Of a stretch of DNA of 64,000 nucleotides, positions 1 through 64,000 are shown piece after piece. This DNA comes from Bacillota bacterium (GTDB lineage Bacteria; Bacillota; UBA4882; UBA8346), in the NCBI GenBank assembly GCA_012735315.1, contig JAAYHS010000066.1, positions 1 through 64,000 on the forward strand, read 5' to 3'. The position numbers and the translations under genes are program-made. Within the stretch, counting starts at the first letter, position 1, and the number at the start of each line of letters is the position of its first letter. The notes under the pieces were generated by a model. It ran no database searches. It worked only from the letters and a program-made list of their open reading frames with translations, and had not been told where the DNA came from.

Positions 1-31
1 TGGTGGGACTCAAAAACTCGAAATTTTTCAT
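1..31 (-). CDS. Probable iron-containing alcohol dehydrogenase, N-terminal start only
   Basis: Only the first ten codons lie in the window; the gene runs off the left edge. On the minus strand a GAGGTGAT ribosome-binding site sits just before an ATG. The readable residues, MKNFEFLSPT, resemble the first beta-strand of iron-containing (group III) alcohol dehydrogenases, which typically begin with an M-x-N-F-x-F-x-x-P-T pattern. The gene follows the prc terminator on the same strand, so it may be expressed separately or by read-through. Ten residues cannot prove the family; the call rests on start context and the resemblance. Confidence 0.45.
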   Translation of the reverse strand, partial: MKNFEFLSPT

Positions 32-49
32 TTTATCACCTCAGTTTTA

Positions 50-78
50 AAAAATAGCCCCGGTTTTCCCCGGGGTTG
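50..78 (-). terminator. Intrinsic terminator after prc
   Basis: Minus-strand hairpin with CCCCGG (70-75) pairing with CCGGGG (58-63) around an AAAA-containing loop, followed by a U-rich run (complement of 50-56). It lies 8 bases after the prc stop codon. Confidence 0.8.
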
Positions 79-85
79 TCTTCCA

Positions 86-2188
86 TTATTGGTTAATCAC
101 ATCCTCCAAAACAAACATCGCTTCATCAATATAGGGATCGGAAGCGACTTGTTTCCGCCATTCCTTTTGTTTTTCAATCCCGCTTGCTTCTTTGGAAAAC
201 CCGAAATCATTCAAGACCGTTACCTCCAGATAAGCGCGCTCCTCATATTTCCCCACATTTTCCGCTTCCTGCTTCAACAGGTTTTGCTCTTTAAAGACCT
301 TCGCCAGCTGTAACGACTGACTGGTTTTCGCTTGTCGCTTCTTTACCCGTTCGACATGTTCGGCGATTAACTTAAACGACGGATTGTCGTTGACCCGTTT
401 CGCGCTTTTAGTTTTGATTTCCTTAAGATCGGAATCGGTTAACCATTTTCGATATAAAGTAGGCGGAATGGTATCCCAAGGAAGAGCATTATCCAAATCC
501 TTCTCCCGTTCCAAATGTTCGTAGATATCAGGCAACGGGATATCCGATACGACTCCCTTACCCTGGACCGAACCGCCGGTGATCCGGTAATATTTCTGAA
601 TCGTCAGCTTCAAGGAACCGAGCGGTTTTAGAATTGAAAACTCATTACCCAAAAAACGGTCTAAATCGGTAATAATTTGAACGGTGCCTTTTCCATAAGA
701 TGCAGGACTTCCCATGATAATCGCCCGGCCGTAATCCTGAAGGGCGGCGGCTACGATTTCCGCTGCCGAGGCGCTCAAAGAATTGATTAACACCACCAAA
801 GGCCCATCGTACACGATCTCTTTATCCGGGTCGTTAAGCACTTCGATATATCCGGCGCCGTTTTTCACCTGCACTATCGGTCCGTTTTTTATGAAAAGGC
901 CGGATAAAGAAACCGCATCCTCTAAAATACCCCCGAAATTGTTTCGTAAATCCAAAATAACTCCGTCCACTTTTTCCGCCTTGAAAATTTGGAGTTGTTT
1001 ACGAACATCCGCGGCCGCTCCCCGGCCGTTTTTAGATTTGTAATCATGATAAAACGACGGCAAGTAAATGTAGCCGAATTTTTTCCCCAATTCTCGGTTG
1101 TCGATTACGGCCGCTTTAGCATACGCTTCCTCAATAATCACCACATCTCTGATGATCGGAATCACCATTATCCGGCCGTCGGCTTTTTTAACGGTCAGCC
1201 GCACCTCAGTCCCTTTTTTGCCTCTAATCAGCTTTACCACTTCAGTTAGGGGCATGTAAGAAATGTCGACCGGCTCCTCGGCGGCTTGCCCCACCTTCAT
1301 GATCAAATCGCCGGCTTTAAGTTCCCCCTGACGCCAAGCGGCGCTCCCCGGCACAATTTCATTAACCTTCACATATTCCCCATCAGCTTCGAGAATAGCC
1401 CCGATTCCTTCCAATGTGCCGGAAAGTCCGGTTTCAAAATCTTCCGCCTCTTCCGGCAAGAAATACCTGGTATGGGGATCAAAAGTGGCGGCGATCGAGT
1501 TCAAATATTGTTCCAAACGGTTTTTGTCGGTCTTATTTACTAAGATTTGAAATTCCCTTTTTAGACTACGGGCGAGTTTTTCCCTGGCTTGCTTCTCCAA
1601 TTTCGGATTGAAAGCCGGAAGCTTCGATTTCGAAGTCGATTTTCTCTTTTGGCTTTCTTTTTGGCCTTCTTCCAGCGATAAATAATATACCAGCGCGCGG
1701 TATTCCAAAATTTTTCGCCATAATTCGCGTTGTTCGGTTTCATTGGCGCAATAGTCCCTTTTAACGGCGTCAAATTCCAATTCTTCATCATCGGAAAAAT
1801 CAAAAGGCTCTTTCAAAATCTCCTGGTAAATAGATTGAACCTTGGCGATCCGCTTCTTCAATATCTCCGAGGCCAATTCCAAACATTGGAATTCCCCGGT
1901 TCTAAGTTCATCGTCGATTTTATTCTGAAATCGCTTTAATTGTTCAATATCGGATTTGAGGAAAAATCTTTTGTTGGGATCCAATTCTTTTAAAAAATTA
2001 GCGAAGGCCGTCCGTGAAAAGTTATCATTCAGCTTCACTTGATTATAATGCCAGTTTTCCAAGGCCTGCATCATAATCATGGCAACGACCGTATCTTTGC
2101 CCTCGAAAGTATCGGCCGCGGTTATGCCGTAGATCAATAAAACGACGATCAACAACGGTATTAAAATCTTCAGGATTGGTTTGCGCAT
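86..2188 (-). CDS. prc: Tail-specific (C-terminal processing) protease, Prc/Tsp type
   Basis: 700-residue S41 serine protease, close to the length of Prc/Tsp of proteobacteria and much longer than ordinary CtpA. Order: one N-terminal membrane/signal segment (about 7-25), a long alpha-helical N-terminal region, a PDZ domain (about 250-335) with a GIGAIL-type carboxylate loop, the S41 protease core (about 355-560) with the Ser in the SASAAE motif and the Lys in the SYGKG motif, and a C-terminal helical region rich in Lys and Glu. The family degrades or trims envelope proteins outside the cytoplasmic membrane by recognising their C-termini. It is the last gene of the minus-strand series after batE, with its own likely promoter at 2248-2276 and a strong terminator. 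This long form is more usual in diderm bacteria. Confidence 0.92.
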   Translation of the reverse strand: MRKPILKILIPLLIVVLLIYGITAADTFEGKDTVVAMIMMQALENWHYNQVKLNDNFSRTAFANFLKELDPNKRFFLKSDIEQLKRFQNKIDDELRTGEFQCLELASEILKKRIAKVQSIYQEILKEPFDFSDDEELEFDAVKRDYCANETEQRELWRKILEYRALVYYLSLEEGQKESQKRKSTSKSKLPAFNPKLEKQAREKLARSLKREFQILVNKTDKNRLEQYLNSIAATFDPHTRYFLPEEAEDFETGLSGTLEGIGAILEADGEYVKVNEIVPGSAAWRQGELKAGDLIMKVGQAAEEPVDISYMPLTEVVKLIRGKKGTEVRLTVKKADGRIMVIPIIRDVVIIEEAYAKAAVIDNRELGKKFGYIYLPSFYHDYKSKNGRGAAADVRKQLQIFKAEKVDGVILDLRNNFGGILEDAVSLSGLFIKNGPIVQVKNGAGYIEVLNDPDKEIVYDGPLVVLINSLSASAAEIVAAALQDYGRAIIMGSPASYGKGTVQIITDLDRFLGNEFSILKPLGSLKLTIQKYYRITGGSVQGKGVVSDIPLPDIYEHLEREKDLDNALPWDTIPPTLYRKWLTDSDLKEIKTKSAKRVNDNPSFKLIAEHVERVKKRQAKTSQSLQLAKVFKEQNLLKQEAENVGKYEERAYLEVTVLNDFGFSKEASGIEKQKEWRKQVASDPYIDEAMFVLEDVINQ

Positions 2189-2247
2189 TTTAAAACCCTT
2201 TACCCTTTTATTTTATTAATCGGTTACGACGAAATCTAATTATTCTA

Positions 2248-2276
2248 AACCTATCACTATCTTCAATCCTTGTCAA
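2248..2276 (-). promoter_or_regulatory. Candidate sigma-A promoter for prc
   Basis: On the minus strand a perfect -35 TTGACA (2271-2276) is followed after 17 bases by TAGGTT (2248-2253), a weak -10. It lies about 60 bases before the prc start and after the batE stop, so prc may be partly independent of the Bat operon. Confidence 0.45.
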
Positions 2277-2339
2277 GCGCCGGCGAAACGTGATGCTTAC
2301 CAACTAATTCCTTTATTTGCCCGTTTTTAAAATCAAGAA

Positions 2340-3152
2340 TTAAATCATTTCCAGACAATCCGCGACGACCCAACCTCTTTTACCGTCAACTCTCTTAATC
2401 ATAACCCATTCGCCTTTGCGTTCCAATATTTGAACCCTTGAACCTTCGGCCAATTGATAATAAAGAGTCGCCTTTTCCGAAGGTTCGAAACGGACCGCGT
2501 CCGCTTTGACCGCAACCGCGTACTCCCGGGACTGATCCCAGTACGTAAGCAGTCCCAATGATAAAATAATTACAAAAATCAAGGCGTTGCAAATTATCAT
2601 CCCCAGCCACCATTTGCGGAGATTACCCTCGAACAAACTGCGTAAAACCGACGGTTTCAAGAGTTCGATGATCACCAAAAAAACCAATCCGAAAAACCAA
2701 GCGGAACCTAAAACCGCCCATTGATCAACCACAGCAATTTCCGTTGCAAATTTTAAAAGATCATGTTTCCAATCGCTGGCCCCTTCTTGGACCCCGTTTA
2801 AAGCGTAATTAAGGTTCGCTCTCAAATCCGCGTCGCCGGGGATCAACCGTTTCGCCCTCTCATAATAAAGGATGGCTTTGCCCTTCATGCCCAACTTGTG
2901 ATAGGCGTTGCCGAGATTATAAAATAAGTTGCCGCCAACATAGCCGGCGTCGATGAGTTGTTGGTAAAGTTGAATCGCTTCTTGAAAATCCCCTTTTTGA
3001 TAGGCGGTGTTCGCCTGTTTGAAAACAGCCTCCGGAGCATCGCGATTCGTTTCCGATGCGCCGCAGACTACCTGGCTAAAGGATAGGCTCCAGCAGGCCG
3101 CAACCAAAATTCCGGTCCCTATAAGCCATTTGGAAAGTTTAAATTCTCCCAT
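2340..3152 (-). CDS. batE: BatE-like TPR and SH3 membrane protein
   Basis: 270 residues. Signal peptide or membrane anchor at about 7-30, then TPR-like repeats (about 40-125, with the typical A-Y-x-K-G-D-F-x-x-A and Y-Y-x-x-A-x-x-L patterns), two membrane helices (about 148-168 and 185-208) and a C-terminal bacterial SH3-like beta domain (about 213-270). This architecture, TPR plus two helices plus SH3, is that of BatE in Bat operons. Its start overlaps the end of batD by 14 bases, so the two are translationally coupled. Proposed role: scaffold in a membrane-bound MoxR/VWA complex. The exact biochemical role of BatE is not known in any organism. Confidence 0.82.
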   Translation of the reverse strand: MGEFKLSKWLIGTGILVAACWSLSFSQVVCGASETNRDAPEAVFKQANTAYQKGDFQEAIQLYQQLIDAGYVGGNLFYNLGNAYHKLGMKGKAILYYERAKRLIPGDADLRANLNYALNGVQEGASDWKHDLLKFATEIAVVDQWAVLGSAWFFGLVFLVIIELLKPSVLRSLFEGNLRKWWLGMIICNALIFVIILSLGLLTYWDQSREYAVAVKADAVRFEPSEKATLYYQLAEGSRVQILERKGEWVMIKRVDGKRGWVVADCLEMI

Positions 3153-4968
3153 TTCGCCCTCTCCTCTCCGCCAAATTCATTTTTGGTTGCGAATTATTAA
3201 CCACCTGTCGATCCAAGGCTTTTAAGATTCCATTTACCTTCTCCCAAAGCCGCCGCGCTTCGGTCCCATCAATCTTATTTCCCGTAAACCGGTAATAATC
3301 GTATTGTTCGAAGAAATCCTTCACTTCCCGAAGGGTTTCCGGGTCAACGCCGTATTCCGAGATTTTCTCAACCACGCTTCCGGTCATTCCGGCGGTGGTT
3401 AAGCCGTACTTTTCGCCTAAGTATTCTCTAACTATCGCGTGTAATTGTTCCAAAGTATTTTCCGGCTTTTGGTTCAGCTTCGCTTTAACCCTGGTCATTA
3501 ACTTGGCGGCTTTGTTGGCGGCGCGGATCGCCCGGGCCTTCGGCGTATTCGAACGCAACATCAATTGATATTTCCGGCGCCCCAAAACCCCAAGCAACAA
3601 CAGCACCGGTAAAAGTTGCAACCACCAAAACCATCTTTGGTATATTAGCCGCGCTTCGCGGCGGATTAATTTCCCCGGATGCTCCTTAATGAAAACCAAA
3701 TCCTCGCCGAATCTTTCCGTAGCGGTTCCGGCATCGGAAAATAAAACCGTGTTAAAATCGGGATTCGGTTTGACTGTAACCGGAATCGCCGGAGCAACCG
3801 CTTGCCGGTATTTCCCCTGCCGCGGGTCGAAATAATCCAGATAAAACGGTCCGATTTGTTTCACTTGAGGATCGAGCGGGATTACCACCTGCTCAAATTG
3901 GACCTGACCGGTCACTCCTTTGGCCGGAGTCTTTTTTTGAACGTCATAAACCTTGAGTCTTTGATCGCTTTTCAAATAAGGCGCGCTCACCATCTGCAAA
4001 TTACCATTCCCGGTCACGGTCAACTTCAACGTCACCGGCTCTCCTTGCAAAACTTCGGTGGGTTGACCGGTAACTTGAATTTGGAACTGTCCGATCCCTC
4101 CCGAAAAAGTCGCCGGCTTCCCGGAGGCGGGCAAAGGTAACGCAGTTATCTTTAGCTGGTTGCTCTTTAGTTCCAGCGGATACTTTTGATAATTGGTAAA
4201 GAAGTCGGAAAAGAACGGATCTCTGACGCGCTGTCTGATCATAACGTTACATTTCAATTGCGCCGGACCCAATATAAAGCTCCCGGTTTTAAGCGGCGTT
4301 AAATTGGTTGAAAATTCAACCACTTGGTATGAACGGCCGTTAATCGTCGTTCTCCGTTGACTTGGCTTATTCATCGTATCCATTGCAAATTCGGGCTGGT
4401 CTATTTCCGGATAACTCATCTCATCGATTGTGATTTCGCTAAAATAAACCTTGATCTTCAGCGGAGTTTTCTCTCCCAAATACAAACGGGTTTTACCCAA
4501 CTCCATTTCCATAAAGAGTTTGTCGCCTAGGGGAGAGTCTTCTACTACCGGTGAAGACTGGGATTTAGGCCGACTTACCGCATCGTTCACTTGTAAGGTA
4601 ACCGAGTTGGCGTTCAATTTTTCATCTTTGACCTTCAGCTCGAATGGGCCTAAAGTGTATGATCCCGATTTTAAGGCTAAAATTTGATAATTATGAACGA
4701 TCGAAGCCGAATACTCTCCGTTGACGATCTGCACCCGGGTGCTGGGCCCCAAATAACTGATCTCCAAGCCGTCAATCGCCTCGATTACCGGCTCTTTCGC
4801 TAAAGTTGTGCCCTCGACCGTGATCCGCAATTCAACGGTTTCGCCGACGGTGACGGAATCCGTATCCAAAGCCGCGGAAGCCGACAAAGTTTGCCCTTTA
4901 ACAACTGGGCACGCGATTAATGTCCCGGCGATAACGCTAAAGATTATTGCTAAAAATTTGGATCTCAT
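3139..4968 (-). CDS. batD: BatD-like extracytoplasmic protein
   Basis: 609 residues. Sec signal peptide (1-26), then a long beta-rich extracytoplasmic part (about 27-430) made of immunoglobulin-like segments, beginning with the Bat-typical statement of a value with a T-V-G-E pattern, then one membrane helix (about 443-460) and a cytoplasmic tail (about 465-600) with helical content. This is the classic BatD layout (oxygen-tolerance family). It lies between batC and batE as in canonical Bat operons. Function is presumed structural, holding the VWA proteins on the outside of the membrane. No catalytic motif is seen. Confidence 0.85.
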   Translation of the reverse strand: MRSKFLAIIFSVIAGTLIACPVVKGQTLSASAALDTDSVTVGETVELRITVEGTTLAKEPVIEAIDGLEISYLGPSTRVQIVNGEYSASIVHNYQILALKSGSYTLGPFELKVKDEKLNANSVTLQVNDAVSRPKSQSSPVVEDSPLGDKLFMEMELGKTRLYLGEKTPLKIKVYFSEITIDEMSYPEIDQPEFAMDTMNKPSQRRTTINGRSYQVVEFSTNLTPLKTGSFILGPAQLKCNVMIRQRVRDPFFSDFFTNYQKYPLELKSNQLKITALPLPASGKPATFSGGIGQFQIQVTGQPTEVLQGEPVTLKLTVTGNGNLQMVSAPYLKSDQRLKVYDVQKKTPAKGVTGQVQFEQVVIPLDPQVKQIGPFYLDYFDPRQGKYRQAVAPAIPVTVKPNPDFNTVLFSDAGTATERFGEDLVFIKEHPGKLIRREARLIYQRWFWWLQLLPVLLLLGVLGRRKYQLMLRSNTPKARAIRAANKAAKLMTRVKAKLNQKPENTLEQLHAIVREYLGEKYGLTTAGMTGSVVEKISEYGVDPETLREVKDFFEQYDYYRFTGNKIDGTEARRLWEKVNGILKALDRQVVNNSQPKMNLAERRGRNGRI

Positions 4969-4985
4969 CTTCGCTTACCTTCCCC

Positions 4986-5618
4986 TTACCAGTCTTTAGC
5001 TACCGGTTCTTCTTCCCTGATTCTCGGGATGAAGTATTGGGCGTCGTTCATATTCATAATATTTTCCGCCTCATTCTGTTGTTGTTGCGATGATTGATCC
5101 GGCGGCGGTTGCTTTAACCTTAATAAGGTCAACTCATAATTATACTTGGCGTCCATGTCTTTCGGATCGGCTTCAATGGCTTGTCTAAAGCTTTGAAGCG
5201 CCTCTTGGCACTTGCTTTGACTTATTTGCGGGTCTTCACTTTTGACGCCCCAATCCGATTGAGCGATCCCCAAATTATAATAAAACTCGTTTTTCAATTT
5301 ATTGCGGCGGGATTTTCGGAGCTTCAAGCCTTCCAAGCCACCCGCGGCTTCGAGCAAACTGGCGCCGGCCTTTTCAACCTGACCGTTTCGCAAGGAAGAC
5401 AGCCCTAGATTATGCTGAACATACGGCGAATTAGGCAAATCAACCAATAAATCCTCATAGCGTTCTTGAGCGAGCTCATTCTCCCCCTTGTTATAATGCC
5501 GATTCGCCCGGAACATTCGCCAGGTGTTGCCCCACGTTAAAAAGGTCATCGCCAGCATCATTATTAATCCTAAGCCGATTAAGGAGTAAAGCCGCGCTCG
5601 CCGACTCAATCTTTTCAC
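4986..5618 (-). CDS. batC: BatC-like TPR protein
   Basis: 210 residues, GTG start. One N-terminal membrane helix (about 11-28), then TPR-like repeats (about 40-175) and a polar Gln-rich linker (about 175-190) ending in a short acidic tail. BatC proteins are small membrane-anchored TPR proteins that sit between batB and batD, exactly as here; the gap to batB is 19 bases. It probably mediates contacts inside the Bat complex. Confidence 0.82.
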   Translation of the reverse strand: MKRLSRRARLYSLIGLGLIMMLAMTFLTWGNTWRMFRANRHYNKGENELAQERYEDLLVDLPNSPYVQHNLGLSSLRNGQVEKAGASLLEAAGGLEGLKLRKSRRNKLKNEFYYNLGIAQSDWGVKSEDPQISQSKCQEALQSFRQAIEADPKDMDAKYNYELTLLRLKQPPPDQSSQQQQNEAENIMNMNDAQYFIPRIREEEPVAKDW

Positions 5619-5637
5619 CTCTGAAAGTAATGATTCA

Positions 5638-6687
5638 TCAAGCGGAAGACTTGATAAACTTTTTAAACAAGTTAAACAAGGAACGCTCCGGTTTAACCCG
5701 GATGCCGATCATAAATTCCACGCCGATCATCAAAATAGCCAAGAACAGCGGCAATTGGTATCTTTCCACATAGTTCTTCCGCCATCTGCTGCTCGTCTCG
5801 GTTTTCGTCAGACCGGCAAGTCGGGTTCGATACAATTCCTCCAGTCCCAAGGAAAACCCGCCCGCGCGGATATAAGTCCCTTGACCGGCCTGGGCGATCT
5901 CCCGGAGAATTCTTTCGTTTAAAGCCGACTTTACCACATTCCCCTGATTATCTTTTAGGTAGGCGCTATTCCCGAATTGATCCCGGATGATAATTAATTC
6001 GCCCTCGGGGCTGCCGATTCCTATCGTGTGAATGGTAATGCCTTCCTTGGCGGCTTCTCTGGCTTGAGCTACCGGATCACCTTCATGATTTTCACCGTCG
6101 GTGATAATGATCAAGATCTTTTCACCGGCGTCGCCCGCTTGGAAAGCTTTCCTGGCGACGGCGATAGCCTCGCCGATGGCTGTTCCCCCCCGGGGAATGA
6201 TCCCGGTATTTATCGCGTCTAAAGTGCTGCTAAAAGCATTATAATCAATCGTTAAAGGACATTGGAGAAAACCGGCCCCGGAGAAAGCGATCAGACCAAC
6301 CTTGTCGTCGCGTATTATCCGGAGGAAGTCCTTCAAATCCAGCTTTACCTTTTCAAGCCGGTTCGGTTTAATATCGGTAGCCAACATACTATTGGAAGTA
6401 TCTACCGCAAAAATTATTTCCAATCCGTAATGTTTGGCTTCTTGCCAACGATAACCCCAACGGGGCCCGCTCAAAGCGAGGATCAAAAAAACCAAAGCGG
6501 ACAATCGGAGGATTGCTTGACGGCGTCGGACCATTCTTCCCGACAAATCAACCACTTTAGGAATAAGGCCTTTATCCACCAGGTTTTCCAAGTCGGCGCG
6601 GGAACGCCGGTTAACCCACAGAAAAAACCAGCTCAGCAGGAAAGGAATTAGCAACAGGAAGAGATGGTATGGGTATGCCCAGCTCAT
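5638..6687 (-). CDS. batB: BatB-like VWA-domain membrane protein
   Basis: 349 residues from an ATG at 6687, preceded by AGGAGG; an in-frame start 15 bases upstream has no such site. Two N-terminal membrane helices (about 5-26 and 60-80), a von Willebrand A domain with the MIDAS signature DTSNS (D-x-S-x-S, near residue 95) and a later TDGEN loop, and a C-terminal membrane helix (about 312-330). The start overlaps the batA stop in an ATGA arrangement, so the two are coupled. The intact MIDAS predicts metal-dependent ligand binding on the outer face of the membrane. Confidence 0.88.
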   Translation of the reverse strand: MSWAYPYHLFLLLIPFLLSWFFLWVNRRSRADLENLVDKGLIPKVVDLSGRMVRRRQAILRLSALVFLILALSGPRWGYRWQEAKHYGLEIIFAVDTSNSMLATDIKPNRLEKVKLDLKDFLRIIRDDKVGLIAFSGAGFLQCPLTIDYNAFSSTLDAINTGIIPRGGTAIGEAIAVARKAFQAGDAGEKILIIITDGENHEGDPVAQAREAAKEGITIHTIGIGSPEGELIIIRDQFGNSAYLKDNQGNVVKSALNERILREIAQAGQGTYIRAGGFSLGLEELYRTRLAGLTKTETSSRWRKNYVERYQLPLFLAILMIGVEFMIGIRVKPERSLFNLFKKFIKSSA

Positions 6688-7679
6688 GGTAGCCTCCTGC
6701 AAACCGTATTCGCTAAAACGGCTTCCAATAATAAAAGCCCAAGCGCCGCCATTAAAAAGTAGGGGTAAAGATCGCGATATTCGGAGTATTTGGCCATCTC
6801 CACTTCCGTCTTTTCCATGCGATCGATTCGCTGAAAGATCGTCTTCAGGGACTCGGTATCCGTGGCCCGGAAATACCTGCCCCCGGTGGTGTCGGCTATT
6901 TTCTGCAATAACTCCTCATCGAGATTGATCTCCACCATTTGGTAGCGTTTTTGCCCCCAGGCGTCGATCACCGGGTAGGGCACCAGCCCCCGGGATCCGG
7001 CGCCGATTGTGTAGACGGTTACCCCCAATTCCTTGGCGGCTTGCGCCGCTGTCTCGGGAGAGATTTCGCCGGCGTTGTTATTACCGTCGGTTAATAATAT
7101 GACCACTTTGCTTTCAGCTTCGGACTCGTGGAGACGCTTTACCGCATTGGTCAAAGCGGTTCCAATCGCGGTTCCGTCTTCAATATCGCCGATTTTAAGT
7201 TCGTTAATCCGGTTATTAATCCAATCATGGTCCCAAGTCAACGGCGCCAAGATATAAGGCCGTCCGGCAAAAACCACTACCCCGATTCGATCATTGGGGC
7301 GTTTGGCGATAAACTCCCTGGTAACTTGTTTCACAATCTCCAGACGGTTGATCCGCTTGCCGCCGGATTTGAAATCCTCCGCCAGCATACTGGTGGAAAC
7401 ATCCAATGTCAGGATGATGTCGATTCCTTCCTTACGAATCAAACTTTTACCCAAGCCGATCCGGGGACGCGCCAAAGCGAGCGCCATTAAGAACACTGCG
7501 CCAATCGTTAACCACGGCAAAAGCCTAAACCAGCGGGTCCTCCAAGTAGGCTGAACCCCGCTCAGCGCGGCAGTGGCCGAATAACGGATCGCTCCCTGAA
7601 AAGCGCCAGATTTTAAGCGATAAATCATTGCCGGAATGATGATTAATAAAATTAACCAAAGCGGGTTTTCAAAGCTCAT
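6684..7679 (-). CDS. batA: BatA-like VWA-domain membrane protein
   Basis: 331 residues. Membrane helices at about 7-22 and 53-72, a VWA domain (about 86-290) with an intact MIDAS motif DVSTS and a TDGNN loop, and a C-terminal membrane helix (about 307-325). BatA and BatB are paralogues and always adjacent in Bat operons, as here. In the family, the MoxR ATPase encoded upstream is thought to remodel or load metal into the VWA partners; direct evidence is limited to a few systems. Confidence 0.88.
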   Translation of the reverse strand: MSFENPLWLILLIIIPAMIYRLKSGAFQGAIRYSATAALSGVQPTWRTRWFRLLPWLTIGAVFLMALALARPRIGLGKSLIRKEGIDIILTLDVSTSMLAEDFKSGGKRINRLEIVKQVTREFIAKRPNDRIGVVVFAGRPYILAPLTWDHDWINNRINELKIGDIEDGTAIGTALTNAVKRLHESEAESKVVILLTDGNNNAGEISPETAAQAAKELGVTVYTIGAGSRGLVPYPVIDAWGQKRYQMVEINLDEELLQKIADTTGGRYFRATDTESLKTIFQRIDRMEKTEVEMAKYSEYRDLYPYFLMAALGLLLLEAVLANTVCRRLP

Positions 7680-7763
7680 TAACTTCGCTCCCCATATTTG
7701 AACCGGGTAAAAAGTCTAAAGTCACGACGCAAAAATAGGCCGGTGACCGCTATCCCCGGGGCT

Positions 7764-8825
7764 TCATTTGACGCTTGCTTTTTCCGCTTCAACCGAATCG
7801 CTTTCTTCTTGTTCTTTGGTATCGTTAATTAAATCGTAAATAAGCGCCAGCGCCCGTTCGCCTTCCTCCCGAAGCGGTTGATGCTTGGCAAATTTAACGA
7901 GGTCGGAATACTTGAGAAACTCCGCCAAAGCTATTTTTTGGGTTGGGTTTAATAGTTTCAAATTCCGCAAACCCATTAAAAATTCTTCAGTAGTCATCTC
8001 CAAGGCTTTGATTTGAAACCGGTTTTCCGCATATTCCCTAACGATCTCGCTCAATTGATCATAAAAAAGCTTAAACTCGCCCTTTTCCAGCAGTTGTTTT
8101 CCGCGCAACTCTTCCAAGCGCCGCAAGGCGATTAGATGGGCCGGTTCGATAATTATTGAATTATCTTCCAACTGATGATTCTTCCGCTTTTGTAAGTTCG
8201 CCCAACGCTTCACCAGCAAATAAAGCAGTGCCAATACCAAAAGACCTCCTACAAAAAACCATACATACCGATAGTTTGGAGGAAGCCCCACCGGTTTTTT
8301 CAAATCCTTTAAACCATCCGCTAAAATTTCCGCTTCGCTTAAATTGGCGGGTAAAAGCGAACTGATTTTGATCCGCAGTTCTTCCAGATTAATGGAACCC
8401 TTTTTACCGGCGCGGTCTTGATAATTAACTTTCAGTCCGGCAATCCGGTACTCGCCGGCTTGCCAACCGGTAAAGCGGTAAAAAACCTTATCTTTCCAAC
8501 CGTCCTTCGACTTTTCCCGCTTAACCCGAGGCTGAGCCGTAAGTTCCAAACCGCCTAATTGTTCGGAACCGAACTCCGGAAGTTGGTATTCGATCCCGGA
8601 AGCTCCTTCCAAGATTAAAGCAACGGGGATCGCATCCCCGACATAAAAAGGGCCGTCCGCCTCCAGTTCCAATCGGGCTTTTAAAGAGACGTCCCCGGCA
8701 GCCCTTTCGGGTTCAGCGGCGGATACCGAAACCACCGAAGACGACAAACAATAAAATCCTAGGGCGAAAAACAACAGCGCAGCGAGTATCAGCTTGGCGA
8801 CGCGCCTTAATCCGCTTTCGCTCAT
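7764..8825 (-). CDS. DUF4381/BatD-like membrane protein of the Bat operon
   Basis: 353 residues from an ATG at 8825 with GGAGG upstream; a TTG one codon earlier is less likely. Signal peptide (about 12-37), a beta-sandwich-like extracytoplasmic part (about 45-160) with a Y-V-G-D-x-I-P pattern like BatD repeats, one membrane helix (about 188-207) and a cytoplasmic helical domain (about 225-335). It sits between the DUF58 and batA genes, the position taken by DUF4381-type proteins in MoxR-VWA clusters. Molecular role unknown; I infer it is part of the same complex. Confidence 0.7.
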   Translation of the reverse strand: MSESGLRRVAKLILAALLFFALGFYCLSSSVVSVSAAEPERAAGDVSLKARLELEADGPFYVGDAIPVALILEGASGIEYQLPEFGSEQLGGLELTAQPRVKREKSKDGWKDKVFYRFTGWQAGEYRIAGLKVNYQDRAGKKGSINLEELRIKISSLLPANLSEAEILADGLKDLKKPVGLPPNYRYVWFFVGGLLVLALLYLLVKRWANLQKRKNHQLEDNSIIIEPAHLIALRRLEELRGKQLLEKGEFKLFYDQLSEIVREYAENRFQIKALEMTTEEFLMGLRNLKLLNPTQKIALAEFLKYSDLVKFAKHQPLREEGERALALIYDLINDTKEQEESDSVEAEKASVK

Positions 8826-8843
8826 CAAAAACCTCCATTTGAC

Positions 8844-9722
8844 TTAGCGCATCCGGCGCTCTCTTAATTTGAAGAATTTCTGAATCGGTTCCAAATAGGA
8901 ACGGTCGGTATCGATATTAATTAAATCAACCTTATACCGGCGCAATAGTTTAGCTAACAACTCATCCCGGCGCGCGGCGTTGAGCCTGATCAACTCTCTG
9001 TTTTTCCCCGCAGAGGTGTCGACCAATACGCTCCGGCCGGTCTCATTATCTTGAAATTCAATCAACCCTAAATCGGGAAGGTCTATTTCCTTGGGATCCT
9101 TGATCCGGACCGCCACCAAGTCATGCCGTCGGGCGGTAATTCCCAAGGTTCTTTCAAAGTTGTCATCCAAAAAATCGGAGACTAAAAACACGATACTCCG
9201 GTGTTTTAAAACTTTGTTGATAAACTTTAAAGCTTCCTCAATCCGGGTGCCGGTTCCCCGCGGCTGATACCCCAGTATTTCCCGAATCACCCGTAAAACA
9301 TGGCGTCTCCCTTTTTGGGGCGGGAGATATTTCTCGCATTCATCGCTGAAAATCAGCAGACCGACTTTATCATTATTTTTAATCGCCAAAAAAGCCAGCA
9401 ACGCCGAAATTTCAGCCGCCAATTCACTCTTAAGGGAGGCGACCGAACCGAACCGTTGGGAACCGCTTAAGTCGATGGCCAACATCACCGTCAGTTCCCG
9501 CTCCTCGGCGAAACGTTTGATATAAGGCGAACCGCTCCTGGCGGTGACATTCCAATCGATTGAACGCACATCGTCGCCCGGCACATACTCCCGAACCTCG
9601 TCAAATTCAATACCAACGCCCTTAAAAGCGCTGGTATATTGTCCGGACATCAGCTCATTGCTGATCTTGGAAATCTTATATTGAATTTTGCGAACTTTTT
9701 TTAAGATCTCCTTAGATATCAT
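8844..9722 (-). CDS. DUF58 protein, VWA-related
   Basis: 292 residues, no membrane helix. Contains the DUF58 core with the conserved stretch around residues 40-70 (an R-E-Y-x-P-G-D-D-x-R-x-I-D-W pattern) and a VWA-like fold behind it, with a D-L-S-G-S MIDAS-like motif near residue 84. DUF58 proteins are the usual cytoplasmic partner next to MoxR. ATG start with GAGGTCAGG upstream. Separated from moxR by 136 bases, which contain a small repeat, so coupling with moxR is weaker than among the other genes. Confidence 0.9.
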   Translation of the reverse strand: MISKEILKKVRKIQYKISKISNELMSGQYTSAFKGVGIEFDEVREYVPGDDVRSIDWNVTARSGSPYIKRFAEERELTVMLAIDLSGSQRFGSVASLKSELAAEISALLAFLAIKNNDKVGLLIFSDECEKYLPPQKGRRHVLRVIREILGYQPRGTGTRIEEALKFINKVLKHRSIVFLVSDFLDDNFERTLGITARRHDLVAVRIKDPKEIDLPDLGLIEFQDNETGRSVLVDTSAGKNRELIRLNAARRDELLAKLLRRYKVDLINIDTDRSYLEPIQKFFKLRERRMR

Positions 9723-9823
9723 CCTGACCTCGATAAAAGATAATTAACCTGATTACGGGTGGTTTGTTATTCAGGACGATCTATCAATCGCCCCTACAAG
9801 CCTTAATCACAAGGATCTCAAAC

Positions 9824-9857
9824 CACTGGCTCCTGACCACTGACTACTGACAACTGA
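9824..9857. repeat. Dispersed CTGACTACTGAC-type repeat, copy 1
   Basis: A run of imperfect 7-base units on the plus strand (CTGGCTCCTGACCACTGACTACTGACAACTGA read in pieces) directly abutting the moxR stop codon. Related copies are at 31163-31195 and 57861-57912. Confidence 0.6.
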
Positions 9858-9858
9858 A

Positions 9859-10848
9859 TTACGGTACTTCCACTCCGTCAAAGATCATTTGAATAATATC
9901 TTCCACCTTTAATTCCTCAGCCTCAGCCTCATAGGTGATAATAATCCGGTGTCTTAAAACATCGGGGCCGATAGCCTTGATGTCGTTCGGCACGACATAA
10001 CCCCGGCCTTGCATAAAAGCATACGCCTTGGCGGCGATCCCCAGACTGATGGTAGCCCGCGGCGAAGCGCCGTACTCGATAAAATCGACGATCTCCAAAT
10101 TATATTTGGCCGGTTCCCTGGTAGCCATAATCAAGTTCACGATATAATCCTTAATTTTGGGATCCATGTAAACCATGTCCACCACTTTCCGGACCGTCAT
10201 GATTTCACGCGGCGTAATTACCGGTTGGATGGTCATGGAGCGGGATGTTTGGGCCATTTTTTCCATAATCAGCAATTCTTCATCCTTGGTGGGGTACCCG
10301 ATTTTTAACTTTAACATAAACCGGTCCAATTGAGCTTCGGGCAAAGGATAGGTCCCCTGTTGCTCAATGGGGTTTTGAGTCGCCAAAACCATAAACGGCT
10401 CCTCTAAGGGATAAGTGTGATCTCCGATAGTCACCTGTTTCTCTTCCATCGCTTCCAAAAGCGCGCTTTGAACTTTTGCCGGAGCGCGGTTAATTTCATC
10501 GGCGAGAACGATATTGGCGAATATCGGTCCTTTTTTCGTCGTAAATTGACCGGATTGGGGATTATAAATCAAGGTTCCGATTAAATCCGCCGGCAGTAAG
10601 TCCGGAGTAAATTGAATCCTCTGAAAAGAGGCGTTCACCGAGGCCGCCAAAGTTTTTACCGAGAGCGTCTTGGCCAAGCCGGGCACTCCTTCGAGTAAAA
10701 CGTGACCGTTGGCGAGAAGCCCAAGCAAGAGACCATCAATCAGCTTCTCCTGGCCGACAATTACCTTTCCTATCTGTTCCTTAATTTTGGTGATAATTCC
10801 GCTACTGGCTTTAATTGCTTCATTTACCGCGGTCAATCCTTCAGGCAT
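9859..10848 (-). CDS. moxR: MoxR-family AAA+ ATPase
   Basis: 329 residues. Walker A GVPGLAKT (near residue 55), Walker B LADEIN (near 115), sensor-1 LATQNP, and the arginine and sensor-2 region in the SPRATISLG segment; this is the AAA_3 plus lid layout of the MoxR APE2/MRP type. ATG at 10848 preceded by GGAGGGATC; a TTG one codon earlier is less likely. First gene of the minus-strand Bat operon. It is expected to act as a cytoplasmic chaperone-like ATPase on the VWA proteins encoded downstream. The 299-base space upstream has no gene, only two copies of an ACGGACTTTTTT sequence (plus strand) about 107 bases apart. Confidence 0.93.
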   Translation of the reverse strand: MPEGLTAVNEAIKASSGIITKIKEQIGKVIVGQEKLIDGLLLGLLANGHVLLEGVPGLAKTLSVKTLAASVNASFQRIQFTPDLLPADLIGTLIYNPQSGQFTTKKGPIFANIVLADEINRAPAKVQSALLEAMEEKQVTIGDHTYPLEEPFMVLATQNPIEQQGTYPLPEAQLDRFMLKLKIGYPTKDEELLIMEKMAQTSRSMTIQPVITPREIMTVRKVVDMVYMDPKIKDYIVNLIMATREPAKYNLEIVDFIEYGASPRATISLGIAAKAYAFMQGRGYVVPNDIKAIGPDVLRHRIIITYEAEAEELKVEDIIQMIFDGVEVP

Positions 10849-11147
10849 CAAGATCCCTCCAGGTATAATTGTTTATCGCGATGCGTTTCATAAACCTTTC
10901 TATTAGAACGGACTTTTTTTAGCGGCCGGTCGGCGTCTATCCTCGCTTGCAACCGGACGTAATCTAATTAATACCGTTATCAAACAATCGGCTTAAATCT
11001 TTAATATTTGAGATAACGGACTTTTTTGGAGAAAGTTTCATGTTACGGGAAAATGCATCAATGATTAATGCTTATTGCAACTGATCATGATAATTTTGGA
11101 TATACAAACGATAGGTAAACATGGCGGATAATTAAAGAATAACCCGC

Positions 11148-11555
11148 TTAATAGCGGCGGCGTGTTGAATGACGCTTGGCGGCTCTAATCTTTTTGAGAT
11201 TCCTTCGGGCTTCGCGTTCTTCCTCTTCGTCATAGCTCAACTGGGGTTCAAAATCATTATTATTAGGGCTTTTTAAAACCACAATTGTTTCACCGGGGTT
11301 AGGCGCGGTATAGGGAGAGCCATCCTCGCCTCGAAAGACGGACTCCACTATTTCCTTGGCAAGCTCGGATTCCTCAAGCCAATGGCGCACCATCGACTTG
11401 ATTACCGGAAACACTTCACTATGTTTCCCTTGACCATGAATTATCCGGACTACCCGTTCGCCGTAATTTAAAGCGTTATTAAGCCCGGTCGTCAGCTTGA
11501 AACGGGCTTGTTCACTATCGTATCCATGTAGATCAATGGTTATGATCGCAGACAC
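11148..11555 (-). CDS. Smr-domain protein
   Basis: 135 residues, GTG start. An Smr domain fills the first about 85 residues, with the DLHG motif near the N-terminus and the HGQGKHS loop about 30 residues later; both motifs are characteristic of Smr domains, which act as DNA or RNA nicking endonucleases. The C-terminal 40 residues are acidic then very basic. No MutS core is attached. Single gene between the moxR region and a divergent small gene; function beyond nucleic-acid binding cannot be said. Confidence 0.82.
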   Translation of the reverse strand: MSAIITIDLHGYDSEQARFKLTTGLNNALNYGERVVRIIHGQGKHSEVFPVIKSMVRHWLEESELAKEIVESVFRGEDGSPYTAPNPGETIVVLKSPNNNDFEPQLSYDEEEEREARRNLKKIRAAKRHSTRRRY

Positions 11556-11602
11556 TCCCAGGACTTATAATACATAAAATAAAAACCAAGAGGTGTATAA
11601 TA

Positions 11603-11902
11603 ATGATTCTGAAAAGAATCTCTTATTTCCTGCATTGGTTATTGGAAAAGCTGCAAAATTTAAAAAGAGGACGCCCCAAAAATACTTTATTAGACACCGT
11701 CAAGTTAAGTATTTTCGGTCTCAAAATCGAAATAGCCAGGCAATTACCGGCCGATTCTCCCCATGAGCTTACCGTAGTAGTCCCCAGAGCGGAGTTTCGA
11801 AATCAACTGTCGAACAATGATTTTAAAAAAACCAACGCCGAAGTGCTGCTAAATAGCATTACCATCGCCCATTCGCCCCGGTTCGAACCGAGAAACCCAT
11901 AA
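11603..11902 (+). CDS. Small basic protein of unknown function
   Basis: 99 residues. AGAGGTG ribosome-binding site before the ATG. The first 20 residues are amphipathic or membrane-associating (aromatic and Leu-rich), followed by a Lys/Arg segment and a probably beta-rich remainder. I do not recognise a family. It is divergent from the Smr gene and followed by a short CCCCT/AGGGG hairpin near 11905-11925. Confidence 0.55.
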   Translation: MILKRISYFLHWLLEKLQNLKRGRPKNTLLDTVKLSIFGLKIEIARQLPADSPHELTVVVPRAEFRNQLSNNDFKKTNAEVLLNSITIAHSPRFEPRNP

Positions 11903-11942
11903 AAACCCCTCTCTAAGGGGAGCAGCGATAATTTTAAGGCGA

Positions 11943-12332
11943 CTAAATAAACAATTGGCTCCCAAAGTAAATACAAAAAATAATGATTACAATACTGGAA
12001 ATAACACCCAAAATAATTAACGACAAATTATAACGGTCATCGCGGCGTTTATGCCGTTGGGAATTAATCGCCAGTCCGATAGTGCACAAACTCAATACGG
12101 CCAACATCGCCAGCATTATCCTTTTAATTAAATCATAGTCCCAACCGGTAGCGACCGGAACGTCAAAAGAACGATCGAAAAAAGTTGGAATCCGCGGTTT
12201 TGCTTTTTCAAAAAGATATAACCCTACCAACATCATAATCCAAGCTACGCTGGCGACCCAATTAATTAGTTTTACCCAAAAATCCGGCCCGCGACGCCGT
12301 TCGATTCTGTTTCGTTCCGTTTCAAAAACCAT
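11943..12332 (-). CDS. Small membrane protein, three helices
   Basis: 129 residues with an Arg-rich N-terminus and three hydrophobic helices (about 21-42, 70-92 and 103-126). GGGAGGAAG ribosome-binding site before the ATG. No recognised motif; probably an integral cytoplasmic-membrane protein of unknown function. Confidence 0.6.
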   Translation of the reverse strand: MVFETERNRIERRRGPDFWVKLINWVASVAWIMMLVGLYLFEKAKPRIPTFFDRSFDVPVATGWDYDLIKRIMLAMLAVLSLCTIGLAINSQRHKRRDDRYNLSLIILGVISSIVIIIFCIYFGSQLFI

Positions 12333-12654
12333 TTCACTTCCTCCCGCTCAAAGTTCTTTCCACATCCGGCTAATACTTTGGAAAATGAAATCCGGACTAT
12401 CTTAAGTATCGTATAATTTTTAGATTAATTTAACAAATTTTTATTTAGAGTTAAAAGCGTGGTAAAAGGGATTTTTAGTAGTAAACCATTGCTAATAATG
12501 GTAAAAAAATGATTGGTATTTAGAAGGAAATTTATCACGAAAGTCGAACTTGACTTTGAAAATATGATATTTAATTTTTGGCGAAAGATCCGTTTATCAT
12601 ACAAACCTCCCTCAGAATTCTTTCGGCACGGACTAAAAGGAGCGTTTATGTCAG
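12333..12654. other. Intergenic space without a gene
   Basis: 322 bases, AT-rich. It must hold the divergent promoters of the genes at 12332 and 12655. A plus-strand TTGACT at about 12549 could be a -35. A small CCATT/AATGG hairpin lies near 12486-12501. Nothing else is recognised. Confidence 0.4.
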
Positions 12655-12888
12655 ATGTCTATCGATAAACAAACCCAATGCCTTTGCGAACAGGTCTTCC
12701 AAATTTTCAAAAAACATAACCTCTCTTTAAATGAGATTGAATATTTGCTTTCCGGAACAGGCCCCGCGCCAAACAGTGAAGCGCTCAATGAAGCATCGTC
12801 CGATATCGCCAATCTGTTTCTCAAAGAAAACGTCAGTATCATTCAAGCAAGCACGGTATTTAAGGAATGCTGTCGCTTATTTAAGTAA
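12655..12888 (+). CDS. Small helical protein of unknown function
   Basis: 77 residues, predicted mostly helical, with four Cys (two near the start, two in a CC pair near the end). The ATG at 12655 is 12 bases after AAAAGGAG; an earlier ATG at 12648 has better spacing but opens only a six-codon reading frame that overlaps this start. No family recognised. Coding status is supported by length, codon use and the ribosome-binding site, but not certain. Confidence 0.45.
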   Translation: MSIDKQTQCLCEQVFQIFKKHNLSLNEIEYLLSGTGPAPNSEALNEASSDIANLFLKENVSIIQASTVFKECCRLFK

Positions 12889-12934
12889 CCCGACAGACTC
12901 CTTCGATGATAAAGAACGCCTGAAACCGCTTTTA

Positions 12935-13795
12935 TCAATCGTCTTCGCTATCTCCGGCGCTAACTGCCGCTTCGCGCTCGGAGCCGTTGAAAAGCGAGAT
13001 TAACTTCCCCGAGATATTCGACGGCAACATTTTCGAAAGCAAATCCTTGCCTTTAATAATCAATTCCAAAATATCGGGACGGCCGGTCCAATTTTCTAAA
13101 ATCACTTCATTCGGTATCTCTTCAATTAATCCGGCGATTAAAACCGCCATTACCAATGTGTCGTCAACAAATCCCAATATACCGCCCAATACATCGGGAA
13201 TCAGATCAATCGGTGAAATCACATAAGCGACCGCTAAAGTTATTTTTAATTTTAATTCGGCCGGCACCCGCTGATCTTTGGCCAGCTTGATCATTAAAAC
13301 CACCAAATCGGGAATGATCGCTATCAAATCGGTAATCTCTTCAGCAAGCTCGTTCCCATGAACCTTTAGCCATTCAAAAATTCTGTTTCTTAGATTTGAT
13401 CCGACTTTATCCTCCGAAGCGTCGGTTTTTTCATTTCCGGGTTGAATTAACACCCTTATCTTCGAAGATTCCGAAAAGAGCAAATTGGGATCGATTAAAA
13501 TCGCTTCCTTCCGTAATTTAAAGGCCTTAGCGTTAAATACGTTTCGGTTGAGCCTGAACAAAAGTTTAAGGGCCCAAGGAATTAAAAAACTTGGGATTCC
13601 TTCAACCGAATTTACCCGAAGGTAGATCAAGTTATTTAACCCCGTTTCAATCGCGGCTTGAACCGTAAATCGCCAACCCATAATGCCGCCCTTGAGACCG
13701 ATCGTTCCGTTCAGGTTGTCCAGCAGCAAGAGCCCGCTTTTTTCATCCCACTCGCCGCTAATTTCGGAAACCGTTAAATTAAATCTTACCGCCAT
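12935..13795 (-). CDS. DUF1232 (YkvA-type) membrane protein
   Basis: 286 residues. The C-terminal half (about 165-235) holds the DUF1232 signature YVISPIDLIPD followed by a hydrophobic hairpin. The N-terminal 120 residues are beta-rich and do not match anything I know. ATG preceded by AGGAGCG. YkvA-type proteins are small membrane proteins of unknown function, common in spore-formers; this one is longer than usual because of the N-terminal extension. Confidence 0.75.
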   Translation of the reverse strand: MAVRFNLTVSEISGEWDEKSGLLLLDNLNGTIGLKGGIMGWRFTVQAAIETGLNNLIYLRVNSVEGIPSFLIPWALKLLFRLNRNVFNAKAFKLRKEAILIDPNLLFSESSKIRVLIQPGNEKTDASEDKVGSNLRNRIFEWLKVHGNELAEEITDLIAIIPDLVVLMIKLAKDQRVPAELKLKITLAVAYVISPIDLIPDVLGGILGFVDDTLVMAVLIAGLIEEIPNEVILENWTGRPDILELIIKGKDLLSKMLPSNISGKLISLFNGSEREAAVSAGDSEDD

Positions 13796-14042
13796 TTTCG
13801 CTCCTAAGTCTTATTATTTCTTGATCTCTTTAACGAACCTCGTACAAACAAGTTTCAGGATCAAATTTGACCATGGCCGTACCAAAAAACAAATCCCCGG
13901 CCGTTTAGATAATTTATAACGTAAAAGCAGGATTGACAAAAAAATGGGAGAAATAAAATTATGATGTTTAAATTTTGATTCCCAAAAAATACTCGGAAAT
14001 TGGATAAACCCGCCACAAATATTATCGTTCGAGGGGATTGAA

Positions 14043-15719
14043 TTGAAAAGAATCGTTTTCTGGACAATAGCTTCATTGTGTCTAATTCTTTATCTGATTG
14101 CCAATTTTTCCGATCCCGGCGAAAAAATCAAGCATAATTTCAAGCAAGCTTGTCAAGAGGTGATTCTCGCCCGGGAAATGGAAAATTCCAGTTATGTTTC
14201 GGCCTTTAAAAAATATAAAAATGCTATTGCCAGATTAAATAACATTACCGACAAATATTCATCCTCCGATATCGCGCTGAAGTTATTTAACAACCAACTT
14301 AAAATCGGCCCCTACCCATTTCTGGAATTTAAAGAAGAAGTCGTTCCCCAAGCCAAGCTAAGGGCTGAAGCTGAAAACGACTCGCTCGATTGCGCCTTTT
14401 ATGCCGTTAACTTAATGGATACCATCCCCTATGACGATAAACTTAAAGTAATGAAAGCCGCCAAATTAACGAACATCTCCATTTTATACACAAAAAACTG
14501 GCGTTTTCGAAAAGCTGCCGCGACTTTATCCGAAGCGAAAAAGATAGTCGCTACGATATATTCCGATACTTTCAAAATCGGCGCCCTTACTGAAATGGCT
14601 CAAATTTTGGAAAAAGTCGGCAAAAAAAAGGAGGCCCGCCAATTACTCGACCAAGCGCTGGCCCTCGTCAAAACCATCCCTCAAAACAGCCGCCCCGAGG
14701 CTTTCCATAAATTATTGACGACCTATTGCCTAATCGGTGATTTTGAAACCGCGGCGAACTTAATAAACGGATTTCAAGCAACGAATTCCGATCAAGCCAA
14801 CGCGATTATCTCCCAACATTACGCGCGGGAAGGGAAACTGAAAAGCGCGCTTGATACCGCTGAAAAAATCAAGGATGATAACCTCCAGGCCGAAACCTTA
14901 CGTGTAATTGTTGAAAATTACGCGGCCAAAGGCCGTTATGAAAAAGCCGGCGAACTCGCCTTAAAAATTAATCCGTCACAGCTGGTTTGGAAAGCAAAGG
15001 CTTTAGCAGACATTGCTTTTTATGCGGCTCAAGACGGTAAAAAAGAAATCGCGGCCTCTTATTTTAACGAAGCCGAAAGAACCGCCGCCCTTTTTGAATC
15101 ATTTGAACTTCCGCAAAAGTTGTCCGTTATTAATTACATTACTTTACGCTTCATCGAAATCCAAGACCAAGAAAACACTAGACGCTTGCTGAAATCAAGC
15201 TTCGCCGAGGCAATAAAACTACCCGAGTTCAATCGGGCTGAAGCTTTCGCGGATATCGCCGTCGCTTACGGCCGGCTCGGGGAGTTGGAGAAAGCGATGG
15301 AACTGGTCAAATTATATATCCCCAGTTTCCTTTCGCTCGATATCCGGGGGAATACCCTGGCAGAACTGGCGCTGTTTTACGCCGAAAATCAACAGTACCC
15401 TAAGGCGCTCGAACTCGCCAATCAAGTCGCCGCTGAAACAACACTCCCGGAAGTGAACCGGGCCTCGGTTTTGTCGGAAATAGCGATTATCGCGGCCAAA
15501 GCGGGGGACCTTCAGACCGGGCTTGAGATCGCCCGCCAAATCGATTGCTCTTTTTATAAGCCATGGACCTTGGGAGAAATCGCTTTACAACTTCCCTGCC
15601 ATCATTATCCCTTATTCAATAACGGCAAAAACAAAGGATTACTCCATCAAATCATTTCGGAATTGAATCATCATTCCAATCCCGTTCTCCAGCCAATTAC
15701 CGCTTTAGAAGTTAAATAA
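14043..15719 (+). CDS. Membrane-anchored TPR-like repeat protein
   Basis: 558 residues, TTG start after a GAGGGGA site. One N-terminal membrane helix (about 4-21) and then alpha-helical hairpin repeats from about residue 130 to 530 with the pattern A-x-I-A-x-x-Y-A-x-x-G-x-x-x-K-A. The repeats resemble TPR/SEL1-like solenoids that make protein contacts. No enzymatic domain. A TTGACA at 13933-13938 could be part of its promoter. Partner unknown. Confidence 0.72.
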   Translation: MKRIVFWTIASLCLILYLIANFSDPGEKIKHNFKQACQEVILAREMENSSYVSAFKKYKNAIARLNNITDKYSSSDIALKLFNNQLKIGPYPFLEFKEEVVPQAKLRAEAENDSLDCAFYAVNLMDTIPYDDKLKVMKAAKLTNISILYTKNWRFRKAAATLSEAKKIVATIYSDTFKIGALTEMAQILEKVGKKKEARQLLDQALALVKTIPQNSRPEAFHKLLTTYCLIGDFETAANLINGFQATNSDQANAIISQHYAREGKLKSALDTAEKIKDDNLQAETLRVIVENYAAKGRYEKAGELALKINPSQLVWKAKALADIAFYAAQDGKKEIAASYFNEAERTAALFESFELPQKLSVINYITLRFIEIQDQENTRRLLKSSFAEAIKLPEFNRAEAFADIAVAYGRLGELEKAMELVKLYIPSFLSLDIRGNTLAELALFYAENQQYPKALELANQVAAETTLPEVNRASVLSEIAIIAAKAGDLQTGLEIARQIDCSFYKPWTLGEIALQLPCHHYPLFNNGKNKGLLHQIISELNHHSNPVLQPITALEVK

Positions 15720-15759
15720 CCGGTATTTATCACCGGTTAAGTTGATAAGGCCATATTCA

Positions 15760-16143
15760 CTACATACTCGGCATCCGCCCTCCGCCCCGGCCGCCCCTTT
15801 TGGAGTCCGCATTGCGGCGCAGCATTGATTGTCTTTCTTCGGAATCCCTCAAGAACTTTGCCAATTTATCCTCGAAGTTCTGATTGTTTTGTTTTGGAGC
15901 GCGCTCAATCCGCGGTTGCGCCTGCCTTATTGAAAGGCCGATTTTACCCTTATCCATGTTCAATACTTTTACTTTGACCAGATCATTCTGTTTCAAAAAT
16001 TGATTAATGTCTTTGACATACTCAGCCGCTACTTCGGAAATGTGAACCAAACCCGTCTGCCCATCGGGAAGTTCGATAAAAGCGCCGAAGTTTGTAATTC
16101 CTGTAACCTTGCCCTCAACGATCTGGCCGACTTCCAATGCCAT
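15760..16143 (-). CDS. yabR: S1-domain RNA-binding protein, YabR/YugI family
   Basis: 127 residues. An S1 OB-fold domain (about 4-74) with the family signature GKVTGITNFGAFIELPDG and a HISEVA stretch, then a basic tail rich in Gln, Arg and Gly. Length and sequence match YabR of Bacillus, which lies in the divIC region of other Firmicutes; here divIC is not adjacent. Binds RNA or ribosome-associated targets; specific role unclear. GGGAGG ribosome-binding site. The strong promoter at 16521-16550 and the terminator at 16261-16296 lie upstream, so yabR may be expressed by read-through of an attenuator. Confidence 0.88.
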   Translation of the reverse strand: MALEVGQIVEGKVTGITNFGAFIELPDGQTGLVHISEVAAEYVKDINQFLKQNDLVKVKVLNMDKGKIGLSIRQAQPRIERAPKQNNQNFEDKLAKFLRDSEERQSMLRRNADSKRGGRGGGRMPSM

Positions 16144-16260
16144 ACTTTAATAATTCCTCCCTTAACTTCTGATAACATCCTGAAGCGATTGTCGCCGTTC
16201 GGCAATTATTTCGCCTTGGACTTGATTTGCTCGAACCCGCGGAACCGTCGGATGACTATC

Positions 16261-16296
16261 TAAAAAGCCCGGTAACGAACATTTGAGCTCCGGGCG
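16261..16296 (-). terminator. Intrinsic terminator upstream of yabR
   Basis: Minus-strand hairpin GCCCGG (16290-16295) with CCGGGC (16267-16272), followed immediately by five U. It lies about 120 bases before the yabR start and about 220 bases after a strong promoter, so it ends a short transcript or works as an attenuator. Confidence 0.7.
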
Positions 16297-16514
16297 AATC
16301 AATAAAAATTTACTCCGCAGCCTTTGATAGCTTAATTTCTTTATAGGTTTACGAGTAAGATGGGACGGTATCAACATATTAATATTCATCTGTTTAAATG
16401 GAGCTGACACGGAAAACATTTTTACGCGTTTTTCATGAGAGATCCGAAACTGGAGGCTATCGATGGCTTATTCGACCAAAGTTTCAGGAATCATGAAAAT
16501 TAATTAAATTAATG
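16262..16514 (-). ncRNA. Candidate small RNA or attenuator leader upstream of yabR
   Basis: A transcript starting near 16514 would run about 250 nt to the terminator at 16261-16296. Its 5' half folds into a long hairpin: 9 perfect pairs (16430-16438 with 16491-16499), an asymmetric internal loop, then 6 perfect pairs (16446-16451 with 16480-16485) closing a 28-base apical part. An 85-codon frame (16162-16419) crosses the terminator and has no Shine-Dalgarno, so I read the region as RNA rather than protein. No known RNA family is recognised. Alternative: a cis-acting leader controlling yabR. Confidence 0.45.
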
Positions 16515-16520
16515 ATATAT

Positions 16521-16550
16521 ATTATAACTTCCGGATAAAAGTGTTGTCAA
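16521..16550 (-). promoter_or_regulatory. Strong sigma-A promoter of the yabR leader
   Basis: Perfect TTGACA (16545-16550) and perfect TATAAT (16521-16526) on the minus strand, spaced by 18 bases. It overlaps nothing coding and directs transcription into the structured leader. Confidence 0.75.
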
Positions 16551-16561
16551 GACATGCCTTA

Positions 16562-18640
16562 TCACAAATCCCGGCGTATCCTCGCTATTTTAAAATCATT
16601 TTCCAATTCCAGACAGTTTCCCGCCCGCCGAACCTTCGAATCCGCATAAATCAATCGATCCCGGCTGTCGAGTATTAATCTGATTTGCCGCGGCTTTTGA
16701 CGAAAACTCGGGTTAAATTTTATTTGGGTAACTTTACCGATGCTTTCGCACTTTAAAGAAATTTCCCCGAAAAGAGTTGGAATACACTGTAATTCGATTT
16801 GAGGTTCACGCCAAAGGGCGCTGGTAAAAACTCCAGGCAATAAATACAAGACTTCCCTTTCTTCCATAACCATTAGGTCGCGAAGAAAAAGCAAAAAATG
16901 GCAACCGACATCCGGAGAATGGCCCGCAGCGCCAATCCCGTTGCCGTTAACGGGATGAATCCGATCCGGCCAGGTCCCGGTGGAGCTAACCTTATCGCGG
17001 AAGAATCGAAATACCGGATCGTGGTTTAGCCCCTCACGTAATAAAATTAAACCCAAACGCGCGGTGAGTATAAGATCAACTCCTCCGAATTCCAAGGGTG
17101 AGATTACGCCGCCTTCATAGGTATAATCTTCAATAATCAAATTTAACCATTTATTGACAAACCTTTCCCTTTGCTCATAAAGGCGGAGCGGGTATGAAAG
17201 AGAGAGATTATCAATGTTGTCGCTTATTGAGCCGACTTTCCGAAAACCGTCCCGGGCGTTCTCTTTGAATACTCTTGTAAAAAACTCCAACATCCGGGCC
17301 TTAAGTTTCTGAAAATGCGTCTGGAAAAATCGAGAATCTTCCAGTTCGCCCTTATCCTCGTTTAATAAAGATAGAGCGCGTAACGACGCGCAAATCCAAC
17401 CTAAATTGATCAAATCACGGGGTTTAGTTTCAACGGCAAGGGCTGAGATGTTTTGAATCAGCCACAAGCCGATCCGCTTTAAAATCTGCCAATTTTCTTC
17501 GATTATTTTGAAGTCTTTGCTGAATTGGTAGTAGTCGGTCAGCGCATAAATTAACTTTTCAGGCGGCAAATAACCGCTGCCGATTGAACCGTCCCAACGA
17601 ACTTTTTTTAAGGTTTTTAAAAGGTAGGACCTGCTTTGCCGATAAAACGCAAAGCGATTTAAAGCGAGCAACTGATAGATATCGGTCGAGTTGGAACGCG
17701 GTCCGTTAAACATTTTCAGATAATTCAGGTTGGCATGAAAAATAGAATCGATTTCCGAATCGGTTTTGATCATTCGGTGTTGGTAATTATAGCGACTGAT
17801 CCATAGTTGTTTGCTATCAAAAAACCGGTTTTTGGAGAAATCGATTTCTTGCTTAACAAACATCGTGAAGCTGTCGGGCTTATGATAAAGTCGAATTATA
17901 GTCCGGTCCGCCGGGCGGATTGAATAACCGAGCAAAGCGGTGCAACTTCCTTTCCAAGACGTTACGGACGACCGGGCGATTTCCAGTTTGAAATAGTCGG
18001 TGACGTCTCCTTCGCGGGCATCGGTGCAAAAAACGGCTTCGGGCTCGCTGTCCAAATAAAAGAGTTCATAATTGTTGACCCTCATCCGCCGGTTTTTAAA
18101 CTCCAATTTGCGAATTGCGGATAGGCCGTTATGATCATAAGGCCGTATCACCAAAAAAAATAAAAAATTATTAAATGGATCCGCTCCGTTGGCCCCAACT
18201 TCGAATTCCAGCCCGAATATTCGATTCCGAAAACTTTCAATCGGAAAGACGCGGCTTTTATAAAAACCGTTATCAAACCGGCTTTCCGTTTCCACACACG
18301 GAAACTCCGGCGTTGCCTTTTGTTCGGTCCTTAAATACTTACCGGGTGTATATAAATATGCGCCGTCGTTAACCCAAATTTCCAAGGAAACGCCGGACCT
18401 TACAAAGGAAAATATCCCGTCGCCATCGACTGTAATAATCTGTTCCCCCCATTCATTACAAAAGCCAGTCCAATTCCGACAACTCAGATTAGCGAAAGAA
18501 TTATTCCACTGATAACTCGAGTTTAAAGGATTGACCTGCCTGATGAACCAGGGGGGAAGTATCCAATGGCCGATTTCGACCGCTGAATAAGCCGGCGCTT
18601 GCCTTTTACTTTTAAAGGCTTTCAATAAATGGTTGCCCAT
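16562..18640 (-). CDS. Uncharacterised six-hairpin-glycosidase-like protein
   Basis: 692 residues from an ATG at 18640 with GGAGGATG upstream (a TTG one codon earlier is possible). The N-terminal about 290 residues look beta-rich, the middle (about 300-590) helical with hairpin repeats like an (alpha/alpha)6 barrel, and the last about 90 residues are beta again. This beta-sandwich, helical barrel, beta order is that of glycoside hydrolases and phosphorylases of the six-hairpin superfamily (GH15, GH63, GH65 and GH94 types). No signal peptide is seen. I cannot assign catalytic acids or a specific family. It is the last gene of the vanW-GT9-flippase-like operon, suggesting a role in an envelope or storage glycan. 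Confidence 0.55.
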   Translation of the reverse strand: MGNHLLKAFKSKRQAPAYSAVEIGHWILPPWFIRQVNPLNSSYQWNNSFANLSCRNWTGFCNEWGEQIITVDGDGIFSFVRSGVSLEIWVNDGAYLYTPGKYLRTEQKATPEFPCVETESRFDNGFYKSRVFPIESFRNRIFGLEFEVGANGADPFNNFLFFLVIRPYDHNGLSAIRKLEFKNRRMRVNNYELFYLDSEPEAVFCTDAREGDVTDYFKLEIARSSVTSWKGSCTALLGYSIRPADRTIIRLYHKPDSFTMFVKQEIDFSKNRFFDSKQLWISRYNYQHRMIKTDSEIDSIFHANLNYLKMFNGPRSNSTDIYQLLALNRFAFYRQSRSYLLKTLKKVRWDGSIGSGYLPPEKLIYALTDYYQFSKDFKIIEENWQILKRIGLWLIQNISALAVETKPRDLINLGWICASLRALSLLNEDKGELEDSRFFQTHFQKLKARMLEFFTRVFKENARDGFRKVGSISDNIDNLSLSYPLRLYEQRERFVNKWLNLIIEDYTYEGGVISPLEFGGVDLILTARLGLILLREGLNHDPVFRFFRDKVSSTGTWPDRIHPVNGNGIGAAGHSPDVGCHFLLFLRDLMVMEEREVLYLLPGVFTSALWREPQIELQCIPTLFGEISLKCESIGKVTQIKFNPSFRQKPRQIRLILDSRDRLIYADSKVRRAGNCLELENDFKIARIRRDL

Positions 18641-18701
18641 CAAAAATCATCCTCCAATCTTATAGTTTGTACGGAAGATAATTTTTCATGAGCTTTTTAT
18701 T

Positions 18702-19619
18702 TTATTTCATCCGGTATAATTTCCAAAAATAAAAACCGCCGATTAATAAAGAACTATAGAAAGTATACACTCTCCATAGAAAAACCAAAATGCCCAATCC
18801 CTGAACCCCTGTTATTTGACGAAATAAATATGAAAGCAACACTTCCGAACCGCCGCTGCCACCCGGTGTCGGAATCAGAGGCTGGGCCAGATTAAATACT
18901 AATTGCGCATAGATTGGTCCGAAAAACTCAACCCGCTTTCCCATGGACCACATAATTACCGGCGCCAATAAAAGATAAAAAAACCAATAGGAGATACTTG
19001 AAATAACCGCCTTGAGCATTGCCGACCAATTGCTCTTGATCAATAACGACGAGCCTTTTTTAAACAATAAAAACTCTCTTTTCAGCCGCTTCAACCAACC
19101 CTTTTCAGCCATCAACAAACCGATTTTGCGGGCCCAATTTAGGCGATAAAAAAGAAATAAGATCCCTGCGGCGCTTATTAAAATAATTAACGCCGCCAAC
19201 CCTTTGGCGATCAATCCCCGATCAAATAGCCCGAGGCGTTGTAATAGCCCGAATTTTAAAAAAACCGTTCCGATTAAAATCGCTAAATAAATTATCGAAT
19301 GCAATCCCAAGTCGATGGTGGTCACGGCGGTCGCGGCCCCAAGGCTGAACCCTTTTTTATGCAGCAAATAGATTTGAAGAGGTGTCCCGCCGGCATTGAA
19401 AGGAGTAACATGCGACACAAAGCAGGTCGCCAAATAAATTTGAAAACTGTCCCGGAGCGAAATTCTTTGCCCCATCCCCAAAGAGATTACATAAACTCGA
19501 AAGGCTTTGGATAGCCATACGACAATCAGAACTAAAAACCCCAGCCCCAAATAGATCGGATTCAAGTCCGTTACTTGATCAAGCGGCTCCTCGGCGATCC
19601 CTTTGAAAATAAAAATCAA
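18702..19619 (-). CDS. Lysylphosphatidylglycerol synthase TM-region (UPF0104) membrane protein
   Basis: At least 305 residues with about eight membrane helices and the family's conserved NAGGTP motif (near residue 81) and a late PTPGGSGGSE motif. These are the marks of the LPG_synthase_TM/UPF0104 family, many members of which move or modify lipids without the MprF aminoacyl domain. The start is uncertain: the TTG at 19619 cuts the first membrane helix in half. The frame stays open to 19682, where an ATC lies 6 bases after AGGTGA and one base after the upstream stop codon. The true protein may be 326 residues with an intact first helix. Part of the vanW-GT9 operon. Confidence 0.82.
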   Translation of the reverse strand: MIFIFKGIAEEPLDQVTDLNPIYLGLGFLVLIVVWLSKAFRVYVISLGMGQRISLRDSFQIYLATCFVSHVTPFNAGGTPLQIYLLHKKGFSLGAATAVTTIDLGLHSIIYLAILIGTVFLKFGLLQRLGLFDRGLIAKGLAALIILISAAGILFLFYRLNWARKIGLLMAEKGWLKRLKREFLLFKKGSSLLIKSNWSAMLKAVISSISYWFFYLLLAPVIMWSMGKRVEFFGPIYAQLVFNLAQPLIPTPGGSGGSEVLLSYLFRQITGVQGLGILVFLWRVYTFYSSLLIGGFYFWKLYRMK

Positions 19620-19683
19620 CCCGATAAGGCTGAATAATATCGTGTACCAAATCCCTTTTTTAATTTTACCCTGACTGCCGATT

Positions 19684-20685
19684 TCAGGTCACCTCTACCA
19701 AAGAGTTTCTTCCCGCCACAGACCCGTTCAAAATCAATTCCAATACTTCCTCTACTTCGATCGCCTCCATGCAATACGCTTTTGAACAACGGGGCAGATA
19801 CTGCCAAAGGCCTCCTCCAAACCGGTAACAAGGACTGCATGAAAGTTTTTTGTAAATGTAACGATGGCGGGGAGGTCGATAAGGAAAAAACTGTTCCGGA
19901 GTAGTTGGCCCAAATAGCCCGATGGTAGGGACTCCGACCGCCGCTCCCAGATGCAACGGGCCCGAATCGTTAGCGATTAATAATTGACATCTTTTGAGCA
20001 AAGCGGCTGTTTCTCCCAGGCTAAACCCGCCCGCCGCGTTAATTACCCCCGGCAATACCGAAGCAATTGCCTCAGAGTCTTCCCGATCCTCTTTTCCCCC
20101 TATCAAAACCACTTGATACCGAGTTTCTTCAAGTAATATTTTGATCAAGGCGCTGAATTTGAGCAGCGGCCAACGTTTTCTGATAAAATAACGCCCGCCG
20201 CAATGAATCGCGACCATCGGTTTTCCCAAATCGACCGCGGCTTTTTTCAGGAAATGCTCGACTATTCGTTCTTCCTGTTTACCATGCCAAAATTCAGTCT
20301 CATAGGTATTTACCGCCAGCCCGACCTCGGTGATGACTTCCAAACATAACTTAACCACCGATAAATTGGATTTATTTTCGGCAATGGTAAAAAAATCGCT
20401 TCTGACCGGCGCGCCGCAAAACCTGGTAAAAAAACTGCCGATTTGCGAAAGTCCCAATACTAAATCAAAACCGCATTTCCGGATTTCAACCGTTTTTTTT
20501 AAAAGATCCCATTGGTCCAGACAACCGATGATCTCTATCCGATGGGGATTGTTTCGGTACACCTCCAACCCCAGTTGATTGACTAAAACTACTATGTAAG
20601 CTTGCGGCAGGTTAAAACGCAAAGCCCGAATCGCGGGTGTCGTAAATAAAGTGTCCCCCAGCGGGCCAAAGCAGATCGCCGCCAC
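19684..20685 (-). CDS. Glycosyltransferase family 9, heptosyltransferase-like
   Basis: 333 residues, GTG start. GT-B fold of family 9: the N-terminal GPLGDTLFTTPA motif and the C-terminal donor-binding DSGPLHLGAAVGVPTIGLFG stretch are intact. A late Cys cluster (CSPC, then two more Cys) is common in this family. Members transfer heptose or related sugars from ADP-sugars in lipopolysaccharide or other envelope glycans. No lipid A gene is in the window, so the acceptor is unknown. The start lacks a good Shine-Dalgarno; an in-frame ACG 33 bases upstream sits 8 bases after AGGAG and could be used. Confidence 0.85.
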   Translation of the reverse strand: MAAICFGPLGDTLFTTPAIRALRFNLPQAYIVVLVNQLGLEVYRNNPHRIEIIGCLDQWDLLKKTVEIRKCGFDLVLGLSQIGSFFTRFCGAPVRSDFFTIAENKSNLSVVKLCLEVITEVGLAVNTYETEFWHGKQEERIVEHFLKKAAVDLGKPMVAIHCGGRYFIRKRWPLLKFSALIKILLEETRYQVVLIGGKEDREDSEAIASVLPGVINAAGGFSLGETAALLKRCQLLIANDSGPLHLGAAVGVPTIGLFGPTTPEQFFPYRPPRHRYIYKKLSCSPCYRFGGGLWQYLPRCSKAYCMEAIEVEEVLELILNGSVAGRNSLVEVT

Positions 20686-20733
20686 TTTTCGATAACTATC
20701 CGGTCTCGTATTAATCGCTCCTCAGTACAAAGG

Positions 20734-22158
20734 TCAATCTGGTTTTACCCCTATTTTATATTCTTCAGGTTGAGCCGGATATATACTGGTATTTACCAGT
20801 TCTTTCTTTACCGTTCCATCTAAAAATTCAATCGTCCTCCACAACTCGGCTTTGACTCCCTTTCGGCCGTTTTTGACTTTATATTTGCTGCCTTTGGCAA
20901 GGGACGAATCGTTAGTAAACTTGGTCTGAAAAGGATAGGTCTCGATAATTTTAGTTTCCAACTTAATATTGGTCCAATCGGTTTTTTTGCCCAACACGGC
21001 GACCGTCAAATAAGGCGGTTCAACGTCGGATACCAGTAAAATAGGATCGCTATTGGTATTCTCAAAGATAAAGTCGACCCCGTCATAGACCACCGTGGCG
21101 TCTCTGGCTAATGGCACATAATCGCTCGGCAAGGAATGATTTTTTCTTTGAACGATTTTTAAATTAGACATTAAGACGGCGTTATATAAGGTTGACGACA
21201 CTTGACAAACCCCTCCCCCGACTCCAGGAACCAGCCTGCCCAAATATACCACCGGCGCTTCCCGGTAACCGGCTTCGGTTACCCGCGGACCAACCCAAGT
21301 ATTAAAAGAAAAATTTTGGCCCGGATATACGATCACATTATCAATCGCGTTACCGGCTATTAATAAATTATTGACCCGGTCTTTCATAGACGTTTCGTAT
21401 TTGCTGGTGTAAATTCCAAGGACCTGATCCAACCCCCATCTTTTAATATCACTCTCGGTTAATGGAGGAACCACTTTTTTCGTTGGAATCTCTATCTCCA
21501 GGTATTTTTTTTGAAAGGCCGCGTTCTCCAGTTCATGCTGCAAAGCCTGATGATCGATAATAATTCCGGTGCGGCTGGGCGAATAGCTCACTTTACCTTC
21601 CTTGGTGATCGTCACTATCGAACGAACCGGCTCAACTGCAATCCCTGCTTCCAGTAAATGGAAGAAGGAATTTAAAGAAACCCGGTTGTTATTAAAAACC
21701 GGCCTTAAATTATACCCCCTCCGATAAATTCTCCAACGCGCAGCCATTTGCCGCCAAAAAGAACCGGCGCGACCTATTTGATAAGCCTTTTCAATACTCT
21801 GGGACACATCCAGCCTAATGCCGATGGAATTTAAATCCAAAGTATAAGGGCGTTTTTTATAAGTTAAAACCACTTTTTTCCCGGCAAGGGCTTCCATTTC
21901 CCTTGAAAAGACTTGAATAGCTTGACTAACCTTTATTCCGCCCAGTTCGACCCCGCCTACACTTACCCCGGGCAAAATCCTTCCTTCACTCCAAAGTAAA
22001 TAAATGATCATCGAACAAAGGGCCAAAAACAGCAAGCTTCCGGCGACTATCTTGGCGACTGATAAAATGAAAGCGATCCGGTTTTTTAACGCCAATCCCA
22101 AAAACCGTCCCTCCCAAACAAGATTTGAACGGAAATCGCGCCTTCCACGATAAATCAT
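20734..22158 (-). CDS. VanW-family protein with peptidoglycan-binding-like N-terminus
   Basis: 474 residues from the ATG at 22158, which follows CTGGGGAG; an upstream in-frame start at 22251 would overlap yyaC and has no such site. One membrane helix (about 25-50), a PG-binding-like domain repeated in the region 60-220, the VanW domain (about 270-395) with its VGGGVCQVSSTLYNA motif, and a G5-like C-terminus. Such proteins are common in Firmicutes and lie on the cell surface; the biochemical role of VanW is unknown. First gene of the envelope operon running down to 16562, and divergent from yyaC. Confidence 0.88.
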   Translation of the reverse strand: MIYRGRRDFRSNLVWEGRFLGLALKNRIAFILSVAKIVAGSLLFLALCSMIIYLLWSEGRILPGVSVGGVELGGIKVSQAIQVFSREMEALAGKKVVLTYKKRPYTLDLNSIGIRLDVSQSIEKAYQIGRAGSFWRQMAARWRIYRRGYNLRPVFNNNRVSLNSFFHLLEAGIAVEPVRSIVTITKEGKVSYSPSRTGIIIDHQALQHELENAAFQKKYLEIEIPTKKVVPPLTESDIKRWGLDQVLGIYTSKYETSMKDRVNNLLIAGNAIDNVIVYPGQNFSFNTWVGPRVTEAGYREAPVVYLGRLVPGVGGGVCQVSSTLYNAVLMSNLKIVQRKNHSLPSDYVPLARDATVVYDGVDFIFENTNSDPILLVSDVEPPYLTVAVLGKKTDWTNIKLETKIIETYPFQTKFTNDSSLAKGSKYKVKNGRKGVKAELWRTIEFLDGTVKKELVNTSIYPAQPEEYKIGVKPD

Positions 22159-22221
22159 AGTATACTCCCCAGGTCGCGGACATAAAATATAATATCCTAA
22201 ACAAGGGGAGAACAGCGATCG

Positions 22222-22872
22222 ATGTGGAATCAGCCAGTTAAAAAAAAACATGCCAAGGATTTATTAAAGTATAATTCCCGAGTCCATGTGGAACATCCTG
22301 CCGCGAACACCATCTTCCAAGCCAATTTGGATTATTTCATTACTCAATTATATGACCGGCATTCCCAATTAATAATCCTTTGTATCGGAACCGACCGGTC
22401 AACCGGCGACAGTTTAGGCCCCTTGGTCGGCGCTAAGCTGAAATCAATGAAGTGTATGATGAATATACCTGTCTTTGGAACGCTTAATGAACCGGTTCAC
22501 GCCGTTAATCTCCAAGAGACCATTAAAATAATAAACCGAGATTTCCCCGATTCCTTCATCATTGCTGTCGACGCTTGCTTGGGAAAAACGGAAAGCGTTG
22601 GTTACATTAGCATCAAAGAGGGGCCGCTTCAACCCGGCACTGGAGTTAATAAATCTCTACCCGCCGTCGGAGATCTGCATATCGTAGGAATCGTTAATGT
22701 CGGCGGGTTTATGGAATATATGGTTCTCCAAAACACCAGATTAAGTCTGGTTATGAAAATGGCTGATACCATCAGCGAAGGTATTGCCGAAAATGTTTCA
22801 AAATATTGTAATCCGTCAATACCTTACTTGAGATCCGAAAGCGAATCCTTACCCTTGGAAACCACTACTTAG
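22222..22872 (+). CDS. yyaC: Spore protein YyaC (GPR-like peptidase family)
   Basis: 216 residues. Matches the YyaC family: IGTDRSTGDSLGPLVG near residue 55, a central VDACLG motif, and a C-terminal VGDLHIVGIVNVGGFME-like stretch. YyaC is related to the germination protease GPR and is found in endospore formers; the fold is a peptidase/hydrogenase-maturase type, its substrate is not established. AAGGGGAG upstream of the ATG. A TATAAT at 22188-22193 may be its -10. It ends in a shared bidirectional terminator. Confidence 0.88.
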   Translation: MWNQPVKKKHAKDLLKYNSRVHVEHPAANTIFQANLDYFITQLYDRHSQLIILCIGTDRSTGDSLGPLVGAKLKSMKCMMNIPVFGTLNEPVHAVNLQETIKIINRDFPDSFIIAVDACLGKTESVGYISIKEGPLQPGTGVNKSLPAVGDLHIVGIVNVGGFMEYMVLQNTRLSLVMKMADTISEGIAENVSKYCNPSIPYLRSESESLPLETTT

Positions 22873-22923
22873 TCAAACAAATCCAAGCGTGAAAGCGGAA
22901 CCAACGAAAAAAAGCCGGTCCTA

Positions 22924-22957
22924 AAAAAATATCCACCCCAAAAGAGTGGATATTTTT
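22924..22957. terminator. Bidirectional terminator between yyaC and the ABC ATPase gene
   Basis: AAATATCCAC pairs with GTGGATATTT around a short loop, with A-run on the left and T-run on the right, so it works for both converging transcripts. Confidence 0.85.
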
Positions 22958-22987
22958 GCGCTTAAATAATTTAAGAAACCTTTTCGA

Positions 22988-24091
22988 TTACAAGATCGCT
23001 TTCTCGGTATCTTTATCGAAGAAATGGATTTTCTGGTTATTGAAGACCACTTGATGTTTGGCTCCGTCTTTGGCTTTGGTATGGGAGTCGACCGTGGCCA
23101 CAAACGAATGATCGCCGACGGACATATACAGATATACCTGCGCGCCGATTAATTCGTAAACATCAACCATGCCGGTGACTATCTCATCTTCGGAGACATC
23201 GGGAACTTCCTCGCGCTCCATAATCGCTTCGGGACGAATCCCGAAAATTACTTGTTTGTTAAGGTATTTACGAATATTCTTGAATTTACCTTCCGGAATG
23301 GTTACTTTGAATGCTTTCAGATCAATCACTAATTTCCCGTTGTCTTCTTTAATCACGCCGTCCATGAAGTTCATCGGCGGAGTTCCAATAAAACCGCCCA
23401 CAAAAACGTTGTTGGGATTATCATAGATATCCAACGGGGTGCCCACTTGTTGAATGACTCCGTCTTTCATAACCACAATCCGGTCGCCCATGGTCATGGC
23501 TTCGGTTTGGTCATGGGTAACGTAAATGATAGTGGTTTGTAAGCGGTTATGGAGCTTACTGATTTCAGCCCGAGTTTGGACCCGGAGTTTAGCGTCAAGG
23601 TTCGACAAAGGCTCATCCATTAAGAACACCTTCGGTTCGCGGACGATCGCGCGGCCTAACGCCACCCGCTGCCTTTGACCGCCGGAAAGCGCTTTGGGTT
23701 TCCGGTCAAGCAGGTTTTCAATACCAAGGATCTTCGCGGCTTCCTTAACGCGGCGATCGATTTCGCTTTTCGGGAATTTACGTAATTTGAGCCCAAAAGC
23801 CATATTGTTGTAGACATCCATATGCGGATAAAGAGCGTAGTTCTGGAACACCATGGCGATGTCGCGATCCTTCGGGGCTACGTTGTTAACCAAGGTATCA
23901 CCGATATAAATGTTGCCTTCGCTGATTTCTTCCAAACCTGCGACCATCCGCAACGAGGTGGTTTTTCCGCAACCGGACGGCCCTACAAAAACGATAAACT
24001 CCTTATCTTTAATCTCCAAGTTGGCATCTTTTACGGCGACAACCCCACCGGAAAATTTTTTGGTGACATGTTCGAATATAACTTTTGCCAT
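22988..24091 (-). CDS. Sugar ABC transporter ATPase, MsmX/UgpC type
   Basis: 367 residues. Walker A GPSGCGKTT, Q-loop, signature LSGGQRQRVALGRA, Walker B VFLMDEPLSNLDAKL, His switch, and a C-terminal TOBE/MalK regulatory domain (about 240-367). This is the CUT1 sugar-importer ATPase family. No permease or binding protein is adjacent, so it is probably a shared ATPase like MsmX, which energises several sugar transporters encoded elsewhere. GGAGGATAA ribosome-binding site. Confidence 0.93.
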   Translation of the reverse strand: MAKVIFEHVTKKFSGGVVAVKDANLEIKDKEFIVFVGPSGCGKTTSLRMVAGLEEISEGNIYIGDTLVNNVAPKDRDIAMVFQNYALYPHMDVYNNMAFGLKLRKFPKSEIDRRVKEAAKILGIENLLDRKPKALSGGQRQRVALGRAIVREPKVFLMDEPLSNLDAKLRVQTRAEISKLHNRLQTTIIYVTHDQTEAMTMGDRIVVMKDGVIQQVGTPLDIYDNPNNVFVGGFIGTPPMNFMDGVIKEDNGKLVIDLKAFKVTIPEGKFKNIRKYLNKQVIFGIRPEAIMEREEVPDVSEDEIVTGMVDVYELIGAQVYLYMSVGDHSFVATVDSHTKAKDGAKHQVVFNNQKIHFFDKDTEKAIL

Positions 24092-24420
24092 TACATTTAT
24101 CCTCCTACAAATTGAATAACTAAACTATTTATGATATAATACACTTGAGATAAAAAATACTTTAAATCTTACCACCCCCAAATAAGCTGACCGTTCCAAT
24201 ATCCGGTGGTTATCATTCAACCCTTTGTATGGTAAAGTATGTACCGGGTGGGGTTTGCTACGGTCTAGTTAATGTTTTTTATTTTTTTATAAGATATATA
24301 TTCGACATTTTTTCAAAATTTCCTGCCATTGTCATCAACTACGATCCAATAACATTCTTGCGTTTTTTTATCCTTTCTTTACATCCTTAACCCGTTCCGG
24401 TACGCGACCTTACCTTAAAT
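24092..24420. other. Upstream region of the ABC ATPase gene
   Basis: AT-rich, no gene. On the minus strand a TATTAT near 24136-24141 is a likely -10, with a poor -35. An ACCACC/GGTGGT inverted repeat (24171-24176 and 24205-24210) lies just upstream of it and could be an operator or the base of a hairpin. Nothing else recognised. Confidence 0.35.
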
Positions 24421-24446
24421 GAAAAAAGGGCGGACCCCTTTTCCCG
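24421..24446 (-). terminator. Intrinsic terminator after the Cof-type phosphatase gene
   Basis: Minus-strand AAAGGGG/CCCTTT hairpin followed by a U-run, immediately after the stop codon region of the gene at 24451-25248. Confidence 0.6.
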
Positions 24447-24450
24447 GTAT

Positions 24451-25248
24451 TTACTGCTTAAAAACCAACTTGTCGAGAGCCTCGGCCACCCCGTTATGGT
24501 CATGGTCGGCGACCACAAGAACCGCTTTTTCCTTTACTTCCGGAACTCCGTTTCCGATCGCCACTCCCGCGCCCGCCCAAGCCACCATCGACACATCATT
24601 CGGCGCATCTCCGATAGCCATTACTTCGTTTCGATTCAGCCCCCAACCGGCGGCCAATTCCCGAAGAGCCGCTCCTTTCGACACTTCGGGCGCCAAGATC
24701 TCAAGATAGGTCGGTTTTGATTTAACGAATTGCAGCCGGTCTCCAAATTCGTTCCGCAATCGTTCCTGAATCCAATCGATCCGCTCCGCTTCCCCCACGG
24801 CCAACAATTTATGAGACGGCTCCTCTAAATAGCGGCATAAATCGCCGACCGGATGCGGCGTTACTCCGGCATTGGCGGCGTATTTTTGCCCCCACTCCGT
24901 CAGTTCATCCATGTATAACTCGTCATTAATATAAGCATTTAAATGAATTTCCGCTTCACGGAATATTGGAACCAAGCGCCGGGCTTCTTCCGGAGGAACC
25001 GGGCGATGATATAAAATCTTTCCCGATATCGCTTCTTGAATAATAGCCCCGTTATAAGCGATCACCGGAACATCCAACCCCAATTCACGGACATAGGGCC
25101 GCATCGATTGGACCATCCTTCCCGAGGCGAGCAATACTTTGATCCCTTCTTTAATCGCTCTTCGGATAGCCGATTTATCCTCCGGCGATATCGTTAAATC
25201 GGAACGCAATAAGGTGTCGTCCAGATCAATGGCAATACAGCGAATCAT
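24451..25248 (-). CDS. HAD hydrolase, Cof subfamily (IIB)
   Basis: 265 residues. Motif I DLDDTLL at residue 8, a GRM motif II region, Lys in the C-terminal part, and motif IV GDAPNDVSM; a C2B cap lies between. Cof-type enzymes dephosphorylate sugar phosphates or nucleotide cofactors; the substrate cannot be read. Located 52 bases after uvrC on the same strand. Confidence 0.9.
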   Translation of the reverse strand: MIRCIAIDLDDTLLRSDLTISPEDKSAIRRAIKEGIKVLLASGRMVQSMRPYVRELGLDVPVIAYNGAIIQEAISGKILYHRPVPPEEARRLVPIFREAEIHLNAYINDELYMDELTEWGQKYAANAGVTPHPVGDLCRYLEEPSHKLLAVGEAERIDWIQERLRNEFGDRLQFVKSKPTYLEILAPEVSKGAALRELAAGWGLNRNEVMAIGDAPNDVSMVAWAGAGVAIGNGVPEVKEKAVLVVADHDHNGVAEALDKLVFKQ

Positions 25249-25300
25249 CGAAAGCCTCCCTAAGTTGTTTATTAAGATACATCGAAATAAATGCGATTAT

Positions 25301-27145
25301 CTACGATAATTCCTCCAACCGGTCCTTAATTTCTTCCGCTAATTTACGATTGATGCCCTCTACTTTCATTAAATCCTCCACCGTCGCTTCCATAATCCGT
25401 TTTACGGAACCGAAGTGTCGCAACAACAACTGCTTTTTCTTCGAGCCGATACCCTTAACCGAATCCAAAGCAGAGGCTTTGGTCCGTTTTTCACGGAGGG
25501 TTTTATGATAGGTAATCGCGAAGCGATGGGCCTCGTCACGCACTCTTTGTAAAAGTTTCAAGCTTTCGGAGCGCCGCGATAATTTAAGGGGCTGATCAAA
25601 TCCGGGTCTAAATACTTCTTCTTCTTGCTCAGCCAAACTAACCAGTTCAAGCTGATTCAAACCCAATTCCCGCAAAACTTCGGCGACCGCGGAAAGCTGT
25701 CCCTTACCGCCGTCGATTAACAGCAAATCCGGAAACCGGGCGAATTTTCCGTTCTCCGTGGCGACATTCTCCCGCTCTTCCAGCCCTTTTCGAAAACGCC
25801 TTCCAATCGCTTCCTGAAGCATCGCAAAATCATTCGGGCCCTCGACAGTCCTAATCTTAAAACGCCGGTACTCACTGCCTTTGGGGACCCCGTTTTCAAA
25901 AACAACCATCGAGGCCACGGCTTCCTGGCCTTGAATATTGGAAATATCAAAACCTTCAATTCGTAAAGGCAGCTTTTCCAAATTCAAGTCCTGCCGCAAT
26001 TGCTCAAGAATGGCGGCGGCCCGCTCCCGGTTTTGCTCTTCGCGGCTACGTTCCTGCTTCAATAAGATCTCCGCATTTTCCTGCGCCATTCTCATCAATT
26101 CGGCTTTCTCGCCCTTGCGGGGAGTTCTTAAATTAACCTTGAAACCGCGCTGCGATCTTAACCACTCGCTTAAGGATTCTCTATTTTCAAGGTCGAAGGG
26201 GATTAAAATCTCCTTGGGAATAAAACCGGCATTGTCGTAATATTGAGTTAAAAAAGCCTCCAAAATCTCTTCCCGCGGCGTCTCATCCCCTCCAGTCATC
26301 GGAAAATATTCTCTTCCCACCAACTTGCCATCCCGGACTTGAAACACCTGAACCACGGCGCCTTTTTGGTCCTGGGCCAATCCCAAGACATCCAAATCTT
26401 CATAGCCGGTCGCGACTACCTTTTGTTTTTCCAAAATCTTTTCGATATCCTTAAGCCGGTCCCTGAGAAGAGCAGCTTGCTCATACCGGAGCTCCGCGGC
26501 GGCCATTTCCATCTCGCGTTTTAGTTTTTCATATAATTCGGCCTGACGCCCCTCGAGAAACATACATACTTCATCGACCAGCCGCCGGTATGATTCCGGA
26601 GATACCTGACCGCTGCAAGGAGCCAAACAACGTTTGATGTGATAGTTCAAACAAGGCCGTTCGACGCGTTCCTTATCCAGATCATGACGGCAACTCCGCA
26701 AGGGAAAAATTCGCCGCAACAGTTTGAAGGTATCCCTTAACGCCCGGACATCGGTATAAGGTCCGTAATATTTACTCCCGTCCCGTTTAATCCTGCGGGT
26801 AATAAAAATCCGCGGATAACTCTCATTGACGGTAACTTTTACCCAAGGGTATTGTTTATCGTCGCGCAGCCGGATATTATACTTGGGATGTTCCTCTTTG
26901 ATTAAGTTGCATTCCAAGATCAATGCTTCGACTTCGGAATTGGTGGTAATGTATTCAAAATGATCGATCTGTTCGACCATGGAACGGATCCGGAGACTAT
27001 GACGGCGCGATGATTGGAAATAAGAACGGACTCTATTTTTTAACGAAACGGCCTTGCCTACATAAATAATCTTTCCGGCCGCGTCTTTCATCAAATAAAC
27101 ACCGGGACTGTCCGGTAATGCCTTCAAATCTTCGGGCGTAACCAA
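25301..27145 (-). CDS. uvrC: UvrABC system protein C, excinuclease subunit
   Basis: 614 residues if translation starts at the TTG at 27145, which follows AAGAGGAGGAAAA; a frame start 24 bases upstream would put this Shine-Dalgarno inside the coding part. N-terminal GIY-YIG nuclease (about 5-90, with GVYLMKD and IIYVGKA), UVR motif for UvrB contact (about 195-235), the RNase H-like endonuclease domain around GFDISNIQGQ, and two helix-hairpin-helix motifs at the C-terminus. It makes both incisions in nucleotide excision repair. UvrA and UvrB are not in the window. Confidence 0.95.
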   Translation of the reverse strand: MVTPEDLKALPDSPGVYLMKDAAGKIIYVGKAVSLKNRVRSYFQSSRRHSLRIRSMVEQIDHFEYITTNSEVEALILECNLIKEEHPKYNIRLRDDKQYPWVKVTVNESYPRIFITRRIKRDGSKYYGPYTDVRALRDTFKLLRRIFPLRSCRHDLDKERVERPCLNYHIKRCLAPCSGQVSPESYRRLVDEVCMFLEGRQAELYEKLKREMEMAAAELRYEQAALLRDRLKDIEKILEKQKVVATGYEDLDVLGLAQDQKGAVVQVFQVRDGKLVGREYFPMTGGDETPREEILEAFLTQYYDNAGFIPKEILIPFDLENRESLSEWLRSQRGFKVNLRTPRKGEKAELMRMAQENAEILLKQERSREEQNRERAAAILEQLRQDLNLEKLPLRIEGFDISNIQGQEAVASMVVFENGVPKGSEYRRFKIRTVEGPNDFAMLQEAIGRRFRKGLEERENVATENGKFARFPDLLLIDGGKGQLSAVAEVLRELGLNQLELVSLAEQEEEVFRPGFDQPLKLSRRSESLKLLQRVRDEAHRFAITYHKTLREKRTKASALDSVKGIGSKKKQLLLRHFGSVKRIMEATVEDLMKVEGINRKLAEEIKDRLEELS

Positions 27146-27427
27146 AATTTTCCTCCTCTTTGCCGCCAACCGCCTGGCGATTATCCTCCGGCGGTGATCT
27201 CTGAATCAATTACATTTAAAACGTTCAATCTTTAATCTTTATTTATATTAAACGCATTTACCAAATCCAAATAACGGTTCGGCGGTAAAATTTAAGTTAA
27301 AATTAGAGCCTAAAGCGGTAAATTTTCTTATTCAGGCAGGTATTGCTTTGTAAATCTCGAATTCAGCCGGTAATGAATCCTTTCATACTCAACAACCGAA
27401 ATTAAGTCAGGAAAGAGGTCCGACCGC

Positions 27428-28390
27428 TTGAAACCTTGGATAATAATGCGCAAGGGCATCCAACTTAATCAACTCCTTGAAAAAAGGATGATCTTGGTGG
27501 TAGGCTCCGGTATCATCTGCGGAGCGTTATTTAATAACTTCTTTATCGCAATTAAAAGTTGGGTTCCATTTTTATTCGCCTATATTACTTTTGCCCTAAC
27601 CATTAATTGCAGTTTTCGCGACTTTAAGGATGTTTTTAAAACCCCCGGCTCACTCCTTACTATTCTGGGGCTGCTTCATATTTTCCTGCCGTTAATCGCC
27701 ACCGTCCTCGCTCGAATTTTTTTGCCGGGACAACCTTTACTTCAAGCCGGAATTATTTTAATTACCGCCGCTCCCATCGGAGTAGCCTCCACCATGTGGA
27801 CCGGCATTGCCCGGGGGAGAGTCCCGCTTGCTTTAACCGCGGTAATTGCCGACACCATCCTCTCGCCGTTGGTCGTTCCCCTGATCATGTTGATGACCAT
27901 CGGCCATAAAGTTCAGTTTAACGTTCCTTCTTTGATGTGGGGGCTTGCCTGGATGGCCGTAGTCCCAACCATTCTCGGAATGGCGGTTCATGATTTGACC
28001 AAAGGCAAAGCAAGCCGCAATTGGAAATTTATCACCAATCCTTCTTCGAAAATTTGCTTGGCGATAATTATAGCCGTTAATCTGGCCGCGGTCTGGAACA
28101 AACTTGAGATTCTTAAGTCATCCTTTTCAATGACGCTGGCGTTGGTTTTTATTATGAGTTGTTCGGGATATTTAAGCGGTTTTATTTGCTCCCGTTTTTT
28201 CAAGCTGGCGCCCGATCTGACCAATACTCTTATTTTTACTGTAGGCATGCGCAACAATACCGCCGGTTTAGTGCTTGCCTTAAACTACTTCCCGGAAATC
28301 ACCGCCATACCGGTGGTGTTTGTAATCCTGTTTCAACAGCCTCTCGCGGCGCTGAGTCTCCACTTATTAGCCTCAAAAAACAAATCCTGA
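27428..28390 (+). CDS. Bile acid:sodium symporter-like (BASS) family transporter
   Basis: 320 residues, TTG start with AAAGAGG upstream. About ten membrane helices and the BASS features, including a GxxxxP-type kink region (ITAAPIGVASTMWTG) and a late cross-over helix with a GMRNNTAGL motif. Members import organic anions with sodium; bacterial substrates include pantoate and related acids. Substrate here is unknown. Single gene, followed by the YfbR-like gene 189 bases later. Confidence 0.82.
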   Translation: MKPWIIMRKGIQLNQLLEKRMILVVGSGIICGALFNNFFIAIKSWVPFLFAYITFALTINCSFRDFKDVFKTPGSLLTILGLLHIFLPLIATVLARIFLPGQPLLQAGIILITAAPIGVASTMWTGIARGRVPLALTAVIADTILSPLVVPLIMLMTIGHKVQFNVPSLMWGLAWMAVVPTILGMAVHDLTKGKASRNWKFITNPSSKICLAIIIAVNLAAVWNKLEILKSSFSMTLALVFIMSCSGYLSGFICSRFFKLAPDLTNTLIFTVGMRNNTAGLVLALNYFPEITAIPVVFVILFQQPLAALSLHLLASKNKS

Positions 28391-28579
28391 TCGATTATTA
28401 TACCAAATTATAGCCCGAACGACGGTGATTCGGACTCTTCGCGGCTTGCCCCGACGCGTCCGGACAAAATATTAAATTGTTTTTCCGGCTCCGTTTAATT
28501 TAAGGCAGGATCTAACGGTTTACCCGAGAATTACATCTTAAAAAAACTAAATAATTCCGTCAGGCATGAGGAGGACTGA

Positions 28580-29161
28580 ATGTCCCGCTTTTTTGCTTAT
28601 TTATCGAAAATGAAATATATTAACCGTTGGGGGTTAATGCGCAATACCGAACCGGAAAATATCCAGGAACACAGCCTGGAGGTTGCCTTAATCGCCCATG
28701 CTTTAGCCGTTATTAAGAATACGCTTTATAACGGAAGGGTCGATTCAAACCGGGTGGCTGTTCTCGCTTTATATCATGAAATCGGAGAAGTGATCGTCGG
28801 CGATCTTCCCGCGCCGATCAAATATTTTAACGCCGCAATCCAACATGCGTTTTCCGATATTGAAACCATCGCCCGTAAAAAGCTGTTCAATATGCTCCCG
28901 GCCGAATTGCAACCCCAATATCGCCCTTTAATCTTCCCCACGGAAGAGGCCGAGGCGGAGTTGGTGAAAGCGGCCGATAAAATAGCGGCCTATTTAAAAT
29001 GCCTTCAAGAATTGAAACATGGTAATCAGGATTTTCAGAAAGCCGCGCAAACTCTAAAAAAAAGAATCGAACAAATTCAGCTCCCGGAAGTAAAATATTT
29101 TATCGAACGATTTTTACCGAGCTATTCCTTGACGATTGATGAACTAAACGAAGAACCTTAA
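28580..29161 (+). CDS. HD-domain phosphohydrolase, YfbR-like
   Basis: 193 residues with AGGAGG upstream. The HD fold of the 5'-deoxynucleotidase YfbR is recognisable from the start (MSRFFAYLSKMKYINRWGLM), the EHSLEVA helix, the VGDLPAPIKYF segment and the AADKIAAYLKC helix carrying the last metal Asp. The tandem His-Asp that gives the HD family its name reads His-Glu here (YHEIGE), a conservative change that might alter metal choice. Removes phosphate from deoxynucleoside monophosphates in the known enzyme. Confidence 0.82.
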   Translation: MSRFFAYLSKMKYINRWGLMRNTEPENIQEHSLEVALIAHALAVIKNTLYNGRVDSNRVAVLALYHEIGEVIVGDLPAPIKYFNAAIQHAFSDIETIARKKLFNMLPAELQPQYRPLIFPTEEAEAELVKAADKIAAYLKCLQELKHGNQDFQKAAQTLKKRIEQIQLPEVKYFIERFLPSYSLTIDELNEEP

Positions 29162-29250
29162 GAATTAAATTGAACCACTAAGGCACACGAATTCACATTG
29201 ATAAAAACCTTAAAAACGAAATGGTTTGTAAATTAATTCGTGCTGAAATA
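29162..29250. repeat. Palindromic intergenic element
   Basis: CACGAATT (about 29185) and AATTCGTG (about 29234) form an inverted repeat, with AAAACC/GGTTTG as an inner stem. AT-rich, non-coding. It belongs to the stretch of small palindromes between the YfbR-like gene and gnd. Confidence 0.45.
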
Positions 29251-29255
29251 ATCTT

Positions 29256-29446
29256 TTTTCATCCTTTAACATGCCTCGGCGGGGCCGGGGTGAGCGACTA
29301 CTTAGAAAATAATAAACCGATTAAAGATTTAACCGCTAATACACGCGAATAAACGCTAATAGATCTAAAAAACCTTAAGGCTTTATTCGTGTTTATTAGT
29401 GTTCATTAGCGGTTTCGGGTGGATTATAATATTTTCATCCTTTAAC
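29256..29446. repeat. 180-bp segment bounded by 15-bp direct repeats and containing an inverted repeat
   Basis: The 15-base sequence TTTTCATCCTTTAAC occurs at 29256-29270 and again at 29432-29446. Between them, an imperfect inverted repeat of about 32 bases has arms at 29331-29362 and 29381-29414, both starting with AACCGCTAAT. No open frame inside. This resembles a miniature mobile or REP-like element. Confidence 0.5.
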
Positions 29447-29594
29447 GCCTCTAAAGGTTTTACAGACGGGATTAGCGGAATTAATAGGTTTTATTTTAAA
29501 AAAGCGGTTTCCAAGTAGGAGATATTTAGGTTATATCGAATATTTTTACATTGTGTTTATCAATAATAATTATCTCTAAGAGGAGGATGTTTTG

Positions 29595-31046
29595 ATGAGT
29601 AAGGCGGATATTGGATTAATCGGTTTGGCGGTTATGGGCGAAAACTTGGTCATGAACATGGAAAGTAAAGGTTTTACCGTAGCCGTTTACAACCGGACCA
29701 CCGAAAAGGTAAAAAATTTCGTGGAAGGAAGGGCTAAAGGCAAAAACATTATCGGCGCTTATTCCATCGAAGAACTGATCACCAACTTGAAGAAACCCCG
29801 ACGGGTAATGCTGATGGTCAAAGCGGGCAAACCGGTGGACGACTTTATTGAGTTGCTGATCCCGCATCTGGAAAAGGGCGACATCATTATCGACGGCGGA
29901 AACTCCCATTTCCCCGATACGATTCGGCGCACCAAGTACTTGGAAGAAAAAGGCCTCTTATTCATCGGCACCGGAGTCTCCGGCGGCGAAGAGGGCGCCT
30001 TGAAAGGGCCGAGCATGATGCCCGGCGGTTCGCCGGCAGCCTGGCCCCATGTAAAATCAATCTTCCAATCAATCTGCGCTAAAGTAGACGACGGCAGCCC
30101 TTGCTGTGATTGGGTCGGAGAAAACGGCGCCGGCCACTTCGTTAAAATGGTCCATAACGGGATTGAATATGGCGATATGCAGCTTATCTGCGAAGCCTAT
30201 CAATTAATGCGCGACTTGTTGGGAATGTCCGCCGATGAGATGCATGAAGTCTTTAAGGAATGGAACGAAGGGGAGCTGGACAGTTACTTGATTGAAATCA
30301 CCCGTGATATTCTGGCTTTCAAAGACGAGGACGGCAAACCGTTGGTTGATAAGATCCTTGACACCGCCGGCCAAAAAGGGACCGGTAAATGGACCGGCAT
30401 CGCCGCCCTTGACGAGGGCGTTCCGCTTACCCTCATCGGTGAAGCGGTATTCGCCCGTTGCTTGTCCGCCATGAAAGAAGAGCGCGTAGCCGCCTCAAAA
30501 ATCCTTTCCGGCCCGAAACCCAAATTTGAAGGGGATAAGAACGCTTTTGTCAACGATATCAAAAATGCGCTTTATGCCTCTAAAATCGTTTCCTACGCCC
30601 AAGGCTACACCCTGATGCGGACCGCCGCTAAAACCTACGGCTGGAACTTGAACTATGGCGGTATCGCTTTAATGTGGCGCGGCGGTTGTATTATTCGCTC
30701 CGTTTTCCTGGGTAAAATCAAAGAGGCTTTCGATAAGAACCCCGACTTGACCAACCTGTTGCTTGATCCGTTCTTCAAAGAAAAGGTGGAAGCGGCCCAA
30801 GATAGTTGGAGAAGAGTCTGCTCCGTCGCTTTGACCAACGGTATTTCGATACCGGCTTTCACCACCGCCCTTTGTTATTATGACGGTTTCCGTTGTGAAA
30901 GACTTCCGGCCAATCTGCTCCAAGCCCAACGCGATTATTTCGGAGCTCATACCTATGAACGGGTCGATAAACCCCGCGGGGAGTTCTTCCACACCAACTG
31001 GACCGGCCGGGGCGGCAGCACTTCAGCCTCAACCTATACGGTTTAA
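29595..31046 (+). CDS. gnd: 6-phosphogluconate dehydrogenase, decarboxylating
   Basis: 483 residues from the ATG at 29595, after AAGAGGAGGATG; the TTG just before it is too close to that site. NAD(P)-binding Rossmann domain at the start (GLIGLAVMGENL), the catalytic Lys/Asn segment in GAGHFVKMVHNGIEYGDMQ, and a C-terminal tail, all at the usual length. Converts 6-phosphogluconate to ribulose 5-phosphate and CO2 with reduction of NADP (or NAD) in the pentose phosphate pathway. The neighbouring genes on the other strand are KDG kinase and its regulator, suggesting linked sugar-acid catabolism. Own terminator downstream. Confidence 0.97.
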   Translation: MSKADIGLIGLAVMGENLVMNMESKGFTVAVYNRTTEKVKNFVEGRAKGKNIIGAYSIEELITNLKKPRRVMLMVKAGKPVDDFIELLIPHLEKGDIIIDGGNSHFPDTIRRTKYLEEKGLLFIGTGVSGGEEGALKGPSMMPGGSPAAWPHVKSIFQSICAKVDDGSPCCDWVGENGAGHFVKMVHNGIEYGDMQLICEAYQLMRDLLGMSADEMHEVFKEWNEGELDSYLIEITRDILAFKDEDGKPLVDKILDTAGQKGTGKWTGIAALDEGVPLTLIGEAVFARCLSAMKEERVAASKILSGPKPKFEGDKNAFVNDIKNALYASKIVSYAQGYTLMRTAAKTYGWNLNYGGIALMWRGGCIIRSVFLGKIKEAFDKNPDLTNLLLDPFFKEKVEAAQDSWRRVCSVALTNGISIPAFTTALCYYDGFRCERLPANLLQAQRDYFGAHTYERVDKPRGEFFHTNWTGRGGSTSASTYTV

Positions 31047-31058
31047 TAAAAGACACAC

Positions 31059-31094
31059 AAAACAGGGCGGTTTAATCTCCGCCCTGTTTTTTTA
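31059..31094 (+). terminator. Intrinsic terminator after gnd
   Basis: Stem AAACAGGGCGG with CCGCCCTGTTT, loop TTTAATCT, then a T-run. Begins 12 bases after the gnd stop codon. Confidence 0.9.
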
Positions 31095-31162
31095 CGCTCG
31101 TGCTAAGCCTAGGAAGACGTCATCTTCTTCATAATGTATTGGAGCAATTCCTATCTTCAAGA

Positions 31163-31195
31163 TTGGCTACTGATCACTGTCCCCTGTTCGCTGAT
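31163..31195. repeat. Dispersed CTGACTACTGAC-type repeat, copy 2 (degenerate)
   Basis: TTGGCTACTGATCACTG followed by CCCCTGTTCGCTGA matches the other two copies in order but with more changes. It ends one base before the stop codon of the KDG kinase gene. Confidence 0.4.
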
Positions 31196-31196
31196 T

Positions 31197-32300
31197 TTAC
31201 CGGTCCACCCTGGCGCTGCCGCCGCCCATCACTTTCTCTACTTCCTTGAGACTGGCCATCGAGGTGTCTCCCGGCGTGGTCATCGCCAATGCGCCATGGG
31301 CCGCTCCGTAATTAACCGCTTTTTCAGGGTCGCCGGTGGTCATCAAACCGTAAATCAATCCTGAAGCGAAGCTGTCACCGCCGCCGACCCGGTCCATAAT
31401 CTCAAGGCCGGGATAATCCTTAGCCTTATAAATCTTACCGTCGGCCCAACACATTGCGCTCCAATCATTGACGGTGGCTGTTCTAACAGTTCGCAAGGTG
31501 GTGGCGACTACTTTAAAGTTGGGATAGGTTTTGACCGCTTCGTTAATCATCTTGCGGTAACCTTCCAAGTTTAATTCCTTCAAGTTAGGGTCATTGCCTT
31601 CTACTTCAAAACCAAGGCAGGCGGTGAAGTCTTCCTCGTTGCCGATCATCACGTCTATGTATTTGGCGATCTCTTTATTTACTTCCTGAGCCTTTTGTTG
31701 ACCGCCGATTCCTTTCCAGAGTGAAGGGCGGTAATTTAAATCATAGGATACAATAGTGCCGTATTTTTTGGCGGTCTGGACCGCTTCTAAAACTACTTCG
31801 GGAGTGGTTTCGGAAAGAGCGGCGAAGATGCCTCCGGTATGGAACCACCTGCTGCCTAATTTACCGAAAATATATTCCCAATCGATATCTCCCTTTTTCA
31901 ACTGAGAAGCGGCGGTATTAGCCCGGTCGGAAACTCCCACCGCGCCGCGGATCCCAAAACCTCTCTCGGTGAAGTTCAAACCGTTACGGACGCTGCGACC
32001 AATTCCGTCGTAGGAAACCCATTTGATTAAGGAAACGTCAACGCCGCCTTGCATGATGAAATCTTCGACCAGACGTCCGACTTCGTTGTCGGCAAAGGCT
32101 GTCACCACAGCCACATTCATACCGAAACATTTCCGCAGCCCGCGAGTGACGTTATATTCGCCGCCTCCTTCCCAAGCCCGGAATTGCCGGGCGGTCTTGA
32201 TCCTGCCTTCGCCGGGATCGAGCCGTAACATAACTTCGCCCAGGGAAATACAATCATATTTACAACTTTCTTTTGGTTTGACATTTAAGTTTATGGACAT
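31197..32300 (-). CDS. kdgK: 2-keto-3-deoxygluconate (KDG) kinase-like PfkB sugar kinase
   Basis: 367 residues if read from the ATG at 32300, eight bases after GGAGG; the ATG two codons earlier lies too close to it. PfkB fold with an early GGEYNVT motif and the active-site DRVGGGDSFASGLIYG; the Gly-Gly-Gly-Asp form is usual in KDG kinases. It phosphorylates 2-keto-3-deoxygluconate in hexuronate or Entner-Doudoroff-type catabolism. The IclR regulator gene lies 46 bases upstream on the same strand, which fits KdgR-type control. Substrate is inferred, not proven. Confidence 0.82.
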   Translation of the reverse strand: MSINLNVKPKESCKYDCISLGEVMLRLDPGEGRIKTARQFRAWEGGGEYNVTRGLRKCFGMNVAVVTAFADNEVGRLVEDFIMQGGVDVSLIKWVSYDGIGRSVRNGLNFTERGFGIRGAVGVSDRANTAASQLKKGDIDWEYIFGKLGSRWFHTGGIFAALSETTPEVVLEAVQTAKKYGTIVSYDLNYRPSLWKGIGGQQKAQEVNKEIAKYIDVMIGNEEDFTACLGFEVEGNDPNLKELNLEGYRKMINEAVKTYPNFKVVATTLRTVRTATVNDWSAMCWADGKIYKAKDYPGLEIMDRVGGGDSFASGLIYGLMTTGDPEKAVNYGAAHGALAMTTPGDTSMASLKEVEKVMGGGSARVDR

Positions 32301-32346
32301 CGCCATAACCTCCTTATAATATTTTAAATAGAGAATTATAAGCTAT

Positions 32347-33162
32347 TTAACCTTGATATTTAAACCTTAAATTACCCTTGTTCCCCCTTTCCTGATCCGC
32401 TTGAATATAACCCATTCGCTTTGAAATACTTGCGGCGGTTTCAACCACATGTCCGGCAATCTCGAAATCGGATTCCGGATTAATGATACGGCTTTCACCG
32501 GAGACACTGACCGCCGCGATTATTTTACCGGTATAATCGATGATCGGGGCGGCGATGCATCTAATGTCCGGTTCATGCTCTTCATTATCAACCGCCCAAC
32601 CTTTCTCCTTGACCGACTCCAGTTCCCGCAGCAATTCTTTTTTGGTGGTGATGGTATTCGGAGTTAATCTCTCAAATTTTATATTCTCTAATACTTCCCG
32701 TAAAGCTTCGGGATTTAGTCCGGCCAATAAAATTTTGCCGATCGCCGAGCAATAAGCCGGAACCCTTTTCCCGATCTGGGAATACATTCGGATGCTGTTT
32801 ACCAATTCAACTTTTTCAATGTAAATCACTTCGGTCCCTTCAAGGATGGCTAAATGAACCGGCTGGCCGATGATCTCCGCCAGTTTTCGCATGTAGGGCA
32901 ACGCCTCGGTCTTCAATTCCAGTTTTTTAAGGAATAAACCGCTGATTTCGATGAACTTCAAACCTATTTTATAGGTGCTGTTTTTAGGGTCCTTTTCGAT
33001 GTAGCCCCGTTTCGCTAAAGCATTCAAGAGGCGATAAACCGTACTTTTATGGAGACCGATCTTCCGCCCGATCTCGGTAACCCCCAACCCTTCCTTAGCA
33101 GTCGCTAAAAGTTCGATGATATCAAGGGTTCGCTCGATGGTTTGCACTTTATTATCCGGCAT
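32347..33162 (-). CDS. IclR-family transcriptional regulator, KdgR-like
   Basis: 271 residues from the ATG at 33162, preceded by AAGGTGGA. An upstream frame would extend through the operator, promoter and the preceding gene's terminator, so it is not used. N-terminal winged helix-turn-helix (about 8-65) and a C-terminal IclR effector-binding domain (about 80-250). Regulates sugar-acid genes in KdgR relatives, binding KDG or similar. Its position before kdgK and the palindrome at 33182-33202 support that role. Likely autorepressed. Confidence 0.88.
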   Translation of the reverse strand: MPDNKVQTIERTLDIIELLATAKEGLGVTEIGRKIGLHKSTVYRLLNALAKRGYIEKDPKNSTYKIGLKFIEISGLFLKKLELKTEALPYMRKLAEIIGQPVHLAILEGTEVIYIEKVELVNSIRMYSQIGKRVPAYCSAIGKILLAGLNPEALREVLENIKFERLTPNTITTKKELLRELESVKEKGWAVDNEEHEPDIRCIAAPIIDYTGKIIAAVSVSGESRIINPESDFEIAGHVVETAASISKRMGYIQADQERGNKGNLRFKYQG

Positions 33163-33181
33163 TAATCCACCTTGTTTCATT

Positions 33182-33202
33182 ATGTAAAACAATGTTTCAT
33201 TT
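33182..33202. promoter_or_regulatory. Candidate IclR/KdgR operator
   Basis: An imperfect palindrome, AAATGAAACATTGTTTTACAT read on the minus strand in two halves, close to the known KdgR box pattern (A/T-rich with AAAC and GTTT halves). It covers the region just after the transcription start of the promoter at 33211-33239 and lies about 20 bases before the iclR start codon, so a bound repressor would block the kdgR-kdgK transcript. Related but weaker half-sites lie upstream of gnd near 29545-29560. Confidence 0.6.
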
Positions 33203-33210
33203 ATATCAAT

Positions 33211-33239
33211 ATTATACCCGCTTTTAACTGTAAAGTCCA
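33211..33239 (-). promoter_or_regulatory. Promoter of the iclR-kdgK operon
   Basis: TATAAT (33211-33216) with TGGACT (33234-33239) 17 bases upstream on the minus strand; -35 matches four of six. The operator overlaps the start region. Confidence 0.6.
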
Positions 33240-33271
33240 GCCGGTCGCTGCTTAATAATCGGTTAAACATC

Positions 33272-33298
33272 AAAAAAGACTGTCGCAACCGACAGCCC
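33272..33298 (-). terminator. Intrinsic terminator after the HAD-like gene
   Basis: Minus-strand CTGTCG/CGACAG hairpin with a tetraloop followed by six U; it ends the transcript of the gene at 33474-34361. Confidence 0.75.
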
Positions 33299-33411
33299 AA
33301 AATCATTCTTTTAAATTTACCAAGCAACCCAATACCGTGCCCTAAATCCCCACCAACAATTCCAAGCGTAATTCATACATTATCAGCGTAATCCATAGCC
33401 TCCACCCCATC

Positions 33412-33472
33412 AACGCCATCGATGATATCAGCGTTATCTGCGATACTGCGGTATCTGCGGTATCTGCGGTCC
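33412..33472. repeat. Short tandem ATCTGCGGT repeat
   Basis: Three imperfect copies of a GCGGTATCT-type unit precede the stop codon of the HAD-like gene, following related TATCAGCGT words. Simple-sequence, non-coding. Confidence 0.4.
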
Positions 33473-33473
33473 C

Positions 33474-34361
33474 TTAACGTTTCCAGGGCGGCTTTTCCGG
33501 AAGCAACGCCAGAAAATCCTCGATTAATCGGGCTTCATATTCCCCTTGGTAGGCTTCATTGAAAAAACGATCCAACGCTTCCTCATAAAAACGCCGCCAG
33601 CAATCAACTTCACGGCCGGGGTTGATCGGATAAAAAAGCGCTCCGTTGGCCTTGGCCGCTTCCAAATCTCCCAAAGCGTCGCCCACCATCAAAATATGAC
33701 CGGCCGGATATTTGCCGACCGCGGCCAATTTAAGATGCTCCTTTTTAGAGCCGAATTCTAGACCCGCTATCACGGCCGCATATTGAGCGATTCCGTGTTC
33801 GGCCCATTCCCGTTCCAAGGCTTCGACGGGAGTTTGCGAGACGCAGATCAGGTCCGCCCGCTGGGTCAACTTGACCAAACATTCTTTTACATAGGGATAC
33901 GGCGGAATACCGTGGACAATCTCCGCAATCGACTTATTAACCGCGACGCTCCAGTCCAAAACTCTTTTCAAAACCGGGTCTCCGGTTTTATTTACCGCCT
34001 CAGTAAGGTTTTCATTGCCTAAGGGCGTTCCCGAAGCCACCCAATCACGCAACGGCTTTAAATCTATTAACCGAATCCCTCTCTCCCGAACCTCTTCCCG
34101 TTCGGCCAATAAATCCATGATCTTTATCAACGCCTGAAACCGGTTACTGCCGCGCCATTTCGAGTAAAGATTGACAAACTCCGTCGTTTCCCGGGCGTAT
34201 TTGGCGATCGGTTGTAAGTTAAAATACTTAATATTATTCGGACAAAAACATTCTTTTTGTTTAATCTCCATGGTGTCGAAGACACAGCCGTCCGAATCAA
34301 ATCCGATAAAAAATTGGTGTAAGGGACGAAAACCGCTTAACAAATCCCGGCTACGGCTCAT
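33474..34361 (-). CDS. HAD-superfamily hydrolase
   Basis: 295 residues. Motif I is DSDGCVFD near residue 22; motif II and III regions (CVSQTP and a Lys about 40 residues later) and motif IV GDALGDLEAA are intact, so the enzyme should be active. A helical cap of about 130 residues lies between motifs I and II. Substrate unknown. GGAGGAACC ribosome-binding site. Immediately downstream of the receptor-like gene at 34408. Confidence 0.8.
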   Translation of the reverse strand: MSRSRDLLSGFRPLHQFFIGFDSDGCVFDTMEIKQKECFCPNNIKYFNLQPIAKYARETTEFVNLYSKWRGSNRFQALIKIMDLLAEREEVRERGIRLIDLKPLRDWVASGTPLGNENLTEAVNKTGDPVLKRVLDWSVAVNKSIAEIVHGIPPYPYVKECLVKLTQRADLICVSQTPVEALEREWAEHGIAQYAAVIAGLEFGSKKEHLKLAAVGKYPAGHILMVGDALGDLEAAKANGALFYPINPGREVDCWRRFYEEALDRFFNEAYQGEYEARLIEDFLALLPEKPPWKR

Positions 34362-34407
34362 CTGGTCCGGTTCCTCCCGCTGTAACTAAAAAGGCGCCCA
34401 AATCATT

Positions 34408-36117
34408 TTATTGATTACGGCCAATCAAATGGTCCGTGGCTGATTGAAGATTATTAACGGCGCCTAAGAGGCGATCCACAATCTCTCCGGTGTATTTGAC
34501 GCTCTCCAAATAGCGAGCCATTGTATTTTTAATTTCGTTAAAAATATCGTTTTCCCGCGAGAATGTTTTCGCCGCCAAGTGAATCGCTTCGAATGTTTCA
34601 TTACTCTTAGCATAGATCGTCTCCATCACGCGACGCATTTGATCAAGTCCTTGCAAACATTGAAACGCCGTATCGTTCAACTTAAAACAGAGCGAGTTGA
34701 TGGTTTGATCCAAAGGAAGTCCGCCGACTCCCGTCAGTTCGTCTTTCGGGATTGAGCCGACTATTTCTTCGACTTTGGTTTGAATTTGACCAATTAGCTC
34801 ACTTAAAGTAGTCGATGCTTTTTTGGAACGTTCCACCAAATTGGCGATTTCCTTGGCGACAACGCTGAACCCTTGCCCTTCGACGCCGGCCCTGGCGGCG
34901 CTAATCGCGCTGTTAAAAGCGAGCATTTCACTTTCTTCTTCGATTTCCACCAGTTCTTTCATAATCCGGTCAACCCGTCCGGAAGTGGCCGATAAATCCC
35001 TTAAAAAATTTACCACATCGTGGGATTCATCTTTAACTTCAACCTGCCTGTCCAAGATGCCGCCTAAATATTCTTTGGTCACCGTTAACAAGCTGTTTAA
35101 TTCTTCCGCTATCCGGCTTACCTTTCCGGGAAGGTTCTGCAGATTGGAAAGACCGGAAATTATCCGTTCAATCTCTTCATTTACCCTCTCTCCCATCTGT
35201 TTCTGGTTGTTGATATTCGCTTCAATCTCCCGGTATACTTCTTGTAATTGAACCTCCCATAGAAAAATCTGGCTAAAACCCGAAGCCAGTTCATCAACAA
35301 GATAGTTCAACTTATTACCGGCGTTTTTAAACTCGAAAGCCAACTCCCGGTATTTAGCTATCCCGTCGTTGAGGATTAACCCGGTGGAACCCAGCCCTTC
35401 CGAAGCGGCAATCGGTATCTTGACTTGCAAATCACCGTCGGCGCCTTGTAAACAACGGATCATCCGTTCCGCAGGTTCATCCACCGAACGGAAAGCGCAC
35501 ATGATCAGCCATTTACAACCAAGAACCACCAGGATTAAGATCAAAAAAACGATCGCGAACCTAATTAATAAAAACGTCAATATTTCCTGATAATTCAGTT
35601 GATAATGTTTTTCCAATTCATTTTCCAAGTCGGCTATCGCCACACTGTACCGGTCATACCAATCCGCCATCAATTGATACGTAGCGGTGGTCGGGGCGGA
35701 AGTGAGTTCGGTAAATTCAGCGAGGACGGCGTCGATTGCCTCAATCCGGTTCAAGGAGATGTTCCCCTCCGGACCGTTTTTGAGGTCGTTAAGCGCTTGC
35801 TTGATTTCCTCCAGATGACTCGAAAGATCGGGCGTTCCGCTTAAACCGTTTTGTTTGAATCGCTCCAACATCTCTCGGGAGGAATCACGTAAAAACTTAA
35901 TGGAGTCAGCGGCGGTTTCCCGTAAAAGAGCGTTATTCCTTAAGTCATTTCGGTATTCATAAAAATAAGCCAACCCCAAAATGATCTGAACCACTAACCA
36001 AACTAATAATAAAGATAAAGCCAGATAAAATTTGCCCGAAAAATTAATCCTCGAGAAAATGCCGCTGCCTGAATAATTTCGTTCGGACATCATTATTCTT
36101 TTACCAAACTTAGCCAT
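34408..36117 (-). CDS. Divergent methyl-accepting chemotaxis-like receptor
   Basis: 569 residues. N-terminal helix (about 27-48), an extracytoplasmic helical domain (about 50-180), second helix (about 183-205), HAMP-like linker, and a long coiled coil with a chemoreceptor-like tip: the canonical LLALNAAIEAARAG motif reads MLAFNSAISAARAG, followed by GFSVVAKEIANLVERS. The tip is recognisably MCP but several interface positions differ from receptors that signal to CheA. No chemotaxis gene is in the window. ATG with GAAGGGAAA upstream. Paired with the next gene. Confidence 0.75.
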   Translation of the reverse strand: MAKFGKRIMMSERNYSGSGIFSRINFSGKFYLALSLLLVWLVVQIILGLAYFYEYRNDLRNNALLRETAADSIKFLRDSSREMLERFKQNGLSGTPDLSSHLEEIKQALNDLKNGPEGNISLNRIEAIDAVLAEFTELTSAPTTATYQLMADWYDRYSVAIADLENELEKHYQLNYQEILTFLLIRFAIVFLILILVVLGCKWLIMCAFRSVDEPAERMIRCLQGADGDLQVKIPIAASEGLGSTGLILNDGIAKYRELAFEFKNAGNKLNYLVDELASGFSQIFLWEVQLQEVYREIEANINNQKQMGERVNEEIERIISGLSNLQNLPGKVSRIAEELNSLLTVTKEYLGGILDRQVEVKDESHDVVNFLRDLSATSGRVDRIMKELVEIEEESEMLAFNSAISAARAGVEGQGFSVVAKEIANLVERSKKASTTLSELIGQIQTKVEEIVGSIPKDELTGVGGLPLDQTINSLCFKLNDTAFQCLQGLDQMRRVMETIYAKSNETFEAIHLAAKTFSRENDIFNEIKNTMARYLESVKYTGEIVDRLLGAVNNLQSATDHLIGRNQ

Positions 36118-36151
36118 GATTTCCCTTCTTTATTAAACCAAATGATCGAAC

Positions 36152-37810
36152 TTAAACGACGATTTTATTCATGAGATGCTTTAATTCCATGATTAAGGCA
36201 TCTAACTGATCAGTCACGGTCAAATCTTCTCCGGATTTTTTGATCACTTCAAAGGCCGCTTCCGCTTTACCATAGTTATGATGGGCTTTCTGGTTAAGAT
36301 CTCCCAAGTTTGAGATCAAATTTCTCAAGGACTGACGCCGGTCATCTAATTCTCTTGTTTGACTACTGTATTGAATGACTTGTTCTAAAAGCCTGCTCGT
36401 ATTCTGGCAAAACAGATTGATTTTATTACTGACCGCTTCGATAAAATGTTTGACTTCATTATTACGGGCCAGATCGCTTTCCAACGATTTAAGCGCTATA
36501 TTCCCCTTGACCCCCATCATATCGACAATAGCCAATAATTCCTTGGAGACCCGGTTGACTTTTTCAGCTAATTCGGCGATTTGCAGCGCCGCGATATCAA
36601 ATCCGCCGGCGGCGGTTTCAGCCCTCGCCGCCTCAATCGAGGCGTTTAAAGCCAATAAAGAATTTTGCTCGGCGACATTTTGAAAGATCGACCCGGTTTG
36701 AAGCAATCGATCAAGGATCGCGCGTAACTGATAGAGATCGCCGACCACCTTTTTTAGATATTGCTCGCGTTTTTTCACCTGATCTCCGATGCGGCTGATG
36801 GTTTCCGGAGTTTCCCGAAACAGCCCGTTCCAACTCTCCAGAGATTCATGAAGCACAAATATTTTTCCTTGCGAATCTTCCAAATCCAAATCGAGGGCTT
36901 TAATCCGTTCCGCCAACTCTTGATAATGATCAACCCGTCGATAAGTATCGGCGACGATTTGTTCCAGATCTTGTTTGATCTTGGTATGGAACGCGGTATT
37001 TTGTTTGGAGAACAAAGCGATTTCATTGGTTTGAAAATTTAAACTTTTAATATGATCCTTAACCGCTTGATACCGTTCTTTAATCAGAGTAATATACTCA
37101 AAAATCACTTGGTTGAGTTCGCTTAAAATCCTGCCTTGATAATTAAAATCAATCCGATCGAGTTGTCCGCCTTTAAATCGGTAGGCGATATTTTCAAAAT
37201 AGGCCAATTCCGTTTCCTGCTTTTTCAAATTTCTGATTAAAAAAATTATCCCGATGAGAACCAACGCTAAAACCGCCAAAACCCCGCTTGTTTGGTAAAC
37301 TATCGCCCGCGACGAAAGGAAGGTAATATTATCGCGGCGTTTTTGGTCAAGCGCGGCGGCCAGTTCATCAATTAAAACCCGTAGATCATTCAATCCGGTC
37401 TCAATTGCTCGGCTGTTTAACGCGCCTTCATGATCCGCAGCGGCTTTAAGGAAACTTGAATAGCCGAGGAATACCGACTCCCATTGCGGTTCGCTCCGGG
37501 TCGCGATACTCAATTGATTTATCGTATCAAGCAGTTGCTGCAAAGAGGCGGTTGAAAAATCTTCTCTCAAAGATAACAAGGTAAGGTCTTTTTTGACGGC
37601 TTCAATTAGTTTTAAATCCGTTAGAAGTCGGTTATTGAAACTGGTAATCGTGTGATGAGTAAATAGTAATAATCCGATGCTGATGAAGAAATGAAGGAGC
37701 ACCACGATTAATAAACCGGTGACATTATAGATTAACCGGTTTTCACTCTTAACTTTTTTAAAAAAGAGCGCTTTTAATAAAGCGGCGCATCGTTTAGCAA
37801 TTCCGCGCAT
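36152..37810 (-). CDS. Divergent methyl-accepting chemotaxis-like receptor, second copy
   Basis: 552 residues from the ATG at 37810 with AAAGGACC before it; the GTG 21 bases upstream would include that site. Same plan as its neighbour: two membrane helices (about 24-48 and 170-192), a helical extracytoplasmic part, coiled coil and a chemoreceptor-like tip LLALNASIEAARAE with GGFDIAALQIAELAEKV in place of the usual GFAVVADEVRKLAE. The two proteins are clearly related but only distantly to each other, so they are an old duplication. They lie 34 bases apart. Likely sensory; output partner unknown. Confidence 0.72.
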   Translation of the reverse strand: MRGIAKRCAALLKALFFKKVKSENRLIYNVTGLLIVVLLHFFISIGLLLFTHHTITSFNNRLLTDLKLIEAVKKDLTLLSLREDFSTASLQQLLDTINQLSIATRSEPQWESVFLGYSSFLKAAADHEGALNSRAIETGLNDLRVLIDELAAALDQKRRDNITFLSSRAIVYQTSGVLAVLALVLIGIIFLIRNLKKQETELAYFENIAYRFKGGQLDRIDFNYQGRILSELNQVIFEYITLIKERYQAVKDHIKSLNFQTNEIALFSKQNTAFHTKIKQDLEQIVADTYRRVDHYQELAERIKALDLDLEDSQGKIFVLHESLESWNGLFRETPETISRIGDQVKKREQYLKKVVGDLYQLRAILDRLLQTGSIFQNVAEQNSLLALNASIEAARAETAAGGFDIAALQIAELAEKVNRVSKELLAIVDMMGVKGNIALKSLESDLARNNEVKHFIEAVSNKINLFCQNTSRLLEQVIQYSSQTRELDDRRQSLRNLISNLGDLNQKAHHNYGKAEAAFEVIKKSGEDLTVTDQLDALIMELKHLMNKIVV

Positions 37811-37865
37811 CGAAACCGGTCCTTTCTTCACTTATCGTTCGTCACCCGTGGACTGCCGAGGAACA

Positions 37866-38297
37866 TTAAACCGTATAAACTTCTTTACCGCTTAATAAAG
37901 TTATCCCCGCTTGCTGAAGCAATTCAATAGCGCGATCAATCTGTTCAACCCGGATGACGACCATTGCGTCGGCTCCCGATTTACCAACAAAGGCATACAT
38001 ATACTCGATGTTAATCTTACAATCTTCTAAAATCTGAAGAGTTCCCGCCAACCCGCCGGGTTTGTCCGGAACTTGAACGGCGATGACCTCGGTCGCGCTT
38101 ACGGCAAAACCTTGTTCCTTTAGAACTTGATATGCCTTTTCAGGCTCATTAACTATCAGCCTTAAGATACCGAAATCGGTGGTATCGGCGATCGAAAGCG
38201 CTCTAATATTAATCTGATGATCGCCGAGAACTTTAGTGACCTTAGCCAAACGCCCCGATTTATTCTCTAAAAATATCGAAATTTGTTTGACTTTCAT
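37866..38297 (-). CDS. Tandem ACT-domain protein
   Basis: 143 residues made of two ACT domains (about 3-70 and 71-140), each with a conserved Gly in the first loop (KSGRL and KPGGL). ACT domains bind amino acids and regulate enzymes. This two-ACT type is regularly encoded next to phenylacetate-CoA ligase in anaerobic Firmicutes and archaea. Here it lies 147 bases after that gene on the same strand. Likely a ligand sensor for an aromatic or branched amino acid. Confidence 0.85.
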   Translation of the reverse strand: MKVKQISIFLENKSGRLAKVTKVLGDHQINIRALSIADTTDFGILRLIVNEPEKAYQVLKEQGFAVSATEVIAVQVPDKPGGLAGTLQILEDCKINIEYMYAFVGKSGADAMVVIRVEQIDRAIELLQQAGITLLSGKEVYTV

Positions 38298-38343
38298 CTT
38301 ACCTTCTCCTTCCGACTATCAATTTATTCGCCAAATATTTGAA

Positions 38344-38418
38344 ATAACCTTCTCCTTTTTATGAAGGTTATATTTTATAAACAGCAACGGTTGACACCCC
38401 TTTCGGCAGTCAACCGTC
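38344..38418 (-). promoter_or_regulatory. Two hairpins between paaK and the ACT gene
   Basis: On the minus strand CGACGGTTGAC pairs with GTCAACCGTTG (38385-38395 and 38409-38418), followed by a second hairpin ATAACCTTC/GAAGGTTAT (38344-38352 and 38364-38372). Neither has a strong U-run. They may stabilise or attenuate the operon mRNA. Confidence 0.4.
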
Positions 38419-38444
38419 GCCGTCTCATCTCCCGGCGCCGCCGC

Positions 38445-39749
38445 TTATCGAATATAGACATCTCTGCGGTCGACAACCCGTTTTGCCTTCCCTTCGCTAC
38501 GGGGAATGGTTTTCGGTTCCACTAATTTGACCCGAGCCGAGATCCCTAGGGTGCTCATTATCTCGCGTTTGATTTTAGCCCCAAGTTCTTCAAGTTTGCG
38601 AACCTCATCGGAGAAAAGCTCCGCGGACACTTCGACCCAGATCTCCAAATCATCGAGATTTCCATCCCGATCAACGATCAATTGGTAATGGGGTTCGGTT
38701 TCACCGATTTCCAATAGTACGCTTTCAATCTGCGAGGGGAAGACGTTTACTCCCCGGATAATCAGCATATCGTCGGTCCTCCCCAATACCCGGTTCATCC
38801 GCATATGGGTCCGGCCGCACAAACAAGGTTCGGGATAAAGAATACTAATGTCACGGGTTCGATAACGAATTAGCGGCAATGCCTCCTTGGTGATACAGGT
38901 GAAGACCAACTCGCCTTTTTCGCCATAAGGCAAGACCTCCCCGGTAGCGGGATCAATAATCTCCGGAATAAAATGGTCTTCCCAAACATGAAGCCCGTTT
39001 TGCTCCAGACATTCGCTGGAAACTCCCGGTCCGATTATTTCACTTAAACCGAAAATATCAATGGCTTTAATATTCCAGACGGCTTCAATCTCTTTCCGCA
39101 TATTGTTTGACCAAGGTTCAGCCCCAAAAAATCCCACTTTAAGGCGGAGGTCTCCCAAACTGATCCCCTGTTCAGGCGCGGATTCCGCCATATATAAGGC
39201 ATATGACGGAGTGCACGCCAAAGCGGTGGAGCCGAAATCTTGCATTATCTGAAGCTGTCTTTTGGTATTACCGCCTGAAATCGGGATAACCGTCGCTCCT
39301 ATTCTTTCAGCGCCATAATGCACTCCCAATCCTCCGGTAAAAAGTCCGTAGCCATAAGCAATCTGCACGATATCCCGGTTGGTAACCCCGCCGCATCCCA
39401 GCGTCCGCGCCATTACTTCGGCCCAGACAGCCAAATCTCCCTTGGTGTAACCGACCACGGTCATTTTTCCGGTTGTGCCCGAAGAAGCATGTATCCGAAC
39501 CACTTCATCCTGGGGCACGGAAAATAGTTTGAAAGGATAATTATCCCGTAAATCTTGTTTGGTAGTAAAGGGCAATCGCCTCAAATCTTTAACGCTTTTA
39601 ATATCCTCGGGCTTAATCCCGGCTTGATCCAGCTTCTCCCGGTAAAAAGGGACATTGTGATAAACCCGCGCCACCGCTTTACGCAGCCGATCCGCTTGAA
39701 TTTTTTCCAACTCCGACCGAGGCAAGGTTTCCATTTCCGGATTCCACAT
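38445..39749 (-). CDS. paaK: Phenylacetate-CoA ligase
   Basis: 434 residues, the normal length of PaaK. ANL-superfamily motifs: the P-loop [16 protein letters not shown] near residue 90, [12 protein letters not shown] in the middle, and the C-terminal hinge with [19 protein letters not shown]. Activates phenylacetate or a related aryl acid to its CoA thioester with ATP. GGAGGACTG before the ATG. It is controlled by a T-box with a Phe specifier, so it is probably used to make phenylalanine from arylacetate rather than to degrade phenylacetate (inference). Indolepyruvate oxidoreductase, the expected partner, is not in the window. Confidence 0.92.
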
Positions 39750-39814
39750 TCAAATCAGTCCTCCTTGTATTATAAATTGATCGCCTTTGATCTTAAAGAA
39801 AGCAACCACCCCCA

Positions 39815-40140
39815 AAAAAGAAAAAGCCTTTCATCTCCATGAGACGAAAGGCTAGCTTCCGCGGTACCACTCCACATTGGTCCTAAGACCCGCTCCGTCA
39901 ACCGCAATTTCGATCAATTCCACCGCAGTCGGGCAATAGACCGGGAAACCGATGCCGAAATTAGGGTTGCTCCATGATTAACGGTTGGAGAAACCGGTCA
40001 AGCCTACTACCCAAATCAGGATTCAGCCGACGACTCCGAGGCGAATTTCGGATAAAACCCGTAAACCCTCTCCCACCCGCAGGGCTCGCTCTGTTACGCG
40101 ATTATTACCTTACTTTTCCTCTTCATTGTCTCTAAAATAA
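39815..40140 (-). promoter_or_regulatory. T-box riboswitch with Phe specifier, controls paaK
   Basis: Minus-strand leader with the T-box sequence AGTGGTACCGCGG (39859-39871), an intrinsic terminator (about 39821-39855, AGCCTTTCGTCTC pairing with GATGAAAGGCT, then U-run) and a stem I whose specifier loop reads GAAA followed by UUC (codon complement at 40043-40045). The same loop position gives UAC in the tyrS leader, which supports the frame. The T-box base facing the tRNA discriminator is U, fitting A73 of tRNA-Phe. High uncharged tRNA-Phe should allow read-through into paaK. Confidence 0.88.
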
Positions 40141-40163
40141 TGACCGACATATAATTTGGTAAT

Positions 40164-40191
40164 ATTATATCACAATCACCGCAAGATGCAA
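40164..40191 (-). promoter_or_regulatory. Promoter of the paaK T-box
   Basis: TTGCAT (40186-40191) and TATAAT (40164-40169) on the minus strand, 16 bases apart. Confidence 0.65.
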
Positions 40192-40267
40192 CTTCTTTTA
40201 TTTTTATAATCCTCCTCAACCGAAAGCGCCGCTTACCGGCGCCGGTTTTAAGGGTGAAAAATTTTTC

Positions 40268-41059
40268 TTACTTTAACATATTCCGGCGTCGTTTTTCCGC
40301 CGTGGTTAATTCCGGAGGCCAAAGCTCTATCGGCCGGCCTTCACGAATTACCGCAGCCAAATTATTAAAGATCCGTTTATCATGGCCGGTCAATTTACGA
40401 ATCAATTCCTTGGTTTCAGCCCGCTTGGTCCGCCCGTTGACCGGACAGGGACTGGGCCGGGGAGTAAAATCGATAAATTGAAGCGCTTTCGTCAATTCCT
40501 TTTCCCGAAAGTAAACCAGGGGACGGATCACCGTGATTCCGGTTCTTTCAAGTTCGGTCCGGGGCAAAAAGGTTTTAATCTGGCCTGAAAAAATAATACT
40601 CATCAAAAAAGTCTCAATCGCGTCATCCTGATGATGGGCCAAGGCGACAACATTATAACCGTGTTCCAGGGCAAAACGGTTGGTAGCTCCTCTTCTCAAA
40701 AAAGAGCAAGTGGCGCAAGGCCCTTCCGGGTTCTCCTCCCCAAATGCATAACGGCTGATCTCGGTTTTAAGGAGATAATGCTTGACTCCCAAACCGTCGC
40801 AAAATTCCGCCAAATATTCATGATCGAACGGGGTTGAGAAACCCAAGTCGATCGTTAAAGCGCCCAACTCAAAGGGAATAATCCCATGCCGTTGAAGAAT
40901 CGACAAGGCATGCGTCAAAAAAGCGCTGTCCTTTCCCCCGGAAAAGCCGATCAAAACTTTATCGCCCGGCCGGATCAGATCAAACTCCCTAATCGCCCGG
41001 AGCAGCTTTCGGTTATAAGTCCGCGGTAGGCTAAGTCGTTTCGGTGTCATCGGCATCAT
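40268..41059 (-). CDS. TtcA-like PP-loop ATPase, tRNA 2-thiocytidine synthesis family
   Basis: 263 residues. PP-loop SGGKDS near residue 42, a CATC motif in the middle and further Cys near the end, as in TtcA and related tRNA-thiolating enzymes, some of which hold an iron-sulfur cluster. Members thiolate C32 of tRNA; a relative could act at another site. No Shine-Dalgarno is obvious. It lies upstream of the paaK T-box and is transcribed in the same direction but ends before it. Confidence 0.82.
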   Translation of the reverse strand: MMPMTPKRLSLPRTYNRKLLRAIREFDLIRPGDKVLIGFSGGKDSAFLTHALSILQRHGIIPFELGALTIDLGFSTPFDHEYLAEFCDGLGVKHYLLKTEISRYAFGEENPEGPCATCSFLRRGATNRFALEHGYNVVALAHHQDDAIETFLMSIIFSGQIKTFLPRTELERTGITVIRPLVYFREKELTKALQFIDFTPRPSPCPVNGRTKRAETKELIRKLTGHDKRIFNNLAAVIREGRPIELWPPELTTAEKRRRNMLK

Positions 41060-41173
41060 GTCAAGAGTTTAGGTTTCAGATATTCTGTTTCCGCCCCAAT
41101 TGCTTTATCAACGCTTTTTCTCCGGCCATCGTCAAAAATCCTCCTCCAACGCCACGGCTATCTTGAAAATGAT

Positions 41174-41238
41174 TTCTCTGTGGCTCCATGTCTCTGTGGC
41201 CAATAAATGAATTAGCCACGGAGACGCAGAAACACATA
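41174..41238. repeat. Intergenic inverted repeat of the CTCTGTGGC type
   Basis: A 25-base arm (41175-41200) containing two CTCTGTGGC-like words pairs imperfectly with 41213-41238 (GCCACGGAGACGCAG and following). Non-coding; similar Ser/Gly-poor palindromes occur widely in bacterial intergenic DNA. Lies between the TtcA-like gene and mbl. Confidence 0.45.
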
Positions 41239-41266
41239 GTTAAAATTAATTTTCACAAAAGTCGCG

Positions 41267-41293
41267 CAAAAAAATCCGGTGGTTAACCGGATT
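41267..41293 (-). terminator. Intrinsic terminator after mbl
   Basis: AATCCGGT (41286-41293, minus) with ACCGGATT (41273-41280), followed by seven to eight U. Confidence 0.85.
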
Positions 41294-41328
41294 AAAATTC
41301 GGGAATAGATTTTACCGGCGCATTCGTT

Positions 41329-42363
41329 TTACATGGAACGGCTGCCGACAATCAGGTTGTGTCTAATCGAGTCGAAGCCCTCATTCTCCAAAATCTTTCC
41401 GGTGCCCAACACTACGCAGGAAAGCGGGTCTTCCGCCAAATGAATCGGTATCCCGGTTTCCTCGGCCAAAAGCCGGGTAAATCCATGCAATAAGGAACCG
41501 CCGCCGGTCAGTACGATCCCCTTGTCCACAATATCGGAAGCAAGTTCGGGAGGGGTCCGCTCCAAAACGGATTTGATGCCGTCGATAATTGCGGTAATCG
41601 GTTCCGAAAGCGCCTGAAAGGAATCGGTGGAGGTAAATTTGATGGTCCGCGGCAACCCGGTTACCAGATCCCGGCCCCGGATCTCCATGGAGCGCTCCTC
41701 CCCTTCGGGATAAGCGGAACCGATTTGAATTTTGATGTCCTCGGCGGTGCGTTCACCGATCATCATATTATACATTTTCTTTATGTAACGAATAATCGCT
41801 TCATCGAACTTGTCCCCGCCGATACGCAACGATTCGCTGACCACGATCCCGCCCAGCGAAATAATGGCTACATCGGTAGTGCCTCCGCCGATATCGACGA
41901 TCATGTTGCCGCTGGCTTCGGTAATGTTTAATCCGGATCCGATCGCCGCCGCCATCGGCTCCTCAATTAAAAAAGTCCGTTTGGCTCCCGCTTGCATAGC
42001 CGCTTCTAAAACCGCTCTTTTTTCAACGCTGGTAACTCCGGAGGGCACGCAAACTACTACTTGCGGACGAAAAAGTCTGGGTTTGGGACAGACTTTTTCA
42101 ATGAAATATTTGAGCATGGTCTCGGTGATGTCATAATCGGCAATAACTCCATCGCGTAGTGGGCGAATCGCGACAATGTTTCCGGGGGTTCTTCCAATCA
42201 TTTGACGGGCTTCTTCTCCGACCGCTAGGATTTTGTTGGTGTCTTTCTGGAGAGCGACCACTGACGGTTCTCTGATGACAATCCCGCGTTTCTTCAGATA
42301 AACCAACACACTGGAAGTCCCCAAGTCAATACCGATATCCGTAATTAAATTTTTGACGTTCAA
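41329..42363 (-). CDS. mbl: MreB/Mbl cell-shape actin homologue
   Basis: 344 residues, TTG start after GGGGGGCG. Actin-fold motifs: phosphate 1 [24 protein letters not shown] and the adenosine-binding [13 protein letters not shown] are intact. MreB proteins form membrane-bound filaments that place cell-wall synthesis enzymes. The gene follows spoIIID directly, as mbl does in Bacillus, so mbl is the best name. No mreC or mreD is adjacent. Confidence 0.93.
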
Positions 42364-42403
42364 GCTTACGCCCCCCTACAGCGCTGCAATTGCCTTAGTT
42401 GAC

Positions 42404-42706
42404 TTAGATAATGTTTCTACGTTTTTTTTGAATATCCTCCTTTTTAAAATCCATTTTCTGACGCTTTTGATATTTCCTTTTAGTAGCTTCGCCTCCACGG
42501 ATATGCCGTTCCGCTTTGTTAATTTCGAGAATCCTTTTTACCTCCATGGCCAGGCTTTGGTTAATATCAGGTAGCCTTTCAGTAACGTCTTTATGGACCG
42601 TGCTTTTGCTCACTCCAAAATATTTGGCGGCCTGCCTGACTGTGGCCTGGTGGTCAGCGATGTAGCGGCTTAAATCCAATACACGCTTTTCAATATAATC
42701 TTTCAC
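42404..42706 (-). CDS. spoIIID: Sporulation transcription factor SpoIIID
   Basis: 100 residues from the GTG at 42706, so the protein starts MKDYIEKRVLDL as SpoIIID does; a longer frame to 42808 has no family match and no ribosome-binding site, while GGAAGGGTGGGG precedes the GTG. Helix-turn-helix with the SpoIIID signature ATVRQAAKYFGVSKSTVHKD and a C-terminal basic segment (IRGGEATKRKY). Acts with sigma-E to switch mother-cell genes. A sigma-E promoter could not be identified with confidence. Confidence 0.96.
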   Translation of the reverse strand: MKDYIEKRVLDLSRYIADHQATVRQAAKYFGVSKSTVHKDVTERLPDINQSLAMEVKRILEINKAERHIRGGEATKRKYQKRQKMDFKKEDIQKKRRNII

Positions 42707-42914
42707 GCCCCCCACCCTTCCGGTTTTAGTCATTGGCGTTTTCATTATCACCAAGGGTGATCCCGAACGAGAGTACCTTAAATGTCCGGAATCATGAAAA
42801 ACGCTCATAACATATATATGGCTTGGTCAGGGGGAATATGTGGCTAAGTACTCAAGATCCAAAAATTTGATCCGTTAGGTCGATCTTCATTAAATCACGG
42901 CTTTTTTTAGTACT

Positions 42915-43667
42915 TCATTTTATCAATCCCTTAATGATTTTCCCCGGATTAATCGGCTGTTGGTTATGGTTAATCCCAAAATGAAATCCGGATTTGGCGG
43001 AATGGCAAGTTTTTTCACCGCTGGTTCCGATAATCGCGCCCTTCAATACCCGTTCCCCTTCCTCGACGGCGGCTTCGCCAAGATTGGCGTAAACACTTTC
43101 CCAGCCGTTGCCGTGTTCGATGATTATCTTAAATCCCGCTCCGTGCGCTTCGGTAACTTCTTTAACGACCCCGGGAGCGACCGCCATGATATTACCGCCC
43201 GGCGCCATTCCAATGTCAATTCCGGTATGAAGTCGCCAAGTATTACGATCATTGATCCATTCGAAACCTTGAACTATTTCTCCCAAAGCCGGGAGTCCGA
43301 AGCTGTCGGGATTAAAGTCTCCAAGATTCTCCGGCGCGGCCGGTCTTTTTCCTTCAAGCTCTTTCTTTAATAAATCAATCTCCCGTTGTAAAGCCTCAAT
43401 GGCTTTAATTTGATCGGTTTGATCATCATTAAACAGTTCCCAGCTTTGCAGCTTGTCGATACCCCGGGCCGGACCCCATAAATAAAAACCCAATCCGAAA
43501 GCAGTCAGATAAATAAGCCAGTATTTGGGCGCCAAATAGGGACGGCTATTTTTGAAGAAAGTGCGCAGATTCTTTTTGACGAAAATCATCCGGCGTTGAC
43601 ATCCGACCAAAAAATTCAGGCTTTTTTTTCTTAAGTTACCTGCTTTGCCCATCAATTTCCACCCCAA
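42915..43667 (-). CDS. spoIIQ: M23 peptidase-like protein, SpoIIQ type
   Basis: 250 residues. N-terminal basic region, one membrane helix (about 49-66), a short coiled coil (about 85-105) and an M23/LytM domain (about 140-240). The gene order spoIID - this gene - spoIIID - mbl is that of spoIIQ in Bacillus. The first zinc motif is present (His147 and Asp151 in HTGID) and so is the last His229, but the first His of the H-x-H motif is a Gly (Gly227, in SGFHF). This suggests metal can bind but catalysis is impaired, as in other non-catalytic SpoIIQ. SpoIIQ acts in the engulfed forespore as half of the SpoIIQ-SpoIIIAH channel. Confidence 0.86.
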   Translation of the reverse strand: MGWKLMGKAGNLRKKSLNFLVGCQRRMIFVKKNLRTFFKNSRPYLAPKYWLIYLTAFGLGFYLWGPARGIDKLQSWELFNDDQTDQIKAIEALQREIDLLKKELEGKRPAAPENLGDFNPDSFGLPALGEIVQGFEWINDRNTWRLHTGIDIGMAPGGNIMAVAPGVVKEVTEAHGAGFKIIIEHGNGWESVYANLGEAAVEEGERVLKGAIIGTSGEKTCHSAKSGFHFGINHNQQPINPGKIIKGLIK

Positions 43668-43711
43668 TCGATCGAAGTTCAGCGATTAAAGTTCACGGAC
43701 TCTTAATCAAC

Positions 43712-43804
43712 CGGGGATGTTGCAATTTTTTCAACCCAGCCCAGGGTTTTAACCCTTGGTGGACAAAACGATAAAAAGTCTATTTTATATTTGCAACAGC
43801 CCGT
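43712..43804. repeat. REP-like palindromic element downstream of spoIID
   Basis: The stretch has a GTTGCAA at the left end and TTGCAAC at the right, and an inner CCAGGGTTTTAACCCTTGG hairpin. The GGGTT-AACCC core recurs near 49423-49444. Non-coding, possibly a mobile REP-like sequence. Confidence 0.4.
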
Positions 43805-43822
43805 CCTAGTTTTTCCCGGGCC

Positions 43823-43854
43823 AAAAAAAATATCCAGAAATTCTGGAAATATTT
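43823..43854 (-). terminator. Intrinsic terminator after spoIID
   Basis: Minus-strand AATATTTCCAGAA pairs with TTCTGGATATT, then eight U; distal end about 70 bases after the spoIID stop codon. Confidence 0.85.
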
Positions 43855-43926
43855 ACAGGTAATTTTGCATCTCTAAACCGTATTCCTTATTTTTTACGAT
43901 AACATATTACAGATACATCCGTTTAA

Positions 43927-44895
43927 CTAACCGCGCTTTTTAAGCCGGCGAGGGTTGGCGATTTTCGAAAAAGTAATTCCCCGATAATAATATTTTAATA
44001 TCCGGTGAAACGGCCAACCCTTTTTGGCCAATCCGTCCGCTCCGTACTGGCAAAGACCGACTCCGTGACCATAGCCGACCACCGTAAAGGATAATCCGGA
44101 GGAAACGGTTTCCCAATTCAGACAAGTTGAAGTTAAGCCCAGTTTGTCCCGGAACTCGCTTCCCTTAATCCTTTTTCCCCCGATACCGAGAGCGATTACT
44201 CGGCCTTGGGGCGTCATCGATTCCTTTTTCATATTTTTAAAAGACGCGGCCGGAATTTGAAAACGCCGTTCCAACTCGGTCCAACTGAAAAAAAACGTAT
44301 TACGGTAACGGGGGGAATGTTTGTCGAAATCGCATTTGACTCTGGTTAAGTACGGAATTTCATAGTTCCAAACGTCCTTGGCGGCAGCGGTTTCTCCGCC
44401 GCAAGTGGAGTGAAACACCGCGTCGATAGGCCGGTCCCGATAAGTCATAATAATGCCTGAAGTCTCACGGACCGCCCGCTTGATTTTATTATAATATCCG
44501 TAATAACTCCATCCCGGCCAACGTTTTTTTAAGCTTTTCTCCCCCAACCAGGCTTGATGCTCGGCCGGATCATCGCAAAAATCGGCGCCTTCGAAATGTT
44601 GACAACCCTGGCCGCTGAATCGTTTCATCCTTCGAATCGCCAAGGTTCGCGCCGCTACCGCCTGAGCCTTGAGCGCTTCCAGTTCAAAACTGGCCGGCAT
44701 TTCGGCGGCTACGACTCCGATCAAATATTCTTCCAAATCAAAGCGGTAGACCTTGCCTTCCGCTCCGGATACCAAGGTCACCGGAATAGCCCCGTCTCCG
44801 GAATGGTCGCGCATTTTTTTGATGACAACTAGCGGTAAAAGAGATAATAAAATTAATAAAATAATCAATGATGAAAATACCAGATTCGATCGCAA
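43927..44895 (-). CDS. spoIID: Stage II sporulation protein D
   Basis: 322 residues from the TTG at 44895, which has GGGGAGG seven bases upstream; the longer frame to 45039 overlaps an inverted repeat and has no ribosome-binding site. One membrane helix near the start, then the SpoIID lytic transglycosylase domain with PASFELEALKAQAVAARTLA (catalytic Glu), HSTCGG and the C-terminal VGYGHGVGLCQYGADGLA motif. It cuts septal peptidoglycan during engulfment with SpoIIM and SpoIIP. Confidence 0.94.
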   Translation of the reverse strand: MRSNLVFSSLIILLILLSLLPLVVIKKMRDHSGDGAIPVTLVSGAEGKVYRFDLEEYLIGVVAAEMPASFELEALKAQAVAARTLAIRRMKRFSGQGCQHFEGADFCDDPAEHQAWLGEKSLKKRWPGWSYYGYYNKIKRAVRETSGIIMTYRDRPIDAVFHSTCGGETAAAKDVWNYEIPYLTRVKCDFDKHSPRYRNTFFFSWTELERRFQIPAASFKNMKKESMTPQGRVIALGIGGKRIKGSEFRDKLGLTSTCLNWETVSSGLSFTVVGYGHGVGLCQYGADGLAKKGWPFHRILKYYYRGITFSKIANPRRLKKRG

Positions 44896-45027
44896 AAATA
44901 TGCCTCCCCGCCGGTTAAGATCCGAATGATGGATTAGGCGCCTAATATCCACCTTATGCGGGGATTTCCAAAAAGATGCTTTCAGAAAACGTATCGCTAA
45001 TAATCGCTGATTTTCGAAATCCGCCTT

Positions 45028-45066
45028 AATCCCGTCCAAAAAAACGGTTTTTAATTGGACGGGATT
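45028..45066. repeat. Perfect 12-bp inverted repeat between spoIID and cca
   Basis: AATCCCGTCCAA (45028-45039) and TTGGACGGGATT (45055-45066) are perfect inverse complements separated by 15 AT-rich bases. The hairpin would be very stable. It lies between divergent genes and could be an operator or an RNA hairpin in either leader. Confidence 0.6.
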
Positions 45067-45176
45067 GATAGGGTTCGATAACCGGCAGCCGCCGGTAGCG
45101 AAGGCGGTAATTTTTAAAACTGATTTGCCGATATTAGAAGCAGCAAATATTATAATGTTCTAATGGAGGAATTCTT

Positions 45177-46574
45177 TTGAGCGGAAAGGCCAAACCCTTT
45201 GCGACGCCGTTGACCGCCGCTGAACAAATCGATTTTCAAGGAAAAATTCCATCCTGGGTCATCGAGGCCGCGAATATTTTAAGGGAGCATGGCAAAGCGG
45301 TTTACTTAGTCGGCGGAGCGGTCCGGGATTTACTGTGGGGTGAGATCCCCTCCGATTGGGACTTGGCTACGGACGCTCTCCCCGAAGAAGTTGAAGGAAT
45401 TTTCTCAAAAACACTGCCGACGGGCAAAAGGTTCGGAACAATCACCGTAGAGGCAGCGGGACATCAGCTTCAAATTACCACGCTTCGAGAAGACCTCGGT
45501 TACAGTGACGGCCGCCGGCCCGATCAAGTCAGCTTCGGTTCCGATATCGTGAACGACTTGGCCAGGCGTGATTTCACCATTAACGCCGTTGCCTACGATT
45601 TCAGCCGCCGCTTGTTAATCGACCCCTTCGGCGGAAGAAAAGACTGCCGCCGCAGGATCATCAGGTCGGTGGGCGACCCGGCGCTTCGTTTTCGTGAAGA
45701 CGGACTCCGTATGTTCCGCTTCTATCGTTTACTCGCCGTCCATGATTTAAAACCGGAGCGGAAAACCGAAAAAGCGATCGACCCGGAGTTGGCCAAATCC
45801 ATCAGTTATGAAAGAATTCGCGATGAGTTCAGCAAATTGCTTTTAGGCAAGGCTGTCCGGGAAGGATTGAACGGTTTGGCAAAGAGCGGTTTACTGACGA
45901 AAATTATTCCGGAATTCTTTCCCCCGGACCGGACTCAATCCGGTTTATACTCCTATCTCCGGGGGCATTCGTTCGCAGCCGCCGCGGCGATCCGGCCTTC
46001 GCTTCATCTGCGCTTGGCCGCTCTCTTGCACGACATCGCCAAACCGGTTTCCATGACCGTAACCGATACCGGAGTTCATTTTTACGGACACGATCAAAAA
46101 GGCGCCGAGCTAAGCGGGGAAATACTTAAAAGATTACGTTATCCGGGCAGGCTGATCGCCAAAGTCTCACTGCTCATTCGCTGGCATATGTTCTTTTACC
46201 AGCCGAACATCAGCGATGCCGCGGTACGCCGCCTCATCGCCAAAGTGGGCGGGGAAAACATCCCCGATCTTTTAGAACTTCGTCGCGCCGACATCATCGC
46301 CACCGGAAGGATCTCATCCGAAACCATGGAGTATTGGAAGGAACTGTCGGAACGGATTCGGGCCTTTCTCCAACCCGGAGCCGAAATGAAAAAAGCTTAC
46401 CAATTAGCCGTTAACGGCCATGATCTGATTAAACGCCTTGGTCTTAATCCCGGACCTTTGATTGGGGAAATAATAGCGCACCTCTCGGAGCAAATTTTGG
46501 AAGAACCGGATCTCAACCGGGAAGAACTTCTCTTGAATTTAGCCCAAAAATATCTGGAATCAAAACTCCGTTAA
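45177..46574 (+). CDS. cca: CCA tRNA nucleotidyltransferase
   Basis: 465 residues, TTG start with ATGGAGGAA upstream. Class II polymerase-beta-like N-terminal domain with GGAVRDLL and SDWDLATDA (the catalytic D-x-D), RRDFTINA, and an RNA-binding and head region; a C-terminal HD domain with LLHDIAKP (about 270). Adds or repairs the CCA end of tRNAs; the HD domain suggests a phosphohydrolase extra. Divergent from spoIID. Confidence 0.92.
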   Translation: MSGKAKPFATPLTAAEQIDFQGKIPSWVIEAANILREHGKAVYLVGGAVRDLLWGEIPSDWDLATDALPEEVEGIFSKTLPTGKRFGTITVEAAGHQLQITTLREDLGYSDGRRPDQVSFGSDIVNDLARRDFTINAVAYDFSRRLLIDPFGGRKDCRRRIIRSVGDPALRFREDGLRMFRFYRLLAVHDLKPERKTEKAIDPELAKSISYERIRDEFSKLLLGKAVREGLNGLAKSGLLTKIIPEFFPPDRTQSGLYSYLRGHSFAAAAAIRPSLHLRLAALLHDIAKPVSMTVTDTGVHFYGHDQKGAELSGEILKRLRYPGRLIAKVSLLIRWHMFFYQPNISDAAVRRLIAKVGGENIPDLLELRRADIIATGRISSETMEYWKELSERIRAFLQPGAEMKKAYQLAVNGHDLIKRLGLNPGPLIGEIIAHLSEQILEEPDLNREELLLNLAQKYLESKLR

Positions 46575-46588
46575 TTCATAAACAGGCC

Positions 46589-47269
46589 CTAACTTTTAAT
46601 CCCTAGCTTGTCGGCCTCGCCCCGTTCCCGATGAAAGCCGTTTTTAACCGACTTTACTCCCGGAACTCCCGCGGCTAACTCCAACGCTCGTTTAATCTCA
46701 GCTTCGGAAGCGGTCCCCCAGAGGATGACCGTTCCGTTTTCAGTAAGCACTTTGATTCTGCCGGGAATTATCCCGGGCTCCTCCATCAAAGCGCTTTGAA
46801 CCCGGTTGGTAATAGTGGCGTCGTCTAACTGTTCACTAACCTTGAGCCGGCTGCGCACTTCCCGGACACCCCTTGCCTTGCCGGCGGTTTCAATGGCTTC
46901 CAACGCTTGGCCGTGGTTTTGAATGCTTCCCACTAATTGAACTTGGCCGCCGTTAACCTTTACCCCTACCGAATCGGGGATCTCCGGGTTAGCCGATAAT
47001 TCCTCGCTGACCTCAAAGGCTACCTCTTCATCGTCAATACTGCCGTCGGTACAAACCGTAATATTGTTTTCGATCCTTGCGACGCCGGGAATACGACGAA
47101 CCAGTTCCTCCGCTTGTTCCCGTTCCTCTAAAACGTCGACGATCCCTTGAATTCGAACCGAACCATCCTCATAGGCTCTGGCTTTAAGCGCATAAGCGGC
47201 CAGCCGCCGGTCACCGGCCAGCCGGTCATTAATCTTCGCGGTCAATTCCCGATAATATTCGGAGACCAT
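46589..47269 (-). CDS. BON-domain protein
   Basis: 226 residues from the ATG at 47269, three bases after GGAGGGGGAG; a TTG at 47371 would give a 34-residue extension with no clear signal. Three BON domains (about 10-75, 75-145 and 150-220), each with the alpha-beta-beta pattern V-x-G-x-V-x-L-x-G. BON domains bind phospholipid membranes or murein-linked surfaces, often for periplasmic stress proteins. No signal peptide is present in this reading. The gene follows capA on the same strand, 102 bases after its stop in this reading. Confidence 0.78.
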   Translation of the reverse strand: MVSEYYRELTAKINDRLAGDRRLAAYALKARAYEDGSVRIQGIVDVLEEREQAEELVRRIPGVARIENNITVCTDGSIDDEEVAFEVSEELSANPEIPDSVGVKVNGGQVQLVGSIQNHGQALEAIETAGKARGVREVRSRLKVSEQLDDATITNRVQSALMEEPGIIPGRIKVLTENGTVILWGTASEAEIKRALELAAGVPGVKSVKNGFHRERGEADKLGIKS

Positions 47270-47371
47270 CTCTCCCCCTCCACACTCTAAATTCAAAGAT
47301 ATTATTTCTGTAAAAAATTTTTTTAAACTTTGCCCGGCCAAGCGCAAAAAAATTTTAAAAAACCGGAACAA

Positions 47372-48544
47372 TCATGTTTCCGGTTCAAAGATCATTTTTC
47401 GATTTCGATTCCAACTCTTAATTAATTGATCCGTATCCCTTTTAACCTCATCAAGCTGTCTAAGAGTTTCCGGTTCTTTTTGAAATCTGGCCCGGTAAAC
47501 TCCGCTCCCATCGAGCATTAATATTCGATAGCGTAGTTGCCCCCGTTCTTGAAAACGGTACACCCATAAGGGAAGGTAGGAGGCGTCGGCGATCCGGATG
47601 CCGGGCCAAAGCGGTTCCTTGGCCAATCTTAAATTGACCATTAGACCGCAATCGCTATAACGCCACCTTTGATTGGACAAAAAATTCCCGAGCGAATAGG
47701 CGATAAAATGAACGCGGCGTTTTCCCGGCGTCCAGCCGCCGGCCATTGTGACTTCCAACGGTTGTATTACATGGACATGACTGCCCAGGATGATATCGAC
47801 TCCCAAAGCCAACAGCTTTTCAACGATTAATAATTGTTCGGGCGAAGGTAGTCTTTGATACTCGACGCCGGCGTGCAGCGCGAAGATGATCCCGTCGCTT
47901 CCGGCCCGTCTGGCCTCGGCGATATCCGCGGCTATTTGTTGAAAATCAAGTATATTGACAGCCCATTCTTTCCCTTTGGGCGGCGAAATTCTATTAGTGA
48001 TAGTCGTATAAGAAAAAAACGCCAGTTTGATCCGGTTTTTTTCAATAATCCGGTATCTGGGCGCTTTTGGGTTGGAACGGCATCCGGTATAAGCCAGACC
48101 AATTCGCTCTAAATAGGCGATGGTCTGCTTGATACCGTCAAACCCCTGATCGAGCGAGTGATTGTGCGCCAGAAAAACCAAGTCAATGCCGCTCCAAATG
48201 AGGGCGTCGGCGATTGCGCCGGGGGTATTGAAGCGGGGATAACCGCTGTATTCGGCGTTCGGAGCGTCCAATTGGGTTTCCAACACCGCTACGGCTATAT
48301 CGGCCCGACTAAGGTAAGGCCGAACCTCCGTGAAAATCGGGCGAAAATCATAGGTCCCATCCGTCTTCCGGGCGGAATTTACAATCGGCAGATGCATCAC
48401 CAGATCGCCAACCGCGCTTAATGTCAATGAAGATCGATCCCGCCCGTGGGCGACAACTTGATGCGGTTCGGGATTTTCCAAACAAATGGTCCCGAAAAAA
48501 CCGGTTAAAAAAAACAAAAAAAGAAACCAGCCGCTCCGTTTCAC
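47372..48544 (-). CDS. CapA-type metallophosphatase-like protein
   Basis: 390 residues, GTG start with GGGGAG. Signal-anchor (about 5-22) then the CapA/PgsA domain: GDLVMH (first metal Asp), LETQL, the AHNHSLDQG His cluster, and GSHVHVIQPLE. CapA proteins act in poly-gamma-glutamate synthesis or export, but most bacterial homologues have no defined role. No other capsule gene is nearby. Confidence 0.82.
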   Translation of the reverse strand: MKRSGWFLFLFFLTGFFGTICLENPEPHQVVAHGRDRSSLTLSAVGDLVMHLPIVNSARKTDGTYDFRPIFTEVRPYLSRADIAVAVLETQLDAPNAEYSGYPRFNTPGAIADALIWSGIDLVFLAHNHSLDQGFDGIKQTIAYLERIGLAYTGCRSNPKAPRYRIIEKNRIKLAFFSYTTITNRISPPKGKEWAVNILDFQQIAADIAEARRAGSDGIIFALHAGVEYQRLPSPEQLLIVEKLLALGVDIILGSHVHVIQPLEVTMAGGWTPGKRRVHFIAYSLGNFLSNQRWRYSDCGLMVNLRLAKEPLWPGIRIADASYLPLWVYRFQERGQLRYRILMLDGSGVYRARFQKEPETLRQLDEVKRDTDQLIKSWNRNRKMIFEPET

Positions 48545-48573
48545 GATTCTCTCCCCATTCCGTTTAACCCGAG

Positions 48574-49344
48574 CTATTGATGTTGATCCGCAAAATCAGC
48601 CTCCACTTTGACGGTGGTCGTGGCAATACCCACTCCATCGACGGTATTATGCACCCGGCACTGGATCTCCATATATCCCGGATGGTCAATCAAAAAACCA
48701 TATAAAACATAATCCACGCCCAACATTCTTCCAATATTCCTGCTAAACTGCACCGTACCTGGGGAATCCGGCTGCAGCATTTCAGCGGCTTCAATCGTTT
48801 TGGAGGTCGCCGCCACTACGAACAAGCCGGTTCTAATCAATTCGGCCGCCGTCAGTTCCTGAACTATTTTAGAGGTGGTCTGATCAAGGGAGTTCAAATA
48901 CTCAAACGGTATCACGGCAATCGAAAACTTTTCCTGATGGGGGACCGCCCTCTGCCCGACGGCAAGATCGATTTCTCCTCCATAATCCAACACTCGCGCA
49001 ATTGAATAATCGGCGCGCACCGTTTCGACCTGCACTTCGGCGACTTTGATTTCAATATTCCCCAGTCGGCGCCTGCTTACCGGGTCGTTAAAGGGAACAT
49101 CATCGGCGACGATCTGATAAACCGTTCCCTCCCTTATAAATTTGTTCCGTCCCGCGTTTAAATATACCTGGCTCCCCCGGATGGCGGCGATCCGAACTTC
49201 CGGAGCGCCGAACTGCTGCGCGATATTGTCGGCCAAGGTTCTGGCGTTAACCGCCAACCGGCTGTCGGCCGCCTCAACCGAAAAGCCGCTTGGAATAATT
49301 ATTGCCAGCGCCAAAAGACAAATAATCTTTTTTAGCGGATTCAT
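48574..49344 (-). CDS. Secreted FlgT/CsgG-like protein of unknown function
   Basis: 256 residues with a Sec signal peptide (about 1-25). The middle (about 50-140) looks beta-rich with a V-x-G-Q-R motif, and the C-terminus (about 145-245) resembles the CsgG/FlgT-like domain, with an IAVIPFE strand, an AAELIRTGLF helix and a YVLYGFL segment. Such proteins are found in the diderm periplasm and outer-membrane-linked structures. Start is clear: GGGGAGACCG before ATG. No flagellar or curli gene is near, so function stays open. First gene after the structured region at 49423-49668. Confidence 0.55.
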   Translation of the reverse strand: MNPLKKIICLLALAIIIPSGFSVEAADSRLAVNARTLADNIAQQFGAPEVRIAAIRGSQVYLNAGRNKFIREGTVYQIVADDVPFNDPVSRRRLGNIEIKVAEVQVETVRADYSIARVLDYGGEIDLAVGQRAVPHQEKFSIAVIPFEYLNSLDQTTSKIVQELTAAELIRTGLFVVAATSKTIEAAEMLQPDSPGTVQFSRNIGRMLGVDYVLYGFLIDHPGYMEIQCRVHNTVDGVGIATTTVKVEADFADQHQ

Positions 49345-49422
49345 CGGTCTCCCCTTTGAATTTGGAAATTATCCTATTCATTATTTTATCGGCGAAAAAT
49401 GAATTGAACTTTAAAAAGAACC

Positions 49423-49668
49423 GCCGCGGGTTAAAACCCACGGCTATATGTAAAAAACATTCCAAAGCCCGGTAAACCAGGCTCCGTGACGCTTCGCAGC
49501 CGAATAGCGAAGGATAACCGATCCCGGAAGGACGTTTTCATATATCCAACCGTACGGTTTTTTATAACCCGCGGCGAAAATCTGACCGCAAGACAACTAA
49601 AACCACAAATAGAGCATGCCGCCCCACTCCAAACCCTCAGAATTGGGTAACGTTGGTGGAGAGGGGCG
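49423..49668. other. Structured non-coding region between serC and the secreted FlgT/CsgG-like gene
   Basis: 415 bases without a gene (49345-49759), containing at least four inverted repeats: 49423-49444 (GCCGCGGG with CCCACGGC), 49467-49482 (GCCCGG with CCAGGC), 49492-49512 (CTTCGC with GCGAAG) and a long one 49620-49668 (CGCCCC...CTCCA with TGGAG...GGGGCG). The pattern suggests structured RNA or a long REP-like element. On the minus strand it would be the leader of the gene at 49344. No known riboswitch consensus fits. Confidence 0.5.
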
Positions 49669-49759
49669 TTGCTGCCGATTAACTAAGACCGATTGGACGG
49701 CGCACCGGGGTTAGGCGATAGGCGGTTTACTGGCCGATGGTGGGCGACTATCTTGAAAT

Positions 49760-50848
49760 TCACCCTTTTTTCTTGGCAAATTCTTTCATTACCTCCGCCA
49801 AACGCCGGCAGCCTTCCAACGGCATGGCGTTATAAATCGAAGCCCGCATTCCGCCTACCGAACGGTGTCCTTTGAGGCCCACCAGGTCCGCTTGTTTGGC
49901 CTCGGCGATAAATTCCTTTTCCAATTCTTCATTGGGGAGTCTAAAGGTGACGTTCATCAGCGAACGGTGCTCCTTCCGGGCGTGTCCTTTATAAAACCCG
50001 TTACTGGCGTCGATTGCGTCATAAATTAGTTGGGCTTTCTCGCGATTCCGTTTCTCAATGGCGGTTAAACCGCCGTTTTTCTTAACCCATTTCAAAACCA
50101 GATTTACGATATAAATCGCGAATACCGGGGGTGTGTTGTAAAGCGAATTGTTTTTGGCAAAAGTAGCATACCGGAAAATAACCGGCAGCTTAGTATTGGA
50201 TTTCGCGAGCAGTTCGGGACTGATTAACACCACTGTTACTCCGGCGGGTCCCAAATTCTTCTGGGCCCCGGCGTAAATCAACCCAAACTTGGAAACGTCA
50301 ACGGGACGGGAGAGGATATCGCTTGACATATCCGCGATTAAATTGGTCCCCTTAAACTCGGGAAAACTCTGCCATTGAGTTCCGAAAATCGTATTATTAG
50401 ATGTAAAATGTACATAAACCGGAGCTTGGCTCAATTTAATCTCATCCATCCCGGGGAGGCGATCAAAATTAGTGTCTTCTGTTGTCGCGGCGATATTTAC
50501 TTTCCCGATCCGGGCCGCTTCTTCATAAGCCTTTTGGGCGAAGCTCCCGGTAACGATGTAATCGGCCTCGGCCTCCGGCGTTAAAAAGTTCATCGCTACC
50601 AAAGCGAACTGAGTGCTGGCGCCCCCGCCCATAAATAAAACCCGGTATTCTTCGGGGGCGTTTAAAACCTCTTTGAACAGCGCTTCGGTTTCATTTTGAA
50701 TTTCCTCATATTCTTTCCCACGGTGGCTCATTTCCAGAATCGACATTCCGGCGCCGCGATAACTGAGGAGTTCTCTTTGGACTTCTTCCAAAACTTCCAG
50801 GGGTAAAATCGCCGGTCCCGGGGAAAAATTATACACTCTTGCGGTCAT
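49760..50848 (-). CDS. serC: Phosphoserine aminotransferase
   Basis: 362 residues with GGAGGAAG upstream. Class V PLP fold; start YNFSPGPAILP, and the PLP-Lys segment in GLIYAGAQKNLGPAGV. Length normal. Makes 3-phosphoserine from 3-phosphohydroxypyruvate in serine synthesis. serA and serB are not adjacent. Confidence 0.96.
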   Translation of the reverse strand: MTARVYNFSPGPAILPLEVLEEVQRELLSYRGAGMSILEMSHRGKEYEEIQNETEALFKEVLNAPEEYRVLFMGGGASTQFALVAMNFLTPEAEADYIVTGSFAQKAYEEAARIGKVNIAATTEDTNFDRLPGMDEIKLSQAPVYVHFTSNNTIFGTQWQSFPEFKGTNLIADMSSDILSRPVDVSKFGLIYAGAQKNLGPAGVTVVLISPELLAKSNTKLPVIFRYATFAKNNSLYNTPPVFAIYIVNLVLKWVKKNGGLTAIEKRNREKAQLIYDAIDASNGFYKGHARKEHRSLMNVTFRLPNEELEKEFIAEAKQADLVGLKGHRSVGGMRASIYNAMPLEGCRRLAEVMKEFAKKKG

Positions 50849-50910
50849 CGATCTTCCTCCAGTCTCCTCAAAATTTCATGCTGTCATTATATCTTTTCTT
50901 AGTTTTTTCT

Positions 50911-52362
50911 TCAAGCGTTTGTGGATTTTTTTTCGTTGCGCCGCTTCTTTGGTTTGGCGACGCATACCCGGTTGCGGCCGGAATTTTTTGCCTCGTACAA
51001 AGCTTCGTCGGCAAGTTGGAGCAGCTTTTCGTAATTATCGGAGACCAGCGGATAATTGGCCAAACCGATACTGATCGTTACCGATACGAAATCTCCCTCG
51101 GGTGTGGTGAACCGGTGGTGCCCCACTATTTGCCGGATTGAATTGGCGAATTGAAAAGCGTCCGCTTCGTTGACCTCGGGGAGAACGATTACAAACTCTT
51201 CCCCGCCGTAGCGCGCCAGGATTCCGGAGGGCAACATATTCTGAATCAGATTGGCGGCGGTTTTTAAGACCATATCCCCCGCTAAATGTCCATATTTGTC
51301 GTTTATCTGTTTGAAATGGTCCATATCGAAGAGCAACACCGAAACTGTTTCCGGATTGTTGTTAAAAATATCCGCCATATACGTCATTAAATACAAGCGG
51401 TTATAAACACCGGTTAGCGCGTCCCTGATGGCCATCCGCCGCATCTTATCATAAAGGTAAGCGTTTTCCACCGAGAGACTGAGTTCTTGAGCGACAATCC
51501 TGGCAAACTTAACCGAATCATTGCTAATTCCCCCGGCTAATCCATGTTCCAACACCATTATCCCGACTCCGCCCTGTCTGCCGATTAAGGGCACGGTCAG
51601 GATGCTGTTAATATTACGCTTGTGTAGTTCAGCCAGTTCTTCCGGCTTGGCGTCCTTTTCGGTAAAGATTAACTTATCTCGCCAAGAGCGCGCAATAATA
51701 TTATTGGAATTAAAGCTAATCGACTTCCTAGGGGCGTCTTTACCCATCGAACCGGAAAATGCTTTGGCGACCAAAAGCTCTTTTTCTTCATCCGCCATAT
51801 AAATCAGACAGCGTTTACTTCCAAATAAGCCCATAATGATATCGGCGGTTTTTTTGACCAGTTGATCAATATCAAGTTCCCTGCTTATTTCCTCTTGAAT
51901 TAACTGCAGGTTGTAGGATTGAATATAGTTTGATTCCAATTTTTGATTGGTTTCGGCCAACTGCTGGTAACTGTTTTCCAGTTCGCCACGGCTGATAACC
52001 ATTTTCCGGTATACCTCAACTATGGACCGGCGTAATTCGGACAATTCATCGTTGTGCCGTTCCTTGGCAAATTTCATGTCTTTACCGTTGACGGTTGCTT
52101 GTAAATAAAGATTCAACTCCCGGATCCGGTTGACGGTTAATTTACAAAACACTTTACTGATTAAAAAGATGAGCGAAACTTCACCGCAGACTAATAATAA
52201 AGCAGGTATGAAAAAGGGTTTAAATCCATGTTGGGGCGAAACAAAAACAAGGCCGCTTTCTTTAAGAACCGGATAATAAACTAGGCAGGCCAAAACACAA
52301 AGCAATATTGAGGTAATGCCGCTTATACCTAAATATATATAACATTTATTCCGGAGTTTCAT
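50911..52362 (-). CDS. Membrane GAF-GGDEF diguanylate cyclase
   Basis: 483 residues. Two membrane helices at the N-terminus (about 8-30 and 46-72), a HAMP-like linker, a GAF domain (about 155-290) and a C-terminal GGDEF domain (about 310-470) with an intact GGEEF active site. No RxxD inhibitory site lies five residues before it, so product inhibition is probably absent. Predicted to make cyclic di-GMP in response to a ligand bound by GAF. GGAGG before the ATG; single gene with no clear operon partner. Confidence 0.9.
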   Translation of the reverse strand: MKLRNKCYIYLGISGITSILLCVLACLVYYPVLKESGLVFVSPQHGFKPFFIPALLLVCGEVSLIFLISKVFCKLTVNRIRELNLYLQATVNGKDMKFAKERHNDELSELRRSIVEVYRKMVISRGELENSYQQLAETNQKLESNYIQSYNLQLIQEEISRELDIDQLVKKTADIIMGLFGSKRCLIYMADEEKELLVAKAFSGSMGKDAPRKSISFNSNNIIARSWRDKLIFTEKDAKPEELAELHKRNINSILTVPLIGRQGGVGIMVLEHGLAGGISNDSVKFARIVAQELSLSVENAYLYDKMRRMAIRDALTGVYNRLYLMTYMADIFNNNPETVSVLLFDMDHFKQINDKYGHLAGDMVLKTAANLIQNMLPSGILARYGGEEFVIVLPEVNEADAFQFANSIRQIVGHHRFTTPEGDFVSVTISIGLANYPLVSDNYEKLLQLADEALYEAKNSGRNRVCVAKPKKRRNEKKSTNA

Positions 52363-52507
52363 CTAAAACCTCCCGTCAAATAAATTATCGGCTAAAAATA
52401 TTCACATATTGACAATTTCAAAAAAAATTTAACATAAAATACGTTAAAAAGGGATCTTTATTACAAGATTAACGGGATTTTATCCGGATTTGTTTCAACG
52501 ATTGAAA

Positions 52508-53194
52508 TTAAATACGATATTTTTTTCGGTATGGGCGGAAAAAAAAGCGATGCAACAGCATTCCGGCCACAAATCCTCCGATATGGGCCGACCAGGCGAT
52601 ATTGGAAACGATCCTTTGTTGGTGGTTTACCAAAAACGAATAAACTTGGGAAATCAGCCAAATGGCCAAATAAAGCAAAGCAGGTATCTCGACGAACATC
52701 GGAATGAAGAATAACGGAATCAAAGTAACGATTCGGGAGGAAGGGTACATCATAAAATAAGCGCCCATCACTCCGGCGATTGCCCCCGAAGCTCCAATCG
52801 TCGGGATCGCTAATGTCGGTTCCGAGTATAAATGCACCAAACCGCCGGTGATGCCGGCGCAAACATAAAAGCAGAAAAACCGGAACGGCCCCATTCGATC
52901 TTCCACATTATCCCCGAACAACCATAAGGCCCACATGTTACCGATAAAATGCGTCCAGTCGGCGTGCAAAAAAAAGTGCGAAACAAAGGGAATCAAATCT
53001 CTCAATCCCCTGACGCCGTTTTCGAAAATTTTAAAAGGCGCTAATCCGAATCCGTTGATTAACAAGCGATACCCGTCCCAATCCAGCCGTTGCTGATAGA
53101 TAAAGATAAATAAGTTAGTAATAATAATCAACCAGGTCATAATGGGCCAATGTCGGCTCGGTATAGTGTCTTTTAACGGAATCATCCCGTTCAC
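52508..53194 (-). CDS. Rhomboid-family intramembrane serine protease
   Basis: 228 residues. Six membrane helices, the catalytic Ser in GASGAIAG (about residue 119), and the His in a SAHIGGF segment near the C-terminus; HFIGNMW supplies the Asn/His helix-2 motif. Cuts membrane proteins within their helices. The ATG at about 53185 has a better spaced ribosome-binding site than the GTG used for the full frame; the difference is three residues. Confidence 0.88.
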   Translation of the reverse strand: MNGMIPLKDTIPSRHWPIMTWLIIITNLFIFIYQQRLDWDGYRLLINGFGLAPFKIFENGVRGLRDLIPFVSHFFLHADWTHFIGNMWALWLFGDNVEDRMGPFRFFCFYVCAGITGGLVHLYSEPTLAIPTIGASGAIAGVMGAYFMMYPSSRIVTLIPLFFIPMFVEIPALLYLAIWLISQVYSFLVNHQQRIVSNIAWSAHIGGFVAGMLLHRFFFRPYRKKYRI

Positions 53195-53450
53195 CCGCCT
53201 TGCCCGTCGCGTTCAGATTATCACGGAATCCACGTAAACGGTTATTAAGCTAACATCGGATGAATATTCCATATTAGTTTAAAAACTCCTTTTTGTCCTG
53301 CTTAAAGCAAAAATACTCTAGAATTAATCGTTTCTTGTCGAAAATTAATATGGAAAATCGGACCGTCGATTTGATATCGATATTGAAATTCAACAGCGGC
53401 GGAATTTATCTTTATTATTAAAGTAATTATTGGAGTCTAAGGAGGAGCAA

Positions 53451-54782
53451 ATGAAGATCGAATCGAGCCAAAAAGCATGGGTTGTCGCGGCCGACATGGG
53501 TTTGGGCCATCAAAGAGCCGCTTATCCGTTGAAAGATTTAGGCGGAGGCAAGATTATCACCGCCGGTTCGCCCGAATATGCTTCCAAAAAAGAAGCGGCG
53601 CTTTGGACGCGAATGAGACATATCTATGAGGGAATCTCCCGGATTAATCATATCCCGATCATCGGCGGTTTTCTCTTTGGGCTGATGGATCGCTTTCAAG
53701 AGATTAACCCTTATTATCCCTTCCGTGACCTTTCCAGTCCTTCCCTTGAAGTAAAATATCTGGCTTTTTTAATCAAAAAAGGACTCGGAGAGGCCTTGGT
53801 TAAAAAATTAGCCCCGACCAATCTGCCGATCGTAACCACTTATTTCGCGGTGGCCATCGCCGCCGACGCGAAGGGTTATTCTCAAGTATATCTGCTGGTG
53901 ACCGATACCGATATTCATCGGGTATGGGTCCCTAAAAACCCCGCCGCCAGCAGAATAATTTACTTATCCCCCTGCGGCCATGTGATTAAACGCCTTCGGG
54001 AATATGGAATTAAAGATGAGCAAATCATCCTGACCGGTTTTCCCCTCCCCAAGGAAAACCTGGGCGGTCCCGACTTGGAAGTTTTAAAACAGGATCTGGC
54101 CCAACGCCTTAATTATCTTGATCCCAAAGGACGTTTCCGCGCCATCCATCAGGTGGAAGTGGAGCATTATTTACGCCCCGAAAACTATAACATTCAATTT
54201 AACCGTACTTTAACGCTGACTTTCGCGGTGGGAGGCGCCGGAGCTCAGAAAGACATCGGAGCTAAAATCTTAAAAAGTTTGAGTAAAAAAATCAAGGACG
54301 GCGAAATCCGGTTAAATCTGGTGGCCGGACTCCGTGAAGATGTAAATGAATATTTTCAAACGGCCGTAAAAGAAAACGGTTTGGAGGAAACGCTCGGATG
54401 GGGCGTAGATATAATTCATGACTTGGAACGGGAAAAATATTTTCACCATTTTAACAGGGTCCTTAGAACCACCGACATTTTATGGACCAAACCCTCCGAA
54501 CTGTCCTTCTATTCGGCCTTGGGGCTCCCGATTATCATCGCGCCGCCCCTCGGGTCCCACGAACATTGCAACAAAAAATGGATCTTGCAACACCAGGCCG
54601 GTTTTCCCCAGGAGAAGCCGGAATATTGTTCGGAATGGCTCTTTGATCTCTTAAACGACGGCCGCTTGGCGCAAGCCGCCTGGGACGGCTTTTTAAACGG
54701 GCGTAAATGCGGCACTTTCCAAATCGAAAAATTGCTTGCAACCGGGACGATCACCCGCGATTTATCGCCGCTCAAACGTTAA
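53451..54782 (+). CDS. GT-B-like protein of unknown function
   Basis: 443 residues from the ATG at 53451, after TAAGGAGGAGC; a frame start 21 bases upstream is less likely. No signal peptide. The sequence has GT-B-type features: an N-terminal DMGLGHQRAA motif resembling that of MGDG-synthase-like glycosyltransferases, and a C-terminal WTKPSELSFYSALGLP loop like donor-binding sites. I do not recognise an exact family. The gene lies alone on the plus strand between a rhomboid and a Nudix gene, and its 3' end overlaps the nudix gene by 21 bases. Confidence 0.5.
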   Translation: MKIESSQKAWVVAADMGLGHQRAAYPLKDLGGGKIITAGSPEYASKKEAALWTRMRHIYEGISRINHIPIIGGFLFGLMDRFQEINPYYPFRDLSSPSLEVKYLAFLIKKGLGEALVKKLAPTNLPIVTTYFAVAIAADAKGYSQVYLLVTDTDIHRVWVPKNPAASRIIYLSPCGHVIKRLREYGIKDEQIILTGFPLPKENLGGPDLEVLKQDLAQRLNYLDPKGRFRAIHQVEVEHYLRPENYNIQFNRTLTLTFAVGGAGAQKDIGAKILKSLSKKIKDGEIRLNLVAGLREDVNEYFQTAVKENGLEETLGWGVDIIHDLEREKYFHHFNRVLRTTDILWTKPSELSFYSALGLPIIIAPPLGSHEHCNKKWILQHQAGFPQEKPEYCSEWLFDLLNDGRLAQAAWDGFLNGRKCGTFQIEKLLATGTITRDLSPLKR

Positions 54783-55160
54783 ATTTTTAAGAACAGCCCA
54801 GAATTCTTGGTCCGCCGGGGGTTTTTCAAGCAGGTCCGCTTCAGCGGCGGTAAACCATTTGACTTGGCGGCATTGCAACGGCCTCGGCCGGCCATTCCTA
54901 AGCGCGCATTGGAAATAAAGAAGCACCAATTGACGGCCGTTTTGGAGGTTCGAAACCACATCCAAGATCCGCCCCACTTCGACCTCAACGCCCAGTTCCT
55001 CTTGGATTTCCCGCTTTAAGCAGGCCCGGGGATCCTCGCCCGGTTCGACTTTGCCGCCGGGGAATTCCCATTTGCCCGCTTCGGCGCCGTCGGAACGTTG
55101 GGCCATTAGGAACAAATCATCTTTCATGATTACAGCAGCGCTTACCAGAATTTGATTCAT
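54762..55160 (-). CDS. Nudix hydrolase, MutT/NudG-like
   Basis: 132 residues. Complete Nudix box starting at GGKVEPGED and ending REIQEELG. Typical of small housecleaning enzymes that hydrolyse oxidised or modified nucleotides. The start codon is one base after the nlpC-like stop codon and the ribosome-binding site GAGGTT lies inside that stop, so it is coupled to the gene at 55162-56337. Confidence 0.88.
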   Translation of the reverse strand: MNQILVSAAVIMKDDLFLMAQRSDGAEAGKWEFPGGKVEPGEDPRACLKREIQEELGVEVEVGRILDVVSNLQNGRQLVLLYFQCALRNGRPRPLQCRQVKWFTAAEADLLEKPPADQEFWAVLKNLTFERR

Positions 55161-55161
55161 T

Positions 55162-56337
55162 TTAAACCTCGATCACGGCGGTCAGTCGTTCCAGCAATGA
55201 ACCGGATTCCGTACCGGAGCCCAAGGACAAACCGGAGACAACCACTTGTTTGACTTTGACCCGTTCTTCTTTATTCTCCGCTTTCCGCCGAAAGTTATAA
55301 CAACCATGAATCGCGTAAAACTCGCCTTGATATTCTCCGAGAAAAAACATTACGTGATCGGAAGTAAAAAGCAGCGAACCGGGGGATACGGTTTTTAAAC
55401 GGATCATGCGCCGCGCAAGGTCCATCCCGGTTAAAACGGTCCGTTTTTTCCCGGCGGCCAGTTGTTCCTGGGAATTCCGGGGCGGTTTAAAACCGATTGA
55501 CCGCAATACATCCCTAACCAGGCGCGAACAATCACGGCCGTAACCCTCCAGGTCATGATCGCCCCAGGCGTAGCGACAGCCCAGGTATTTAAAAGCTTGC
55601 CAGATTAAATGATGCGCCGTCCGGGGCAAATGATCCCGGAACTCTCCCCCGGTGACAAGGCCGGTTTTAAACTTTAAATACCCGCTGGAATCCCTTCCGG
55701 GAACCAAGGCCAGCCGGCGGCGTTCATCGTCCGACGGAAAGGAAGAACCCATGCTGACGCCGATAACGCCGTCCTCCATCCTGATCACCGGATTGGGATC
55801 GATCGCGGTCAATTTACGACCGGCATTTTGAAAGCCCAGGATTTCGTTCCGGGAACCGATTCCGATATTATCCCGCTTAACCCATCCGGTTCCGGCGTCG
55901 CTGACCACCCCGAACCAGGCGCGGTCCGGCGAACCGCCGCAGATCAACAAGGCGTCTCCGGGATCGAGTCCGCTCAATTGATTTCGATCCAGGTCCGGTT
56001 CGCCCTTGGTCGAAAAAAAGGGGGCGTCCCGGGGTAATAGTTTTAAATCGGCGGTTTTGGTCAGCAAACCGTATTCGTATCGCTCCCACCAGTCGCAACC
56101 TTCCAGAACGCGCTCCGGCGCCAATGCCGTACCGTCCCCGTTGTAAAGCGCGCCCGATTGCCGCCGGACGGTTTCAAGGTAGCTTGCTACAGCTAAGTTA
56201 ATAGGCGGCGACGAGTTGGGCTCGATCCAACCGGCCTCAAGCTCAATATCCCGAAAACGGGCCGTCCAAAACTCCGGGAGCAGCATCTCTTCGGCCACCC
56301 CCGGCAATAACAGCGCTTCCGAAAACGATAAACGCAT
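55162..56337 (-). CDS. NlpC/P60 peptidoglycan hydrolase with SH3 domains
   Basis: 391 residues. N-terminal stabilising and SH3-like domains (about 1-225) and a C-terminal NlpC/P60 domain with the catalytic Cys in YGRDCSRLV (about residue 268) and the His in SDHVMFF. This layout is that of NLPC_P60 enzymes with SH3b1/SH3b2, which cut the D-Glu to diamino acid bond of peptidoglycan. No clear signal peptide, which is unusual for a secreted enzyme. AAAGGGGAG before the ATG. Confidence 0.85.
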   Translation of the reverse strand: MRLSFSEALLLPGVAEEMLLPEFWTARFRDIELEAGWIEPNSSPPINLAVASYLETVRRQSGALYNGDGTALAPERVLEGCDWWERYEYGLLTKTADLKLLPRDAPFFSTKGEPDLDRNQLSGLDPGDALLICGGSPDRAWFGVVSDAGTGWVKRDNIGIGSRNEILGFQNAGRKLTAIDPNPVIRMEDGVIGVSMGSSFPSDDERRRLALVPGRDSSGYLKFKTGLVTGGEFRDHLPRTAHHLIWQAFKYLGCRYAWGDHDLEGYGRDCSRLVRDVLRSIGFKPPRNSQEQLAAGKKRTVLTGMDLARRMIRLKTVSPGSLLFTSDHVMFFLGEYQGEFYAIHGCYNFRRKAENKEERVKVKQVVVSGLSLGSGTESGSLLERLTAVIEV

Positions 56338-56432
56338 TGAACTCCCCTTTCGGCATATAACCTTTCAACTTTTTTCTTAATGTCATAACTTAATTATATG
56401 CCGGGGCGGGGAGGCGTTTTCCCCACGAAAGT

Positions 56433-57656
56433 CTATGTCAATTTGAACATTTGGAACTGCTTTTTACCCTTTTTCAAAAGTAATTTTCCGTCTTGAAAGT
56501 CGGAAGCCTTGATCGCCCGGTTAAAGTCGGTCACCCGCTCCTCTCCAAGGGAGATCCCTCCTTGGATGACCAGTCGCCGGGCCTCGCTTTTGGAAGCGGC
56601 CAACCCCGCCGTCACTACCAGGTCGACAATTGTAAGGCCCTTGGCTAATTCGGTTTGGGGAAGCTCGATGGCGGGCAGATCGTCCCGGTTTCCGGCGCCG
56701 CCAAAAAAGGCCGCCGCTGCGGCTTCGGCCTTGCGGGCCTCCTCCTCGCCATGAACCAGTTTGGTTACTTCATAAGCCAGCACCTTTTTGGCCTCATTAA
56801 TCTCCTGATCTTTCAAAGCTCCCAGACGCCGGATTTCATCCATGGGCAGGAAGGTATAAAGCCTTAAGAATTTCTCCACATCCTGATCTTCGGTATTACG
56901 CCAATATTGGTAAAACTCATAAGGACTGGTCTTCCCGGGATCAAGCCAAACCGCCCCGGCCTCGGTCTTCCCCATTTTTTTCCCACTGGCGGTGGTCAAT
57001 AACGGGAAGGTAATCCCATAGGCTTCCTGACCTTCCAAACGCCGGATTAAATCCGCTCCGGCGAGGATATTGGACCACTGATCGTCCCCACCCATCTGCA
57101 GCTTGCAGCCGTATTTCCGGAAGAGGGTCAAAAAGTCGTAAGACTGGAGCAACATGTAGTTGAACTCAATGAAGGACAGTCCCTTTTCCATCCTTGCTTT
57201 AAAGCACTCGGCGGTCAACATCCGGTTCACCGAGAACTGGGAACCGATTTCCCGCAAGAAATCAATATAATTCAGTTTTAACAGCCATTCGCCGTTATTG
57301 ATCATTAAGGCCCGGCCGTTTTCAAAATCAAGAAAGCGGGAGAGCTGTTTTTTAAAACAGGATGCATTTTGGTCGATGGTTTCTTTGGTAAGCATCTTCC
57401 GCAAATCCGTCCTCCCGCTGGGGTCGCCGATCATTGCCGTGCCGCCGCCGATAATGGCGATGGGACGGTGCCCGGCTCGCTGCATATGGGCCATGGCCAT
57501 CACCGGCAACATATGGCCTACATGCAAGCTATCGGCGGTGGGATCGAATCCCACATAGAAAGTAACCTGCTCTTTCTCCAAAAGCTCGTATAATGGTTCT
57601 TGATGGGTGGTTTGTTTAACAAACCCGCGCTCTTCCAAAATTTTGATTACGGACAT
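56433..57656 (-). CDS. tyrS: Tyrosyl-tRNA synthetase
   Basis: 407 residues. Class I motifs HVGH (residues 45-48) and KKMGKTE, a KMSKS variant typical of TyrRS, and a C-terminal S4 RNA-binding domain ([14 protein letters not shown]). AAGGAGGTTACAGC before the ATG. Regulated by the T-box at 57915-58165 with a Tyr specifier. A repeat element lies between the T-box terminator and the gene. Confidence 0.97.
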
Positions 57657-57702
57657 GCTGTAACCTCCTTATTTATTAGTCGAAGCTTTGCGGGTAATAG
57701 TG

Positions 57703-57912
57703 GCCGGAAGACAGGAGTCAGGAGTCAGCATTGAATTGTTTATGCTCCGAACCAAAAAACTCTAAATAATTGTTCCAGGTTTTTATTTTCTGAATAGTCT
57801 CCTATCCTGTTGTATATTCCCCAAAGCCAATCCCCAATAATGACTCCTACTTTTAAATTACTGGCTCCTGTCTCCTGACTACTGACCACTGATTTCCGAC
57901 CACTGTCTCCTC
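57703..57912. repeat. Repeat element between tyrS and its T-box, copy 3 of the CTGACTACTGAC family
   Basis: Left arm AGACAGGAGTCAGGAGTCAG (57709-57728) is nearly the inverse complement of the right arm CTCCTGTCTCCTGACTACTG in 57865-57884, and the right end continues as ACCACTG words to 57912. The interior is AT-rich without a gene. Size and ends resemble a miniature inverted-repeat element inserted into the tyrS leader. Confidence 0.55.
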
Positions 57913-57914
57913 TA

Positions 57915-58165
57915 ACAAAAAACCCCTCATCCAATATAAGGACGAAGGGCCGTGGTACCACCTTATTTCACGCGCCGAACCGCTCAGCGCGCCTCGAACC
58001 GCGATAATGGGCGGATCCATTTAAACCTACTTCCCGCTCCGGGTTTCGGCCAAAGGCTCGGGAGGGTAATTCGCCAGTCGCGTCCGACGGGTTTGCAGCG
58101 CCACCCGTTCTCTGTTGTCACCGCGGTTGGGTTAATCGACTCCGTCATGGCCGTTTTGAGATATA
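57915..58165 (-). promoter_or_regulatory. T-box riboswitch with Tyr specifier, controls tyrS
   Basis: Minus-strand leader with AAGGTGGTACCACGG (57950-57965 region), an intrinsic terminator (57918-57950: CCCTTCGTCC with GGATGAGGG, then U-run) and a specifier loop GAAU-UAC (codon complement at 58066-58068). The specifier and the tyrS gene downstream agree. Terminator end to start codon is about 260 bases, longer than usual because of the inserted repeat. Confidence 0.93.
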
Positions 58166-58177
58166 AATTTGAAAAGT

Positions 58178-58206
58178 ATTATATCACTTTATTGGAGAAG
58201 AGGCAA
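58178..58206 (-). promoter_or_regulatory. Promoter of the tyrS T-box
   Basis: TTGCCT (58201-58206) and TATAAT (58178-58183), 17 bases apart on the minus strand. Confidence 0.7.
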
Positions 58207-58383
58207 CCAAGATTTCAAAGCCAAAAATCTTGGAATTGTTTTTGATTTCGGACCAAATATTCTGATTCCATGATAAAGTTCAAGGAATGAATGGGGAAAA
58301 AAGAGAAATAGTATCTTGAAGAAAAACGCCGAAACGGTCTTACCAAAACAGTTATCAATTTAAATTAAATGGAGGGATCTTTA

Positions 58384-58698
58384 ATGCTCGTGACCACCAC
58401 CCCCAATATTGAAGGCAAAACCATCAAGGCCTATCATGGTATAGTAACCGGCGAAGCCATCATCGGGACGAATATTATCCGCGATTTCTTCGCCGGAATC
58501 ACCGATGTAATCGGCGGCAGGTCCTCGGCTTATGAAAAAAAATTGGCCCAAGCCCGTGAAATCGCCATTAAAGAAATGTCCGGCGAGGCAAAGAGGTATG
58601 GCGCCAACGCTGTAGTAGGAGTAGATCTCGACTACGAGGTAATCCGGGAAGGAATGTTAATGGTCACCGCCAGCGGGACCGCGGTTTCTTTCGAATAA
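58384..58698 (+). CDS. YbjQ-family (UPF0145) protein
   Basis: 104 residues from the ATG at 58384, after GGAGGGATC; the ATG at 58369 lies before that site. The short [11 protein letters not shown] start, the TGE (VVG-like) turn, and the [13 protein letters not shown] stretch match YbjQ. The family forms a pentameric ring fold; its role is unknown. Own promoter region and terminator. Confidence 0.9.
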
Positions 58699-58705
58699 AC
58701 CTGTA

Positions 58706-58738
58706 AAAAAACGGGCCTGAATAGGTCCGTTTTTTATC
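58706..58738 (+). terminator. Intrinsic terminator after ybjQ
   Basis: ACGGGCCT and AGGTCCGT pair with a short loop, followed by six T. Begins seven bases after the stop codon; the left A-run may let it serve the gene on the other strand as well. Confidence 0.75.
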
Positions 58739-58797
58739 CGAACCACGCTAAAGAATGGCGTCCTTTAACATTATCCGAGCACTGGAAAGACGTAGTC

Positions 58798-59475
58798 TTA
58801 CTTTTTAGGAACCAAACTTCCGTCGTTTTTCAAAATATGCCTTTCCGGAACAACCCCCCTGACCATAGTCAAAGGATAAACAATACTTTCTCTTCCAATG
58901 ATCGTCCCCGGATTCAAGACCGCATTACAGCCTATCTCGGCAAAATCCCCGATTAAGGCCCCGAATTTTCTTAATCCAGAGTCCAAACTTTCTCCGTTTC
59001 CCACCGCGATTCGAACGTTATCTTTAGCGGACTTAAGGTTGGATAAGATCACTCCCGCTCCCAAATGGGCCTTATAGCCAAGAATTGAATCGCCTACGTA
59101 ATTAAAATGGGGCGCCTCAACTTTATCAAAGAGCAAGGCGTTTTTTAGTTCGGTAGAATTCCCGACTACCACTTCGTTTCCGATGATTACATTTTCCCGG
59201 ATAAAGGCCGCATGCCTGATCTCGCAATCGTATCCGATAATCGCCGGTCCCTTGATCTGCGCCGAAGCGTCAATCTCAGTCCCTTTGGCTACCCAAACGC
59301 CGCCGGCGACTTGCTCAAAATCCGGCGGTAAATGCTCCGCCAATTCCTTGATGAATTCTTTAATCTTCGGCAAGACTTCCCAGGCATATTCCACCGCGGC
59401 GAAAATATCCGGAACTATGGTATGAGGCCTCTCGAAAAGGTTCTTTGCGTAGAATAACGAGTTGATGCGCTCCAC
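58798..59475 (-). CDS. Left-handed beta-helix protein, sugar-nucleotide acyltransferase-like
   Basis: 225 residues, GTG start with AAAGGGG upstream. From about residue 60 to 210 there are hexapeptide repeats with the IIGxxxxI pattern, forming a left-handed beta-helix, preceded by a helical N-terminus. Such proteins are often annotated as UDP-GlcNAc pyrophosphorylase or LpxA-like. No pyrophosphorylase domain is present, so an acyltransferase or carrier role is more likely; the substrate is unknown. Confidence 0.72.
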   Translation of the reverse strand: MERINSLFYAKNLFERPHTIVPDIFAAVEYAWEVLPKIKEFIKELAEHLPPDFEQVAGGVWVAKGTEIDASAQIKGPAIIGYDCEIRHAAFIRENVIIGNEVVVGNSTELKNALLFDKVEAPHFNYVGDSILGYKAHLGAGVILSNLKSAKDNVRIAVGNGESLDSGLRKFGALIGDFAEIGCNAVLNPGTIIGRESIVYPLTMVRGVVPERHILKNDGSLVPKK

Positions 59476-59813
59476 CCCTTTGTTCTCGCTTAAGTTCCGC
59501 GGTTAATTTTTAGCAAAAAGCCGGATTAACAAAACGGTTTTCAAAAAACCAACGCGGCGCGGCCGTTAATAATTTGTTGGTCTGATTATAAAGTTGCCGC
59601 ATACATTATTTAAAGACGGCAAATTTATTTTTACGACTTTACTTAATTATTATAGTATAATTCAGGCCAAACTTTCCATAAAAAAATTTTTTGCGACCGA
59701 TTTTAGTCCGTGCTTCCGGGGTGGATTCCGTCCCCCACGTTTAAAAACCTGAGCCTAATAATCGGAGCCGAACCGGATTTCGGTTAATCCCGCCGGATCC
59801 GGGTTAAAATGAA
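59476..59813. other. Intergenic region upstream of the terpene gene
   Basis: 338 bases between divergent genes. A TATAAT at 59656-59661 on the plus strand is a likely -10 with only a weak -35. A CGTG...GGGG / CCCC...CACG hairpin (59709-59741) lies between it and the ytpB-like start. No gene seen. Confidence 0.4.
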
Positions 59814-60890
59814 ATGAGTTTAAAACGCTTATCAAGCTTATCTAAAATTGGTGAAAAAATGATTATCCGGTTTATTTCAAAGGTATTCCCCTTAGTCTCA
59901 AAAGAACTGAATTTCTGGATTTCCAAAGCGGAACAAATACCCGACTGGGAATTGCGGGTTCAAGCTTTATCAAGCATTCGGGCGAAAAAGTTTCATGCCC
60001 AGGGCGGCGGCGTCTACGCTTTATATACCGGCTCCGCCATACCGGATACCGTCCGGTTCATCGTCGCCCTCCAGACAATCAGCGATTATCTCGATAATCT
60101 TAGCGATCGGGCCGGGGTAACCGATGAATCGGCTTTCTTCCAGCTTCACCTGGCCATGTTGGACGCCGTCGATCCGGCACGTCCCGTATCCGATTACTAT
60201 CGCGAGTATCCTTTTAAAGAAGATCGAGGGTACCTTGAAAAATTAGTAACGATCTGCCGCCGGCAGATTGAAAAACAACCCTCCTACCGGGTGGTCCTGC
60301 CGAAAATCACCGCCTATGCGCGGCGCTATTCCGAATTGCAATCCCTCAAGCATTTAGCCCCGGAAATACGCGAAGCCCGTCTTAGCGAATGGGCGCGGCA
60401 AAAACTCGCTTCCCGGTTCCCCATCCATTGGTGGGAATACGCCGCGGCTACCGGTTCAACTTTGGGCATGTTCCTTCTGTATGCCGCATCGGCCGATCCG
60501 GCGCTAACTCCGGAGACGGTAGAGGCCATCGACCGCGCCTATTTCCCCTGGGTCACCGGTCTGCATATTCTGCTGGATTATTTTATCGACGCTCAAGAGG
60601 ACCGGGAAATGGGAGATTACAATTTTACCTCCAAATATCAAAACCAAGCCGAACTCCTTAACCGGCTGAGGTTTTTGATCGAACAATCAACTCAAGCCTG
60701 CCGGGCCCTTCCCCGTCCCTCCTTTCATTTAACCGTAATCCGGGGGCTTTTGGCGCTGTATCTTTCCGACCCCAAAGCCCTTGACCCCTGCCGTAAAGAA
60801 GTCAGTTTGGAGCTGATCCGCCGGGGCGGGGCTAGATGCCGTTGGTACCACCGCTGTTGCGGATTGCTGAGGATGATAAAAATCATCTAA
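59814..60890 (+). CDS. ytpB: Tetraprenyl-beta-curcumene synthase-like terpene cyclase, YtpB family
   Basis: 358 residues of the DUF2600 family, which includes YtpB. The expected first metal-binding DxxD is present as DYLDN (about residue 90), and helix patterns match the large-terpene-cyclase family throughout. It cyclises a C35 (tetraprenyl-type) diphosphate to tetraprenyl-beta-curcumene, a sesquarterpene of spores and resistant cells in Bacillus. The ATG at 59814 has no Shine-Dalgarno; an ATG at 59859 after GGTGA is an alternative. It converges on the polyprenyl synthase gene, which can supply the substrate. Confidence 0.87.
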   Translation: MSLKRLSSLSKIGEKMIIRFISKVFPLVSKELNFWISKAEQIPDWELRVQALSSIRAKKFHAQGGGVYALYTGSAIPDTVRFIVALQTISDYLDNLSDRAGVTDESAFFQLHLAMLDAVDPARPVSDYYREYPFKEDRGYLEKLVTICRRQIEKQPSYRVVLPKITAYARRYSELQSLKHLAPEIREARLSEWARQKLASRFPIHWWEYAAATGSTLGMFLLYAASADPALTPETVEAIDRAYFPWVTGLHILLDYFIDAQEDREMGDYNFTSKYQNQAELLNRLRFLIEQSTQACRALPRPSFHLTVIRGLLALYLSDPKALDPCRKEVSLELIRRGGARCRWYHRCCGLLRMIKII

Positions 60891-60958
60891 CGGTTTAGCC
60901 ATCCCCTTCAAATACCGACCGCTTCCGGCTTTGTCCCTAATACCCCGCTGCTTCTTGA

Positions 60959-61960
60959 TCAATTGGCCCGCGCCTGCAACATATAAGTCAAGTCGCTTAA
61001 AAACCGGCGTTGCGAGCTGTCGGCGAAACCGCTCAATATCTTTCGCGCCTCTTCCAAATGGGCGGCGCCGATCGCGAAGGCCCGTTCGATCGCTCCGGAT
61101 TCCCGCAGCGTGGACTCGATCCGTTCCAGTTGGGCGCGGTTGAATTCCCTTTCTTTGATAACCGTATTAATCCAATCCCGGTATCCTTCCTCCTTTAAAA
61201 GCAGGGCCAAGGGCAGGGTGATGTTCCCCTTGGTCAAGTCGGCATATTTCGCTTTGCCCATCTTGGCTTCGTCGCCGCAGAGATCCAGAATGTCGTCGGT
61301 TATTTGAAAGGCCAACCCCAGGTTTAATCCGAACCTTCCGATCGTCTCCGCTTCGGATTCCGGCGCGCCGGCGACCAAAGCCCCCGCTTTGCAGGAGGCT
61401 TCCAGTAAAACAGCGGTTTTTTTGGTGATCCGCTCATAATACCGCTCCAAACTCACTCCGGTGTTAAATTGATCCGCGGCTTGCAATATTTCTCCCCGGC
61501 ACATTTCTTGGACCGCCTGAGCCATAATTTCCAAGGTCTTTACTAATCCGGTCTCCGCGAGAACCCCGAAGGCTTTGGCGAAAAAAAAGTCCCCGCCCAG
61601 TACGGCGCGGTGGCAACCCCAATTTTTTTGCGCCGTGGGCCGGTTGCGCCGGAGTTCCGATCCGTCGATCACATCATCGTGGATTAAGGAAGCCATGTGA
61701 ATCAATTCCACGGCGACCGCGGTCCTTTTTAAGGCTTCCGAGGGGGCGCCGAACATTAAACCGCTGTACCAAACCAATAAAGGCCGTACTCTTTTTCCAC
61801 CCGCATTCAAGCTATGGAGGCCGATATCGCGGATCGTTCCCCGGCCGTCGTCGACGACCTTCGTCAGTTCCGCCTCAATCATGACGGCGACCTCTAATGA
61901 AGAAGAGTCCCAGACAATGCTTTGTAATTCGGATGAACGTTCGGAGGTTAAAGTTCCCAT
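60959..61960 (-). CDS. Polyprenyl diphosphate synthase
   Basis: 333 residues from the ATG at 61960; a frame to 62020 would begin with a hydrophobic stretch unlike the family. Aspartate-rich motifs LIHDDVID (FARM) and FQITDDILD (SARM) are intact. Small residues near FARM suggest a medium to long product, such as heptaprenyl diphosphate, which the neighbouring YtpB-like cyclase could use. Convergent with it. Confidence 0.9.
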   Translation of the reverse strand: MGTLTSERSSELQSIVWDSSSLEVAVMIEAELTKVVDDGRGTIRDIGLHSLNAGGKRVRPLLVWYSGLMFGAPSEALKRTAVAVELIHMASLIHDDVIDGSELRRNRPTAQKNWGCHRAVLGGDFFFAKAFGVLAETGLVKTLEIMAQAVQEMCRGEILQAADQFNTGVSLERYYERITKKTAVLLEASCKAGALVAGAPESEAETIGRFGLNLGLAFQITDDILDLCGDEAKMGKAKYADLTKGNITLPLALLLKEEGYRDWINTVIKEREFNRAQLERIESTLRESGAIERAFAIGAAHLEEARKILSGFADSSQRRFLSDLTYMLQARAN

Positions 61961-62243
61961 GATTATCAAATACCCTCGATTGATTTTAGTTATTAATATT
62001 AATATAATTCCCAAGGACAACGGCTTTATTTATTTAAGACACGAAACCCGGCAAACCGATTGACCGGTTTTTTAAACGCAAAAAAAAGCGGACCCTTTTC
62101 CGGAGGTTTAATCATTAGAGCCGATACCGGACGTAAATTTAAGATCATTACGGCCCAAATTCCAATTCAAGTAAAAAGTATCGCCGCAGATAACGAATAT
62201 TATAAAAACCGCTTACCTGCTTAAATGATCCAATGAAGAAAAC

Positions 62244-62273
62244 TTTACACTTCGGGTAAATTTGCGATATAAT
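62244..62273 (+). promoter_or_regulatory. Promoter of the amino-acid ABC operon
   Basis: TTTACA (62244-62249) and TATAAT (62268-62273), 18 bases apart on the plus strand, 31 bases before the TTG start. Confidence 0.65.
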
Positions 62274-62304
62274 TGAAATATTAATGAAACTAGGGGGTGC
62301 TTTT

Positions 62305-63045
62305 TTGAAAAGGTTATTTGGGATATCCTTGATCCTCGGATTAATTCTGGTATTGGCCTCGGGTTGTTTCCAAGCGAAGCAAGTTCTTAACGTCGGCACC
62401 GACGCCACCTATGAACCCTTTGAATACATTGACGAATCAGGCAATTATGTCGGCTTCGACATGGAATTGATTAAAATGGTCGCCGACGAGCTGGGAATGG
62501 AATTGAAAATCCATAATGTCAACTGGGATGGGATCATTCCCGGACTGATAAACGGTAATTACGACTGTTTAATCTCGGCGATGACAATTACCGAGGAGCG
62601 TCAAAAGCAGATCAGTTTTTCCGACCCGTACTTCTCAATTAAACAGGTAATCGTCGTCAAAACCGATAACGATGCTATTAAAGGCCCGGCCGATCTAGCC
62701 GGCAAAACCGTAACCGCTCAAATCGGCACCACCGGGGATCTTTACGCCAGTAAGATCGCCGGCGTCAAAATGAAACGATTTGATACCAATCCCCAAGCCG
62801 TGCAAGAATTGCTCAATAACAACGCCGACGCTGCTGTAATGGATGATTTGGTGGCTTCTGAAGCAATAAATAAAAACCCCGACTTGAAAATGATTGAAAT
62901 TACCGATGCGGAGGTCGAATATTACGGCATCGGCGTCAAAAAAGAAAATACCGAACTGCTTGAAAAAATAAATAAAGCTTTGGAAACCCTGAGAAATAAT
63001 GGTAAGTTAGCCGAATTGGAACAAAAATATAAATCCGGAGATTAA
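62305..63045 (+). CDS. Amino-acid ABC transporter substrate-binding lipoprotein
   Basis: 246 residues from the TTG at 62305 after AGGGGGTG; the ATG at 62284 lies before that site. Lipoprotein signal peptide with an LASGC lipobox, then a class II binding protein fold (PBPb) with the NVGTDATYEPFEYID start that marks the polar amino-acid family (HisJ/GlnH/FliY type). Captures an amino acid outside the cell. A strong hairpin lies after it, before the permease gene. Confidence 0.92.
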   Translation: MKRLFGISLILGLILVLASGCFQAKQVLNVGTDATYEPFEYIDESGNYVGFDMELIKMVADELGMELKIHNVNWDGIIPGLINGNYDCLISAMTITEERQKQISFSDPYFSIKQVIVVKTDNDAIKGPADLAGKTVTAQIGTTGDLYASKIAGVKMKRFDTNPQAVQELLNNNADAAVMDDLVASEAINKNPDLKMIEITDAEVEYYGIGVKKENTELLEKINKALETLRNNGKLAELEQKYKSGD

Positions 63046-63056
63046 CTGGAATTCAG

Positions 63057-63105
63057 AATACGGTCAAATGGCTAAATTTAGCCGTTTGACCGTATTGCTT
63101 TTTTC
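63057..63105 (+). terminator. Strong hairpin between binding protein and permease genes
   Basis: AATACGGTCAAA (63057-63068) and TTTGACCGTATT (63085-63096) pair fully with an inner GGCTAAA/TTTAGCC stem, then six T. It likely ends most transcripts so that the binding protein is made in excess over the permease. Confidence 0.8.
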
Positions 63106-63127
63106 AGGAAAAAAAAGGGTGTTTATC

Positions 63128-64000
63128 GTGAAACATTATTATTGCCAATTTTTTGTAATTTTATTCCTATTATTAGGAATATTTATCTTTTGGGAATCTA
63201 TTCCAGCTCTGGGAGCTGAATTAACGGTTAATTCCAACCCGCCGGGGGCGCGGATCTGGTTGGACGGCATCGATACCGGGCAAACAACGCCCCATACTTT
63301 CCGGAATATCGAAGAAGGAACGCGCCGGCTCGAACTCAGAAAGCCCCCCAAATACCGGAATGAAAAACGCAAGGTAACCGTTAAATCCGGGGTAAATAAA
63401 GTTGAAATCGCGATTCCCGAGACCTCTCTCTATTATATGTGGCTTAGCCTGCCCGCTCTGTTGTTGGGAACGCTAATGACCCTCTTTTTAACTGTTGTCG
63501 CCGTGTTCAACGGCATTCTCATCGGTACCTTCGCCGGAGTGGCCCGGGTGATTCATAACAAAGTCATTAACATGCTCTCCGGGATCTATGTTGATTTTAT
63601 CCGCGGCACGCCGCTGCTGGTCCAGATTTTTATGATTCACTTCGGTTTACCGCCTGTTTTGGGCTTGCTTTTTAATAACGGACAACCCATTCCCCTCAAC
63701 CCTTTTATATCCGCTTTATCAGCCTTAAGCATCAACAGCGGCGCCTATGTGGCCGAAATTATCCGGGCCGGTATCCAATCGATCGACCGGGGCCAAATGG
63801 AAGCCGCCCGTTCCTTGGGAATGACATACCGCCAGGCGATGCGGTACGTTATTCTCCCCCAGGCTCTAAAGCGGGTGATTCCGCCCTTGGGAAATGAATT
63901 CATCGCCATGCTCAAAGATTCTTCGTTGGTCTCGGTGATCGGGATGGAAGAGTTGGTTCGCAAAGCGCAAATCATTATCACCCGCACTTATCGTCCGACT
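63128..64000 (+). CDS. Amino-acid ABC transporter permease with N-terminal PEGA domain (partial)
   Basis: 291 codons, GTG start, running off the right edge. First a signal/anchor helix (about 7-25), then a PEGA domain (about 29-98) with the PPGARIWLDG motif, then a HisM-type permease (about 105 onward) with the EAA loop EAARSLGMTYRQAM. The reading frame is continuous from the start codon through the permease, so this is a true fusion, not a frameshift. PEGA domains are extracytoplasmic beta modules that bind surfaces or glycans. A fusion to an amino-acid permease is uncommon and may position the transporter or its binding protein. Confidence 0.85.
   Translation, partial: MKHYYCQFFVILFLLLGIFIFWESIPALGAELTVNSNPPGARIWLDGIDTGQTTPHTFRNIEEGTRRLELRKPPKYRNEKRKVTVKSGVNKVEIAIPETSLYYMWLSLPALLLGTLMTLFLTVVAVFNGILIGTFAGVARVIHNKVINMLSGIYVDFIRGTPLLVQIFMIHFGLPPVLGLLFNNGQPIPLNPFISALSALSINSGAYVAEIIRAGIQSIDRGQMEAARSLGMTYRQAMRYVILPQALKRVIPPLGNEFIAMLKDSSLVSVIGMEELVRKAQIIITRTYRPT

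Follow-up and report, generated by a model that had tools for sequence, protein, structure and literature searches.

The window, by which we mean the whole 64,000-nucleotide stretch of Bacillota DNA that was analyzed, closes on an amino acid ABC importer operon, and the features of this operon are collected in Table 1. A gene for a substrate-binding protein (SBP) is followed by an intercistronic hairpin and by a gene for a PEGA-permease fusion, in which a hydrophobic segment at the N terminus precedes the PEGA domain and an entire permease of the ArtQ/GlnP type follows it. The window edge is crossed by this single open frame, which starts at GTG 63128, ends with a stop at positions 64097-64099 of the contig (68,416 bases), 99 bases past the edge, and encodes 323 residues. 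The unbroken PEGA-permease frame that an earlier note had read from the DNA was thereby borne out, and both Pfam domains lie above their curated cut-offs (20.8 bits for PEGA; 26.4 bits for BPD_transp_1, matched at residues 129-320). TIGR01726 (HEQRo_perm_3TM) reached 90.3 bits against a cut-off of 42.2, which assigns the permease domain to the HEQRo type. Upstream of the GTG lies aaaaaaaagggtg, with the purine-rich stretch aaaaaaaaggg.

Table 1. Coordinates of the importer operon features within the window
Feature	Position	Strand	Evidence
Substrate-binding protein gene, SBP_bac_3, polar amino acid type, 253 aa, lipobox-like LASGC	62284..63045	+	Open reading frame; Pfam SBP_bac_3, 159 bits; best solved match 6svf_A, 1.5e-58
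Intercistronic hairpin, 18 pairs, loop of 4, with CTTTTTT tail; candidate partial terminator and/or mRNA 3'-end stabilizer	63057..63104	+	Folding; strong hairpin likewise located in almost every orthologue and most unfused relatives
N-terminal hydrophobic segment, probable signal peptide, GTG start, residues 1-29	63128..63214	+	Sequence; fast-evolving, with variable ends in orthologues; helix 2-20 in the model
PEGA domain, residues 30-95 (Pfam 31-88), predicted seven-strand beta-sandwich	63215..63412	+	Pfam, 42-45 bits; pLDDT ~94-97; dN/dS ~0.2
ArtQ/GlnP-type permease domain from TM1, continuing to 64099 of the contig past the window	63425..64000	+	BPD_transp_1, 98 bits; HEQRo_perm_3TM above cut-off; 4yms_D, TM-score 0.90 by target length

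The question whether an ATPase gene follows was answered in the contig past the window edge, where such a gene overlaps the end of the permease gene by 8 bases. Its best model was GlnQ, with 340.6 bits below the equivalog cut-off of 379. With a family-3 binding protein and a GlnQ/ArtP-type ATPase in the same operon, the locus is a complete SBP-permease-ATPase importer for polar amino acids (PAAT, of the ArtQN/GlnPQ kind) with a single permease gene. Among the possible substrates glutamine, arginine, and cystine, no equivalog model reached its cut-off. Because there is only one permease gene, a permease homodimer is expected, by analogy to ArtQN and GlnPQ. The gene order SBP, hairpin, PEGA-permease, and overlapping ATPase was common to all loci read. 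A separate SBP gene was located upstream in every fused locus read, the one in L038 being cut by the contig end, and the operon is thus distinct from a GlnP-type SBP-permease fusion, as its N-terminal domain is PEGA. The proposal that PEGA replaces part of the substrate-binding interface does not hold as a replacement of the SBP; assistance in its docking is still conceivable.

When whole genomes were searched with the protein, fused homologues turned up in 11 genomes besides that of the window. A profile covering PEGA and TM1 matched 11 of 29 genomes in the class, among them the genome of the window, and, when 398 sampled genomes of the phylum were scanned, one more from an additional family (f6). 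The known fused genes number 13 (the window and 12 other genomes) and come from five families of one phylum. The spread of the fusion beyond the phylum is bounded by the 80 best permease relatives in genome_contigs, one of which (L045) is fused and seems identical to the G006 locus. No plasmid-borne copies of the fusion were found. The one other species of the genus that was covered and most of the class lack the fusion, so it is dispensable at the lineage level. In a tree of 110 permease cores with the PEGA part left out, the 13 fused permeases formed one clade (support 100/100) whose neighbors were unfused permeases from within the class (93/85); we take the PEGA module to have been gained once by the permease. 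The unfused relatives mostly start less than 30 residues ahead of TM1, many of them within 6, and have nothing where PEGA sits. In 16 cyanobacterial relatives, a substrate-binding domain is present at the same junction. SBP anchoring was considered as the reason for PEGA and rejected, since SBPs that are lipoproteins, look soluble, or are N-anchored accompany fused and unfused permeases alike. A TAG lies inside the PEGA part of one orthologue (L044, G012 C438, near 5229), whereas the frames of the permease part and of the ATPase stay open; the TAG may reflect a pseudogene, a split gene, or an assembly error.

The PEGA part of the orthologues matched PF08308 at E <= 0.001 in 10 of 11 cases. Identity to the window protein was mostly 36-50% in PEGA and 72-88% in the permease, with 29% and 70%, respectively, in the most distant orthologue (L043). 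The dN/dS ratios, which are rough owing to the short segments, were 0.19-0.24 for PEGA and 0.03-0.09 for the permease part in four close pairs with usable dS, and PEGA is under purifying selection in two genera. Invariant or nearly invariant PEGA positions are S, P, A, G, TP, T, G, Y, and G, and the PEGA pattern S-P-GA...G...TP is present. These positions recur in another, unrelated PEGA protein that the genome encodes, so they look structural, which argues against a fixed ligand site and for a scaffold. No permease-specific conserved surface residue stands out in PEGA among the orthologues. The unrelated protein, the only other PEGA protein found in the genome (L001, G000 C47, 862-1725), consists of a CsgG/LpoB-like domain followed by PEGA, and its gene adjoins a ferredoxin-type (RnfB-like) gene. 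The family PF08308, to which the match above cut-off and the pattern assign the domain, was reported in work on cell-surface proteins (PMC2447325).

Read by eye, the N-terminal segment has the look of a signal peptide, with a short basic start, a hydrophobic core, and ALGA (PALGA) at the end, which is replaced by LAAC-like lipobox motifs in two relatives. The segment evolves fast (dN/dS 0.19-1.3 in close pairs) and its ends vary among orthologues. It is more likely a signal peptide than the anchor helix described in the earlier note. An Omp85 gene is present in the genome, which makes a diderm envelope probable for this Bacillota lineage and, with it, a periplasmic location of PEGA. The cyanobacterial substrate-binding domains at the same junction indicate that this site takes extracytoplasmic additions and that the N terminus faces outward.

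In an AlphaFold2 model built with 30 aligned sequences (mean pLDDT 91.8), PEGA is predicted as an all-beta sandwich of seven strands between residues 30 and 95 (pLDDT 92), and TM1 begins at residue 100, leaving a four-residue junction of high confidence within a model of the monomer alone and without inter-domain error values. A Foldseek search with PEGA alone returned carboxypeptidases N and D (TM 0.63 by query), the best match being a carboxypeptidase N entry (E 0.006); these matches are weak by E-value (~0.006-0.01) and presumably due to their transthyretin-like domain; by sequence, no solved PEGA relative was convincing. The permease part shares 48% identity with 4yms, an ArtQN-type amino acid ABC transporter, and the same fold over the whole transmembrane domain, but the 4yms permease starts at TM1 (matching profile positions 104-326) and has no PEGA. 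GlnPQ of Lactococcus lactis and the cyanobacterial SBP-permease fusions likewise have an extracytoplasmic domain ahead of a permease of this kind, joined at the equivalent point. These add a substrate-binding domain, whereas here PEGA is added and the SBP stays separate. The binding domain of GlnPQ is joined to the permease by a flexible linker of 19 residues (PMC8025302), in contrast to the short PEGA-TM1 junction predicted here. The transporter and PEGA are each well known; among the papers searched, none reported a PEGA-ABC permease combination.

An extra beta domain on a permease is also known from the maltose importer, where the periplasmic P2 domain of MalF contacts the binding protein. 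P2 sits within a periplasmic loop of MalF, unlike the N-terminal PEGA, and the likeness is drawn as an analogy. We propose that the permease gained a secreted N-terminal module, composed of a probable signal peptide and one PEGA beta-sandwich, attached nearly without a linker at the outer end of TM1. Each transporter would then have two PEGA domains on the periplasmic rim, at the docking site of the binding protein, and these could bracket or guide the docking protein and brace TM1, in the spirit of MalF P2. That the PEGA pair forms such a rigid collar at the mouth of the homodimeric permease is the reading we favor tentatively, giving it somewhat less than an even chance, and its role in SBP contact is one that we infer. 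Counting against it, the lack of a permease-specific conserved surface residue leaves no pointer to a fixed binding site, and the dispensability of the fusion at the lineage level counts against it too. The more specific proposal that in a type I amino acid importer of this kind the collars dock or gate the SBP, as a domain-level SBP coupling independent of both MalF P2 and the fusion of substrate-binding domains, is conceivable but rather unlikely.

Another suggestion is that PEGA tethers the transporter to the envelope, whether through peptidoglycan, through a surface layer, or through a partner protein, and so fixes its location in the cell. Such a tether would suit a domain described in cell-surface proteins (PMC2447325), and the other PEGA protein of this genome has an envelope domain of the CsgG/LpoB-like type; yet the conserved positions look structural, Pfam detected no further domain of a wall-binding kind in the fused proteins, and the SBP anchoring type did not differ consistently between fused and unfused relatives. 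We consider tethering improbable. We give the same low weight to an aid in export, in which PEGA and the signal peptide mainly help the export, insertion, or stability of the permease and no contact of PEGA carries functional weight. Its appeal is that the permease received what is probably a signal peptide along with a compact domain of highly divergent sequence, but the unfused relatives manage without PEGA, which in the fused ones is present over several families and under purifying selection in two genera.

Still less probable is a sensor of the envelope or ligand state that gates transport as an extracytoplasmic regulatory domain. The short PEGA-TM1 junction of the model would favor such coupling, and other ABC importers have regulatory domains, such as the CBS domains of OpuA and the C-terminal domain of MetN; against it, no conserved pocket or ligand motif was seen in PEGA, and the fold resembles noncatalytic transthyretin-like domains. 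An assembly or sequencing artefact, or a permease made from an internal start, is very improbable in spite of the TAG in G012. The same fusion recurs in 12 other genomes as one clade, its PEGA part is under purifying selection, and the frame is intact in 12 of the 13 fused orthologues, which rules out a sequencing error hiding a stop. Nor is an internal start conserved between the two domains, the Met of YYMW being Leu, Ile, or another residue in the orthologues. No function has been settled for PEGA, a domain that is widespread and usually occurs in surface proteins; in this fusion, it sits on a transporter whose fold and mechanism are known. The unfused and SBD-fused close relatives are natural controls, so the function of PEGA can be tested by deletion and transport assays.

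The intergenic stretch downstream of the SBP gene folds at -34.4 kcal/mol (z = -7.5), and the hairpin proper occupies 63057-63096. The earlier note regarded it as a strong terminator that controls stoichiometry. The hairpin is real and strong, but it is not specific to the fusion, an option that was rejected since most unfused relatives also have a strong hairpin there; three orthologues lack the T tract. A strong hairpin after the SBP gene is general to the importer family and unconnected with PEGA. It fits the well-known pattern in which more binding protein than permease is made. The stem GGTCAAA...TTTGACC, longer than a terminator requires, recurs across genera with differing flanks (63057-63096; L034, L035, L036, and L039-L041), and the conserved stem may be a site for protein binding or RNA processing. 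The idea that the hairpin belongs to a repeat family or acts genome-wide was rejected: the window has a single copy of the core, and the genome has none of the longer form TGGTCAAA...TTTGACCA.

Other genes of the contig were also noted. Directly 3' of the importer operon, past the window, lies a gene for a MurG-like glycosyltransferase (L003:4913-5989), and farther on a HEPN gene stands beside a minimal nucleotidyltransferase gene (L003:7415-8129), together looking like a HepT/MntA toxin-antitoxin pair. Upstream of the operon, a DUF2600 gene is located beside a convergent polyprenyl synthetase gene (59814-61897), a pair that we take to recall the sesquarterpene route of Bacillus.
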